Under the pieces are notes generated by a model. It worked only from the letters and a program-made list of their open reading frames with translations. It searched no databases and was not told the DNA's origin. Source: Nitrososphaerota archaeon (GTDB taxonomy: Archaea; Thermoproteota; Nitrososphaeria; Nitrososphaerales; Nitrosopumilaceae). Taken from it: DNA of 38,786 bases. The first letter of the stretch is position 1. Every line of letters starts with the position of its first letter. The position numbers and the translations under genes are program-made. The DNA lies in the NCBI GenBank assembly GCA_021323705.1, contig JAJPKL010000044.1, forward strand, positions 1 through 38,786. Direction: 5' to 3'. Positions 1-38,786 of the stretch are shown piece by piece.

Positions 1-44
1 ATTAAGCTAGCCTTTAAATTGCTATTCCTTAGGCTTTAAGATTA

Positions 45-120
45 GCTCCTGTGGTGTAGTCCGGCTAAGCATACTGCCCTCTCAAGGCAGTGATCCCGGG
101 TTCAAATCCCGGCGGGAGCA
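45..120 (+). tRNA. tRNA-Glu (anticodon CTC)
   Basis: The sequence folds as a standard 76-nt cloverleaf. The acceptor arm GCTCCTG pairs with CGGGAGC and the discriminator is A120. The anticodon stem CTGCC/GGCAG closes the loop CTCTCAA, giving anticodon CTC. The T-arm is CCGGG-TTCAAAT-CCCGG. T-rich stretches at about 140-144 and 155-159 may end transcription. The last 15 bases plus three flanking bases recur exactly at 6484-6501, so this gene looks like an integration target. Confidence 0.95.
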
Positions 121-123
121 CCT
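106..123 (+). repeat. Putative attL: tRNA-Glu 3' end
   Basis: The 18 bases ATCCCGGCGGGAGCACCT cover the end of the tRNA T-arm, the 3' acceptor strand and three flanking bases. The same 18 bases occur at 6484-6501 in the same orientation, and an 11-base part (CGGCGGGAGCA) occurs at 6051-6061. Duplicated tRNA 3' ends are the usual scar of tyrosine-recombinase integration. No integrase is present between the copies, so the island reading is an inference. Confidence 0.65.
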
Positions 124-208
124 ACACTCTAGGTACAGTTCTTTTTCAGAAATTTTTGATGGGGAGCAAATTATAACAATTTTGTGCGTGCTTTGATCAA
201 AGAAATAG

Positions 209-311
209 AAGAGGGGAACTGAACCGCGGGTGCATATGCTCTTTGAGAGAGTTGTACTCAGATACTAAATCCCTTGAGGGAATTTGTCAACTCAGGTCAG
301 TTCCCCTTCTT
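209..311. ncRNA. Candidate structured RNA next to tRNA-Glu
   Basis: This is about 100 non-coding nt with nested pairing. A closing helix of 11 bp (212-222 with 297-307) extends by three more pairs after one bulge. Inside it, GAGTTG (249-254) pairs with CAACTC (288-293), and within that AAATCCC (267-273) pairs with GGGAATTT (278-285) around a TTGA tetraloop. The left part holds the palindrome GCATATGC. I do not recognise the family. It could be a stable RNA on the + strand (an A/T-rich TATA-like stretch lies at about 168-178) or a 3' structure of the kdp transcript on the - strand. Confidence 0.4.
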
Positions 312-330
312 AAAACGAGATCAGGGGCGG

Positions 331-356
331 GTTTAGCTAAATTAGTTTAATACCCT
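331..356 (+). repeat. 26-bp direct repeat, left copy (kdp flank)
   Basis: It begins GTTTAGCTAAATTAGTT and matches 5685-5710 at 25 of 26 positions in the same orientation. It contains the palindrome TTTAGCTAAA. Each copy lies at or just beyond the 3' end of the outermost gene of the kdp locus. Confidence 0.7.
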
Positions 357-661
357 AAACTAAACTTCAATTCCTTCTTTACAGATATGAGCATTTTGTA
401 AAGAATTACAGAAGGAATTAGAAGATATACTGCGATTTTAGCGATCTCTTCCATGATGTTAACTATGTTGTACGGATAGTCATTTTCCGTTATTGGTCTA
501 GTTGTACCTATAGATGTTTGGAGGTCATGACTGTTGGGAGATTGGACTGTTTTCACATTCCATCCATCAAACATGACAGTATCGTATGGTAATCTGATGC
601 ACCAAACCAATAACAGCATTGTTCCAGCAAGTATGATAGTTTCATAACCGACAATGCTCAT
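347..661 (-). CDS. Small two-helix membrane protein of the kdp operon
   Basis: This is a 104-aa protein starting MSIVGYETII. The frame stays open to 784, but that longer reading would overlap kdpF and the kdpC end. The ATG at 661 overlaps the kdpF stop (TAATG), which is typical translational coupling, so the shorter start is chosen. It has a hydrophobic N-terminal helix (about residues 8-22), a polar middle of about 45 residues probably outside the membrane, and a second helix near residues 70-90 followed by a Lys-rich tail. I do not recognise a family. Its place as last gene of kdpA-B-C-F-X suggests an accessory subunit or regulator of the pump. Confidence 0.7.
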   Translation of the reverse strand: MSIVGYETIILAGTMLLLVWCIRLPYDTVMFDGWNVKTVQSPNSHDLQTSIGTTRPITENDYPYNIVNIMEEIAKIAVYLLIPSVILYKMLISVKKELKFSLGY

Positions 662-747
662 TATTTCTCTGCTCTTAACAATGAATACATCAAAACTCCC
701 GTTGAGACTATCAACGCAGTGATAAATGCCATAGATATTCCGTCCAT
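661..747 (-). CDS. kdpF: KdpF-like small subunit of K+-ATPase
   Basis: This 28-aa ORF reads MDGISMAFITAL... and ends YSLLRAEK, a single transmembrane helix with the short polar tail typical of KdpF (E. coli ends YALINAEAF). KdpF stabilises the KdpABC complex in the membrane. It starts two bases after the kdpC stop, and its own stop overlaps the next ATG as TAATG, so it sits in a tightly coupled operon. The usual gene order is kdpF first; here it follows kdpC. The identification rests on size, hydropathy, C-terminal motif and context. Confidence 0.75.
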   Translation of the reverse strand: MDGISMAFITALIVSTGVLMYSLLRAEK

Positions 748-749
748 AA

Positions 750-1232
750 TCAAGTTCCCCCCTGGACTGAAACCTCTTGTGCATAAACTTCTGGATATTG
801 TTTCGCCAGTTCTACATTGATATTCAATACATTAACGTAATCGGGTGCAAGAACTAGCGCATTTGTTTCCCTGTTTCTTGCTATATCAAGATCAACTAGC
901 GTCTTTAACGCGTTGGCAGGTATTCCAGTAGCATTACTGATCGTAGGTATCTGCGAGATAGCACTAGCTGGGGTAATGTCTGGGTCTACGCCTGAACCTG
1001 AATCAGTTGAATTTCTAGGCTGGAAGAACTTCGGAGAGTTAAAGTTTTGTGCTATAAGTTCTGATCCTACCACTTTACCGTTTAGGACTACCTGACTTCC
1101 GTTAGACTGGTATGGCATTATGGTCTGGCCTATTGTTGTAACAAGTAACGGATAAGCAATACCGGTGGTAACGATCATGAGAATTACAATCCTGATGGCA
1201 GGCGAAAAGACTTTGCTTTTTAATGTCCTCAT
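750..1232 (-). CDS. kdpC: K+-transporting ATPase subunit C
   Basis: KdpC is the single-span subunit that helps nucleotide binding in the high-affinity K+ pump. The 160-aa protein has one N-terminal helix (about residues 12-34) and the family block SGSGVDPDITPASAISQIP, followed by VNVLNINVEL near the C-terminus. It is shorter than the roughly 190 residues of E. coli KdpC; the loss lies in the middle domain. It begins eight bases after the kdpB stop. Confidence 0.93.
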   Translation of the reverse strand: MRTLKSKVFSPAIRIVILMIVTTGIAYPLLVTTIGQTIMPYQSNGSQVVLNGKVVGSELIAQNFNSPKFFQPRNSTDSGSGVDPDITPASAISQIPTISNATGIPANALKTLVDLDIARNRETNALVLAPDYVNVLNINVELAKQYPEVYAQEVSVQGGT

Positions 1233-1240
1233 ATTCTATA

Positions 1241-3352
1241 TCATCTCATAAAGACAGACAGAAGAAAGTCGATTGCTTTTATGCCAGCAAATGGAAATAT
1301 GACTCCACCTAGTCCATACACCATCATGTTTTTGATAAATGTCTTATCTGGGAGTTCTGGCTTGTACTTTACACCTTTGAGCGATAACGGTATTAGAATA
1401 GGAATTACTACAGCATTGAAGATTAATGTGGATAATACTGCACTTTCTGGACTGTGAAGCTGCATTACATTGAGTATCTCCATTTTTGGATCATCTTTCA
1501 TAAACATGGCAGGAAGTATTGCAAAGTATTTTGCAATATCATTGGCAATTGAAAATGTGGTAATTGCACCACGCGTCATAAGCAATTGCTTTCCAAGCTT
1601 TACGACTCTGAGGATCTTTGAAGGATCGGAGTCCAGATCTACCATGTTTGCAGCTTCTCTTGCAGCCGCAGTGCCTCTGTTCATTGCAAGGCCTACATCT
1701 GCCTTGGCAAGTGCCGGGGCATCGTTGGTTCCATCTCCAATCATACCTACGACATGACCCTTTTGCTGCTCCTCTACTACTCTGTTTAGCTTGTCAGTAG
1801 GCTTGGCTTCTGCCATGATTTGATCGATATTTGCCTCTTTTGCAATTACTTGGGCCGTTAATTGGTTATCGCCTGTAATCATGACGGTTGTTATGCCAGA
1901 AACATGAACCTCATCTAACTTTGTACGAATATCTTTTTTGAGAGTGTCCTTGAGAGAGATCAATCCAATTATAACATCATTTACTGCTACTGCGAGCGGT
2001 GTTCCGCCGTTCTTTGATATTTCCTGAGCCTTCCAACGTAATTCTGGCTCATTTACTTTGGTAGCAATTTGTAGAATTGCATCAATTGATCCTTTTAGGA
2101 TCTTCACTGGAATATTGGATTCTTCCAATTCTTCTATTTTGGAGGAAACTCTGGTACGTGGTAATGATTTTGAGGTCTGTTCTTGCATGGGTAGTTTTTT
2201 CTTTGGTGAAAACTCTATTCCACTGAATCTAGTTTCTGAACTAAACTCAACTGGTTTTCCAGTCATAATCTCCATCATAAAAGATGGCTCAATCTTTTTC
2301 TCATTTGCAAGCTCGATGATTGATGTTCCTTCGTGCGTGTGATCACTAAAGGATGAGGCATAGGCGGCTTCGGCAATATCTTGCTCAGTAAATTTCTCCA
2401 TTGGAACAAACGCAATTGCCCTTCTAGCACCCTCGGTAATGGTTCCAGTTTTATCTAAGATTAACACATCGCAATCCCCTGCAGCTTCAATTCCCTTTCC
2501 TGATTTCACTACGATGTTATCTCTTGCAAGCCTGTTAATTCCAGCAACTCCTATGGCAGGCAATAATCCTCCTATGGTAGTGGGTAGCAAGGCAACTAGT
2601 AATGCAATGAGTACTGAAATGTCCATGTGGTATCCAAGATAATATCCAAAGAATAGCATGGTTCCAATCACAGTTATGAAAATTATTGATAGACCAGAAA
2701 GCAATATAGTTAGAGCGATCTCATTTTTTGTCTTTGGTCTTTTTGCACTTTCAATTAATCCTACCATCTCATCAAGGAAGCTCTTGCCAGCCTCAGACGT
2801 TATCTCAATTACAATACTATCGTTTGCAACCTTGGTTCCTCCAAGAACAGGGTTGTCCTTTTCCTTGAACACTGGGTTTGATTCGCCAGTCATCATGGAT
2901 TCATCTACGAATGCTTTTCCCTCGTGTACAATGCCGTCTCTTGGGATTATCTCACCAGCATAGACCCGAACACGGTCCCCTACTATGAGACTTGAAGATA
3001 CAACTGAAACCTCCTTGCCTTCTACAAGTTTCTTAGCCAATACCTCCTTTTCGAGATTTTTTAACGAGTCAACCTTTGCTCTTGCTTGTGATTCTGACAA
3101 GGATTCAGAAAATGTTGCAAACCAGACAGTTACAATTAAAATTATTGCAGATTCGATATAGAAGGCACGGTTTTCGTTCACAAATTCTAGCGACATATTT
3201 GGCAACAGGCCTATTGCAAGTACCAAAAAGAATCCCGCCTCTACTGTAAACATCACTGGGCTTTTTTTGGCAAGATAGAGAGGATTCAGTTTTGTTACCG
3301 AGTCCTCGAACATTCTCTTGTCAAATATTGATTGCTTCGTTTTTGTTGTCAT
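1241..3352 (-). CDS. kdpB: K+-transporting P-type ATPase subunit B
   Basis: This is the catalytic subunit of the Kdp pump, which hydrolyses ATP to drive K+ uptake through KdpA. The 703-aa protein shows the P-type ATPase marks: TGES (155-158), the phosphorylated Asp in DKTGT (300-304), and GDGTNDAPALAKADVG in the P-domain. It is slightly longer than the roughly 680 aa of the family, with extra residues around KLPMQEQTSKSLPRTRVSSK in the nucleotide-binding domain. It follows kdpA by 12 bases. Confidence 0.97.
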   Translation of the reverse strand: MTTKTKQSIFDKRMFEDSVTKLNPLYLAKKSPVMFTVEAGFFLVLAIGLLPNMSLEFVNENRAFYIESAIILIVTVWFATFSESLSESQARAKVDSLKNLEKEVLAKKLVEGKEVSVVSSSLIVGDRVRVYAGEIIPRDGIVHEGKAFVDESMMTGESNPVFKEKDNPVLGGTKVANDSIVIEITSEAGKSFLDEMVGLIESAKRPKTKNEIALTILLSGLSIIFITVIGTMLFFGYYLGYHMDISVLIALLVALLPTTIGGLLPAIGVAGINRLARDNIVVKSGKGIEAAGDCDVLILDKTGTITEGARRAIAFVPMEKFTEQDIAEAAYASSFSDHTHEGTSIIELANEKKIEPSFMMEIMTGKPVEFSSETRFSGIEFSPKKKLPMQEQTSKSLPRTRVSSKIEELEESNIPVKILKGSIDAILQIATKVNEPELRWKAQEISKNGGTPLAVAVNDVIIGLISLKDTLKKDIRTKLDEVHVSGITTVMITGDNQLTAQVIAKEANIDQIMAEAKPTDKLNRVVEEQQKGHVVGMIGDGTNDAPALAKADVGLAMNRGTAAAREAANMVDLDSDPSKILRVVKLGKQLLMTRGAITTFSIANDIAKYFAILPAMFMKDDPKMEILNVMQLHSPESAVLSTLIFNAVVIPILIPLSLKGVKYKPELPDKTFIKNMMVYGLGGVIFPFAGIKAIDFLLSVFMR

Positions 3353-3364
3353 GGTATCATCACT

Positions 3365-4981
3365 TTACATTGAAAATGGTCCCATTGCCAAGAACGGAAA
3401 GAAGGTAAGTGCTGTTAAAACAAAAACCATGACTGACAATACTCCAACAAAAAGAAAGCCTGAAGTTTTAATCGGTTCAACAACCTCTTTTCTATCTCGT
3501 AGTGTAAACGATCCTGCAATTGCCAACATCAGTCCAATTGGCGCATAGCGTCCAAGTATCATGACCCATGCCGTAGACCAATTCCAAAATGACGTGTTTG
3601 CGGCAGTACCGAGATAATCTGATCCGTTGTTAGCAGAAGCTGAACTGTATTCATACAAGACTTGGGTAAATGTTGCAGGGGTTGTTTGTTCTCCCAAAAT
3701 AGCTTGTGCGTTCTCAGTAGTATATGCCAGTACGGATGGAATCAATATCAAAGCTGGGTGTATCAAAAATACAAAGGCTGCAAGCTTGACATCCTTTGGA
3801 TTTATCTTCATGCTCATAAACTCGGGAGTCTTTCCCACCATCAGTCCGACCAAAAAGAGCGTAAGTACCACAAATACGATCATCATCATCATTCCTGTAC
3901 CATCTGCTCCAGGGATTGCCTGAACAAACATACCTAGAAAGAAGCCAATTACCGCATTTGGAGACATGCCAGTAAGAGCGGCATTTGCTGCACCCGTATT
4001 GGTTGCTACTGATGACTCCAAGAATAGCGTGCTTCCAAAACTGCCAAATCTTGTCTCAAGACCTGCTGGACCGCTTGGCTCCGATAACCCAAGAGCAAGC
4101 ATCACCCCAAATCCAATCAGCATGGTTACAAGTATGGAAATTCCTCTTCCTCGACCTAACAAATGAGCGTATGCTATTGGAAATGATAATGGTATGACTA
4201 GCATTAAGATAATTTCAAAGACATTTGAAATACCTGTGGGATTTTCAAATGGGTGGGCAGAGTTTGCACCAAAGAAGCCTCCACCATTGCTTCCAAGCTC
4301 TTTTATTGATTCTAGGGCAGCAACAGGACCAATGGTAATTGTTTGGCTTCCGCCTTGTAGTGTACCTACGGTAATTGTAGAGTCTAATGTCTGCGGAGAT
4401 CCAAGGAAAAGCAATAGCAGCGCTGAGAAAAATGAGATGGGTAGTAACAGCGTTATTATTATTCTAGTAAAGTCAACATAGAAATTTCCCAGTCCAAACT
4501 CTTTTCGAATAAAACCTCTGATGAATGCAAATGCTGCAGCTATTCCAGATGCAGTAGCTACAAACATCATAAAGATTAGACCTGCCATCTGTGAAAAAAT
4601 TGACAGTTGTTGGTCTCCAGCATAATGCTGGAGATTGGTATTTGTAACAAACGAAGCTGCCGTATTGAATGCAAGATCAAGTGATAGTCCTGGCTTTGGA
4701 GATAGTGGAAGACTGTTCTGATATAGAAGAACAGTCATGAGAAATCCAGCTGCTATGATGTTAGTTATCATCAGGGCTAGGAAATATTGTTTCCAAGTCA
4801 TCTGTTCGTATCTGTCTACACCAATGATCTTGTAGAAGCCGTTCTCTACTCTACCTAATGTTTTTTCTAATGGTCTCTTTTCATAGACAATCATTCTTGC
4901 AATGTATCTGCCAAAAATTACAGCTAATCCAAGCGAACCTACCAGTACTGTTAAAAGTATAACAATGTCCACATGGGTCAC
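3365..4981 (-). CDS. kdpA: K+-transporting ATPase subunit A
   Basis: KdpA is the K+-selective channel-like subunit, with about ten membrane helices. Selectivity-filter-type segments are visible: SFVTNTNLQHYAGD, GSNGGGFFGANSAHPFENPT, TNTGAANAALTG and ANTSFWNWS. The frame is open to a TTG at 5017, but homologues begin close to the first helix, so I prefer GTG at 4981 (538 aa, VTHVDIVILL), which has GGACG a few bases upstream. It is the first gene of kdpA-B-C-F-X. No KdpD/KdpE pair is present; a divergent Lrp-type regulator lies across the promoter. Confidence 0.93.
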   Translation of the reverse strand: MTHVDIVILLTVLVGSLGLAVIFGRYIARMIVYEKRPLEKTLGRVENGFYKIIGVDRYEQMTWKQYFLALMITNIIAAGFLMTVLLYQNSLPLSPKPGLSLDLAFNTAASFVTNTNLQHYAGDQQLSIFSQMAGLIFMMFVATASGIAAAFAFIRGFIRKEFGLGNFYVDFTRIIITLLLPISFFSALLLLFLGSPQTLDSTITVGTLQGGSQTITIGPVAALESIKELGSNGGGFFGANSAHPFENPTGISNVFEIILMLVIPLSFPIAYAHLLGRGRGISILVTMLIGFGVMLALGLSEPSGPAGLETRFGSFGSTLFLESSVATNTGAANAALTGMSPNAVIGFFLGMFVQAIPGADGTGMMMMIVFVVLTLFLVGLMVGKTPEFMSMKINPKDVKLAAFVFLIHPALILIPSVLAYTTENAQAILGEQTTPATFTQVLYEYSSASANNGSDYLGTAANTSFWNWSTAWVMILGRYAPIGLMLAIAGSFTLRDRKEVVEPIKTSGFLFVGVLSVMVFVLTALTFFPFLAMGPFSM

Positions 4982-5070
4982 TTTACGTCCTTTGTTTAGA
5001 ATACATGATTCGTACAAGCACCGCCAGTGCGTTTGCTAAACGTGCTGAATTTGCATTTGTTACCATGTGA

Positions 5071-5090
5071 ATCTAGACATACATCTAGAT
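5071..5090. promoter_or_regulatory. Candidate operator between kdpA and its divergent regulator
   Basis: Two ATCTAGA copies start 12 bases apart (5071 and 5083) in the roughly 190-base divergent spacer, overlapped by two CATACAT copies (5078 and 5092). Helical-turn-spaced repeats suit a multimeric Lrp/AsnC regulator. No other comparable repeat is seen in the spacer. Binding is an inference. Confidence 0.5.
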
Positions 5091-5167
5091 GCATACATAT
5101 AGGTATTTGTGCTATCTAATAGCCTTACAAAAACATTGATATGCTATTAAATATCATTAGATTTGTT

Positions 5168-5671
5168 ATGAGAGAGCCAGCCTTTGTGCCTGATGAGTTG
5201 GATCTAATGATATTGGAATACATGGCAAAAGACGCAAACATACAGTTCAAAAAATTAGCAGAGATTCTCAAAGTAGACCAACGTACCATAGCAAAAAGAA
5301 TAAGCATTATGAAAGAAAACAGAGTTTTCAGAAACAAGATCGAGGTAGATTGGCAAAGACTGGGAATCGCAATCTCTGCTTATGTAGGAGCAGAAACTGG
5401 GCTTGGAGAGGCAGATGTTAAAAGAATGCACGATTATATCCGAAAAGAGCCGCGTATAATAGAAGCATATTCAACAATTGGCGATCAGGAATACTTTTTC
5501 AAAGTAATGGAAACTGATTTGCAAAGCTTGAGAGAAGAGGTGATGACTCGTTTTGAACCCATTACGGCAAAGCTTACAAGTTCCATAATATCATCGCAGA
5601 TAAAACAACAGGATGATCTAGCACTATTGCAGTTCCTGAGACAAAGGAGATTCACGCACGAAAAGAGATAG
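5168..5671 (+). CDS. Lrp/AsnC-family transcription regulator (divergent to kdp)
   Basis: This 167-aa protein starts MREPAFVPDELDLM. The N-terminal HTH (DELDLMILEYMAKDANIQFKKLAEILKVDQRTIAKRI) is of AsnC type, followed by a RAM-like sensor region and a C-terminal extension. The frame is open to 5141, but a TATA-like TATTAAAT at about 5145-5152 would then lie inside the gene, so ATG 5168 is preferred. It is transcribed away from kdpA, which makes it the likely regulator of the pump in place of KdpDE. The effector is unknown. Confidence 0.85.
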   Translation: MREPAFVPDELDLMILEYMAKDANIQFKKLAEILKVDQRTIAKRISIMKENRVFRNKIEVDWQRLGIAISAYVGAETGLGEADVKRMHDYIRKEPRIIEAYSTIGDQEYFFKVMETDLQSLREEVMTRFEPITAKLTSSIISSQIKQQDDLALLQFLRQRRFTHEKR

Positions 5672-5684
5672 AAACCGTTGATGT

Positions 5685-5710
5685 GTTTAGCTAAATTAGT
5701 TGAATACCCT
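5685..5710 (+). repeat. 26-bp direct repeat, right copy (kdp flank)
   Basis: It matches 331-356 at 25 of 26 positions and starts 14 bases after the stop of the Lrp-type regulator. Together the copies enclose exactly the kdp operon plus regulator. Confidence 0.7.
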
Positions 5711-5728
5711 TACATGATGTGGTCAGAT

Positions 5729-5905
5729 TTACACTGAATCAAGTTGACGATTCAATCTTGACAAGACAAAAATGATCAAAGATATCCCTATGACTATACC
5801 TACAGCAATTATGATAAAATCAGAACTCCCAAATGAGTATGATTGTGATATAGTTTCATTAGCGTTTATGGTGTTGTTTGAATCTGGGAGTTTGTGATGG
5901 GTCAT
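5729..5905 (-). CDS. Small single-span membrane protein with csoR-like 5' end
   Basis: This 58-aa ORF starts MTHHKLPDSNNTINANE, has one hydrophobic helix (about residues 30-47, FIIIAVGIVIGISLIIFVL) and a short charged tail. A TATA element about 25 bases before the ATG fits leaderless transcription. The first seven residues equal those of the CsoR-like protein at 25404, 20 of the first 23 coding bases match, and the promoter is shared too (see 5930-5947). Function is unknown. The shared 5' end suggests that a metal-responsive promoter and start were captured. Confidence 0.6.
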   Translation of the reverse strand: MTHHKLPDSNNTINANETISQSYSFGSSDFIIIAVGIVIGISLIIFVLSRLNRQLDSV

Positions 5906-5929
5906 GTTCTAATTTTCATCTCAAAGCGA

Positions 5930-5947
5930 TATTTATCTAATTGGATA
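5930..5947 (-). promoter_or_regulatory. Promoter/operator copy shared with csoR
   Basis: Read on the - strand it is TATCCAATTAGATAAATA, matching 17 of 18 bases of 25364-25381 in front of the CsoR-like gene, at almost the same distance from the start codon (24 versus 22 bases). It includes the likely TATA box (GATAAATA). Confidence 0.6.
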
Positions 5948-6050
5948 TCATCTTACCAAAAGTTTATTCCAAACGATGACACTCTAGTCTGCAATGAATT
6001 CCTCACTCATGGGACGCGAGGAAGAGAACTGTACTCTGGATGTAGGTTCT

Positions 6051-6061
6051 CGGCGGGAGCA
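6051..6061 (+). repeat. Partial tRNA-Glu 3'-end copy
   Basis: CGGCGGGAGCA equals positions 110-120 of tRNA-Glu. It is short enough to be chance on its own, but two more tRNA-Glu-tail copies occur in the window, so it may be a worn att remnant. Confidence 0.35.
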
Positions 6062-6211
6062 TAAAAATTATTTTTCAAATTATAGAACTTGTATTACAAT
6101 CAAAGCTTCAAAAGATTTTGTCGATAACGGTTACGAATACCAACAATCTGAAGTTATTTTAGGAATCGATCTACCTGCTTTACTTTTAACCAAATTTCGT
6201 ATAGAATTTCT

Positions 6212-6298
6212 GGCGGGCTCGCCTAGTAAGGCAATGGCGGGAGATTGAAGATCTCCATGACGGTCCTCGTCTCACGGGTTCAATTCCCGTGCCCGCCG
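6212..6298 (+). tRNA. Class II tRNA (Ser-like body) with GAA anticodon
   Basis: The acceptor GGCGGGC/GCCCGCC is fully paired with discriminator G6298. The D-stem is 3 bp (GCC/GGC), the T-arm is ACGGG-TTCAATT-CCCGT, and the variable region of about 17 nt (6257-6273) forms its own stem GACG/CGTC. Long variable arm, short D-stem and G73 are serine-tRNA features. The anticodon stem GGAGA/TCTCC closes TTGAAGA, which reads GAA (Phe). A TGA reading would need a shifted stem with a G-A mismatch. A TATA-like CTTTTAAC lies about 25 bases upstream. It may be a mutated tRNA-Ser, a pseudo-tRNA, or a tRNA with a tiny intron in the variable region. Confidence 0.75.
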
Positions 6299-6444
6299 CT
6301 GTCTTGGAATTAACTATCCACAATTCAGTAATAAATCCTACTATGCATTGAATACCGAAAAACCCGTATTCGTTGTGGTCAGTCTCTATGGTTACATATT
6401 CAACTGGTTCTCAAATCTAGGACGAGATTAAATCCACTAACAGA

Positions 6445-6501
6445 CCAAAATAAAATTTCCAGAGTATTGAACCCAAGTCTTTTATCCCGGCGGGAGCACC
6501 T
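6445..6501 (+). repeat. Dispersed repeat ending in tRNA-Glu tail (putative attR)
   Basis: The last 18 bases (6484-6501) equal the 3' end of tRNA-Glu. The preceding roughly 40 bases, including CAGAGTATTGAAC, recur at 25713-25766 with a few substitutions and a worn tail ending CGGGAGCA. This pattern fits the right border of an integrated element family that targets tRNA-Glu. Confidence 0.65.
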
Positions 6502-6860
6502 GAGATTTACATCCCTAGGGTTCAAATCTCCACTCCAGATTCGGTGTCTGGGTTCAGTACTGGAGAAGAGATTTGAAATCGTCTTTCGAATCCCAACAAA
6601 AGCATCAATGAATGTAAAAATGCACTGACATTCGAACATATCTTTATGATAAGGTTATTTTCAGTCTATCTCGATCTATTCTCGATATCTCCTCCTGTAA
6701 GGTTTTTTGTACTTTTTCTTTTCCCTCGGGTGGTGGCGAAGTTTTCTTGCCAATCTTACAGTTATCTAAGGGCACAAATTCTATTTCAATTTAAAGCCCC
6801 CCCCCCCGACATCTTGATAATCAGCCGAATATTCTTATCGTAGCATGAAAATATAATCCC
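6502..6860. other. Non-coding stretch, with a run of 11 C
   Basis: No convincing gene is seen. Near the left end, GAGATTT (6502-6508) is the inverse of AAATCTC (6524-6530), and GGTTCAAATCTCCACTCCAG resembles a tRNA T-arm and acceptor end but does not complete a cloverleaf. A homopolymer of 11 C lies at 6797-6807, unusual in this AT-rich DNA. The promoter of the next gene must lie in the last 40 bases. Confidence 0.5.
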
Positions 6861-8657
6861 GTGACAGAGTATGATGGCCTGCGAACAGCAGACATTATTG
6901 TCGAGGGGCTACTCCGTTGGGATGTAAAGGTAATCTTCGGACTGCCTGGGGATGGCATTAATGGAGTAATAGAGGCACTAAGAAGACGCAAGGACAAGAT
7001 CAAGTTCATTCTAGTAAGGCATGAAGAGTCTGCAGCCTTTATGGCATGCGCGTATGCAAAGTACACAGGCAAACTTGGTGCATGTATAGCAACCTCAGGT
7101 CCTGGCGCCGTCCATCTCTTGACAGGACTCTACGATGCCAAGGCTGACGGAGCTCCAGTCATTGCAATTACCGGAAACACTTACTCTGACATGATGGGCT
7201 CAAGATACCAACAGGATGTCAATCTAATGCAGTTGTTTTCAGACGTCTCAGTATACAATAACACCATAAACGGTCCTGAACATGCGGAGTCGGTAATTGA
7301 TATTGCATGTAGAACTGCTCTTGCTCTGCGAGGTGTAAGTCATATAACGATCCCCATCGACATACAAGAAAGAAAACTCAAGGGAGAGTATACAAGGCAC
7401 AATGTAGGTGGTCACACCGCGCATCTTCTTTCCCCAACAACTGCAAATAGGGTTCCAGACACAAGTTTGCTTGAAAAAGCAGCTGATATTCTAAATTCTG
7501 GAAACAAGACAGTATTGCTAGTCGGACAGGGGGCTCTTGAAGCAGGAGATGAGGTAATTGCAACTGCTAAAAAACTCTCTGCTCCTGTAGTAAAGGCACT
7601 GCTTGGAAAAGCAGTCATCGCAGACGATGATCCTTACAGCATAGGTGGTCTTGGTCTCCTTGGAACAGAACCTGCAAGCGATGCAATGGCCGAGGCAGAT
7701 ACGCTTCTGATGGTCGGTACCACATTTCCGTATATCGAGTACCTGCCAAAACCTGGAAAGGTAAGAGCAGTTCAGATAGACATATTTCCTGACAGAATAG
7801 GACTGCGTTATCCGGTAGAGGCAGGCCTTGTAGGTGATGCAAAGCTGACACTTGCCAAGTTGCTTCCGCTTTTGCGACAAAAGGACGACAAGTTTCTAAA
7901 GTCAAAGCAAGAGGCCATGAAAAAATGGAATGTTATTATGCAATCTCATGACACTTCTGCAAAGCCCATCAAGCCGCAATTGATTGCATCCGCAGTCTCC
8001 GAAGAATTGGAAGAAAACGCGATAATCTCGGTTGACTGTGGGACCAACACCATATGGGCTGCTCGTCACATCAATGTCAGAAAAGGAATGAAGTTCTCCC
8101 TCTCTGGAACACTTAGTACGATGGCTTGTGGATTGCCATATGCCATAGCTGCGCAGATAGCCTTTCCGGATAGACAGTCAGTAGCTTTTGTCGGTGACGG
8201 TGGCTTTACCATGCTTATGGGAGAGTTTGCAACTGCAGTAAAATACAATTTGCCAATCAAAGTAATTGTGATCAAAAACGACACCTTGGGAATGATACGA
8301 TGGGAACAGATGGCATTTCTTGGAAACCCGGAGTATGGAATAGAATTCGCACCAATAGATTTTGCAAAGTTTGCAGAAGCCTGCGGTGGAAAAGGGTTTT
8401 CAATTAGAGAACCAGGCGAGATTAAGAGCGTCATGCGTGAAGCCATGTCACAGACTAGGCCTACCATTGTTGAGGCATACGTAGATCCCTTTGAGCCGCC
8501 AATGCCACCAAAGGTTGACCTAAAGTTTGTTGCAAAGATGGCCGAGTCATTTGCAAAGGGCCAGCCTTATGCGAAAAGGATAGGATTGACAATTTTCAGG
8601 GATCAGGTGCACGAAAAACTAGGAAAAACCCGAGACCGACAAGAAAAATCTAGTTGA
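6861..8657 (+). CDS. Thiamine-diphosphate enzyme, pyruvate oxidase/dehydrogenase (PoxB) type
   Basis: This 598-aa protein has the three-domain layout of the acetolactate synthase/pyruvate oxidase family. The N-terminal Pyr domain carries the ThDP-activating Glu in RHEESAAFMA and the block GPGAVHLLTGLYDAKADGAPV. The middle domain includes LLVGQGALEAGDEV. The C-terminal PP domain has the ThDP/Mg motif from GDGGFTMLMGEFATA to KNDTLG. GSRYQQDV and the gene's solitary setting favour a PoxB-like enzyme that decarboxylates pyruvate, over acetolactate synthase, but substrate and electron acceptor cannot be read. The start is GTG. Confidence 0.85.
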   Translation: MTEYDGLRTADIIVEGLLRWDVKVIFGLPGDGINGVIEALRRRKDKIKFILVRHEESAAFMACAYAKYTGKLGACIATSGPGAVHLLTGLYDAKADGAPVIAITGNTYSDMMGSRYQQDVNLMQLFSDVSVYNNTINGPEHAESVIDIACRTALALRGVSHITIPIDIQERKLKGEYTRHNVGGHTAHLLSPTTANRVPDTSLLEKAADILNSGNKTVLLVGQGALEAGDEVIATAKKLSAPVVKALLGKAVIADDDPYSIGGLGLLGTEPASDAMAEADTLLMVGTTFPYIEYLPKPGKVRAVQIDIFPDRIGLRYPVEAGLVGDAKLTLAKLLPLLRQKDDKFLKSKQEAMKKWNVIMQSHDTSAKPIKPQLIASAVSEELEENAIISVDCGTNTIWAARHINVRKGMKFSLSGTLSTMACGLPYAIAAQIAFPDRQSVAFVGDGGFTMLMGEFATAVKYNLPIKVIVIKNDTLGMIRWEQMAFLGNPEYGIEFAPIDFAKFAEACGGKGFSIREPGEIKSVMREAMSQTRPTIVEAYVDPFEPPMPPKVDLKFVAKMAESFAKGQPYAKRIGLTIFRDQVHEKLGKTRDRQEKSS

Positions 8658-8660
8658 TCC

Positions 8661-9554
8661 TTACCTACTCATCAAATTTTTAATATCAAAGTTTTTTGAT
8701 ATGGACTCGGACCTCATCCTCAGTGTAACAGTACTTATTCCAGCAGCTTTTGCAATTTGTTGCTGCGTATGTCTTTCTCCATTGATTATACAGGATATGT
8801 AAAGTGCGGCGGCTGCCAGTGCTATTGGGTTTTTCCCCTCTGCATATCTGTTCTCCCTAAGCTTTGCAAGTATGAGCAATGCATCTCTTTTGCTTCTTTC
8901 AATTGCACTTATCATACTTGCTATTCTGTTTACAAAATACGATGAATCATAAGATTCTATTTTCAGATCTAGGTCTTCTATAAGAAGCCTGACATGCCTT
9001 GACAGATCCTTTATGTTTACATTGCCAGCTGATGCAATATCCGGAATTGTTCTTGGTGTGGATGACTTTCTGCAAGAAAGATAAAGTGAAGCCAGTGTCA
9101 TGCAATCGATATTTCTGCCTCTTATTTTCTTGTTTTTTGCCTTTCTGTACAAGTAAGCAGCCTCCTCAATTACGGAATCCGAGAGGCCAAGTTTTGTTCT
9201 TACCGTATTAAGAAGTGTAAAAGCTGATCTCAACCTAGCTTCAGTGTTTCCTGACTTGCTACGGTTGTCCCACATTCTTAATCTGTCAAATGTCTGTTTC
9301 ATACCTCCTGTTAACGAGTTTCCAGATGCATCCTTGTTCGTTTTACCTATGATTGTTGAGAGACCCATATCGTTTAGTGCAAGCGTTGTCTTGGAACCCG
9401 TCCTGGATTTTTCAAAATATTCTTCACTTGTATATACTTGGTCTGGTCCTGAAACGGCAACCTTTTCAACTAGGACTAGGCCACAACTTGAACACAGAAT
9501 CTCGCCAGTACTGTCATCAGTAACCAGGTAGCCATCCATACATTTCTCATTCAA
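8661..9554 (-). CDS. tfb: Transcription initiation factor B (TFB/TFIIB)
   Basis: TFB recruits archaeal RNA polymerase to the TATA/TBP complex. This 297-aa protein has an N-terminal zinc ribbon (KCMDGYLVTDD ... CSSCG), a linker, then two cyclin-like repeats (about 95-185 and 190-290). The start is non-standard: the frame has no ATG, and TTG 9554 is the first usable codon. The open frame continues upstream with a further Cys (TGT at 9555-9557), and a TATA box (CTTTAAATA, about 9620-9628) predicts a transcript starting near 9598. The true N-terminus may therefore be longer, from a CTG or ATT codon. With the upstream Cys, the first zinc knuckle would be C-x4-C instead of C-x2-C. Confidence 0.9.
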   Translation of the reverse strand: MNEKCMDGYLVTDDSTGEILCSSCGLVLVEKVAVSGPDQVYTSEEYFEKSRTGSKTTLALNDMGLSTIIGKTNKDASGNSLTGGMKQTFDRLRMWDNRSKSGNTEARLRSAFTLLNTVRTKLGLSDSVIEEAAYLYRKAKNKKIRGRNIDCMTLASLYLSCRKSSTPRTIPDIASAGNVNIKDLSRHVRLLIEDLDLKIESYDSSYFVNRIASMISAIERSKRDALLILAKLRENRYAEGKNPIALAAAALYISCIINGERHTQQQIAKAAGISTVTLRMRSESISKNFDIKNLMSR

Positions 9555-9621
9555 ACATTTCTCACTAGATTTTGTTGAACATGTGTTAGAAAGCAGGATA
9601 ATAATAGGTCGTTTTTCTTAT

Positions 9622-10164
9622 TTAAAGGCTGATAAATTTAGGATGGCCTAATTTTTCTTTCTCCTCTGTCGTTATGTACTTGTACATATGATGCGAGAAT
9701 AACAAGAATCTTAACATTGCTTGGACATATTCTCTTGCTGCATCTACGTTGTTTATGTCGTAATTCATTTTTGATATGACGTTATCAAATCTTTTTTGCA
9801 CCTCATCTGCTACCAAATTTGAAAGAAAGTCAGTAACTTCTCTTACGTTTCCTGTCTCCAATGCTTTTTCTGCGAGGGGGATGACTGGGCCGGTATCAAG
9901 ACCAGTTGGTTTGAGTCCTGAATAAGCTGCTCCCTCTCCTTCTCTGTGAAGGCGGACGGCTGTTTCATAGAACCAGTGATCTGCAAATTCTTCAGAACCG
10001 TTGCCGAGATTTCTCATCTGGAGTGTTTTTTTAAAGGCGTGTTCAAGTTCTGTCTCGGATTCCTTTTTTATCCAAGGGAGGACTAAGTTCACGTTTCTTT
10101 TCTCTATTGCCTGCCTTGCAGCCCTTACAACAGGACCGTCCATGGTATCACAATGCGGAGGCAT
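9622..10164 (-). CDS. DUF6448 family protein
   Basis: This 180-aa soluble protein begins MPPHCDTMDGPVVRAARQAI and contains NVNLVLPWI, which I recognise as the signature of the uncharacterised DUF6448 family. It is predicted all-helical. His4, Cys5 and His-rich stretches (ADHWFYETAVRLHREGEG, FSHHMYKY) could bind a metal or haem. It lies between sdhB and tfb on the same strand. Function is unknown. Confidence 0.7.
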   Translation of the reverse strand: MPPHCDTMDGPVVRAARQAIEKRNVNLVLPWIKKESETELEHAFKKTLQMRNLGNGSEEFADHWFYETAVRLHREGEGAAYSGLKPTGLDTGPVIPLAEKALETGNVREVTDFLSNLVADEVQKRFDNVISKMNYDINNVDAAREYVQAMLRFLLFSHHMYKYITTEEKEKLGHPKFISL

Positions 10165-10251
10165 TGAGGTTCATTAAGTCGTGTTTAGATTTAAGATAGT
10201 AGCAAGAATCTCAAATCTGATGATGTATCATCTTGATTGGATTCTGGCCTA

Positions 10252-11019
10252 CTATCTTCCAAAACCCAACAAATAACCACGTAGTAACTGGATAGCCATT
10301 GCAGGATCGACACCCTTTGGGCATACATGACTGCACGTTCCCGCAAAATGGCAGCGCCATATGCCATGCGATTCATCAACTTCCTTCAGTCTTTCATTTT
10401 TTCCTTTGTCCCGACTATCAGCTACATAACGATATGCTTGACCTAATCCCTGTGGACCTATAAACGACTTGTCGGTTGCCATAGTAGGACAACCAGAATT
10501 GCACAAGCCGCACTTGATGCAATATGAGAACTGGAGATATTTTTCTACATCCTGTGGAGTTTGCAAAAACTCTTTCTTGCCTGAGACTAATTCAGACTCT
10601 TCGTTTATGACATACGGTTTCATTCTTTTATGTGTGGAGAACATTTGTGTAAAGTCTGTGACCAAGTCTCGCATCACAGGGAAATTGAACATTGGTTCGA
10701 CTGTAATAACATCAGAGTTTAGCTCTGATATTTTTGTATAGCACGCAAGCCTTGGATATCCGTTTATCCGCATTCCGCAAGAACCGCACGAGGCCTGCCT
10801 ACATGAATAGCGTACTGCTACAGAATAATCTAAATTCTGTTTGACGTATAGAATCGTTTCTAGTACTGTAGTCCATTTTTGAACAGGAATCTCGTATTCG
10901 TTGAAGGCTGAGGCCAAATCATGCTTTGGGTTGAATCTAGCAATTCGAAGTGTAATTGTTTTATTGGTATCCGTTGTGACAGACTGATCTGATTTTGGTT
11001 GAGTTTCTGTAATCGCCAT
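10252..11019 (-). CDS. sdhB: Succinate dehydrogenase/fumarate reductase Fe-S subunit
   Basis: This 255-aa subunit passes electrons from the flavoprotein to the membrane subunits in the TCA cycle. The [2Fe-2S] motif CRQASCGSCG with a downstream Cys (LACYTK), the [4Fe-4S] motif CIKCGLCNSGCP and the [3Fe-4S] motif CHFAGTCSHVCPKG are all present. The N-terminus has about 20 polar residues before the ferredoxin fold. No sdhA, C or D lies in the window on this side, so the operon is split or the gene stands apart. Confidence 0.92.
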   Translation of the reverse strand: MAITETQPKSDQSVTTDTNKTITLRIARFNPKHDLASAFNEYEIPVQKWTTVLETILYVKQNLDYSVAVRYSCRQASCGSCGMRINGYPRLACYTKISELNSDVITVEPMFNFPVMRDLVTDFTQMFSTHKRMKPYVINEESELVSGKKEFLQTPQDVEKYLQFSYCIKCGLCNSGCPTMATDKSFIGPQGLGQAYRYVADSRDKGKNERLKEVDESHGIWRCHFAGTCSHVCPKGVDPAMAIQLLRGYLLGFGR

Positions 11020-11194
11020 GCCTTGTAGGCTATTTGATATCTGTTGTTGTTTTTATGGATTTAGGAAATTGTCATGATAGTTTTTCCTTTCTGTTCTTGT
11101 GATCTGATTGCATTTGATTGCAGGTTTTCGAATATCAAAATTTCACAAATGATAATCATCTAATCGGTTTAATACTAAAAATTAATATTTCATG
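11020..11194. other. Non-coding spacer
   Basis: AT-rich sequence holding the sdhB promoter region on the - strand. No gene or clear repeat is seen before the pseudogene fragment at 11195. Confidence 0.5.
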
Positions 11195-11283
11195 CAAGGA
11201 GAACAGGTTCTCCTACTGCAGAATATGGTAGTGTTGCAAACGAAATCTTACATGATTCTACTGTTCCACTACTTGTAAAGTAG
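11195..11283 (+). pseudogene. Remnant of a universal stress protein C-terminus
   Basis: The frame reads ARRTGSPTAEYGSVANEILHDSTVPLLVK then TAG. The end (GSVANEILHDSTVPLLVK) is the conserved last strand-helix-strand of UspA proteins; compare GSVANSVVHRSKVPVLVTK in the intact copy at 15665-16096. Nothing upstream continues the protein. The first bases form a perfect 8-bp inverted repeat (AGGAGAAC, AG, GTTCTCCT at 11197-11214). Positions 11284-11506 hold no further gene; a TATA-like ATTAAATTT lies about 26 bases before the next gene. Confidence 0.6.
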
Positions 11284-11506
11284 AAGTTGGTAAACACTTT
11301 CTATTTTTTTAATGAATCTACCAAGCATGGGAGTGTTTATACGAACATTTCTCTTTTTTGTTCTTTCTAACCAGTGATGAGATCAGATCATGCAAAAAAC
11401 AACGCATGAACTATTGTATGAGTTATGATATATAGCAAGAAAGCCCAATTATCATCTTTGAAATTCTTGCTTCATTATTAAATTTCATTATTATTATCAA
11501 AACAAC

Positions 11507-11974
11507 ATGGAGTTCAAGATACCAAGCACTATAGTAAAAGAACACAAGGAACTTCATGCAGGGCTGCACAAGGCCATAAGGTCTGGCGGAGAGATTGGCA
11601 AGGTGGCGGAGGAGGTACTAGAATTGCTTCATGAACATTTTGACAAGGAAGAGAAATTCGCACTTCCACCACTGTCTCTTTTACCTCTGCTTGCACAAGG
11701 AAACATCTCGTCAGATGTGGCAAAAATTTTACCTTTGACAGAAAGATTAGAAAAAGAGATGCCATCAATGCTCGAAGAGCACAAACAGATTGTCCTGGCA
11801 CTAAATAACCTCATTGCGGTAGCCAAAAAATATAATGAAAAAGAGCACATCGAGTTTGCAGAGGCATTGGTAGATCATGCCAAGGCAGAGGAAGAAGTGT
11901 TGTATCCAGCTGCAATGCTTGTAGGTCAATATGTAAAGTCAAAGATTGGCCTTTCCTTACCTGTATCAAAATAA
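11507..11974 (+). CDS. Hemerythrin-like HHE-domain protein
   Basis: This 155-aa four-helix protein has the spaced His/Glu ligands of HHE cation-binding domains: EHKELH near residue 12, ELLHEHFDKEE near 46, EEHKQI near 92 and FAEALVDHAKAEEEVLYP near 125. Such proteins bind a di-iron centre and are linked to O2, NO or iron stress. A TATA element 26 bases before the ATG suggests a leaderless mRNA. A second HHE gene lies at 13439. Confidence 0.85.
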   Translation: MEFKIPSTIVKEHKELHAGLHKAIRSGGEIGKVAEEVLELLHEHFDKEEKFALPPLSLLPLLAQGNISSDVAKILPLTERLEKEMPSMLEEHKQIVLALNNLIAVAKKYNEKEHIEFAEALVDHAKAEEEVLYPAAMLVGQYVKSKIGLSLPVSK

Positions 11975-12080
11975 ATTCCTAGAAGTACATCATTAGTTAG
12001 TGCACCTGCAATAATTTTAATACAAAAAAATACCTACCTTTTTGTATTATTTTGCTGAAATCGTAAACAGATGAATAGAA

Positions 12081-12755
12081 ATGGTCCTTGCCAGAATCCT
12101 GCTGATTGGTGCTCTGCTCCTATTGCCAATCACAATTGATAATGGTTATGGTCACGGGCTGGTTTCAGTAAAAGATTGTAATAAAGCGAATTTACCCTTC
12201 AACCAGGAACTCTACAGGGAGGACATTATGAGCATAAACCAAGCCGCAAGATATTATGTTGAAGGCCATCCCAACTACAAAATGAGCGATATGGCTTTGT
12301 ATATGGTTAATGTTTACCTAAACCAGCCTGTCGATCTTGCTCACTGTCTGAGGGATCTAGGAATAAATCCAGCATCGGTTGCCCAACTGAGTCCTTTGGC
12401 TTATGATGCGCTAACATATGACAAGGCAAACTTGCAGGGATACTCTCATGACTTTCTAGCAGAGATACCAGCATCACAGGCTGAAGTACAGAATATCTTA
12501 TCAGAACAACACCAAACGGCGAATCAACAAATAACCAAAGTCCAAAGCAATTCCCCACCGCTTGTCATAGTTCCTGCACAAGCAGTAGAGGTATCTGTGC
12601 AGAATTTTGGATCTTCGCCAACTAAATTGCAAATTCCATTAGAGTCCATCTTTATCTCCACGGCCATTGTAGTAATTGTAGGCATAATCTTCCTTTTTAT
12701 CATGAAGGCCGAGAAAGACCGCAGATTTCCAGTCATCCCTCAAAGAAGATTCTAA
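12081..12755 (+). CDS. Secreted/membrane-anchored protein of unknown function
   Basis: This 224-aa protein has an N-terminal signal-like helix (LARILLIGALLLLPITI), an outside domain of about 160 residues with two Cys (in VKDCNKAN and LAHCLRDLG), then a C-terminal membrane helix (ISTAIVVIVGIIFLFIM) and a basic tail. The topology is that of a type I anchored protein facing outside. I do not recognise the domain. Confidence 0.65.
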   Translation: MVLARILLIGALLLLPITIDNGYGHGLVSVKDCNKANLPFNQELYREDIMSINQAARYYVEGHPNYKMSDMALYMVNVYLNQPVDLAHCLRDLGINPASVAQLSPLAYDALTYDKANLQGYSHDFLAEIPASQAEVQNILSEQHQTANQQITKVQSNSPPLVIVPAQAVEVSVQNFGSSPTKLQIPLESIFISTAIVVIVGIIFLFIMKAEKDRRFPVIPQRRF

Positions 12756-12793
12756 ACAATACATTTGTTTGAGAGAATCGGATTAAAAAATTT

Positions 12794-12809
12794 GCAATAA
12801 TTTTATTGC
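12794..12809. promoter_or_regulatory. Palindromic operator, site A (upstream of DUF1059 gene)
   Basis: GCAATAATTTTATTGC is a 7-2-7 perfect inverted repeat directly upstream of the TATA box (TTTTAAATA, centre about 12819), which lies 26 bases before the ATG at 12845. Placement just upstream of BRE/TATA favours activation or recruitment over blocking. It matches sites B, C and D. Confidence 0.8.
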
Positions 12810-12844
12810 GTGATTTTAAATATTTTTGATGCATAGAAGATAGA

Positions 12845-13018
12845 ATGAAAGTTTTCAAGTGTGCTGACCTTGGCTTCAAGTGCGATTGGATAGCAAAAGC
12901 AAAAAATGAGAACGAGCTGCTGAAATTAATAAAAGAGCATGCAAAGAAATGTCATGATTTGAATGAGATATCAAAGGAAATTGCGGAAAAGGTCAAATCT
13001 GCTATCATAACACAATAA
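12845..13018 (+). CDS. DUF1059 family small protein
   Basis: This 57-aa protein starts MKVFKCADLGFKCDWIAKAK and continues ELLKLIKEHAKKCHDL, the pattern of the DUF1059 family of small stress-linked proteins. Three Cys (6, 13, 36) and His residues could bind a metal. It has its own leaderless-type promoter with operator site A just upstream. Confidence 0.85.
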   Translation: MKVFKCADLGFKCDWIAKAKNENELLKLIKEHAKKCHDLNEISKEIAEKVKSAIITQ

Positions 13019-13131
13019 ACATGTAAAAGAGGTTGACTAGTAGTAGTGGTTGTTTAAGTAAATTAGTGCATGAAAATTAGTGCAGTTTATACGCGTTCTT
13101 TATTTATGGATTCTTTCTTACTACCTATGAA

Positions 13132-13422
13132 ATGAAATTGTTTGATAAGGATTTTTCTTGCGACCAGTGCAAATCGAAATTCAAAAGTTACGAGGAATTG
13201 ATCAGTCATGCACGTCATGAACACAGCCATCCGATTGTAAAATGTACCGAGTGTGGACAGGAGTTCATTCATGAAGCAGACAGGCTCCATCACGCAAGAA
13301 AAGAGCATGAACAAAAACTTGCCAGACGCCTTCATAAGTATGAACATAAACACGAAATAAAAAATCCAACCCCACAAGATGAGGTTGATGCGCACACTCG
13401 TAACTTTGGCGATAATTTTTGA
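13132..13422 (+). CDS. Two C2H2 zinc-finger protein
   Basis: This 96-aa protein carries two classical-looking fingers: CDQC with HARHEH (about residues 10-31) and CTEC with HHARKEH (about 38-59). A basic, His-rich tail follows (LARRLHKYEHKHEIK). It probably binds DNA or RNA. It sits 113 bases after the DUF1059 gene and 16 bases before an HHE gene, so it may be co-transcribed with the latter. Confidence 0.8.
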   Translation: MKLFDKDFSCDQCKSKFKSYEELISHARHEHSHPIVKCTECGQEFIHEADRLHHARKEHEQKLARRLHKYEHKHEIKNPTPQDEVDAHTRNFGDNF

Positions 13423-13438
13423 TTAACTGACTCTCAAT

Positions 13439-13867
13439 ATGAATTACAAAATTAACTTTGATGAGCCTATTCCTGACATGATAACAAGATTAGAAAGAGA
13501 ACATCATGATTTTAGAACAAGTCTTGATCAGGCAATAGCCTTGTTAGAAAGTGACCAAAACAAATCAATTGAAGTATTAAGTGATCTGAGCACAAAGATC
13601 ATCCAGCATTCTGTAGAGGAGGAAGCAAGACTGGTGAGAATCATAATGGAGAAGGCAAAAGCAGATTCTGAACAATCCGTTCGTGTAATGCAGGAACATA
13701 ACTATGTAGTCGATTTTATCAAGCACACATTACCATTACTGCATGGTTTAACTGCAGAGAAAGTCAAAGATCAAGTGATTCAGTTTACTAGTGCCATGAA
13801 AGAACACTTTATGGAGGAAGAGAATATTGTGTTTCCACTTGCATTCAAACTGGCAACTAGTACCTAG
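13439..13867 (+). CDS. Hemerythrin-like HHE-domain protein
   Basis: This 142-aa helical protein has the HHE ligand set: REHHDF (about residue 20), IIQHSVEEEARL (about 57), MQEHNYVVDFI (about 84) and MKEHFMEEENIVFPLA (about 121). It resembles, but is not identical to, the HHE protein at 11507. It probably binds iron and senses or buffers O2, NO or iron. Confidence 0.85.
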   Translation: MNYKINFDEPIPDMITRLEREHHDFRTSLDQAIALLESDQNKSIEVLSDLSTKIIQHSVEEEARLVRIIMEKAKADSEQSVRVMQEHNYVVDFIKHTLPLLHGLTAEKVKDQVIQFTSAMKEHFMEEENIVFPLAFKLATST

Positions 13868-13959
13868 ATGTTTGCGCTTTACAGTTTAGGCTAATTCAAT
13901 AGTCTACAAATTTTAATGTGTACTGTATCTGTTGAGCAAGAACTGGTGTCAATCAATGA

Positions 13960-14385
13960 TCATTTGACTATCATTACAGCAATCTTTGACTTTTGCATGA
14001 CATAGTTTGAAACGCTGCCTAGAAAGATCTTTTTGAAAGTGCTCAAACCCCTTGCCCCAACAACTATCAGGTCTATATCATGAGTGTTAGCATACTCAAC
14101 TATCTCATGGCCTGCATCTCCTAAAAGGACTCTGCCATTTGAAGCAATGTCGTTCTTTTTTGCAAGCATTTCTGCCTTTAACATGAAAGTAGGTATGTCT
14201 GATTGTATCATCCCTTTTTCTTTGGTTACAATTCCTTCCTTTTTTGGGACATGATGTACCACATGTACAAAGGTAAGGCTTGCCTCGTGCTCTTTTGCAA
14301 GGTAAATTGCTTTGTCTAACCCTCTTGAGGAATTTTTAGATCCGTCTAACGGAACAAGTATCTTTTTGATCTGCTGTCTTTCCAT
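13960..14385 (-). CDS. Universal stress protein (UspA family)
   Basis: This 141-aa single USP domain begins with KKILVPLDGSKNS and ends with the ATP-binding type motif GARGLSTFKKIFLGSVSNYV. The full G-x2-G-x9-GS pattern suggests an ATP-binding member. It is the last gene of a five- or six-gene - strand operon that starts at 16493 under operator site B. Confidence 0.92.
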   Translation of the reverse strand: MERQQIKKILVPLDGSKNSSRGLDKAIYLAKEHEASLTFVHVVHHVPKKEGIVTKEKGMIQSDIPTFMLKAEMLAKKNDIASNGRVLLGDAGHEIVEYANTHDIDLIVVGARGLSTFKKIFLGSVSNYVMQKSKIAVMIVK

Positions 14386-14388
14386 ACG

Positions 14389-14559
14389 CTAATTCGTTCC
14401 AACGCCTTCAGTATAATCACAATCAAGACACGAAAATGTCTTATCTCCTTTTTCTCCTATGGTAAGTATATTTTTGCTACCGCATTTGGGACATTTCTTT
14501 TTTTCATCCTCGACTCCACTAGCTTGTTGTTTTTTATCTCGCGGTTTACGAATTGTCAT
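14389..14559 (-). CDS. Small zinc-ribbon protein
   Basis: This 56-aa ORF starts MTIRKPRDKKQQ and holds CPKCGSKNILTIGEKGDKTFSCLDCDY, a complete C-x2-C ... C-x2-C zinc ribbon after a basic tail. Its start overlaps the stop region of the preceding gene by 14 bases and it ends three bases before the USP start, so it lies within the operon. It may bind nucleic acid or deliver zinc. Confidence 0.75.
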   Translation of the reverse strand: MTIRKPRDKKQQASGVEDEKKKCPKCGSKNILTIGEKGDKTFSCLDCDYTEGVGTN

Positions 14560-15172
14560 TTTTTATCACATGCGATTGCCTTTTCTCTCTTGTCGGATTT
14601 TCTGGTACACTATCTATCCAGTTTTCTTTTTCATATGCGTCATAAGTTCTATTGGTATAGTTGATCATTTTTATGAAATTTTTATCTGTCTCTGAAAGAT
14701 CACGTTTATTTGTCACATTGATTGTTTTACATAATTCATTCATATTTTCAAGTACTGATGCAATATTTTGTGATATGGACTGATGATTTATTGCCCACAT
14801 TGATATAAAAGAAGAATACGACGAGTAAAAATTTTGCACGGTGTTTCCAAGAAACAAGTTTCGCAGAAATTGATATGAAGTGAGAAGATAATACCATGAA
14901 GGATTGTAAATGCGTAGGTTTTTCTCAAGTTCAAGATACTGGTTGCTTATTTCATACGAAGATTTTGTCAATTCCTCAACTAACTCAAAGTGTAGTTTAA
15001 ACAAATCAGCAGCCATTTCGTTGAGTTTTTCAAAATTCTGGACGTAACTCTCCCTTATTTTGTTAAAATACCTGTCTTCACAAACAGGGCAGTTTGCGTT
15101 ATTATCAGTAGTGCCAATATCTTCTCCACACATAAGGCAAACATTTTTCCCTTTCTTGTTCTCATTTGGCAA
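14546..15172 (-). CDS. Unknown protein with N-terminal zinc knuckles
   Basis: This 208-aa protein starts with CLMCG ... CPVC (residues about 12-31), then a mostly helical, Tyr/Asn-rich region of about 160 residues without clear membrane spans. I do not recognise the family. It overlaps the upstream ferredoxin gene by 11 bases and the downstream zinc-ribbon gene by 14, so it is translationally coupled to both and probably acts with them. Confidence 0.7.
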   Translation of the reverse strand: MPNENKKGKNVCLMCGEDIGTTDNNANCPVCEDRYFNKIRESYVQNFEKLNEMAADLFKLHFELVEELTKSSYEISNQYLELEKNLRIYNPSWYYLLTSYQFLRNLFLGNTVQNFYSSYSSFISMWAINHQSISQNIASVLENMNELCKTINVTNKRDLSETDKNFIKMINYTNRTYDAYEKENWIDSVPENPTREKRQSHVIKNDNS

Positions 15173-15665
15173 GTTTTTCTTTCATCTCCTGATGAATCTT
15201 CTGGTTTGCCTGATCTACCTTGATTGCCTGTGTGGGACAGACTGAGACGCATGCCATGCACCAGATACAGTCATGTTCTCGGATGGGCTCTGACTTGTCG
15301 GTGTAATCTTTACGTCCTTCTTTTTGGTGATCCTCCCCTGTTCCAGCACTTGTAGCATTAATCATTTGAACAGCAGGTACATCATTTTCAGTCCTGTACC
15401 ACTGGTATACCTGGACAGGACAAACCTCTATGCAGCCTCCATCTGCAATACACGAGTCCCAGTCTAATGCGACAAAGGTACCATGAACACCAAGCGGGAC
15501 ATATTGCTCGCCCCTCTCTTTGTATGCATTTTGCACGTTCTCGTCAGTTGACGATTCGCCGTCCTCTTTTCCAGGCCCCCATACAAAGTGAAAATGTTCC
15601 CTGTCTGCATGCCTGTGCATTCCTATCACCTTGTGGTTTTTAGGAAATTCTGGGTCTATTGGCAT
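15162..15665 (-). CDS. Zinc-type ferredoxin, two [4Fe-4S] clusters
   Basis: This 167-aa ferredoxin resembles the zinc-containing ferredoxins of aerobic archaea. An N-terminal His-rich extension (MHRHADREHFHF) may bind zinc. Then come GVHGTFVALDWDSCIADGGCIEVCP for cluster one and CIWCMACVSVCP for cluster two. About 25 extra residues lie between the cluster motifs. It may be the electron carrier of the stress operon. Its start overlaps the upstream USP stop (TAATG). Confidence 0.88.
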   Translation of the reverse strand: MPIDPEFPKNHKVIGMHRHADREHFHFVWGPGKEDGESSTDENVQNAYKERGEQYVPLGVHGTFVALDWDSCIADGGCIEVCPVQVYQWYRTENDVPAVQMINATSAGTGEDHQKEGRKDYTDKSEPIREHDCIWCMACVSVCPTQAIKVDQANQKIHQEMKEKLAK

Positions 15666-16096
15666 TATTTTGTCACCAGCACGGGAACTTTTGACCTATG
15701 GACTACGGAATTTGCCACGCTCCCAAGAAACAGTTCGTTTAGGCCGCTTCTGCCTCTTGAGCCAATGACCACTAGGTCATACCTTTTGCTGTTTGCAAAA
15801 TTTGCAATCTCTAAAGATGCGTCGCCATAGACAAGTTTTCCGTGAAACTCCACATCATTCCTTGTTGTTATTTTCTTGGCCTCAGAAATTACCTTTGCTG
15901 CCCCATCTGTCATGTGCGATTTGAACGAGGTTTGCAATCCTATTACTGGTATTGGAGGAGTTGTCGGGATTACACACAGCCCCGTGATTTTTGCACCAAT
16001 TGGTTTTGCAATCTCGATTGCCTCATGTAGTCCATCTAGTGACGGTTTTGACCCGTCAAGAGGCACCAGTATCCTCTTTATTTTCCGGCTAGCCAC
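15665..16096 (-). CDS. Universal stress protein (UspA family)
   Basis: This USP has IKRILVPLDGSKPS at its start and GSRGRSGLNELFLGSVANSV, the ATP-binding-type motif, at its end. The frame is open to a GTG at 16114, but GTG at 16096 overlaps the preceding stop within GTGGCTAG and brings the start close to the first strand, giving 143 aa. It is coupled to the ferredoxin gene downstream. Confidence 0.9.
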   Translation of the reverse strand: MASRKIKRILVPLDGSKPSLDGLHEAIEIAKPIGAKITGLCVIPTTPPIPVIGLQTSFKSHMTDGAAKVISEAKKITTRNDVEFHGKLVYGDASLEIANFANSKRYDLVVIGSRGRSGLNELFLGSVANSVVHRSKVPVLVTK

Positions 16097-16493
16097 TTGG
16101 AACAGCCTCCGCACATGGTGAGATCATCTCTTGTATTCTGAGATCGTGGATTTTCTCCTCAGTATTTCCAATAACGGATTCGAGATCATACCTATTGTCC
16201 ATTATGAAGATCAAGCTTCTAGGACCAAGCGGAATAGATACAATCTTTGCCATTTTCCTACAAATTACAAATTGTTCAACAGGACCAAACTCATCATCAA
16301 ATTCTTGCAACAAGGAGTGATGCAGTCTGAATCCCATGGAAAAAATCTCTTGTTTCTCTTTTGGAAGGTGGATCTCGCTTTTAGAGATCATTGACTCTAT
16401 CCTTCCCCTCTCATTTATCAGCATGACATGCCTGATTCCGTTATCAGGCAGATCTGCTAGCTTACTTGGTATTGCAGATTCTTTTTCTTGCAT
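16089..16493 (-). CDS. DUF6659/roadblock-like regulatory protein, first gene of the USP-ferredoxin operon
   Basis: This 134-aa protein has the run RHVMLINERGRIESMISKSE, then FGPVEQFVICRKMAKIVSIPLGPRSLIFIM, a sandwich pattern like the thaumarchaeal DUF6659 or roadblock/profilin-type sensor proteins. The family name is from memory and less sure than the fold pattern. It heads the operon; operator site B lies 46 bases upstream of its ATG. Confidence 0.6.
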   Translation of the reverse strand: MQEKESAIPSKLADLPDNGIRHVMLINERGRIESMISKSEIHLPKEKQEIFSMGFRLHHSLLQEFDDEFGPVEQFVICRKMAKIVSIPLGPRSLIFIMDNRYDLESVIGNTEEKIHDLRIQEMISPCAEAVPSG

Positions 16494-16538
16494 GAGACAA
16501 AGATATAATTTAGAATAGAAAAGGCCTTGCAGGAATTT

Positions 16539-16554
16539 GCAATAATTTTATTGC
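16539..16554. promoter_or_regulatory. Palindromic operator, site B (USP-ferredoxin operon)
   Basis: GCAATAATTTTATTGC is identical to site A and lies 46 bases before the start at 16493, with an AT-rich TATA region (CTAAATTATAT on the - strand) between. The only other neighbour is the 3' end of the gene at 16591. Confidence 0.8.
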
Positions 16555-16590
16555 ATTCAAGATTCATGGTTTTTGCAGTATACAGTATAG

Positions 16591-17136
16591 TTACTTGCGC
16601 CATGACGCCGTACTCTTGTCTATCTTTATTACCAGCGTATTATCTGTATAGTCAAATTCTGTCTTTGCACCCAAGTCATGGAATACATTTTCATAGAATG
16701 TCTTAAAGTATAACGACCAGTTCTCTCCCATGTCGTGCTGCATCACAATCTCGTGCGTTCTGTCATCTTCATACTCGGTCAAGTTAAAGCCCGACCTCTG
16801 GGCCCTTGCCTTCAATATGGAGAGCCACGCGTCAACATCATGCCTTCCTCGCATGTACAGGTTCATGTCCTTTGCCATGCGAACCGAAAGATTGGCGATT
16901 GTCTTTTGTACCTTGTCTTTTTCCACCAACTTGAACAGCTCAATGAGAAACGGTTTTGGCATCACTGCCCAACCTGCTGCCACTGCATTTATCTCCCATT
17001 CTACGTGTGAATCAAGTATCTGACTTACAAGAGCGTTGGGACTGAGCTTTTGCTTCTTGGCAAAGACTTTGATCTTGTTCCAAGTGTTGCTGTCAAGTCG
17101 GAGTGAGACAGACTCTGTCTGCTTTTTGCCTTCCAT
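16591..17136 (-). CDS. Ribbon-helix-helix-type protein with C-terminal sensor-like domain
   Basis: This 181-aa protein begins with SVSLRLDSNTWNKIKVFAKKQKLSPNALVSQILDSH, an RHH (Arc/MetJ-like) DNA-binding pattern. The remaining roughly 130 residues form an unrecognised mixed domain with Trp/Tyr-rich segments (ENWSLYFKTFYENVFHDLG). It is flanked by operator sites B and C, so it is a candidate for the protein that binds the palindromes. Direct evidence is lacking. Confidence 0.65.
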   Translation of the reverse strand: MEGKKQTESVSLRLDSNTWNKIKVFAKKQKLSPNALVSQILDSHVEWEINAVAAGWAVMPKPFLIELFKLVEKDKVQKTIANLSVRMAKDMNLYMRGRHDVDAWLSILKARAQRSGFNLTEYEDDRTHEIVMQHDMGENWSLYFKTFYENVFHDLGAKTEFDYTDNTLVIKIDKSTASWRK

Positions 17137-17268
17137 TCCATCACATTATTCTTTTTTTTATATATTAACGATTTTGGATATGTCCAGAAATGATAATTAC
17201 CCGTATTCTTACATATGTAAAAGACTAGTCATGCGTTATTGCAAATGATTGCAAAAGGTAACAAAAAT

Positions 17269-17284
17269 GCAATAAAATTATTGC
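17269..17284. promoter_or_regulatory. Palindromic operator, site C (Rieske operon)
   Basis: GCAATAAAATTATTGC is the site A sequence in inverse orientation. It is about 20 bases upstream of the TATA-like TTTCTATAG, which lies some 28 bases before the ATG at 17333. Two further half-like TTGCAAA sites lie at about 17239-17256. The RHH gene starts 133 bases away on the other side. Confidence 0.78.
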
Positions 17285-17332
17285 AAATTAGCAGCTGGCT
17301 TTTTCTATAGCGAGTGTGTACTATCCTTCAAA

Positions 17333-17656
17333 ATGAGTCAGGAGTTTGTAAGCGTGCTTAAAACAAAGGACTTGGAAAGTGGCAAGATGAAATCTGTCAG
17401 TTTCGGAAACGATGTCGTGTGCGTTATAAATCTTGGAGGGAACTTTTATGCGATAAACAACGTTTGTACCCACGAGGGCGGTCCGCTTGATGAAGGTACA
17501 CTGGACGGCTTTGAGGTAGAGTGCCCCTGGCATGGTGCAAGGTTTGACATAAGAACTGGCGAGGTCAAGGCACCGCCGGCAGAACAACCTGTATCAACAT
17601 ACCAGATAAAAATCCAGGGAGATGAGATTCTAATACGAAGACAGCCCAAGAACTGA
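17333..17656 (+). CDS. Rieske-type [2Fe-2S] ferredoxin
   Basis: This 107-aa protein is a small soluble Rieske domain with full ligand motifs CTH (in NNVCTHEGGPL) and CPWHG. It probably passes electrons from the FAD reductase encoded downstream to an unknown acceptor. Its stop overlaps the CTG start of a 35-aa zinc-ribbon ORF, and it shares operator site C. Confidence 0.93.
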   Translation: MSQEFVSVLKTKDLESGKMKSVSFGNDVVCVINLGGNFYAINNVCTHEGGPLDEGTLDGFEVECPWHGARFDIRTGEVKAPPAEQPVSTYQIKIQGDEILIRRQPKN

Positions 17657-17760
17657 GCAAGCAAAAAAAGATCTGCAAGAGGTGCAAGACAGAGTACGAG
17701 GAGGAAAACGGGTATCCAGTATGCGATTATTGCCTGAAATATCTGGACAACTGGGAGTGA
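17653..17760 (+). CDS. 35-aa zinc-ribbon microprotein, copy 1
   Basis: It begins at a CTG overlapping the Rieske stop (CTGA) and holds CKRC and CDYC, a minimal zinc ribbon. Residues from KKICKRC to the C-terminal WE (31 residues) equal those of copy 2 at 21110-21220, although eight codons differ, all by synonymous changes. That pattern strongly supports real translation. The start codon is inferred; no ATG, GTG or TTG is available in frame. It ends five bases before the FAD reductase start. Confidence 0.7.
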   Translation: MSKQKKICKRCKTEYEEENGYPVCDYCLKYLDNWE

Positions 17761-17765
17761 GAAGG

Positions 17766-19004
17766 ATGGAGGAGTTTGACTATATCATAATCGGCGGCGG
17801 CCTTGCTGGAGGAAATGCCGCAATCTCGATTAGAGAAAATGACCCAAATGGCAGCATCCTGTTGATTGCCAACGAAAATCACATACCATACGATCGTGTC
17901 CCACTCTCAAAGAATTTCCTATATGGAAATATGCCAAGAGAGGTCCTATACTTTAAAAAACAAGACTATTATGACTTGCAAAAAATAAAAATTCTCACCG
18001 GCAAGACAGTAACTCTTCTTGATACCAAAGACAAGACGATTATTTTGGAAGATAAATCGCGCATACATTTTGGAAAGCTTCTTCTGGCAACAGGAGGAGT
18101 TGCTCGCAACCTTGACATTCCAGGATCAAACTTGAAAAACGTCTTTTATCTGCGGACAATCGACGACAGCGAACAAGTCAAGAAAGCAATGCAAACTGCA
18201 AAAAATGTCCTAGTCATAGGAGGCGGATTTATTGGGTGTGAGCTTGCGTCATCTTTTGCCAAGAAGGGGCTCAAGACAACCATCATAGAGGTGGGAAGCA
18301 AGATTCTGGGAAGAGTTTTTGACGAGGATACCGCAGTGTGGGTTCAAAATTACTTTGAAAAGAAGGGAATACGGATTCTTACAGGCACCGTGCCAAGCAA
18401 GATAATAGAAAAGAATGGGAGGGCAGTGGGTGTAGAATCCAAATCAGGTGAGATACTGGAGGCAGACTTTGTAATTGTCGGAATAGGGATATCGCCCAAT
18501 GTGGAACTTGCGAAAAATGCAGGATTGAAGGTGGACAACGGCATATGGTGCGACGAGTACCTCCAGACATCTGATCTTGACGTTTATGCGGCAGGGGATG
18601 TGGCCAACTTTTACAGCCCCGTCTTCAAGAGGCAGATGAGGCTTGAACACTATGATCTGACAATAAGACAAGGAAAAACTGCTGGTGCTAACATGACAGG
18701 AAGATGCGAACCTCTGGTCGACCTGCCCTACTTTTTCTCTTTCATGTTTGACATCCGGATTGAGGTCTATGGTGACATGGGGAAATATGACAATGTGGTT
18801 GTCAGGGGAAGGCCAGAGGAAGGCCATTTTGTCAAGTTGTATCTTCTTGATGGCGTGGTAAACGCAGTAATGCTTGTAAACAGCAGGGAAGATGCCGGTG
18901 CCATCAAGAAACTTATCCTTTCGCGCCACAAATTAAGCGATTTTGCGTTGTTAAAGGATCAGTCAACTCCCCTCGGGCAGATGCTTGCAAAGGAGATTTT
19001 ATGA
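17766..19004 (+). CDS. FAD-dependent NAD(P)H:ferredoxin/rubredoxin reductase-like protein
   Basis: This 412-aa protein has two dinucleotide-binding motifs, GGGLAGG near residue 12 for FAD and [12 protein letters not shown] near 150 for NAD(P)H, plus the late FAD block [11 protein letters not shown]. The layout is that of ferredoxin or rubredoxin reductases partnering Rieske proteins. The frame is open to 17682, but ATG 17766 has a GAGAAGG ribosome site and starts right at the FAD fold. It overlaps the DUF488 gene as ATGA. Confidence 0.9.
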
Positions 19005-19360
19005 TAAAGATCAAGAGAATTTACGAACCTCCCTCTCAAAGCGACGGATTCAGAGTACTTGTAGACGGCCTGTGGCCTCGGGGGTTTGCCAAAGACGACG
19101 CGAAGATAGACCTTTGGATGAAAGAGATTGCCCCGTCTGGGGAATTGCGAAAATGGTTCTCACATGATCCCAAAAAATGGGAGAGATTCAAGTCAAGATA
19201 CAAAAAAGAACTTGAGAAAAAATCAGGATTGGTCAAGGAAATAAAAAAGATCGAAAAAGAGAACAAGGTTGTAACCCTTCTCTTCGCTACAAAGGATGAA
19301 ACGCATAGTAACGTGCATGTTTTAAACGAGATTCTTAGAAAACGATCACAACAAAGTTGA
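19001..19360 (+). CDS. DUF488 (YeaO-like) family protein
   Basis: This 119-aa protein has [29 protein letters not shown] and [16 protein letters not shown], the hallmarks of the short YeaO-type DUF488 proteins. Function is unknown. It overlaps the reductase stop by four bases and ends the Rieske operon. A longer DUF488 paralogue lies at 22178. Confidence 0.88.
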
Positions 19361-19393
19361 TTTAGAGTTTTGTGTTTGACTTGGATTTACATG

Positions 19394-19705
19394 CTACTTT
19401 AACTTGTCTCTTAGTCTTTTCAGAGCCATATATCTATCATCGATGTCAGATATTATCTTTTTAATCTCGTCATATTCCATGCTTAGAAGCTTCCAATCCT
19501 CCCAATTATCGGAGCTTATTACCGTATGGCCCCTTCTTTTGTAAAGTTTTTTTCTTAACGTGAGAAATTCCCTCTCAACTTTTTTCCTTTTCAAAATCAA
19601 GGAGTGTATTTCATTTATGATACTATCGGATTTAGAAATGTGTAACTTTGACCTTGCGTCAGAAAGACTCGTCTTGGAAGTCAAGCGGGAATGACCTTCT
19701 TTCAT
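19394..19705 (-). CDS. Coiled-coil protein of unknown function
   Basis: This 103-aa, highly charged and mostly helical protein (HSLILKRKKVEREFLTLRKKLYKRRG) has a second helix near its C-terminus. No family is recognised. Its start overlaps the stop of the CBS gene (ATGA), so it is translationally coupled to it and is probably a partner. Confidence 0.6.
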   Translation of the reverse strand: MKEGHSRLTSKTSLSDARSKLHISKSDSIINEIHSLILKRKKVEREFLTLRKKLYKRRGHTVISSDNWEDWKLLSMEYDEIKKIISDIDDRYMALKRLRDKLK

Positions 19706-20325
19706 ACCTTCCTTGAGCGAGAGACCGCCTCAAGTATGGCTTTTGCTAATCCTGGTCGTTTTGTAGAGGACAGTAGCATGGCAAGATCCCTTGCAACAAC
19801 CATTCCCACAAGTTTGCCATCCTGCACTACAGGAATCCGCCGTATGCTGTTTTTCATCATGATATCTGCTACATTTTCGACGGTATCTAGCGGAGATGCA
19901 TAAACAAGTGGCCTTGAGGCTATGACCCCAAGTGAGAGTTCTGCAAGCCTCTTGTCAAAGACGGTCAACTCGCACAAAATGTCTCGCTCGGTCACCATGC
20001 CAAACGGTTTGCCTTTTGCAGTAACTACAATACATCCGACTCCTTTCTGAATCATCAGAGTTGCAGCATCAAGGGCAGAGTTTGAGACATCAAGGCTTGC
20101 AACATCTTTCCGCATAATCTGTCCCACTGGAATGTTGCCTTCCTCGTAAATTACCTCCAAGGCATCCTTTCTTATGAGATTATCAATTATTTTTTGGACA
20201 TCGACAATGTCCATTCTTACTTTCTTGGCAATTCGTTCTACCGATAGGTCCGAATACAGGTACATTGAATCTATGAGTTTTACCTTCGCATGCAAATCAT
20301 TTGATTTCTCAAGCAGAGTTGTCAT
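19702..20325 (-). CDS. CBS-domain pair protein with N-terminal HTH
   Basis: This 207-aa protein has an HTH-like start (LSVERIAKKVRMDIVDVQKIIDNLIRKDAL), then two CBS motifs (about 75-130 and 140-195; GCIVVTAKGKPFGMVTERDIL and RIPVVQDGKLVGMVVARDL), which bind adenine nucleotides. The frame is open to an ATG at 20397, but that would put operator site D inside the gene. ATG 20325 has a TATA-like ACTAAATAG 29 bases upstream and the operator about 50 bases upstream, as at the other sites. Confidence 0.82.
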   Translation of the reverse strand: MTTLLEKSNDLHAKVKLIDSMYLYSDLSVERIAKKVRMDIVDVQKIIDNLIRKDALEVIYEEGNIPVGQIMRKDVASLDVSNSALDAATLMIQKGVGCIVVTAKGKPFGMVTERDILCELTVFDKRLAELSLGVIASRPLVYASPLDTVENVADIMMKNSIRRIPVVQDGKLVGMVVARDLAMLLSSTKRPGLAKAILEAVSRSRKV

Positions 20326-20374
20326 TTCCAATATAGATTGCTCTTCAGCTCTATTTAGTGTACAGCATGAGATT

Positions 20375-20390
20375 GCAATAATTCTATTGC
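20375..20390. promoter_or_regulatory. Palindromic operator, site D (divergent CBS and Rieske-variant genes)
   Basis: GCAATAATTCTATTGC differs from site A by one base. It lies midway between two divergent leaderless promoters: about 50 bases from ATG 20325 on the - strand and 37 bases from ATG 20427 on the + strand, whose TATA-like TTTATCAT sits near 20400. One operator may therefore control both genes. Confidence 0.75.
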
Positions 20391-20426
20391 ATCCCATTTA
20401 TCATAAAGCCTTAACATATGTTATTC

Positions 20427-20780
20427 ATGGCTACACAAGGTAAAGTATTGCGTAGGATTGGAAACATCAGAGATATCGATGATGACAAGATCTCAAGAGT
20501 TGAGGTAGAAGGCAGATCCATCATACTTGTACGAAAAGGAAAGGACGTGTACGCGATAGATTCTGTCTGTGGCGAAGGATGCAAGTCTCTCTGCGATGGC
20601 ATACTGGAGGGATTTTTCATACGATGTCCGTGGTACCATGAATACTATGACATACGAACAGGCAAGCCGCTTGGAGTATCGCATTGCAAGTCTTCCATCA
20701 GAGTATATGAGAACAGGGTAAATGAGACAAACGGAGACATTTTTGTATACATTGATGCAAACGATAGCGCAAATGCATAA
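20427..20780 (+). CDS. Rieske-fold protein with altered cluster ligands
   Basis: This 117-aa protein aligns without gaps to the Rieske protein at 17333 around the cluster. The first His is replaced (CTH becomes CGE) and CPWHG reads CPWYH, so that His is a Tyr with a new His next to it. Two extra Cys appear in the first loop (VCGEGCKSLCDG). Four Cys plus one displaced His could hold an all-Cys cluster or another metal; loss of any cluster is also possible. ATG 20427 is chosen by its TATA box 26 bases upstream; the frame is open to 20418. Confidence 0.8.
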   Translation: MATQGKVLRRIGNIRDIDDDKISRVEVEGRSIILVRKGKDVYAIDSVCGEGCKSLCDGILEGFFIRCPWYHEYYDIRTGKPLGVSHCKSSIRVYENRVNETNGDIFVYIDANDSANA

Positions 20781-20797
20781 AATAAATTTCTAAAAGA

Positions 20798-20944
20798 CTA
20801 ATCTTCTGGCTCGCATGATTCCTTTATGGTATTGCAGCATTTCTTGCAATATATCCTATCTTCACAACCGCACCAGTCAGACGACCCGCAAACAATACAA
20901 TGAAAATCTAGATCATCGGATAATTTTGGTTCTACCCTTATCAC
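20798..20944 (-). CDS. 48-aa Cys-rich microprotein
   Basis: It starts at GTG and holds CIVCGSSDWCGCEDRIYCKKCCNTIKESC cut by few other residues, nine Cys in all, so it probably binds two zinc ions or an Fe-S cluster. The start overlaps the stop region of the upstream 52-aa gene. It is the last gene of a five-gene operon starting at 21803. Confidence 0.65.
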   Translation of the reverse strand: MIRVEPKLSDDLDFHCIVCGSSDWCGCEDRIYCKKCCNTIKESCEPED

Positions 20945-20946
20945 AC

Positions 20947-21105
20947 CTAGTCCCCTCCCATCGTATCGCATGCACACAGCCCATACTCGTCAATTCTAGT
21001 CTTACAGACTGCGCATTCCTCTCCATAGCGTACCTCCCATGCTTCTTTTGAATACATGTGAAGATGATCGTCAATCTCCTTTGGAATCAAGTTCTTTTCT
21101 GCCAT
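20947..21105 (-). CDS. 52-aa Cys-rich microprotein
   Basis: It begins MAEKNLIPKEIDDHLHMYSKEAW and has four Cys near the C-terminus (CAVC ... CAC), a likely zinc site. Its ATG lies five bases after the stop of microprotein copy 2. No family is recognised. Confidence 0.65.
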   Translation of the reverse strand: MAEKNLIPKEIDDHLHMYSKEAWEVRYGEECAVCKTRIDEYGLCACDTMGGD

Positions 21106-21109
21106 ATTC

Positions 21110-21220
21110 TCACTCCCAGTTGTCAAGATATTTCAGGCAGTAATCGCATACGGGGTAGCCATTTTCTTCTTCGTACTCTGTCTTGCACCTCTTGCAGATC
21201 TTTTTTGGCTTTGCTGCCAC
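21110..21220 (-). CDS. 36-aa zinc-ribbon microprotein, copy 2
   Basis: From GTG it reads MAAKPKKICKRC and ends YLDNWE. The 31-residue core is identical to copy 1 (17653-17760) while eight codons differ silently. CKRC and CDYC form the zinc ribbon. It lies inside the microprotein operon, five bases before the 52-aa gene. Confidence 0.72.
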   Translation of the reverse strand: MAAKPKKICKRCKTEYEEENGYPVCDYCLKYLDNWE

Positions 21221-21252
21221 CTGTGCCTGCTCTACAATGTATCATCACCGTC

Positions 21253-21414
21253 TCATAGGCTCTCAAGTTTCGAGATGAGTCCCTCTATCTTTTCCGCATC
21301 TATTGCAAAATCTGGGTCAATGCTCTCGGTTGGGCATGCACCTTCGGCGAATTTTAGGATCTCAATGAGCGTCTTGATCTCTTTTTCATCCAATGAGACT
21401 TGTTTTTCTGTCAT
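21253..21414 (-). CDS. 53-aa small acidic helical protein
   Basis: It begins MTEKQVSLDEKEIKTLIEIL, is acidic and probably all-helical with one Cys. Its ATG overlaps the upstream stop (ATGA), showing coupling to the 130-aa gene. No family is recognised. Confidence 0.65.
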   Translation of the reverse strand: MTEKQVSLDEKEIKTLIEILKFAEGACPTESIDPDFAIDAEKIEGLISKLESL

Positions 21415-21803
21415 CTTAGTGCGTCACCTGCTACCATTCGTTTTGCCATGTTGCGAAGCCATGCAATATGTCCAGAGCTTGTTACCTTACTACCATCAAT
21501 CGTAGTCTTTTGTGCATTATGGCCGTTTCTTGCAATAATCTCTTCTTTCTTGATTGAGAGGTCTTGTCTAAACTCTACCAATATCTTCAACAGATTCTTC
21601 CTGTTGTCATAAAAGTTGACAAGATCGTATTGGGCAAGAAAGGTATCTTTTGATTTGCTGTGTTTTGTAGAAATGTCCTTGTAGACAAGCCTTGACCTCG
21701 GAGGCATTCTCTGGCGTTCAAGTTTTTTCAATATGGGTTCATTGTGTTTCCAAAAAAGTCCAACATCCATATTGTGAATTTTTTGAGATGATATTCCATT
21801 CAT
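21411..21803 (-). CDS. Unknown basic protein heading the microprotein operon
   Basis: This 130-aa basic protein (MNGISSQKIHNMDVGLFWKH) has RQRMPPRSRLVYKD and a helical C-terminal half. It has no Cys motif and no family I recognise. A TATA-like GTTTAAATTAAAT lies about 26 bases before the ATG, so it starts the operon 21803-20798. A degenerate TTGCAA-TTGCAA pair at about 21888-21906 lies upstream. Confidence 0.65.
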   Translation of the reverse strand: MNGISSQKIHNMDVGLFWKHNEPILKKLERQRMPPRSRLVYKDISTKHSKSKDTFLAQYDLVNFYDNRKNLLKILVEFRQDLSIKKEEIIARNGHNAQKTTIDGSKVTSSGHIAWLRNMAKRMVAGDALR

Positions 21804-21972
21804 GACACTTGATTCTCATAATTTAATTTAAACACAAACTTGGATTCTCATAGCTGATAACGTGCAAGACAAATGTCATGGATTGATTGCAATAGAGTAA
21901 TTTGCAATTGTAAATTTCAGTTTTGATAATCAAGACACTTGTTTATTATAAAATAAATAAAGTTATCATCAA

Positions 21973-22167
21973 ATGAATATTTACTACAAAAGACAAATCC
22001 ACTGCGTGGGGTGCGGTCAATTCATAGGCGAAGTTGATTGCGAGGCAAAGGTCCTTCTTCCACGGTGCGGAACATGTTCAAACTCTGAAAGTGATGGAAA
22101 TGACCTTCTCACGTTTATGGCAGAAAGGTTTGAGAATACAGTTAAGAACATAATTGTATCTCACTAG
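21973..22167 (+). CDS. 64-aa zinc-ribbon protein
   Basis: It begins MNIYYKRQIHCVGCG and carries CVGC ... CGTC (residues 11-35), a zinc ribbon, plus a helical tail. It is followed 10 bases later by the DUF488 gene and probably shares its transcript. An AT-rich TATA region (TATAAAATAAATAA) lies upstream. Confidence 0.72.
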   Translation: MNIYYKRQIHCVGCGQFIGEVDCEAKVLLPRCGTCSNSESDGNDLLTFMAERFENTVKNIIVSH

Positions 22168-22177
22168 AGTGATTTTC

Positions 22178-22699
22178 ATGACCACGATATTTGTTGTCGG
22201 TCACTCGACTCGCACGATAGAGTCCTTTATCGAGTTGTTACAGGCGCATTCAGTCAATCTTCTTGTAGATATTCGAACTATTCCAAGATCAAGACACAAT
22301 CCCCAGTTCAACGAGGACAATCTCAAAAAAATACTGAAAGAAAACAAGATAGGCTATCTGCACATGAAAGGCTTGGGCGGCTTGAGACACACAACCAAAG
22401 ATTCAGTAAATTTAGGCTGGCTTAATGCATCATTTCGCGGTTTTGCAGATTACATGCAGACAGGAGAGTTCGAGTCGTCGCTTGAGGAACTGATTGACCT
22501 GAGCAAAAAACATACTGTGGCAATCATGTGTGCGGAGGGAAACCCGTTTAGGTGCCACAGGTCCCTTGTAGCAGATGCGTTGCTTGTAAGACATATCAAG
22601 GCACTTCACATCTCAAGCAAGAAATCTTCTCGCAAACACGTGCTAACTCCATTTGCCAAAGTCAAAGGCCACAAGATAACATACCCAGAGCAGCCATGA
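22178..22699 (+). CDS. DUF488 family protein (long type)
   Basis: This 173-aa protein starts MTTIFVVGHSTRTIESFIELL and shows VDIRTIPRSRHNPQFN, LGGLRH and MCAEGNPFRCHRSLVADAL, the full DUF488 signature, with conserved Arg, Cys and His. The role is unknown; nucleic-acid or redox links have been suggested for the family. ATG 22178 is preferred over an upstream TTG. It overlaps the glycosylase gene as ATGA. Confidence 0.88.
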   Translation: MTTIFVVGHSTRTIESFIELLQAHSVNLLVDIRTIPRSRHNPQFNEDNLKKILKENKIGYLHMKGLGGLRHTTKDSVNLGWLNASFRGFADYMQTGEFESSLEELIDLSKKHTVAIMCAEGNPFRCHRSLVADALLVRHIKALHISSKKSSRKHVLTPFAKVKGHKITYPEQP

Positions 22700-23202
22700 T
22701 AAGATACAGGGTATCAAAAGGAATGAGGATTCTCTTTGTTGGAATAAACCCACATCCAGGATCGTACAGACGAGGTGTGCCATTCTCAAACAACAAGATG
22801 TTCTGGTATCTTTTGAGCAGGTCTGGCTGCATATTGGAAAGTATTGACGAGGTGAGAGATGATCATCGACTAAAGAGATTGTACAATACAAAGTTCAACC
22901 AAGTATACAAGTATGGTTTTTTAAACGTGGTAAACAGGCCAACCCGTGACATATCAATGATCATAGAAGGCGAGGAAAAAAGAGGCAGAAGAACTATCCT
23001 AGAATCCATAAAAAATTACAAACCTAAGGTTGTATGTTTTATAGGAAAAGTTGCCTATGAAAAGTTTGCAGGAACAAAGAACTTCAAATCCGGATGGCAG
23101 GACGACATATTCTTCTCAAAATCATTTGTGATGCATTTTCCCTTGCGAGGTAGAGCATCTGTCAGAATAACGGATCTCAAAGAGGTCCTGAAACACTCAT
23201 GA
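22696..23202 (+). CDS. Mismatch-specific uracil/thymine-DNA glycosylase (MUG/TDG-like)
   Basis: This 168-aa protein has MRILFVGINPHPGSYRRGVPFSNNKMFWYLL, the MUG/TDG motif with the catalytic Asn in GINP, and NVVNRPTRD further on. The second motif (HFPLRGRASVR) departs from the usual NPSG form. It would remove uracil or thymine from mismatches. ATG 22696 overlaps the DUF488 stop; the frame is open further upstream only inside the DUF488 gene. Confidence 0.82.
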   Translation: MIRYRVSKGMRILFVGINPHPGSYRRGVPFSNNKMFWYLLSRSGCILESIDEVRDDHRLKRLYNTKFNQVYKYGFLNVVNRPTRDISMIIEGEEKRGRRTILESIKNYKPKVVCFIGKVAYEKFAGTKNFKSGWQDDIFFSKSFVMHFPLRGRASVRITDLKEVLKHS

Positions 23203-24291
23203 AGCCTTATTAGACTTGGACTCTTCACTGGCAAGAATCTCTTCAGTGTCCTTTTCTCCCTTTGCAATAAGATTCCTTATTGTTCCTGAGGAAAAATCAG
23301 CATCCTCGAAGAGAAAGTGCGTTTCCTCTTTTCGTTCTATTCTTGTCATCTTTCTTATCACGGCCCCTTGCTCAAACACGAGCCTGTCATACTCTTTTTT
23401 GATGGCCTCAAGTTTTGTTCTATCCTTCTCTCCAGTGTCAATGCTTTGCAGTATCTCATACATCTTTTGCATCAAATCAATGTGGTTCTCGGTTCTTTTT
23501 GACACCTCAATTGCCCACTGTGTCTTGTCTGCAAACATTATGTCTCGAGCCCGGTGCCACGACTCCATCATGTTCTTTGGGAGATCATCTTGCTCGTGAG
23601 GAAAGAGATCTGTCACAAAGACATTCTTGTCATTTTTTGGAGATGCATCCATAACTGCGATCAAGGGAGTGTTGTTAAGAAGTGCGCCGTCCCAGAAATA
23701 TCTGCCGTCAATCTCAGTCCATGATATCCCATAGAATGGATAGCCGATGCTTGCAAGGATATTTTCCACCTTGATGTCATGGTGCTTGCTGTCAAATACC
23801 ACTCGTGTTCCTTTTTTTATGTCAGTGGATGTAACAATAAGGCGAGGTCTTTCAGTTCCTAACCTGTCAAAATCTACAGACTCCTCAAGCGTCTCCTTTA
23901 GTGGCGCGGTATCATAGAGATAGGGTTTGTTAAACAAGAAACCGGAAAGCCAGGGGTTTGCCCAAAGGGCTGCAAACGCGCTTGGGTTGCCATAAAAACT
24001 AGAATAGGTGGAAGAGACCATTGCACGTAGCTTCTGCGGAAGATATGACGGAATTGGTTTTTCAATAAGCCTGTTCCAAAAGTCTTCCAAGTCTTTTGCA
24101 GGGTCATCGTTTTTGCTTGCCGCAATTATCGCAGCATTGACTGCACCAATTGATGTGCCAGACACAATGTCAAACTTTATCTTGTGCCTTGAAAGTGCCT
24201 TGAAGACGCCACACTCGTAGGCCCCAAGCGAGCCTCCCCCCTGTAATACAAGTACGTTTTCCAGATTGTTGTCATATTTACCTGATTTCAA
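23197..24291 (-). CDS. Patatin-like phospholipase/acyl hydrolase
   Basis: This 364-aa protein has the oxyanion-hole GGGSLGAYECG near residue 18, the nucleophile Ser in GTSIG (about 45-49) and the catalytic Asp in DGALLNNTP, the patatin Ser-Asp dyad. The C-terminal part is long and helical, with charged segments. It would hydrolyse acyl esters, odd in an archaeon with ether lipids, so the substrate is open. It converges with the glycosylase gene, overlapping by six bases. Confidence 0.88.
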   Translation of the reverse strand: MKSGKYDNNLENVLVLQGGGSLGAYECGVFKALSRHKIKFDIVSGTSIGAVNAAIIAASKNDDPAKDLEDFWNRLIEKPIPSYLPQKLRAMVSSTYSSFYGNPSAFAALWANPWLSGFLFNKPYLYDTAPLKETLEESVDFDRLGTERPRLIVTSTDIKKGTRVVFDSKHHDIKVENILASIGYPFYGISWTEIDGRYFWDGALLNNTPLIAVMDASPKNDKNVFVTDLFPHEQDDLPKNMMESWHRARDIMFADKTQWAIEVSKRTENHIDLMQKMYEILQSIDTGEKDRTKLEAIKKEYDRLVFEQGAVIRKMTRIERKEETHFLFEDADFSSGTIRNLIAKGEKDTEEILASEESKSNKAS

Positions 24292-24671
24292 GCAATTTCT
24301 ATCTCTAGTAATGTGATAGTTTACTTATCAAGTTGGCTCAAATTGTCAGTATATCAGAGATTCTATGTGAATATATACGGTCGATAAATTCTTCAAAATG
24401 AACCACTAGCACCGTAAAAAACTTCAGCCCACACTAGGTCTTTGCATAGTTTTACCAGTACAGACATACGATCCTAACACATCACAATATGACAGTAAGC
24501 TATTGGAGTAGCTGCTAAAATTCCTTTCCAAATTTTTTATTCTGCTAGTATGATTTAACAGAGTAGAAGATACAGACTGGCAGTTTGCTTTTAATTCCAC
24601 TGCAACGCTATCCCATATCCTAGGGGGGAGGATACATTTAAGAGCAATTAGTAAGCCTTAACCTATATTCG
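24292..24671. other. Intergenic region without a visible gene
   Basis: AT-rich, with stops in all frames. The only structure is the inverse pair ATCC/GGAT around TAGGGGGGA at about 24618-24630. Promoters for the two divergent neighbours must lie here but no clear TATA at leaderless distance is seen for the + strand gene. Confidence 0.45.
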
Positions 24672-25352
24672 ATGATTAATCTTCTTCCATATGTCTTGGG
24701 TGCAGCCGTTGTAGGAATACTTCACATGTCAGCACCTGATCACTGGGCTACACTTTGTCTTCTTGCTAGAAACAAACAATGGGCACCAAAAAAATTATTC
24801 CGGATATCCTTTACAACTGCGCTTGGTCATGTTGCTTTGTCTATTGTTATGGGTCTTGCAGTAGTTGGGGTGGGATTGGTAGTTTCTCATTTAATCTCAT
24901 ACTATCTCGATACCGGAATAGGAGTAATCATGCTAGTCGCAGGATTGTTTTTTGGTATAAAGCCACTTGTGAAAAAAGACCATGATCACCATGAATATTC
25001 CTATGACCGCGGCTATGATCATCGTGATCATCATGAACACGATGGAAAGGAGAAGAAAGGCATGGGCAAGATTGGAGGCGGACTGGGTTATTTTATTGTC
25101 CTAGGGGCTGCACTATCGCCCGATCCTACAATCATACCGATTTACCTTTCAGCAATATCAGCAGGATTTTATTTTGCGCTAGAATTGTCAGCAATCTTTG
25201 CAATAGCATCAATCTTGACCCTTTTACTTTTTGTTCAACTTGGAATGTTGGGACTTGGAAAGATCTTCTCCAAGATACCCGAAAAGTACAATGATTCGAT
25301 CGTTGGTTTTGTGATTACTGCCATAGGAGTCTATGTTCTTATTACTAGGTAG
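24672..25352 (+). CDS. NicO-like nickel/cobalt transporter
   Basis: This 226-aa membrane protein has about six helices. Helix one carries HMSAPDHW, close to the H-x4-D-H metal motif of NicO/RcnA proteins, and a His-rich cytoplasmic loop (residues about 103-125, DHDHHEYSYDRGYDHRDHHEH) follows helix three. It probably exports or imports Ni/Co or another divalent metal. The CsoR/RcnR-type gene 51 bases downstream supports a metal-efflux role, as in rcnRA. Confidence 0.8.
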   Translation: MINLLPYVLGAAVVGILHMSAPDHWATLCLLARNKQWAPKKLFRISFTTALGHVALSIVMGLAVVGVGLVVSHLISYYLDTGIGVIMLVAGLFFGIKPLVKKDHDHHEYSYDRGYDHRDHHEHDGKEKKGMGKIGGGLGYFIVLGAALSPDPTIIPIYLSAISAGFYFALELSAIFAIASILTLLLFVQLGMLGLGKIFSKIPEKYNDSIVGFVITAIGVYVLITR

Positions 25353-25353
25353 G

Positions 25354-25377
25354 TTGGATAAACTATCCAATTGGATA
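25354..25377. promoter_or_regulatory. Operator over the csoR promoter
   Basis: TTGGATA-AAC-TATCCAA is a perfect 7-bp inverted repeat (25354-25370) followed at once by another TTGGATA (25371-25377) that overlaps the TATA box (GGATAAATA), 26 bases before the ATG. Overlap with TATA fits autorepression. The core is copied at 5930-5947. Confidence 0.7.
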
Positions 25378-25403
25378 AATACATCAGTTAGATAAAAAAT
25401 ATC

Positions 25404-25661
25404 ATGACTCATCACAAACTTCCCGAAGTAAAGAAAAGATTGGCAAGGATAGAAGGTCATGTCAAAGGCATCAGCAAAATGATTGATGAGGGAAAGGGCT
25501 ATCCTGAGGTTGTACAGCAAATTACTGCGGTTAGGGCTGCATTGGATAGCACGATGGAAATAATCATTGAGGATCTAGTAGATCATGTCAATCTGAATAC
25601 GAACATCAAAGGCAAGAAGGCAGCCAGCGACCTAAAAAATACAGTTTCCAAGATCCTATAG
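25404..25661 (+). CDS. CsoR/RcnR-family metal-type regulator, atypical ligands
   Basis: This 85-aa helical protein has VKKRLARIEGHVKGISKMIDEGKGYPEVVQQITAVRAAL, the core of the DUF156 (CsoR/RcnR/FrmR) family. The conserved Cys before the VVQQI block is Tyr here, and the first His of the later ligand pair is Asp (EDLVDH), leaving the N-terminal HH (MTHHK) and one late His. The metal or ligand sensed is thus unclear. It probably represses itself through the overlapping operator and acts on the NicO gene. Confidence 0.85.
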   Translation: MTHHKLPEVKKRLARIEGHVKGISKMIDEGKGYPEVVQQITAVRAALDSTMEIIIEDLVDHVNLNTNIKGKKAASDLKNTVSKIL

Positions 25662-25712
25662 TTAGGATGTTAAATTATTTATCTAGACCCATACTGGGTA
25701 TCTTTATACTTG

Positions 25713-25766
25713 CCAAGAATAAAATTTTCAGAGTATTGAACTCAAGTTTTTTATTCTGCGGGAGCA
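25713..25766 (+). repeat. Dispersed repeat, second copy with worn tRNA-Glu tail
   Basis: It matches 6445-6498 along its length, including CAGAGTATTGAAC, and ends CGGGAGCA where the other copy continues as the tRNA-Glu tail. It lies 50 bases after csoR and may mark the border of a second, older element of the same family. Confidence 0.6.
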
Positions 25767-25841
25767 TACAACTGCTTTTCTTGGCCTGAAAAATCACATC
25801 TTACAAGAGGTCTAAAATACCAGATTCCAGTATCGATATCC

Positions 25842-26012
25842 ATGGTTGGTCCAAGAGACGGAGGATTTGGTTTTGATGGAGGAAAAAAGTATTCAGACTT
25901 GGAAAATGCTGACACCATATGCGTGCAATGTCAGGCAGGACAGCACTCAAAGTGTCTTGCCAAATCAGACAACAAGATTTCCTGCGAATGTGAGCTTTGT
26001 ATAATTGGCTAG
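25842..26012 (+). CDS. 56-aa Cys-rich small protein
   Basis: It begins MVGPRDGGFGFDGGKKYSD and has CVQC, a lone Cys after QHSK, then CECELC: six Cys and one His, probably a zinc-binding knuckle. It converges with the next gene, overlapping its stop by four bases. Family not recognised. Confidence 0.65.
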   Translation: MVGPRDGGFGFDGGKKYSDLENADTICVQCQAGQHSKCLAKSDNKISCECELCIIG

Positions 26013-26629
26013 CTTGCAAAGAAGCCTGTCAGGTAGATAGTGTTTTGATATTGCAACGTGACAGTACCATCAGAGTTTTCAGCAATAGAGACACCCCGTA
26101 TGGAAAAAACAGAATCTGAAAACTTGGCTGCAAGGTCTTTTGGCATATCCAATATTGCCTTGTACACATATCCGTATTGAGTAGGACAGGTTACAGTCAC
26201 AGATTCGCCACTGCCATATGCAAGACAGTTCTGCAGAATATCATGCACTGCTGTAGTATACCTTACCTGAGGCGTCGGGATGTTATCAGGATTCATGGTT
26301 TCAGCATTTGGCTGCTGGCTTTGAAATACGTCAGCACCTACAAATCCTAGTGCCAGAAGGCCGATGATTCCAATAGCGATAACTATCGAACTAGGTTGTG
26401 ATCTCTTTTGAGATACTTTTTGTTTGGTTACCTTTGTCTGAACGGTTTCTAGGATATATCCACTTTGTATGTTTAGGATAGGTTCTGGAGTGTAGCATTT
26501 GTCGTGAAATTGTTTACGTGTGAGAGCATTGCAGTTTTGGCATACCTTTTGTATGGCTTTTCTGCACTCTTTGCACTGTGAATGCATTTTGAGAGTTCCG
26601 CCACATGATCTGCATGACTCGTCTGGCAT
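26009..26629 (-). CDS. Zinc-ribbon membrane-anchored protein
   Basis: This 206-aa protein begins with a Cys-rich region (CRSCGG, CKECR, CQNC, KCY; residues 6-45), then a basic linker, a single membrane helix (about 82-100, IVIAIGIIGLLALGFVGADV) and an outside domain of about 90 residues with two Cys. The layout resembles a membrane sensor or scaffold with an inner zinc ribbon. Function is unknown. Confidence 0.65.
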   Translation of the reverse strand: MPDESCRSCGGTLKMHSQCKECRKAIQKVCQNCNALTRKQFHDKCYTPEPILNIQSGYILETVQTKVTKQKVSQKRSQPSSIVIAIGIIGLLALGFVGADVFQSQQPNAETMNPDNIPTPQVRYTTAVHDILQNCLAYGSGESVTVTCPTQYGYVYKAILDMPKDLAAKFSDSVFSIRGVSIAENSDGTVTLQYQNTIYLTGFFAS

Positions 26630-26730
26630 TACAAACCAAAAAATTTTATCTTAATTAAGCAATACGAAGAATTTGTACTGCAAAATTCTACTTAAGATTT
26701 AAATTTGATTTCTGCAGATCTGACGTATTT

Positions 26731-27147
26731 CTAACTTTGAACGGTAATTTGTTTCTCAATTACATCGGTGAGAGGAATGGCAGAAGCAAGACTATCCCAT
26801 ACATACACTTGGATGGTGTATGTTCCAGGCTCTTTTGGAATCCACACTTGCGTTGCAGTAAAAGACTGGTTTCCAAGCATGGAAGCAGATGTTGCGCCAA
26901 AATAGTCTGTTACGTCATTGCCGTCCATTACCTGTACAAGATAGCTAAATTTTTGGTTGGTAGTTCCATGATTTGCCAAGACAGATTGGATGCCAATCTC
27001 CTGGCCTACACTATAACTTGAAATTTCGTGTCCAGTAGTGTCTACCATGGTAGGACTAGATATTGTAATATCAGAAGTTGCGTGTGCATACTGCAGTGTT
27101 GCTACAGATAAGACAAGACCTAAAACTAGAACAAGTAGATACTTCAA
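26731..27147 (-). CDS. Secreted beta-sandwich protein
   Basis: This 138-aa protein has a signal peptide (MKYLLVLVLGLVLSVATLQYAHA) and one Ig/CARDB-like domain (VGQEIGIQSVLANHGTTNQKFSYLVQV ... PGTYTIQVYVW), a common cell-surface module in these archaea. No anchor is seen, so it is probably released or bound to the S-layer. Confidence 0.7.
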   Translation of the reverse strand: MKYLLVLVLGLVLSVATLQYAHATSDITISSPTMVDTTGHEISSYSVGQEIGIQSVLANHGTTNQKFSYLVQVMDGNDVTDYFGATSASMLGNQSFTATQVWIPKEPGTYTIQVYVWDSLASAIPLTDVIEKQITVQS

Positions 27148-27240
27148 CGGATCAAACGAGTCTGCTGAGATATAAAACGGTTACTATGAAATTATCTTTG
27201 TTTTAAAAAAATTTCCAGCAATAATTTGCACGTATACTGA

Positions 27241-27402
27241 TCAAGCAGTTATGCGCCTTACTACAACCTCATGTCCTTCGTATACATGAGACGAATGGTT
27301 AGCCTTGATTATCTCACCCATTTTTTGATCTGAAAAATACTTGTCGCTGTATCTGCCCAGACTCTTCTTGCAGTTAAAGCAGTAAATTTCCTTAAACTCC
27401 AT
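27241..27402 (-). CDS. 53-aa putative zinc-binding protein
   Basis: It starts MEFKEIYCFNCKKSLG and has CFNC plus His residues (NHSSHVYEGH) that could finish a zinc site. The frame is open to an ATG at 27426, but 27402 starts closer to the zinc knuckle. It lies between a secreted protein and the tRNA endonuclease gene, all on the - strand. Confidence 0.6.
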   Translation of the reverse strand: MEFKEIYCFNCKKSLGRYSDKYFSDQKMGEIIKANHSSHVYEGHEVVVRRITA

Positions 27403-27434
27403 GTACCATACCAAAACAGGCATCATATTTAAAA

Positions 27435-28004
27435 CTAGAATTCTATATTTGAGAATCCTGGCTGGTCTTTGTTTTGGTGAAATTGTATCTTTGATATTTT
27501 ATAGTAAATTACTTCTCCCCTTCTTTCAATTACAGCAAGAACCGGTTCTTTTCCCATTGTAGCAATTTGTTCTATCTGTTTTTGCAGTACGCCAACTTTT
27601 TGTCTCCTGCCTTCGGTTAGTCCAAACACGACGTATTTTGCTCCCTTTTCGCCAAATTGGCCTCTTTCATAGACTCTAAAGTCAGAACCAAATCCAAAAC
27701 CATCCTTTGCGATATACCCTCTTGTTCTTAAATCCCTGTAAATCAGGAATTTTGTAAAAGCTTCACCGTCTTGCTTGATGCACTCATCCATTAGATGGTC
27801 AAAGTTTATCGTTTGTTTTCCCTTGAAGAGTTTCAGCTTGTCCACATACAAGAGGTACAGAGATTCAAATGGTTTGAGAAAGAATTTCTGTTTTATTGTT
27901 TCCCCAAATCCTTTCTGTTCTAGACTGTGTTGCATGTTTTTGTCTGAGATCAAGACATGATCTTTTACTAGAACACCTTCTACTTTGGATTCTAACTCTG
28001 ACAT
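27435..28004 (-). CDS. endA: tRNA-splicing endonuclease subunit (EndA-like), His lost
   Basis: This 189-aa protein has the two-domain EndA layout. The C-terminal catalytic fold shows RGYIAKDGFGFGSDFRVYERG with the catalytic Tyr and a late Lys near GKEPVLAVIERRGEVIYYKI. The catalytic His, expected in a GHSKYLV-like block, is Gly here (GEKGAKYVV). It may thus be the structural partner of a heteromeric enzyme or a weakened one. Confidence 0.82.
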   Translation of the reverse strand: MSELESKVEGVLVKDHVLISDKNMQHSLEQKGFGETIKQKFFLKPFESLYLLYVDKLKLFKGKQTINFDHLMDECIKQDGEAFTKFLIYRDLRTRGYIAKDGFGFGSDFRVYERGQFGEKGAKYVVFGLTEGRRQKVGVLQKQIEQIATMGKEPVLAVIERRGEVIYYKISKIQFHQNKDQPGFSNIEF

Positions 28005-28142
28005 TAGGGGTTTAGTGTATCCAGTCGCAATATAACATTACTCCATCTTTTGCTTTGGATTTGACGTTTTAGGAACAGTACGATGGACATATGATCTTAC
28101 GGTTAAAATATGGGCAGAAAATAAGTATGAAAAAGTGTTCTT

Positions 28143-28658
28143 ATGCACGGAGCAAACTATCGAACTGGTAATGGTCAGCCCTATACAAGGAAAGAATTCA
28201 TCAAGGGTAAACCTCAGATAAAAATTGCCAAATTCTCAGGTGGAAAAAGGGATGCGGACTATGATTACTGTATCCAGCTCTTATCAAATGAGAAGGCCCA
28301 GGTAAGACACATGGCAATAGAATCAGCAAGGTTGGCTGCAAACAAAGCCATTGAACAGGTTGCAGGCGAAATGGGATATTTCTCACATCTTAGGATCTAT
28401 CCACACATCTTGCTTCGAGAAAACAAGATGATTGCAACTGCAGGTGCAGACAGACTTCAAGAAGGAATGAGAGGAGCTTTTGGTAAAGCCATAAGTTTGG
28501 CAGCACGTGTCAACAGAGGGCAAATACTCATGGAGGCATTTGTCAAAAAAGAACACCTCGATGTTGCAAAAAAGGCCATGCATGGAGCAGCAGTTAAGCT
28601 TCCAATAACACCAACAATAAAGGTAATTCCCCTAAAAGCGGTTTCAGTCAAGGCGTAG
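28143..28658 (+). CDS. rpl10e: Large-subunit ribosomal protein L10e (uL16)
   Basis: This 171-aa protein has QPYTRKEFIKGKPQIKIAKF, AIESARLAANKAIE, LRIYPHILLRENKM and GADRLQEGMRGAFGKAISLAARV, all typical of archaeal L10e. It is a core gene and marks a stable chromosomal neighbourhood. It diverges from the EndA-like gene. Confidence 0.95.
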   Translation: MHGANYRTGNGQPYTRKEFIKGKPQIKIAKFSGGKRDADYDYCIQLLSNEKAQVRHMAIESARLAANKAIEQVAGEMGYFSHLRIYPHILLRENKMIATAGADRLQEGMRGAFGKAISLAARVNRGQILMEAFVKKEHLDVAKKAMHGAAVKLPITPTIKVIPLKAVSVKA

Positions 28659-28919
28659 CGCGTCTAGAATCTCTTTTTGCTTTTTGTCAAGCATTACAAG
28701 AAATTCAGAGAACTCTTCATTTGTTGGGTTGCGTTTCAATATTCTTCTGCATTGATAATAAAACGAGTTGTACAGTCTTCCTACTGCAATGCCGTAGGCA
28801 AACGAGTTTGAGTGCGTTCTAAGATCACTTAGTGAATTTATTATCTTGAATATCTCATCTGATTTTTCAGTTACTTCTTTTATTTTCTGATTCACTTTTT
28901 CTTCAAGCTGAGAATTCAT
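28644..28919 (-). CDS. Small helical protein of unknown function
   Basis: This 91-aa helical protein (MNSQLEEKVNQKIKEVTEKS) has a central SFAYGIAVGRLYNSFYYQCRRILKRNP and an acidic C-terminal helix. ATG 28919 is preferred over 28934. It overlaps the 3' end of the L10e gene by 15 bases on the opposite strand. No family is recognised. Confidence 0.65.
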   Translation of the reverse strand: MNSQLEEKVNQKIKEVTEKSDEIFKIINSLSDLRTHSNSFAYGIAVGRLYNSFYYQCRRILKRNPTNEEFSEFLVMLDKKQKEILDALRLD

Positions 28920-29002
28920 GACATTACATGGCACACCGATGTTAAAAAATTGTGGTTTGAAACAGTACGCTTTAATAGACTAGAAAATTCTAAATCGATT
29001 AA

Positions 29003-29076
29003 GCGGTTGTAGTACAGCTTGGTTAATATGCGGGATTGCCAATTCCGCGACCCGGGTTCAAATCCCGGCAACCGCA
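29003..29076 (+). tRNA. tRNA-Gly (anticodon GCC)
   Basis: The acceptor GCGGTTG pairs with CAACCGC, the discriminator is A, and the T-arm is CCGGG-TTCAAAT-CCCGG. The anticodon stem CGGGA/TTCCG closes TTGCCAA, giving GCC. A TATA-like CTTTAATAG lies about 30 bases upstream. An integrase gene starts 10 bases after its end, the usual sign of an integration site. No second copy of the 3' end is seen in the window. Confidence 0.95.
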
Positions 29077-29085
29077 TTCTAATCC

Positions 29086-30321
29086 ATGAGTTCAAATCGC
29101 AGATTCAATTATGCCTTAAAAAGAAAACAATCTCCCTATGGCATGAGACCAGTAGATGAGATATACGATTACCAGTACACTTTGCAAAACGCCTACAAGC
29201 TACTTGCCAAGTCAATGATACCACAGCATGACAAGGATATCATTAAAAATTTCATTGATCACCTTTCAAGTATGGGCGTAAGTACAGGACGGCTAGCCAA
29301 ATATCTCTTTCACCTAAAAAACTTTGCAGAGCATCTTGGTGTACAGATCGAGGAGGCAAGACGTGCAGATATGGAACATTTTGTGTCATGGCTGAACAGC
29401 TCAGCCTATGCGCCACATACTGCGTCGGATTACATCTTGGCTGTAAAAAGATTCTACAAGTTTGTAAGATCTGGCAATGTAGACAAGGAGACGCCGTGGC
29501 CTGAAGAGGTACGTTGGATGCGCAAGGCCATCAAACCAAACGAGAGAAGACAGCCAGAATTTTTTACAAGCAACGAGGTTGAGACGATGATAAAGACCGC
29601 ATCAACATTGAGAGACAAGGCCATGCTCTCAGTAGGCTTTGAGGCAGGACTGAGGGCAACCGAGCTCTTGCTGCTTGATGTTGGCGATGTAACATTTGAT
29701 GACAGAGGTGCAAGGGTAAGAGTCAAGGGTAAGACAGGAGAGAGGATTGTGCGTCTGATAGCTTCTGCAACCCTGTTATCCCAGTACATACAAATGCATA
29801 CTCGAAGAGCTGACCCGAGCTCTCCTCTCTGGATAACTCAGAGTACAAACTACAAAAACTATCGTGTGAGTTGGACCATGTGGAACAGAAGGCTCAAGTA
29901 TATAGCAAGACAGAGTGGAATATCAAAGCGAGTCTTTAACCACATGTTACGACACGGCTCTGCGACAAGAAATGCCCAGTTTCTGACCGATTCCGAACTC
30001 AAGGTAATGTACGGATGGGCGATGGGTTCCAAGATGCCAGCGGTGTACGTCCATCTCTCAGGAAAGGATCTTGATGGCAAACTCTCGGCATTGTACTCTG
30101 GCAGGCCTGTAGAACCCCCCAAGCCAGAGTTTGCACCAGCTATCTGCCCTAGATGCTCTGAGAGGGCATCGCCTGGAATGCTTTACTGTCCAAGATGTGC
30201 AAGCCCCCTTGATCCAAGGGAACAGAGCAGGATTATATTGGAAGATCAGACTATAAGGGAGGATCTCAAAAAACTCAGGGAGATTGTCGAACAAGTCCTA
30301 AGCGGGTCTGAAGGGTCTTGA
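29086..30321 (+). CDS. Tyrosine recombinase/integrase with C-terminal zinc ribbon
   Basis: This 411-aa protein has an N-terminal SAM-like core-binding domain (about 35-130) and a catalytic domain with Arg in GLRATELL, Lys in VKGKTGERIV, HMLRHGSATR for the His-x-x-Arg, and Tyr in MPAVYVHLSG. After about residue 345 it carries CPRCSERASPGMLYCPRC, a zinc ribbon, and an acidic coiled tail. Position next to tRNA-Gly marks it as the integrase of the element. The added zinc ribbon is unusual among the better-known integrases. Confidence 0.92.
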   Translation: MSSNRRFNYALKRKQSPYGMRPVDEIYDYQYTLQNAYKLLAKSMIPQHDKDIIKNFIDHLSSMGVSTGRLAKYLFHLKNFAEHLGVQIEEARRADMEHFVSWLNSSAYAPHTASDYILAVKRFYKFVRSGNVDKETPWPEEVRWMRKAIKPNERRQPEFFTSNEVETMIKTASTLRDKAMLSVGFEAGLRATELLLLDVGDVTFDDRGARVRVKGKTGERIVRLIASATLLSQYIQMHTRRADPSSPLWITQSTNYKNYRVSWTMWNRRLKYIARQSGISKRVFNHMLRHGSATRNAQFLTDSELKVMYGWAMGSKMPAVYVHLSGKDLDGKLSALYSGRPVEPPKPEFAPAICPRCSERASPGMLYCPRCASPLDPREQSRIILEDQTIREDLKKLREIVEQVLSGSEGS

Positions 30322-30394
30322 CAAGCTCAAGAATCCTTTGTAGATCTTCTCTTCTTATCCTGACAAATATATCATCGGTTTCCAGTCTTTCCAA
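30275..30394 (-). CDS. 39-aa small ORF antisense to the integrase end
   Basis: From TTG it reads MERLETDDIFVRIRREDLQRIL and is helical and charged. A TATA-like TTTAAAAG lies about 24 bases before the TTG, as expected for a leaderless gene. It overlaps 47 bases of the integrase 3' end on the opposite strand. It is a candidate only. Confidence 0.35.
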   Translation of the reverse strand: MERLETDDIFVRIRREDLQRILELVKTLQTRLGLVRQSP

Positions 30395-30511
30395 TGCAAA
30401 TGATACGAATATTGCTTTTAAAGAGTTCAGCGATACGCGCTATCAAGGATTGAATATTAATGAAAATTGATTCCTATCTCTTACTCAAACAGCTCATTAT
30501 ACGCCAAAATA

Positions 30512-30551
30512 TTACATGTACGAAGAAAAAATTTTTTCTTCGTACATGTAA
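30512..30551. repeat. Perfect 40-bp palindrome
   Basis: Each arm is 20 bases (TTACATGTACGAAGAAAAAA and its exact inverse) with no spacer. ACATGTAAGAA, the arm end plus three bases, recurs once more at about 30600-30610. It may be a cruciform, a replication or conjugation site, or a strong transcript end. It lies in the gene-free zone behind the integrase. Confidence 0.85.
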
Positions 30552-30618
30552 GAAAATAACCTTACGGAAGTATGCTGGCGGTGTGTGTCATGTGCTAGTA
30601 CATGTAAGAATAGTATAA

Positions 30619-30668
30619 CCCTGTAAAGTTTAAAGGGTGTAATATTTACAGGGTTTAAACTTTACAGG
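30619..30668. repeat. Iteron-like inverted repeats
   Basis: CCTGTAAAGTTTAAA (30620-30634) and its exact inverse (30654-30668) flank a third inverse copy TTTACAGGG (30645-30653). This gives three CCTGTAAA sites within 50 AT-rich bases, resembling iterons of a replication origin or operators of an element regulator. From 30395 to 30856 no other gene is seen. Confidence 0.7.
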
Positions 30669-30856
30669 ATTAAGAGGTATCGTCCTAACTCTGTGATTCT
30701 TCCTTACAAATAGATGGACTTTCTAGATCTTCGCCAGCCGCTAAAAAGGGAAAGGAGCGCTTCTAACACAACATAAGAATCTGGGTAACATGATAGCTAA
30801 GAAAATTTTTAGCCGAGTTGTTACATAATGTATCAAAGAGGGATAACCTTCCGACA

Positions 30857-31507
30857 ATGACACGACCAGAGATAAGGGTAGAGATGCGCAAAGAGCATCA
30901 CTGGAATGTCAGGATAGAGTCAGGCTCGCTCTCGTACATGGTGCTTGACATCCTTTACGATAGAAAGAGAATGAAGCTGCAAGAGCTGCGCCAGGCTACG
31001 CAAAGTGACGTGAGGATGACTATTCACAGGCTTGCAAAAAGGCATCTGGTGATACAAAACAATGACAAAACTTATACCCTTACAGATTCTGGAAGATGGC
31101 TTGCCATCTCGGCAAGATTAAACCTATCATTTCTTGAGCTCTGCCTGCTTGCATGCGCCTGCTGCACACACGAAAGATATGCAGCAGGTGCAAAAGGTCC
31201 GGAGCCCTGGAGAAGCGGTTTTTACATGCGGCCGACGTTTGATAAGATCTTCAAGAGGTTTTATTCCACCAAATACATCTCAGTGGTATTTTCTACACTA
31301 AAGAGGAAGGGCTTTGCACTCAAATTCTCAAAGAAGATAATTAAGATACCTCAGAAGGTTTGGAAAGATCTCATGTCAAGGTATGGCGAGGATTTTCATA
31401 GACTCGAAAGAAATCTTGACGAGATAGAGGAATTGTGGGAGAATGCAGACAGGCAGGTTTTGACAGGCTGGCTGGGTCAAATCAGCGACAGGATTACTCT
31501 TGTATAG
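30857..31507 (+). CDS. Winged-helix regulator of the integrated element
   Basis: This 216-aa protein starts MTRPEIRVEMRKEHHWN, has a winged-helix region (LSYMVLDILYDRKRMKLQELRQATQSDVRMTIHRLAKRHLVIQ, about residues 22-75) and a C-terminal helical part with a basic segment (LKRKGFALKFSKKIIKIPQK). The frame is open to a TTG at 30818, but ATG 30857 is closer to the domain. It probably regulates the element or binds its origin. Confidence 0.72.
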   Translation: MTRPEIRVEMRKEHHWNVRIESGSLSYMVLDILYDRKRMKLQELRQATQSDVRMTIHRLAKRHLVIQNNDKTYTLTDSGRWLAISARLNLSFLELCLLACACCTHERYAAGAKGPEPWRSGFYMRPTFDKIFKRFYSTKYISVVFSTLKRKGFALKFSKKIIKIPQKVWKDLMSRYGEDFHRLERNLDEIEELWENADRQVLTGWLGQISDRITLV

Positions 31508-31621
31508 TACCATAGGAAGTTATGATGTAAACGAAGATCCTCACAAGCGATTCAGATTAACTCATTACTGACAACTATTGGGTAAAATTTTGGCTTAAAT
31601 TCAATTCCAGTTTCTTGTGTC

Positions 31622-32821
31622 ATGCCATGGTTATTCACAGTTCCAACAAAACAGCAGGGAACGCTGGGCAAGGTAAAAGAGTTCATGGTTCCCTCGCAGG
31701 AACTTGTATCATGCGAGGTAATTGTTCCAATAGAGCAGGACCTCAAGAAGGTTGTATCAAATGCAAGGCAGCTTGCATCAAATACCATCAGGTCATTTGA
31801 GATCGCTTGGGACAGGAAAAACAAGGACCTGAGGTTTCAGATAACATCTGATGCAAATGATATCGATCACTACATCCAGGCTTTCAAGATGATGTATTCG
31901 AGTGCCGAGTTTAGAAAACTGGATGGTACCATACCAGATTGGTTCCACAACGATATTCCATACAGCATCTTTGATGTATCCACAAGGCACGGACATTTTT
32001 TTGCAGTCTTTGACAAGGACAAGGAACCAAAACTGATATCGCAGCTTGCAGGGGCAGTCCAGCTTGCCGATCTTGCATGGATTCAGATCGTATTTGTGCA
32101 ATGTGATGTCAGCAAAGATCTTTCTGTACTACTGCAAAAGATGCAATCGTTGTACAATCACATCACAGACCCACATGCAAGATCAAAGATTAGAAAAAAG
32201 CCTGACGGCACAGAGGAGAGGTACTATTTACCACACTACGAGAAGGGCAGAGACTTTGAGAGACACTTTGGACTGTTGCATGCACATGCATCAAAGAAGG
32301 CAAACGGAACGCAGGTCATAGTATCACTTAGAGGCGTGATTCTGCCAGATGTAAGCATCAACATGGATGCTATCCAGACACTGCAGGTGGAAAATGTCCA
32401 GGCACGCGAGATTGAAAAGCTTGAAAAGTACAGCTACGATCACAGAAAATTTTACAATAATACAAAACCAAAGAAGAACTTTATCAGGATAGGAAAGGAA
32501 AAGACCGATAAGCAGAGAATCGTACTGTTCACAAAAAGGTTACTGCCAAAGATACGATGTCTCCGTGATGCTGTATCAAGATACTGTACGCCTCATTGGG
32601 CAAGCATCTTGCTCTCAGGGCTGTCTTTCTTTTTCGATTTTAATTATTATATGTACCATACAAGAAAGCCTCTGCCATTTCTTGTACTTGGTACAGATGA
32701 GCTTCATCTGTTTGTACATCTACCTGATGGTACCATCCCTAATGTCAAGATAACGCGTGGCCAGAGCATTCCTGATGTTACAACACCAAAGGATCTCTTC
32801 TCGCTTGGTGGAAAGCTTTGA
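31622..32821 (+). CDS. VirB4/conjugation-type N-terminal partner protein
   Basis: This 399-aa protein has no Walker motifs. Its end (PFLVLGTDELHLFVHLPDGTIPNVKIT) matches the block found before the ATPase domain in archaeal conjugation proteins, so the module seems split into two genes. A TATA-like CTTAAATTC lies 26 bases before the ATG. The ATPase gene starts 15 bases after its stop; the two products probably form one complex at the membrane. Confidence 0.7.
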   Translation: MPWLFTVPTKQQGTLGKVKEFMVPSQELVSCEVIVPIEQDLKKVVSNARQLASNTIRSFEIAWDRKNKDLRFQITSDANDIDHYIQAFKMMYSSAEFRKLDGTIPDWFHNDIPYSIFDVSTRHGHFFAVFDKDKEPKLISQLAGAVQLADLAWIQIVFVQCDVSKDLSVLLQKMQSLYNHITDPHARSKIRKKPDGTEERYYLPHYEKGRDFERHFGLLHAHASKKANGTQVIVSLRGVILPDVSINMDAIQTLQVENVQAREIEKLEKYSYDHRKFYNNTKPKKNFIRIGKEKTDKQRIVLFTKRLLPKIRCLRDAVSRYCTPHWASILLSGLSFFFDFNYYMYHTRKPLPFLVLGTDELHLFVHLPDGTIPNVKITRGQSIPDVTTPKDLFSLGGKL

Positions 32822-32836
32822 TGGTCCAGTGATATC

Positions 32837-34780
32837 ATGGAATACGGCATCGAGGTAAACAACATCAGAACAGGGAGCGAGGGTCTATCGTTTGATGATC
32901 TCTCGCGTCATGTCTACATTCTTGCTGGGACAGGAACCGGAAAGACAACGCTTGTAAGAACCATATTCAAGCATCTCGAGCTTGCAAACTGGCATGGGAT
33001 GCTAAATGGTACCATCTATATCGATATCAAGGACGAGGATGCTAGGCTATTTTTGCGTCAGTGCAATCCAGAGAGTCTCGAGTCGGGAGCTGTAAGATAT
33101 CTTGACATCAATCATACAAATTTTGGCATAAACCTGCTTGAGCTTCCACGGTCCCAGGAAGGCCAGAGGGATGCAGTGGTATCAAAGATGGTAGGATATG
33201 TCATGTCAATGTTAAAAGAATTATACGAGCAGCCTACCACGTATGTGCAGCTTGAAAGAATAATCAAACTGCTTCTGTACTACCTCTACCAGAACACAGA
33301 CTCGCCGACAATGCTTGACCTCTACGAGATTATTGTCCGTCTCCAGTCAGACGGCAGGTCGGAGCTGCAACAGATAATGCAGAGTTTAAAAAATGTCTCT
33401 GGTTCTGAGATGAAGCTTGCACTAAACGCAATTGCAGGACTTGCCTCTGATTCCTGGAATCCGGTACTTAACAGAATAGAGCCTTTTGCAGTGGACCCGT
33501 ATCTGAAAAAAATATTTGGAGTAAGACACAGTACTATTGATTTTGAAAATATACTCGCCCCGGGAAACATTACCATATTTAGGATAAGCGATACCCAAAC
33601 TCCGCAGTATGCACACGGACTTGCCATCATGGCTATTGTAATCAAGATATGGTTTGTAGTGCTTGATCGTGCAAGCAGGGTAGCACCAGAAAACCGGAAC
33701 CTTGTTGTTCTTGCACTTGACGAGTTCCAAAAGATTGCACAGCTTAACATACTAACCACAATACTCTCGCAGGCCCGTGCTTACAACCTAGGACTTGTGT
33801 TATCCCACCAGAACACAGCTCAGATATCTGAAGAACTTTTAGAGACCATAATAGGAAACACCGCAACCCAGATCTTTGGCAGGGTCTCAGGCATTGACAG
33901 TGCAAAGATAGCTCGAGCTGTAGATCCACATTTTGCAAAAGAGATTACAGAGACACTTGCAGTCCAGCCTGACTTTACATTTACAATCAGGTCAAGGGCG
34001 TCATCAGGACAGGAACAGCAGGCGCCACAAAGATTTCGCGCACATGCACCACCACCACTGCTTGCAAGCGAGGCAGACGCAGACAGACTCATTGATATCA
34101 TGAGAGACCGATACGGTATCCATGAAGACGATACTCCAACAATACTTGCCCAAAGGTCACAGGCAGCGACGTTGTGGATGAGACAGCTTGCTGTTTCATT
34201 TCTTGAAAGAGAAGAATGGGAGATACTTGTATCGCTTCGCAACAAGAAGCTGAACCTTACTGATATCGTCAATGTGGTACACAGCTACAACCGTGACAAG
34301 ACGCGGCAGATCTTGGATACTATGGCAGCTGAAGGACTTGTCAGCATTTTTGATACCCTGTATACGTTATCGGATGCTGCCAAGCTCAAGTATTTTGTCG
34401 ATACATTTGATGATATAGGAAAGGCAGAAGGTGTTATGGAGATAGCAAGAAAGGCGTTTGAGTATCATGTATCAAAGGGTCACTTTGTGGCACTTGCAAG
34501 ACAGGATCCTAAAGAAGGAATAGAAAGAGTCGACATGTGCGGGTATGATTATGACAATGGTATACCTATATCAATAGAGATAGAGTCGACATCAGAATGT
34601 GAGAGCCATCCTGAAAAGGTCAGAAAGAACTTTGAAAAATGGGAGAAGCTTGGATTTGCAAGGATGGAATCCTGGTCGCTCTCTCCAAAGATTTTGGAAA
34701 TTTACGATACCCTTGATGATATCCTAAAAGAAAAGATTCAATGTTTTAGTTCAGATGAGATTTATAAATTAGCGATTTGA
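32837..34780 (+). CDS. HerA/VirD4-type conjugation ATPase with fused wHTH and nuclease-like end
   Basis: This 647-aa protein has Walker A GTGTGKTT (31-38), Walker B LVVLALDEFQK (about 295) and an ATPase core to about residue 400, as in DNA-pumping coupling ATPases. A winged-helix region follows (EWEILVSLRNKKLNLTDIVNVV ... ILDTMAAEGLVSIF). The last 100 residues have GIPISIEIESTSECESHPEKVRKNFEKW, which resembles a PD-(D/E)XK-type nuclease strand pattern. The last domain is an inference; the ATPase assignment is firm. Confidence 0.85.
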   Translation: MEYGIEVNNIRTGSEGLSFDDLSRHVYILAGTGTGKTTLVRTIFKHLELANWHGMLNGTIYIDIKDEDARLFLRQCNPESLESGAVRYLDINHTNFGINLLELPRSQEGQRDAVVSKMVGYVMSMLKELYEQPTTYVQLERIIKLLLYYLYQNTDSPTMLDLYEIIVRLQSDGRSELQQIMQSLKNVSGSEMKLALNAIAGLASDSWNPVLNRIEPFAVDPYLKKIFGVRHSTIDFENILAPGNITIFRISDTQTPQYAHGLAIMAIVIKIWFVVLDRASRVAPENRNLVVLALDEFQKIAQLNILTTILSQARAYNLGLVLSHQNTAQISEELLETIIGNTATQIFGRVSGIDSAKIARAVDPHFAKEITETLAVQPDFTFTIRSRASSGQEQQAPQRFRAHAPPPLLASEADADRLIDIMRDRYGIHEDDTPTILAQRSQAATLWMRQLAVSFLEREEWEILVSLRNKKLNLTDIVNVVHSYNRDKTRQILDTMAAEGLVSIFDTLYTLSDAAKLKYFVDTFDDIGKAEGVMEIARKAFEYHVSKGHFVALARQDPKEGIERVDMCGYDYDNGIPISIEIESTSECESHPEKVRKNFEKWEKLGFARMESWSLSPKILEIYDTLDDILKEKIQCFSSDEIYKLAI

Positions 34781-34858
34781 AATTTTTGTTCGTGGTATCA
34801 AATTCGAAGTTGGAAAAGAATTGAAAATAATTGATAGTTTTTCAAAATGATCTTTTGA

Positions 34859-35203
34859 CTAAAACCCGGTGGATGTGACATCAAAATAATAACAAGCTAT
34901 TGCCTTTTGCTCAAACCTCTCTTTTAACTCCTCAATTAAATTATCCAGATTAGGCACTACAGTATTTTGGAAATGATTCTTTTCTATGAAGACCTCATAC
35001 GATATTGACATGTCAAGAAAAACTCTACCACTACTCTTTTCCTTCCACTCCCCTCTTGATGGCGGAATGACACGTGTATAGCCACCGTATTCTTTTACAA
35101 ACTTTTTTTCCAGCTCTATAAAATATGAGACCGGAATGGACCTGCCATCGTTGAATGCGATAGGTAACTTGATATGAAGTAAAACCTTTGGGACAAAGCT
35201 CAA
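34859..35203 (-). CDS. Unknown protein of the integrated element
   Basis: This 114-aa mixed alpha/beta protein (VLLHIKLPIAFNDGRSIPVSYFIELEKKF) has no motif I recognise. It starts one base after the stop of the 64-aa gene, so they form a pair. A toxin-antitoxin-like pair is possible from size and coupling but has no motif support. Confidence 0.6.
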   Translation of the reverse strand: MSFVPKVLLHIKLPIAFNDGRSIPVSYFIELEKKFVKEYGGYTRVIPPSRGEWKEKSSGRVFLDMSISYEVFIEKNHFQNTVVPNLDNLIEELKERFEQKAIACYYFDVTSTGF

Positions 35204-35204
35204 G

Positions 35205-35399
35205 TCAATCTAATTTCTGGTATGGAACCTTGTTCTTACTGAGCAGCTGACACTGTCCCGATGTGATGACATACTCGTTCTCTGATGCATGATCAAATGG
35301 AATGCCTGCATCAAACAACACCTTCCATGCTTTCTCTTCGTATTTGGTATCAATCCTTACCTTTCTGTATGGTGGTTCCCCGCTGCCACTGGCTTTCAT
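35205..35399 (-). CDS. Small unknown protein paired with the 114-aa gene
   Basis: This 64-aa protein (MKASGSGEPPYRKVRIDTKYEEKAWKVLFDAG) has alternating strand-like and helical parts and one Cys. It is coupled to the 114-aa gene with one base between them. Family not recognised. Confidence 0.58.
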   Translation of the reverse strand: MKASGSGEPPYRKVRIDTKYEEKAWKVLFDAGIPFDHASENEYVITSGQCQLLSKNKVPYQKLD

Positions 35400-35442
35400 G
35401 TGAACAGTATCATCCTAGTCAATTATATACTTTCAGAGAATC

Positions 35443-35673
35443 TTATAACGATCTGCCCCAGAATTTATCACCCCAATCTTGTATTGTGGTATCATCTGTC
35501 TGTTTTTCTTCAAACGGTTCCTTTGAAAGTATTATTTTACTATCTTCAATCTTGAAAAACAAAATGGTGCCGGGTACAATTTCAAGTTCTCTGCAAATTG
35601 CTACAGGAATGCAGACAACGTTTGTGGGGTTGCTCCTTTTACCATAACGCATTACCTTTCTTGACTGCTTCAT
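35443..35673 (-). CDS. AbrB/SpoVT-type DNA-binding protein
   Basis: This 76-aa protein has NVVCIPVAICRELEIVPGTILFFKIEDSKIILSKEP, the swapped-hairpin AbrB pattern, then an acidic tail. It overlaps the upstream tandem AbrB-like gene by four bases (ATGA). It is probably a transcription regulator or an antitoxin-like factor of the element. Confidence 0.75.
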   Translation of the reverse strand: MKQSRKVMRYGKRSNPTNVVCIPVAICRELEIVPGTILFFKIEDSKIILSKEPFEEKQTDDTTIQDWGDKFWGRSL

Positions 35674-36251
35674 GATGTAGCGGCCCTCAGCCTGGCAATC
35701 TTCTGCAGATACTTCTCTTCCTGCTCTGCCCGCAAGAGATGCTCAAAGTTCTCCTGACCAAGCCAGAGATCGCGGTATGCATTTCTAACAAGTGTCCTTC
35801 TGTCATGGTCTCCTCCTGTCTTTACCAGCCATCGAAAGAGACGCTTGGTGTCCTTCCACCTCTGACACGTTAGGATACCTGAATCGTTTGGTACCATGAT
35901 TACTTTATCGCCGAGGATCCACCCAAGCTTTGCAATTACATCTTTTGGTATCCTGATATACATTGAAGGACTTGATCTTGTGCCACGATGCAGTACCGTT
36001 GTAACGACATCATCACGGTTAGCATTTTCTACATACATCCTTACAGCTAACACAGAATGAAGCGAGATCAAAAGCGATGCCTTCTTTTCGTTCTGCCAGC
36101 CGTATTTTATTACAATGTCATGTGGTATGTTTAGAATGTAAGAGCCAATTCCGGCCTTTGCAAAACCATGTGGTTTGGAAGCAAAAGCCAAGTGGTTTTT
36201 TCTCTCCAAGTTTGTAGCAGTAAGCCTTCTGATATGATACTCTGATATCAT
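35670..36251 (-). CDS. Tandem AbrB-like DNA-binding protein
   Basis: This 193-aa protein has two swapped-hairpin-like repeats: GIGSYILNIPHDIVIKYGW near residue 33 and SPSMYIRIPKDVIAKLGWILGDKVIMV near 94, followed by a basic helical tail. The frame is open to 36317, but ATG 36251 has a TATA-like TAAATTCT about 23 bases upstream. It is coupled to the 76-aa AbrB gene. The nearby inverted repeats are likely targets. Confidence 0.7.
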   Translation of the reverse strand: MISEYHIRRLTATNLERKNHLAFASKPHGFAKAGIGSYILNIPHDIVIKYGWQNEKKASLLISLHSVLAVRMYVENANRDDVVTTVLHRGTRSSPSMYIRIPKDVIAKLGWILGDKVIMVPNDSGILTCQRWKDTKRLFRWLVKTGGDHDRRTLVRNAYRDLWLGQENFEHLLRAEQEEKYLQKIARLRAATS

Positions 36252-36285
36252 GATGCCAAAAATTGGTTTAGAATTTAAGGAGGAT

Positions 36286-36362
36286 TTGACGTCATGTTGC
36301 CGACATTTTACCGTCATTTGTTGCAGTCAATGTCTGCATTTTCTGTTGTACCATGACGTCAA
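36286..36362. repeat. Long-spaced inverted repeat with TGACGTCA cores
   Basis: TTGACGTCATG (36286-36296) and its exact inverse (36352-36362) are 55 bases apart, and each contains the 8-bp palindrome TGACGTCA. They lie just upstream of the tandem AbrB gene and could be paired operator sites for DNA looping. The adjoining 36363-36598 has no supported gene; an 80-codon frame on the + strand lacks gene-like composition. Confidence 0.7.
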
Positions 36363-36504
36363 TATGTTCGTAATTGTATAGTAAAACCTGATTTTTCGCC
36401 TTTATTACAAGTATGTTATTTTATCTTCGATTACAAATCGTGTTTTATGTTCTGGACAAAATCGCATCTTCTTCAAGATGCTCTTTTGGTTTCGTTTTAC
36501 AAGA

Positions 36505-36536
36505 CCAAGTGGCCTATATGTCAAACCAAGTGGTTT
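36505..36536. repeat. CCAAGTGG repeats spaced by 21 bases
   Basis: CCAAGTGG occurs at 36505-36512 and 36526-36533, two helical turns apart; the second lies in the inverted repeat AAACCA-AG-TGGTTT. Related copies fall inside the tandem AbrB gene at 36163-36176 (AAACCATGTGGTTT) and about 36187-36198. They look like binding sites of one regulator. Confidence 0.55.
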
Positions 36537-36598
36537 TACAAAATGCTAAAAATGTAATTTTATTACAACCACACCCAACAAAGATTGTTCTAATTTTT

Positions 36599-36817
36599 TT
36601 ATTTCGTATCTTCTCTATTGAACCTGACGATATTAGACGATACTCTGATCATTGATCCTTTTTTGAATTTGTAACTTTCTTTCTTACCTTTATCTGTCCA
36701 CAACTCTAAGACTGCATTCTCATTTTTTGCCTCATAGAATGTCTTTGTATCAGATTCAGTATAATCCCATTCACCATGTAACTCGCAGCGTTGAAACTCG
36801 ATAAAAATCAAATCCAT
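36599..36817 (-). CDS. Small protein of unknown function
   Basis: This 72-aa protein (MDLIFIEFQRCELHGEWDYTESD) is mostly beta, with KGSMIRVSSNIVRFN near its end. It lies 14 bases after the ArsR-like gene and is probably co-transcribed with it. Family not recognised. Confidence 0.6.
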   Translation of the reverse strand: MDLIFIEFQRCELHGEWDYTESDTKTFYEAKNENAVLELWTDKGKKESYKFKKGSMIRVSSNIVRFNREDTK

Positions 36818-36831
36818 TTTTGCTCAATCCA

Positions 36832-37518
36832 TCAAGTGTCCAAGTAATCAACACCAAATAGAGTTTTCATGTTGCGATTGCCTATCTTGTCTTGTAAACC
36901 TGTTAGTGCCTCCCGTACTTGTGCTTTGTTTTCACCTGTCATTTTAGATAGATCTGCAATTGGTGATGAGTCTTTTCTCATCATTTCATATGCGATTTTT
37001 CTTTCAAGAAATGTAAGATTATCTCTTCCAATTTGGTGCATCTTGTGTAAGAGCGCTTGTCGCACCTCTTTTAGATTATCAATCTCAGTCTGTAGGTTTG
37101 TAATCTCCTCATCTACTTCTTTAAGATGATTTTTAATCGTTTCAAGACCTAAACTAGGATCACTTGAAATTTGACCAAATTTCTTGTAAGATAGTCTGTT
37201 ACGTCTGTCCTCAGACATGTCTCTTTCGCTATAATTGATCGTGAACTCATCCTCTGAAAGTGTAACTGATAGATTAAATGAAGAATCCAGATTATAGTAT
37301 TTTCTATCGGGTGCGCCGAATTTGCTCTTTTCACCATAAGAATTCACAAAACCAGTATCTTCCAACAACTTCATGTGACGTAACATGGCCTGTTGTCCTG
37401 TTCCAATTTCTTTTGAGATTTGATTAAAATACATCGGTTCATCAGCAAGAATGGAAAGAATATTTCTTCTTGTCTTATTTCCTAGTACATAAAAAATTGA
37501 ATCAATATCAGTTTTCAT
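36832..37518 (-). CDS. ArsR-like winged-helix regulator with coiled coil
   Basis: This 228-aa protein begins with FYVLGNKTRRNILSILADEPMYFNQISKEIGTGQQAMLRHMKLLEDTGFV, an ArsR-type winged helix. A long coiled coil follows (KNHLKEVDEEITNLQTEIDNLKEVRQALLHKM, about 125-160) and then a second HTH-like segment. It lies 14 bases downstream of the thermosome gene and may be co-transcribed, perhaps a heat or protein-stress regulator. Confidence 0.8.
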   Translation of the reverse strand: MKTDIDSIFYVLGNKTRRNILSILADEPMYFNQISKEIGTGQQAMLRHMKLLEDTGFVNSYGEKSKFGAPDRKYYNLDSSFNLSVTLSEDEFTINYSERDMSEDRRNRLSYKKFGQISSDPSLGLETIKNHLKEVDEEITNLQTEIDNLKEVRQALLHKMHQIGRDNLTFLERKIAYEMMRKDSSPIADLSKMTGENKAQVREALTGLQDKIGNRNMKTLFGVDYLDT

Positions 37519-37532
37519 AACAAAAAAGGGAT

Positions 37533-38786
37533 TTACATGTCCATTCCGGACATGTCGCCTCCTGGCATACCATGACCGCCAGGCTTTGGCATATCTTTTG
37601 ATTTGGATGAGGCAATGACGTCATCTATGCGAAGTATCATGCAGGCAGCTTCTGTTGCAGCGTTGATTACTTGTTCTTTTACAGCAAGTGGCTCGTAGAT
37701 GCCCTTAGTTGAAAGGTCTCCAATACTGGCATTTTCTACATCTACGCCAAAACTTGCTTTACCAGTGGAACTCTTTGAACGCAGTTCTACCTGTGTGTCC
37801 AAGGGATCCATCCCAGTGTTCTCGGCCAAAACAAGCGGTAATGTTTCTATACTGTCTGCAAATCTTTGTGCAGCCAGTTGTGCTCTTCCCTCAAGAGAGT
37901 TTGCCCACTCTCTTAGCTTGTGTGAAGTATATGCTTCTGGGGCACCTCCACCCACTAGAATCTTGGGATAAACCACGACATCTTTGACTGCCATCAGTGC
38001 ATCGTGTACGGATCTTTCTGCCTCGTCTACTATTCTCTGCGAGCCTCCTCGCACAAGTATTGTTACCGCTTTTGGATTCTTGCAGCCCTCAATGAATACC
38101 CATTTTTCTGTCTCGACCAACCTTTCTTCTGCTAGGTTTGCAGTTCCAAGATCATTTGATGATAGTTCATTGATATTTGTGACAATTCTTGCTCCAGTCG
38201 CCTTTGATAGCTTTGTCATATCACTTTCTTTGATTCTCCTTACTGCAAGCATACCTGCCTTTTGGAGATAGTGTTGTGCCATGTCATCAATTCCTTTCTG
38301 ACATAGTACTACATTTGCACCGGATTGGGCAATCTTGTCTGTCATCTTCTTTAGCATCTTGTTTTCTTCGTCGATGAATTGCTGCATTTGTTCTGGTGAG
38401 TTTATGTTGATCTTTGCGTCAAACTCTGTCTTTTCTATTTCCAAAGGAGCGTTGATAAGGGCTATCTTTGCGTTCTCAATTCTCTTGGGCATTCCGCCGT
38501 GGACAATCTCCTTGTCAAGGACTATTCCATTGATGAGTTTTGTGTCTCGAATAGAACCCCCGCTCTTCTTTTCTACCTTGATGTTATCGATATCTACTTT
38601 GTACTTGTCTCCGGCTTTTTCGGCAACTGCCAATACTGCATCAACTACAATGTTTGCGAGTTCTTCTGCGTTGCTTGAAACTAGCTTCGATGCCAATGTG
38701 GTAATGGCAACTTTCTTCAAGTATGTCTTGTCTTTTGGATCAATCGAGGTTGCTGCCTGTCGAAGAAGATCGATGGCTTTCTCGGA
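37533..38786 (-). CDS. thsA: Thermosome (group II chaperonin) subunit, N-terminus outside the window
   Basis: The last 417 residues are present; the frame is open to the window end at 38786, so about 130 N-terminal residues are missing. Diagnostic blocks are KVEKKSGGSIRDTKLINGIVLDKEIVH, VVLCQKGIDDMAQHYL, LVRGGSQRIVDEAERSVHDAL, VGGGAPEAYTSHKLREWANS and MILRIDDVIAS, then a Gly/Met-rich tail (GMPGGDMSGMDM). It folds proteins in the cytoplasm with ATP. The choice of subunit symbol is uncertain. Confidence 0.93.
   Translation of the reverse strand, partial: SEKAIDLLRQAATSIDPKDKTYLKKVAITTLASKLVSSNAEELANIVVDAVLAVAEKAGDKYKVDIDNIKVEKKSGGSIRDTKLINGIVLDKEIVHGGMPKRIENAKIALINAPLEIEKTEFDAKININSPEQMQQFIDEENKMLKKMTDKIAQSGANVVLCQKGIDDMAQHYLQKAGMLAVRRIKESDMTKLSKATGARIVTNINELSSNDLGTANLAEERLVETEKWVFIEGCKNPKAVTILVRGGSQRIVDEAERSVHDALMAVKDVVVYPKILVGGGAPEAYTSHKLREWANSLEGRAQLAAQRFADSIETLPLVLAENTGMDPLDTQVELRSKSSTGKASFGVDVENASIGDLSTKGIYEPLAVKEQVINAATEAACMILRIDDVIASSKSKDMPKPGGHGMPGGDMSGMDM

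Follow-up and report, generated by a model that had tools for sequence, protein, structure and literature searches.

ZnR is a very small protein with four cysteines in two CxxC pairs. By codon and gene-neighbourhood comparison, its genes are coding genes under purifying selection with two conserved operon partners, a Rieske ferredoxin and a 52-residue microprotein (m52), and they make up a real microprotein family that had not been catalogued. A very small protein family is thereby added for acid-soil ammonia-oxidising archaea. The source organism, an ammonia-oxidising archaeon of acid soil, carries two copies, both of which lie in the window, the whole stretch of 38,786 nucleotides that was analysed. 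The account we favour, with somewhat more belief than doubt, is that these are anciently duplicated Cys4 microprotein genes whose product is a Zn(Cys)4 mini treble-clef adaptor made by reinitiation behind upstream genes. The genes concerned are the following.

17333..17656, + strand: Rieske [2Fe-2S] ferredoxin of the dioxygenase-ferredoxin type (Pfam Rieske, E 4.6e-21), partner of the copy-1 line
17653..17760, + strand: ZnR copy 1, C-x2-C-x12-C-x2-C microprotein of 35 aa, with CTG at 17653
17766..19004, + strand: FAD/NAD(P) ferredoxin-reductase-type flavoprotein (Pyr_redox_2 and Reductase_C)
20947..21105, - strand: m52, 52-aa microprotein with C-x2-C-x9-C-x-C, partner of the copy-2 line
21110..21220, - strand: ZnR copy 2, 36 aa counted from GTG
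21253..21414, - strand: m53, microprotein of 53 aa encoded upstream of copy 2, in relatives also found behind the second Rieske gene
21411..21803, - strand: c19, 130-aa protein heading the copy-2 gene run

Selection on a small protein family

Copy 1 (17653-17760, + strand) gives LSKQKKICKRCKTEYEEENGYPVCDYCLKYLDNWE when read from CTG, and copy 2 (21220-21110, minus strand) gives (V)AAKPKKICKRCKTEYEEENGYPVCDYCLKYLDNWE when read from GTG. The sequence-only reading had placed copy 2 correctly at 21110-21220 and had left out its strand. It had also claimed 31 identical residues with eight silent codon changes, and codon comparison bears this out: the peptide KKICKRCKTEYEEENGYPVCDYCLKYLDNWE is identical in both copies across the final 31 codons, and every one of the eight codons that differ does so synonymously. 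Counted over the 29 core codons (Nei-Gojobori), the pair has 14.5 synonymous and 72.5 nonsynonymous sites with 8 and 0 differences, respectively, which gives dS ~1.0 and dN 0; the chance that all eight of eight changes would be synonymous under neutrality is P ~6e-7, a value that ignores transition bias. No third copy turned up when the full 1.84-Mb genome was searched in tblastn fashion.

The same constraint is found across the family, as had been proposed for a translated microprotein under purifying selection. Family dN/dS medians are 0.04-0.09, and the four cysteines are invariant among intact members in alignments of 27 and 39 sequences. Members are about 31-46 aa long and follow the pattern C-x2-C-x11/12-C-x2-C-L-x2-[LM]-D-[ND]-[WY]-E. 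Searches of whole genomes from the family, genus, class and phylum, with a scan of named genomes, identified clear homologues in ~30 genomes. All belong to Candidatus Nitrosotalea (26 of 37 genomes, degenerate copies counted; N. devanaterra and N. bavarica are among the carriers) or to a small number of related genera within its family, for the most part soil and groundwater MAGs. ZnR was absent from the remaining genera sampled in that family and from the rest of the class and phylum samples; matches elsewhere in the phylum were at chance level only. Viral contigs gave no match, and a viral origin was rejected on that ground. Searches of Pfam, NCBIfam and PDB returned nothing over cut-off.

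Frameshifts and drift in relatives had been named beforehand as the sign that would speak against selection. Both were found, confined to surplus or degenerate copies (L035-L042) that have lost a cysteine or acquired a frameshift or stop, and all genomes with such a copy except G085 hold an intact one elsewhere. Several near-complete Nitrosotalea genomes carry no ZnR gene at all; the gene is therefore dispensable, and this counts against the account we favour.

Two lines of descent and their operon partners

By gene neighbourhood, copy 1 belongs to a Rieske line (A) and copy 2 to an m52 line (B). The proposed position of copy 1 between the Rieske ferredoxin and the ferredoxin-reductase-type flavoprotein was confirmed, and so was its link to the Rieske gene: of the 11 close orthologues of this dioxygenase-type Rieske ferredoxin gene in the genus (at least 55% identity), 10 have ZnR directly behind them, either overlapping or starting within ~15 nt, and this adjacency is kept despite rearranged reductase and DUF488 neighbours. 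At L066, in another genus, a diverged Rieske gene (32% identity) precedes ZnR. The best NCBIfam matches of the window's Rieske protein are PRK09965/HcaC/AndAb, under cut-off. In line B, ZnR lies directly ahead of m52 in 13 of the 14 m52 loci of the genus, N. devanaterra among them, and the order c19-m53-ZnR-m52 is common to the copy-2 run and to L046, L047 and L049. No Pfam match was found for m52. As first described, copy 2 is one of several small ORFs in a row, and a second, atypical Rieske protein is encoded nearby.

We conclude from codon and gene-order comparison that the copies are ancient paralogues. Their middle codons match different relatives (those of copy 1 agree with L048, those of copy 2 with L046), and two other genomes, G128 and G113, hold both lines with paralogues that differ in sequence, which indicates that the duplication predates the species; a recent duplication was rejected for these reasons. 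Perfect identity of the two paralogues is special to the source genome. Within the 31-codon stretch the copies agree at each of the first 33 nt, and all eight differences fall within the final 60 nt (P of roughly 0.03, calculated by hand), so a local, partial gene conversion over those 33 nt is possible, with weak support.

Since 10 of 11 Rieske orthologues are directly followed by ZnR, with overlap, and since copy 1 is flanked by the Rieske and reductase genes, ZnR could be a dedicated small subunit of a Rieske ferredoxin/flavoprotein electron-transfer complex. The redox-complex subunit suggested by the sequence-only reading thus keeps the Rieske link of copy 1, but the wider distribution makes it rather unlikely: copy 2 and its line are tied to m52, further lines are tied to unrelated genes, most Rieske-family genes of the genus have no adjoining ZnR, and L048 keeps ZnR without Rieske. 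INDEPENDENCE from the Rieske gene is seen at this last locus (genome G123), where an internal deletion took nearly all Rieske codons and left the palindrome, the last ~nine Rieske codons with the stop, and ZnR. The latter is intact and shows 8 synonymous and 2 nonsynonymous codon differences against copy 1. An adjacent Rieske gene is also missing at L055, L051 and the loci of genus g6, where a 31-residue, ATG-started ZnR lies just ahead of apparent NurA-HerA-Mre11-Rad50 genes (annotation by eye). Since L048 kept ZnR without Rieske and another genus has ZnR beside repair genes, ZnR is not simply a subunit of a Rieske complex.

Several observations were made on the surrounding genes. The L048 deletion (L048:5880-6110) spared the operator, the final Rieske codons and the downstream microprotein. 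The loci with a 31-aa, ATG-started ZnR directly ahead of these apparent repair genes are L036, L063, L064, L065, L067 and L068. The second Rieske-family protein of the window (20421-20777, + strand) is without the usual CxH...CxxH ligands (VCGEGCKSLCDG ... CPWYHEYYD) and, judged on these residues, may hold no cluster or an unusual one. Two small Cys-rich ORFs have no Pfam match: m59 (20801-20977, - strand; HCIVCGSSDWCGC...CKKCC), for which genome search found nothing in relatives, its sole relative being convergent to ZnR in L048, and ORF64 (21973-22164, + strand; CVGCG...CGTC), which has a relative near L091 and L092. A ferredoxin at 15162-15665 (- strand) is similar to the Thermoplasmatales ferredoxin that contains zinc (NF041165, E 1e-29, under the cut-off of that family).

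Start codons and translation

Most ZnR members have an ATG, GTG or TTG 5 to 17 codons ahead of KRC. Neither window copy starts with ATG, as had been noticed from the sequence. Copy 1 has no ATG, GTG or TTG anywhere in its open frame (17626-17760), and its CTG overlaps the Rieske stop (aaCTGAgc); L048 is the only relative with this CTG, likewise at the Rieske stop (CTGA). The GTG of copy 2 corresponds to a Val encoded by GTA in L046 and GTT in L049, so its true start is uncertain. Intact members without any ATG, GTG or TTG are copy 1, L046, L047, L048, L049 and L066, and they too count against the favoured account. Constraint is evident despite the lack of a standard start in the comparison of L047 with copy 2 (13 synonymous, 2 nonsynonymous) and is less clear between L046 and L049 (4 synonymous, 7 nonsynonymous). 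Gene finders based on start codons would miss part of this family.

Fusion with the upstream gene, through a programmed frameshift or read-through, was rejected because the frame relation varies by locus. The Rieske-ZnR frame has one offset in the window, L058, L076 and L085 and another in L033, while in L066 the two genes share a frame with a gap and stops between them; the frame of m53 relative to ZnR is 1, 2, 1 and 0 in the window, L046, L049 and L047, respectively. No conserved slippery site was seen at ZnR loci. The varying frame relation favours reinitiation after the upstream stop, and reinitiation at a weak start codon behind the upstream gene appears to be the simplest reading. A stronger version, in which several members without ATG, GTG or TTG depend entirely on termination-reinitiation at near-cognate codons behind an upstream gene, which would lock the dose of a zinc adaptor to a redox protein, is a speculative proposal that we think probably goes too far. 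Literature searches brought up nothing of use on CUG starts in archaea or on a link between Rieske and small proteins in Nitrosotalea. Intact genes that lack a standard start occur in several genomes and in several frames, and they offer a natural test of weak-start reinitiation in Thaumarchaeota.

Predicted fold and function, and a probable shared operator

The AF2 model (pLDDT 84.7) places the first CxxC on a hairpin and the second at helix 26-33. This topology fits the knuckle, hairpin and helix of a treble clef, with no significant Foldseek match; the nearest sensible folds, the XPA zinc domain and uS14, superpose at rmsd 1.5-1.8 over 28 residues without reaching significance. AF2 is unable to decide metal binding, and zinc was absent from 5 of the 14 Haloferax C(P)XCG microproteins that were tested (PMC11241148), so zinc binding by ZnR is not to be assumed.

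In the account we favour, the peptide would form a mini treble-clef/zinc-knuckle module with one structural Zn(Cys)4 at its core and would serve in trans as a small adaptor for docking or regulation. It would be made in step with the upstream gene by termination-reinitiation, with weak starts tolerated; one copy would be co-produced with the electron chain of Rieske ferredoxin and reductase, the other with m52. The Rieske-ZnR and ZnR-m52 pairings provide concrete candidate partners.

Among known systems, ZnR is most readily set beside Haloferax volcanii HVO_2753 and HVO_0758 (PMC6562870, PMC10716476, PMC11241148), which are likewise archaeal, shorter than 70 aa and carry four Cys in two CxxC; the four Cys of ZnR are invariant in the 39-sequence alignment. 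Like the C(P)XCG microproteins of that species, ZnR is lineage-restricted, has several paralogues and has partners that are mostly unknown. Set beside the Haloferax proteins on general features, ZnR differs in having no Pro/Gly signature (CKRCK, CDYCL); its motifs are C[KR]xC[KG] and C[DNS][YN]CL in place of two C(P)XCG, and few first knuckles end in CG. In addition, ZnR is about half their size, is tied to Rieske or m52 operons, and has some members without a standard start codon. The best Pfam matches are the zinc ribbons DZR_2 (PF18912) and HypA (PF01155), which share the two-CxxC spacing (E 0.005-0.06, under cut-offs). Scores reach 16.7-16.9 bits against a cut-off of 27 for DZR_2 and 13.8 bits against 28.9 for HypA, of which the zinc part alone aligned. 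Unlike these, ZnR is half of a double ribbon, stands alone and has a C-terminal helix. Matches to SepCysS, uS14 and other PDB sequences were not significant and were rejected.

The small metal donor proposed in the sequence-only reading, a metallochaperone, finds no support here and is in our estimate close to negligible. ZnR has four cysteines and a weak HypA zinc-ribbon similarity (E 0.06), but the HypA score is far under its cut-off, there is no metal-transfer motif, and no metal-enzyme maturation genes were identified alongside. It is very unlikely that ZnR is a minimal electron carrier or redox switch with a rubredoxin-like Fe(Cys)4 site that takes its electrons from the flavoprotein reductase. 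The two CxxC knuckles, the redox operon, a weak match to the rubredoxin N-terminal knuckle and an adjoining reductase (17766..19004) related to NorW-type flavorubredoxin reductases all agree with it; however, the 11-12 residue linker is far below that of rubredoxin, the second knuckle has no CPxCG, the PDB rubredoxin match is not significant (E 1.6), and the contexts in other genera are non-redox. We also consider it unlikely, if less so, that ZnR is a nucleic-acid-binding zinc module acting in trans as a regulator or a repair or translation accessory. The structures nearest to the model, the XPA zinc subdomain and the uS14 zinc module (PDB 6lae, 1fjg_N), share its small hairpin and helix, the N-terminal arm is basic, and the g6 gene lies just ahead of the apparent repair genes. 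Against this, half of the peptide is strongly acidic, Foldseek E values are above 1 with no sequence relation shown to XPA or uS14 and no significant homology, and neighbours vary between genera.

The palindrome-linked neighbourhood described from the sequence alone was substantiated by the following sites.

16538..16555, no strand: same palindrome as at 17268, upstream of a leftward gene starting at 16493
17268..17285, no strand: exact palindrome TGCAATAAAATTATTGCA, a candidate operator that lies 48 nt ahead of the Rieske-ZnR operon
20374..20391, no strand: same palindrome, between a CBS gene and the second Rieske-family gene
21888..21906, no strand: degenerate gap-7 palindrome TGCAATAGAGTAATTTGCA, upstream of the copy-2 operon

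The exact motif TGCAATN6ATTGCA has four sites genome-wide, three of them in the window (16538, 17268 and 20374), and a reversed control motif had no genome match even at one mismatch. The 17268 palindrome is conserved at L048:5884 despite loss of the Rieske gene, and L046 has two overlapping perfect palindromes at the site equivalent to the degenerate 21888..21906. Because of these exact palindromes, the degenerate gap-7 form ahead of the copy-2 run and its perfect counterpart in L046, both ZnR lines probably belong to one local regulon, and in the favoured account both operons would probably answer the same operator.

Near-identical 18-nt palindromes (TGCAATAATTnTATTGCA) occur at 12793, 16538, 17268 and 20374, within one 8-kb island. 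The gene at 16594-17136 (- strand), divergent from the Rieske operon, has no Pfam match and has a ribbon-helix-helix look by eye; it is kept beside the L048 palindrome, and its product is a possible ribbon-helix-helix regulator.
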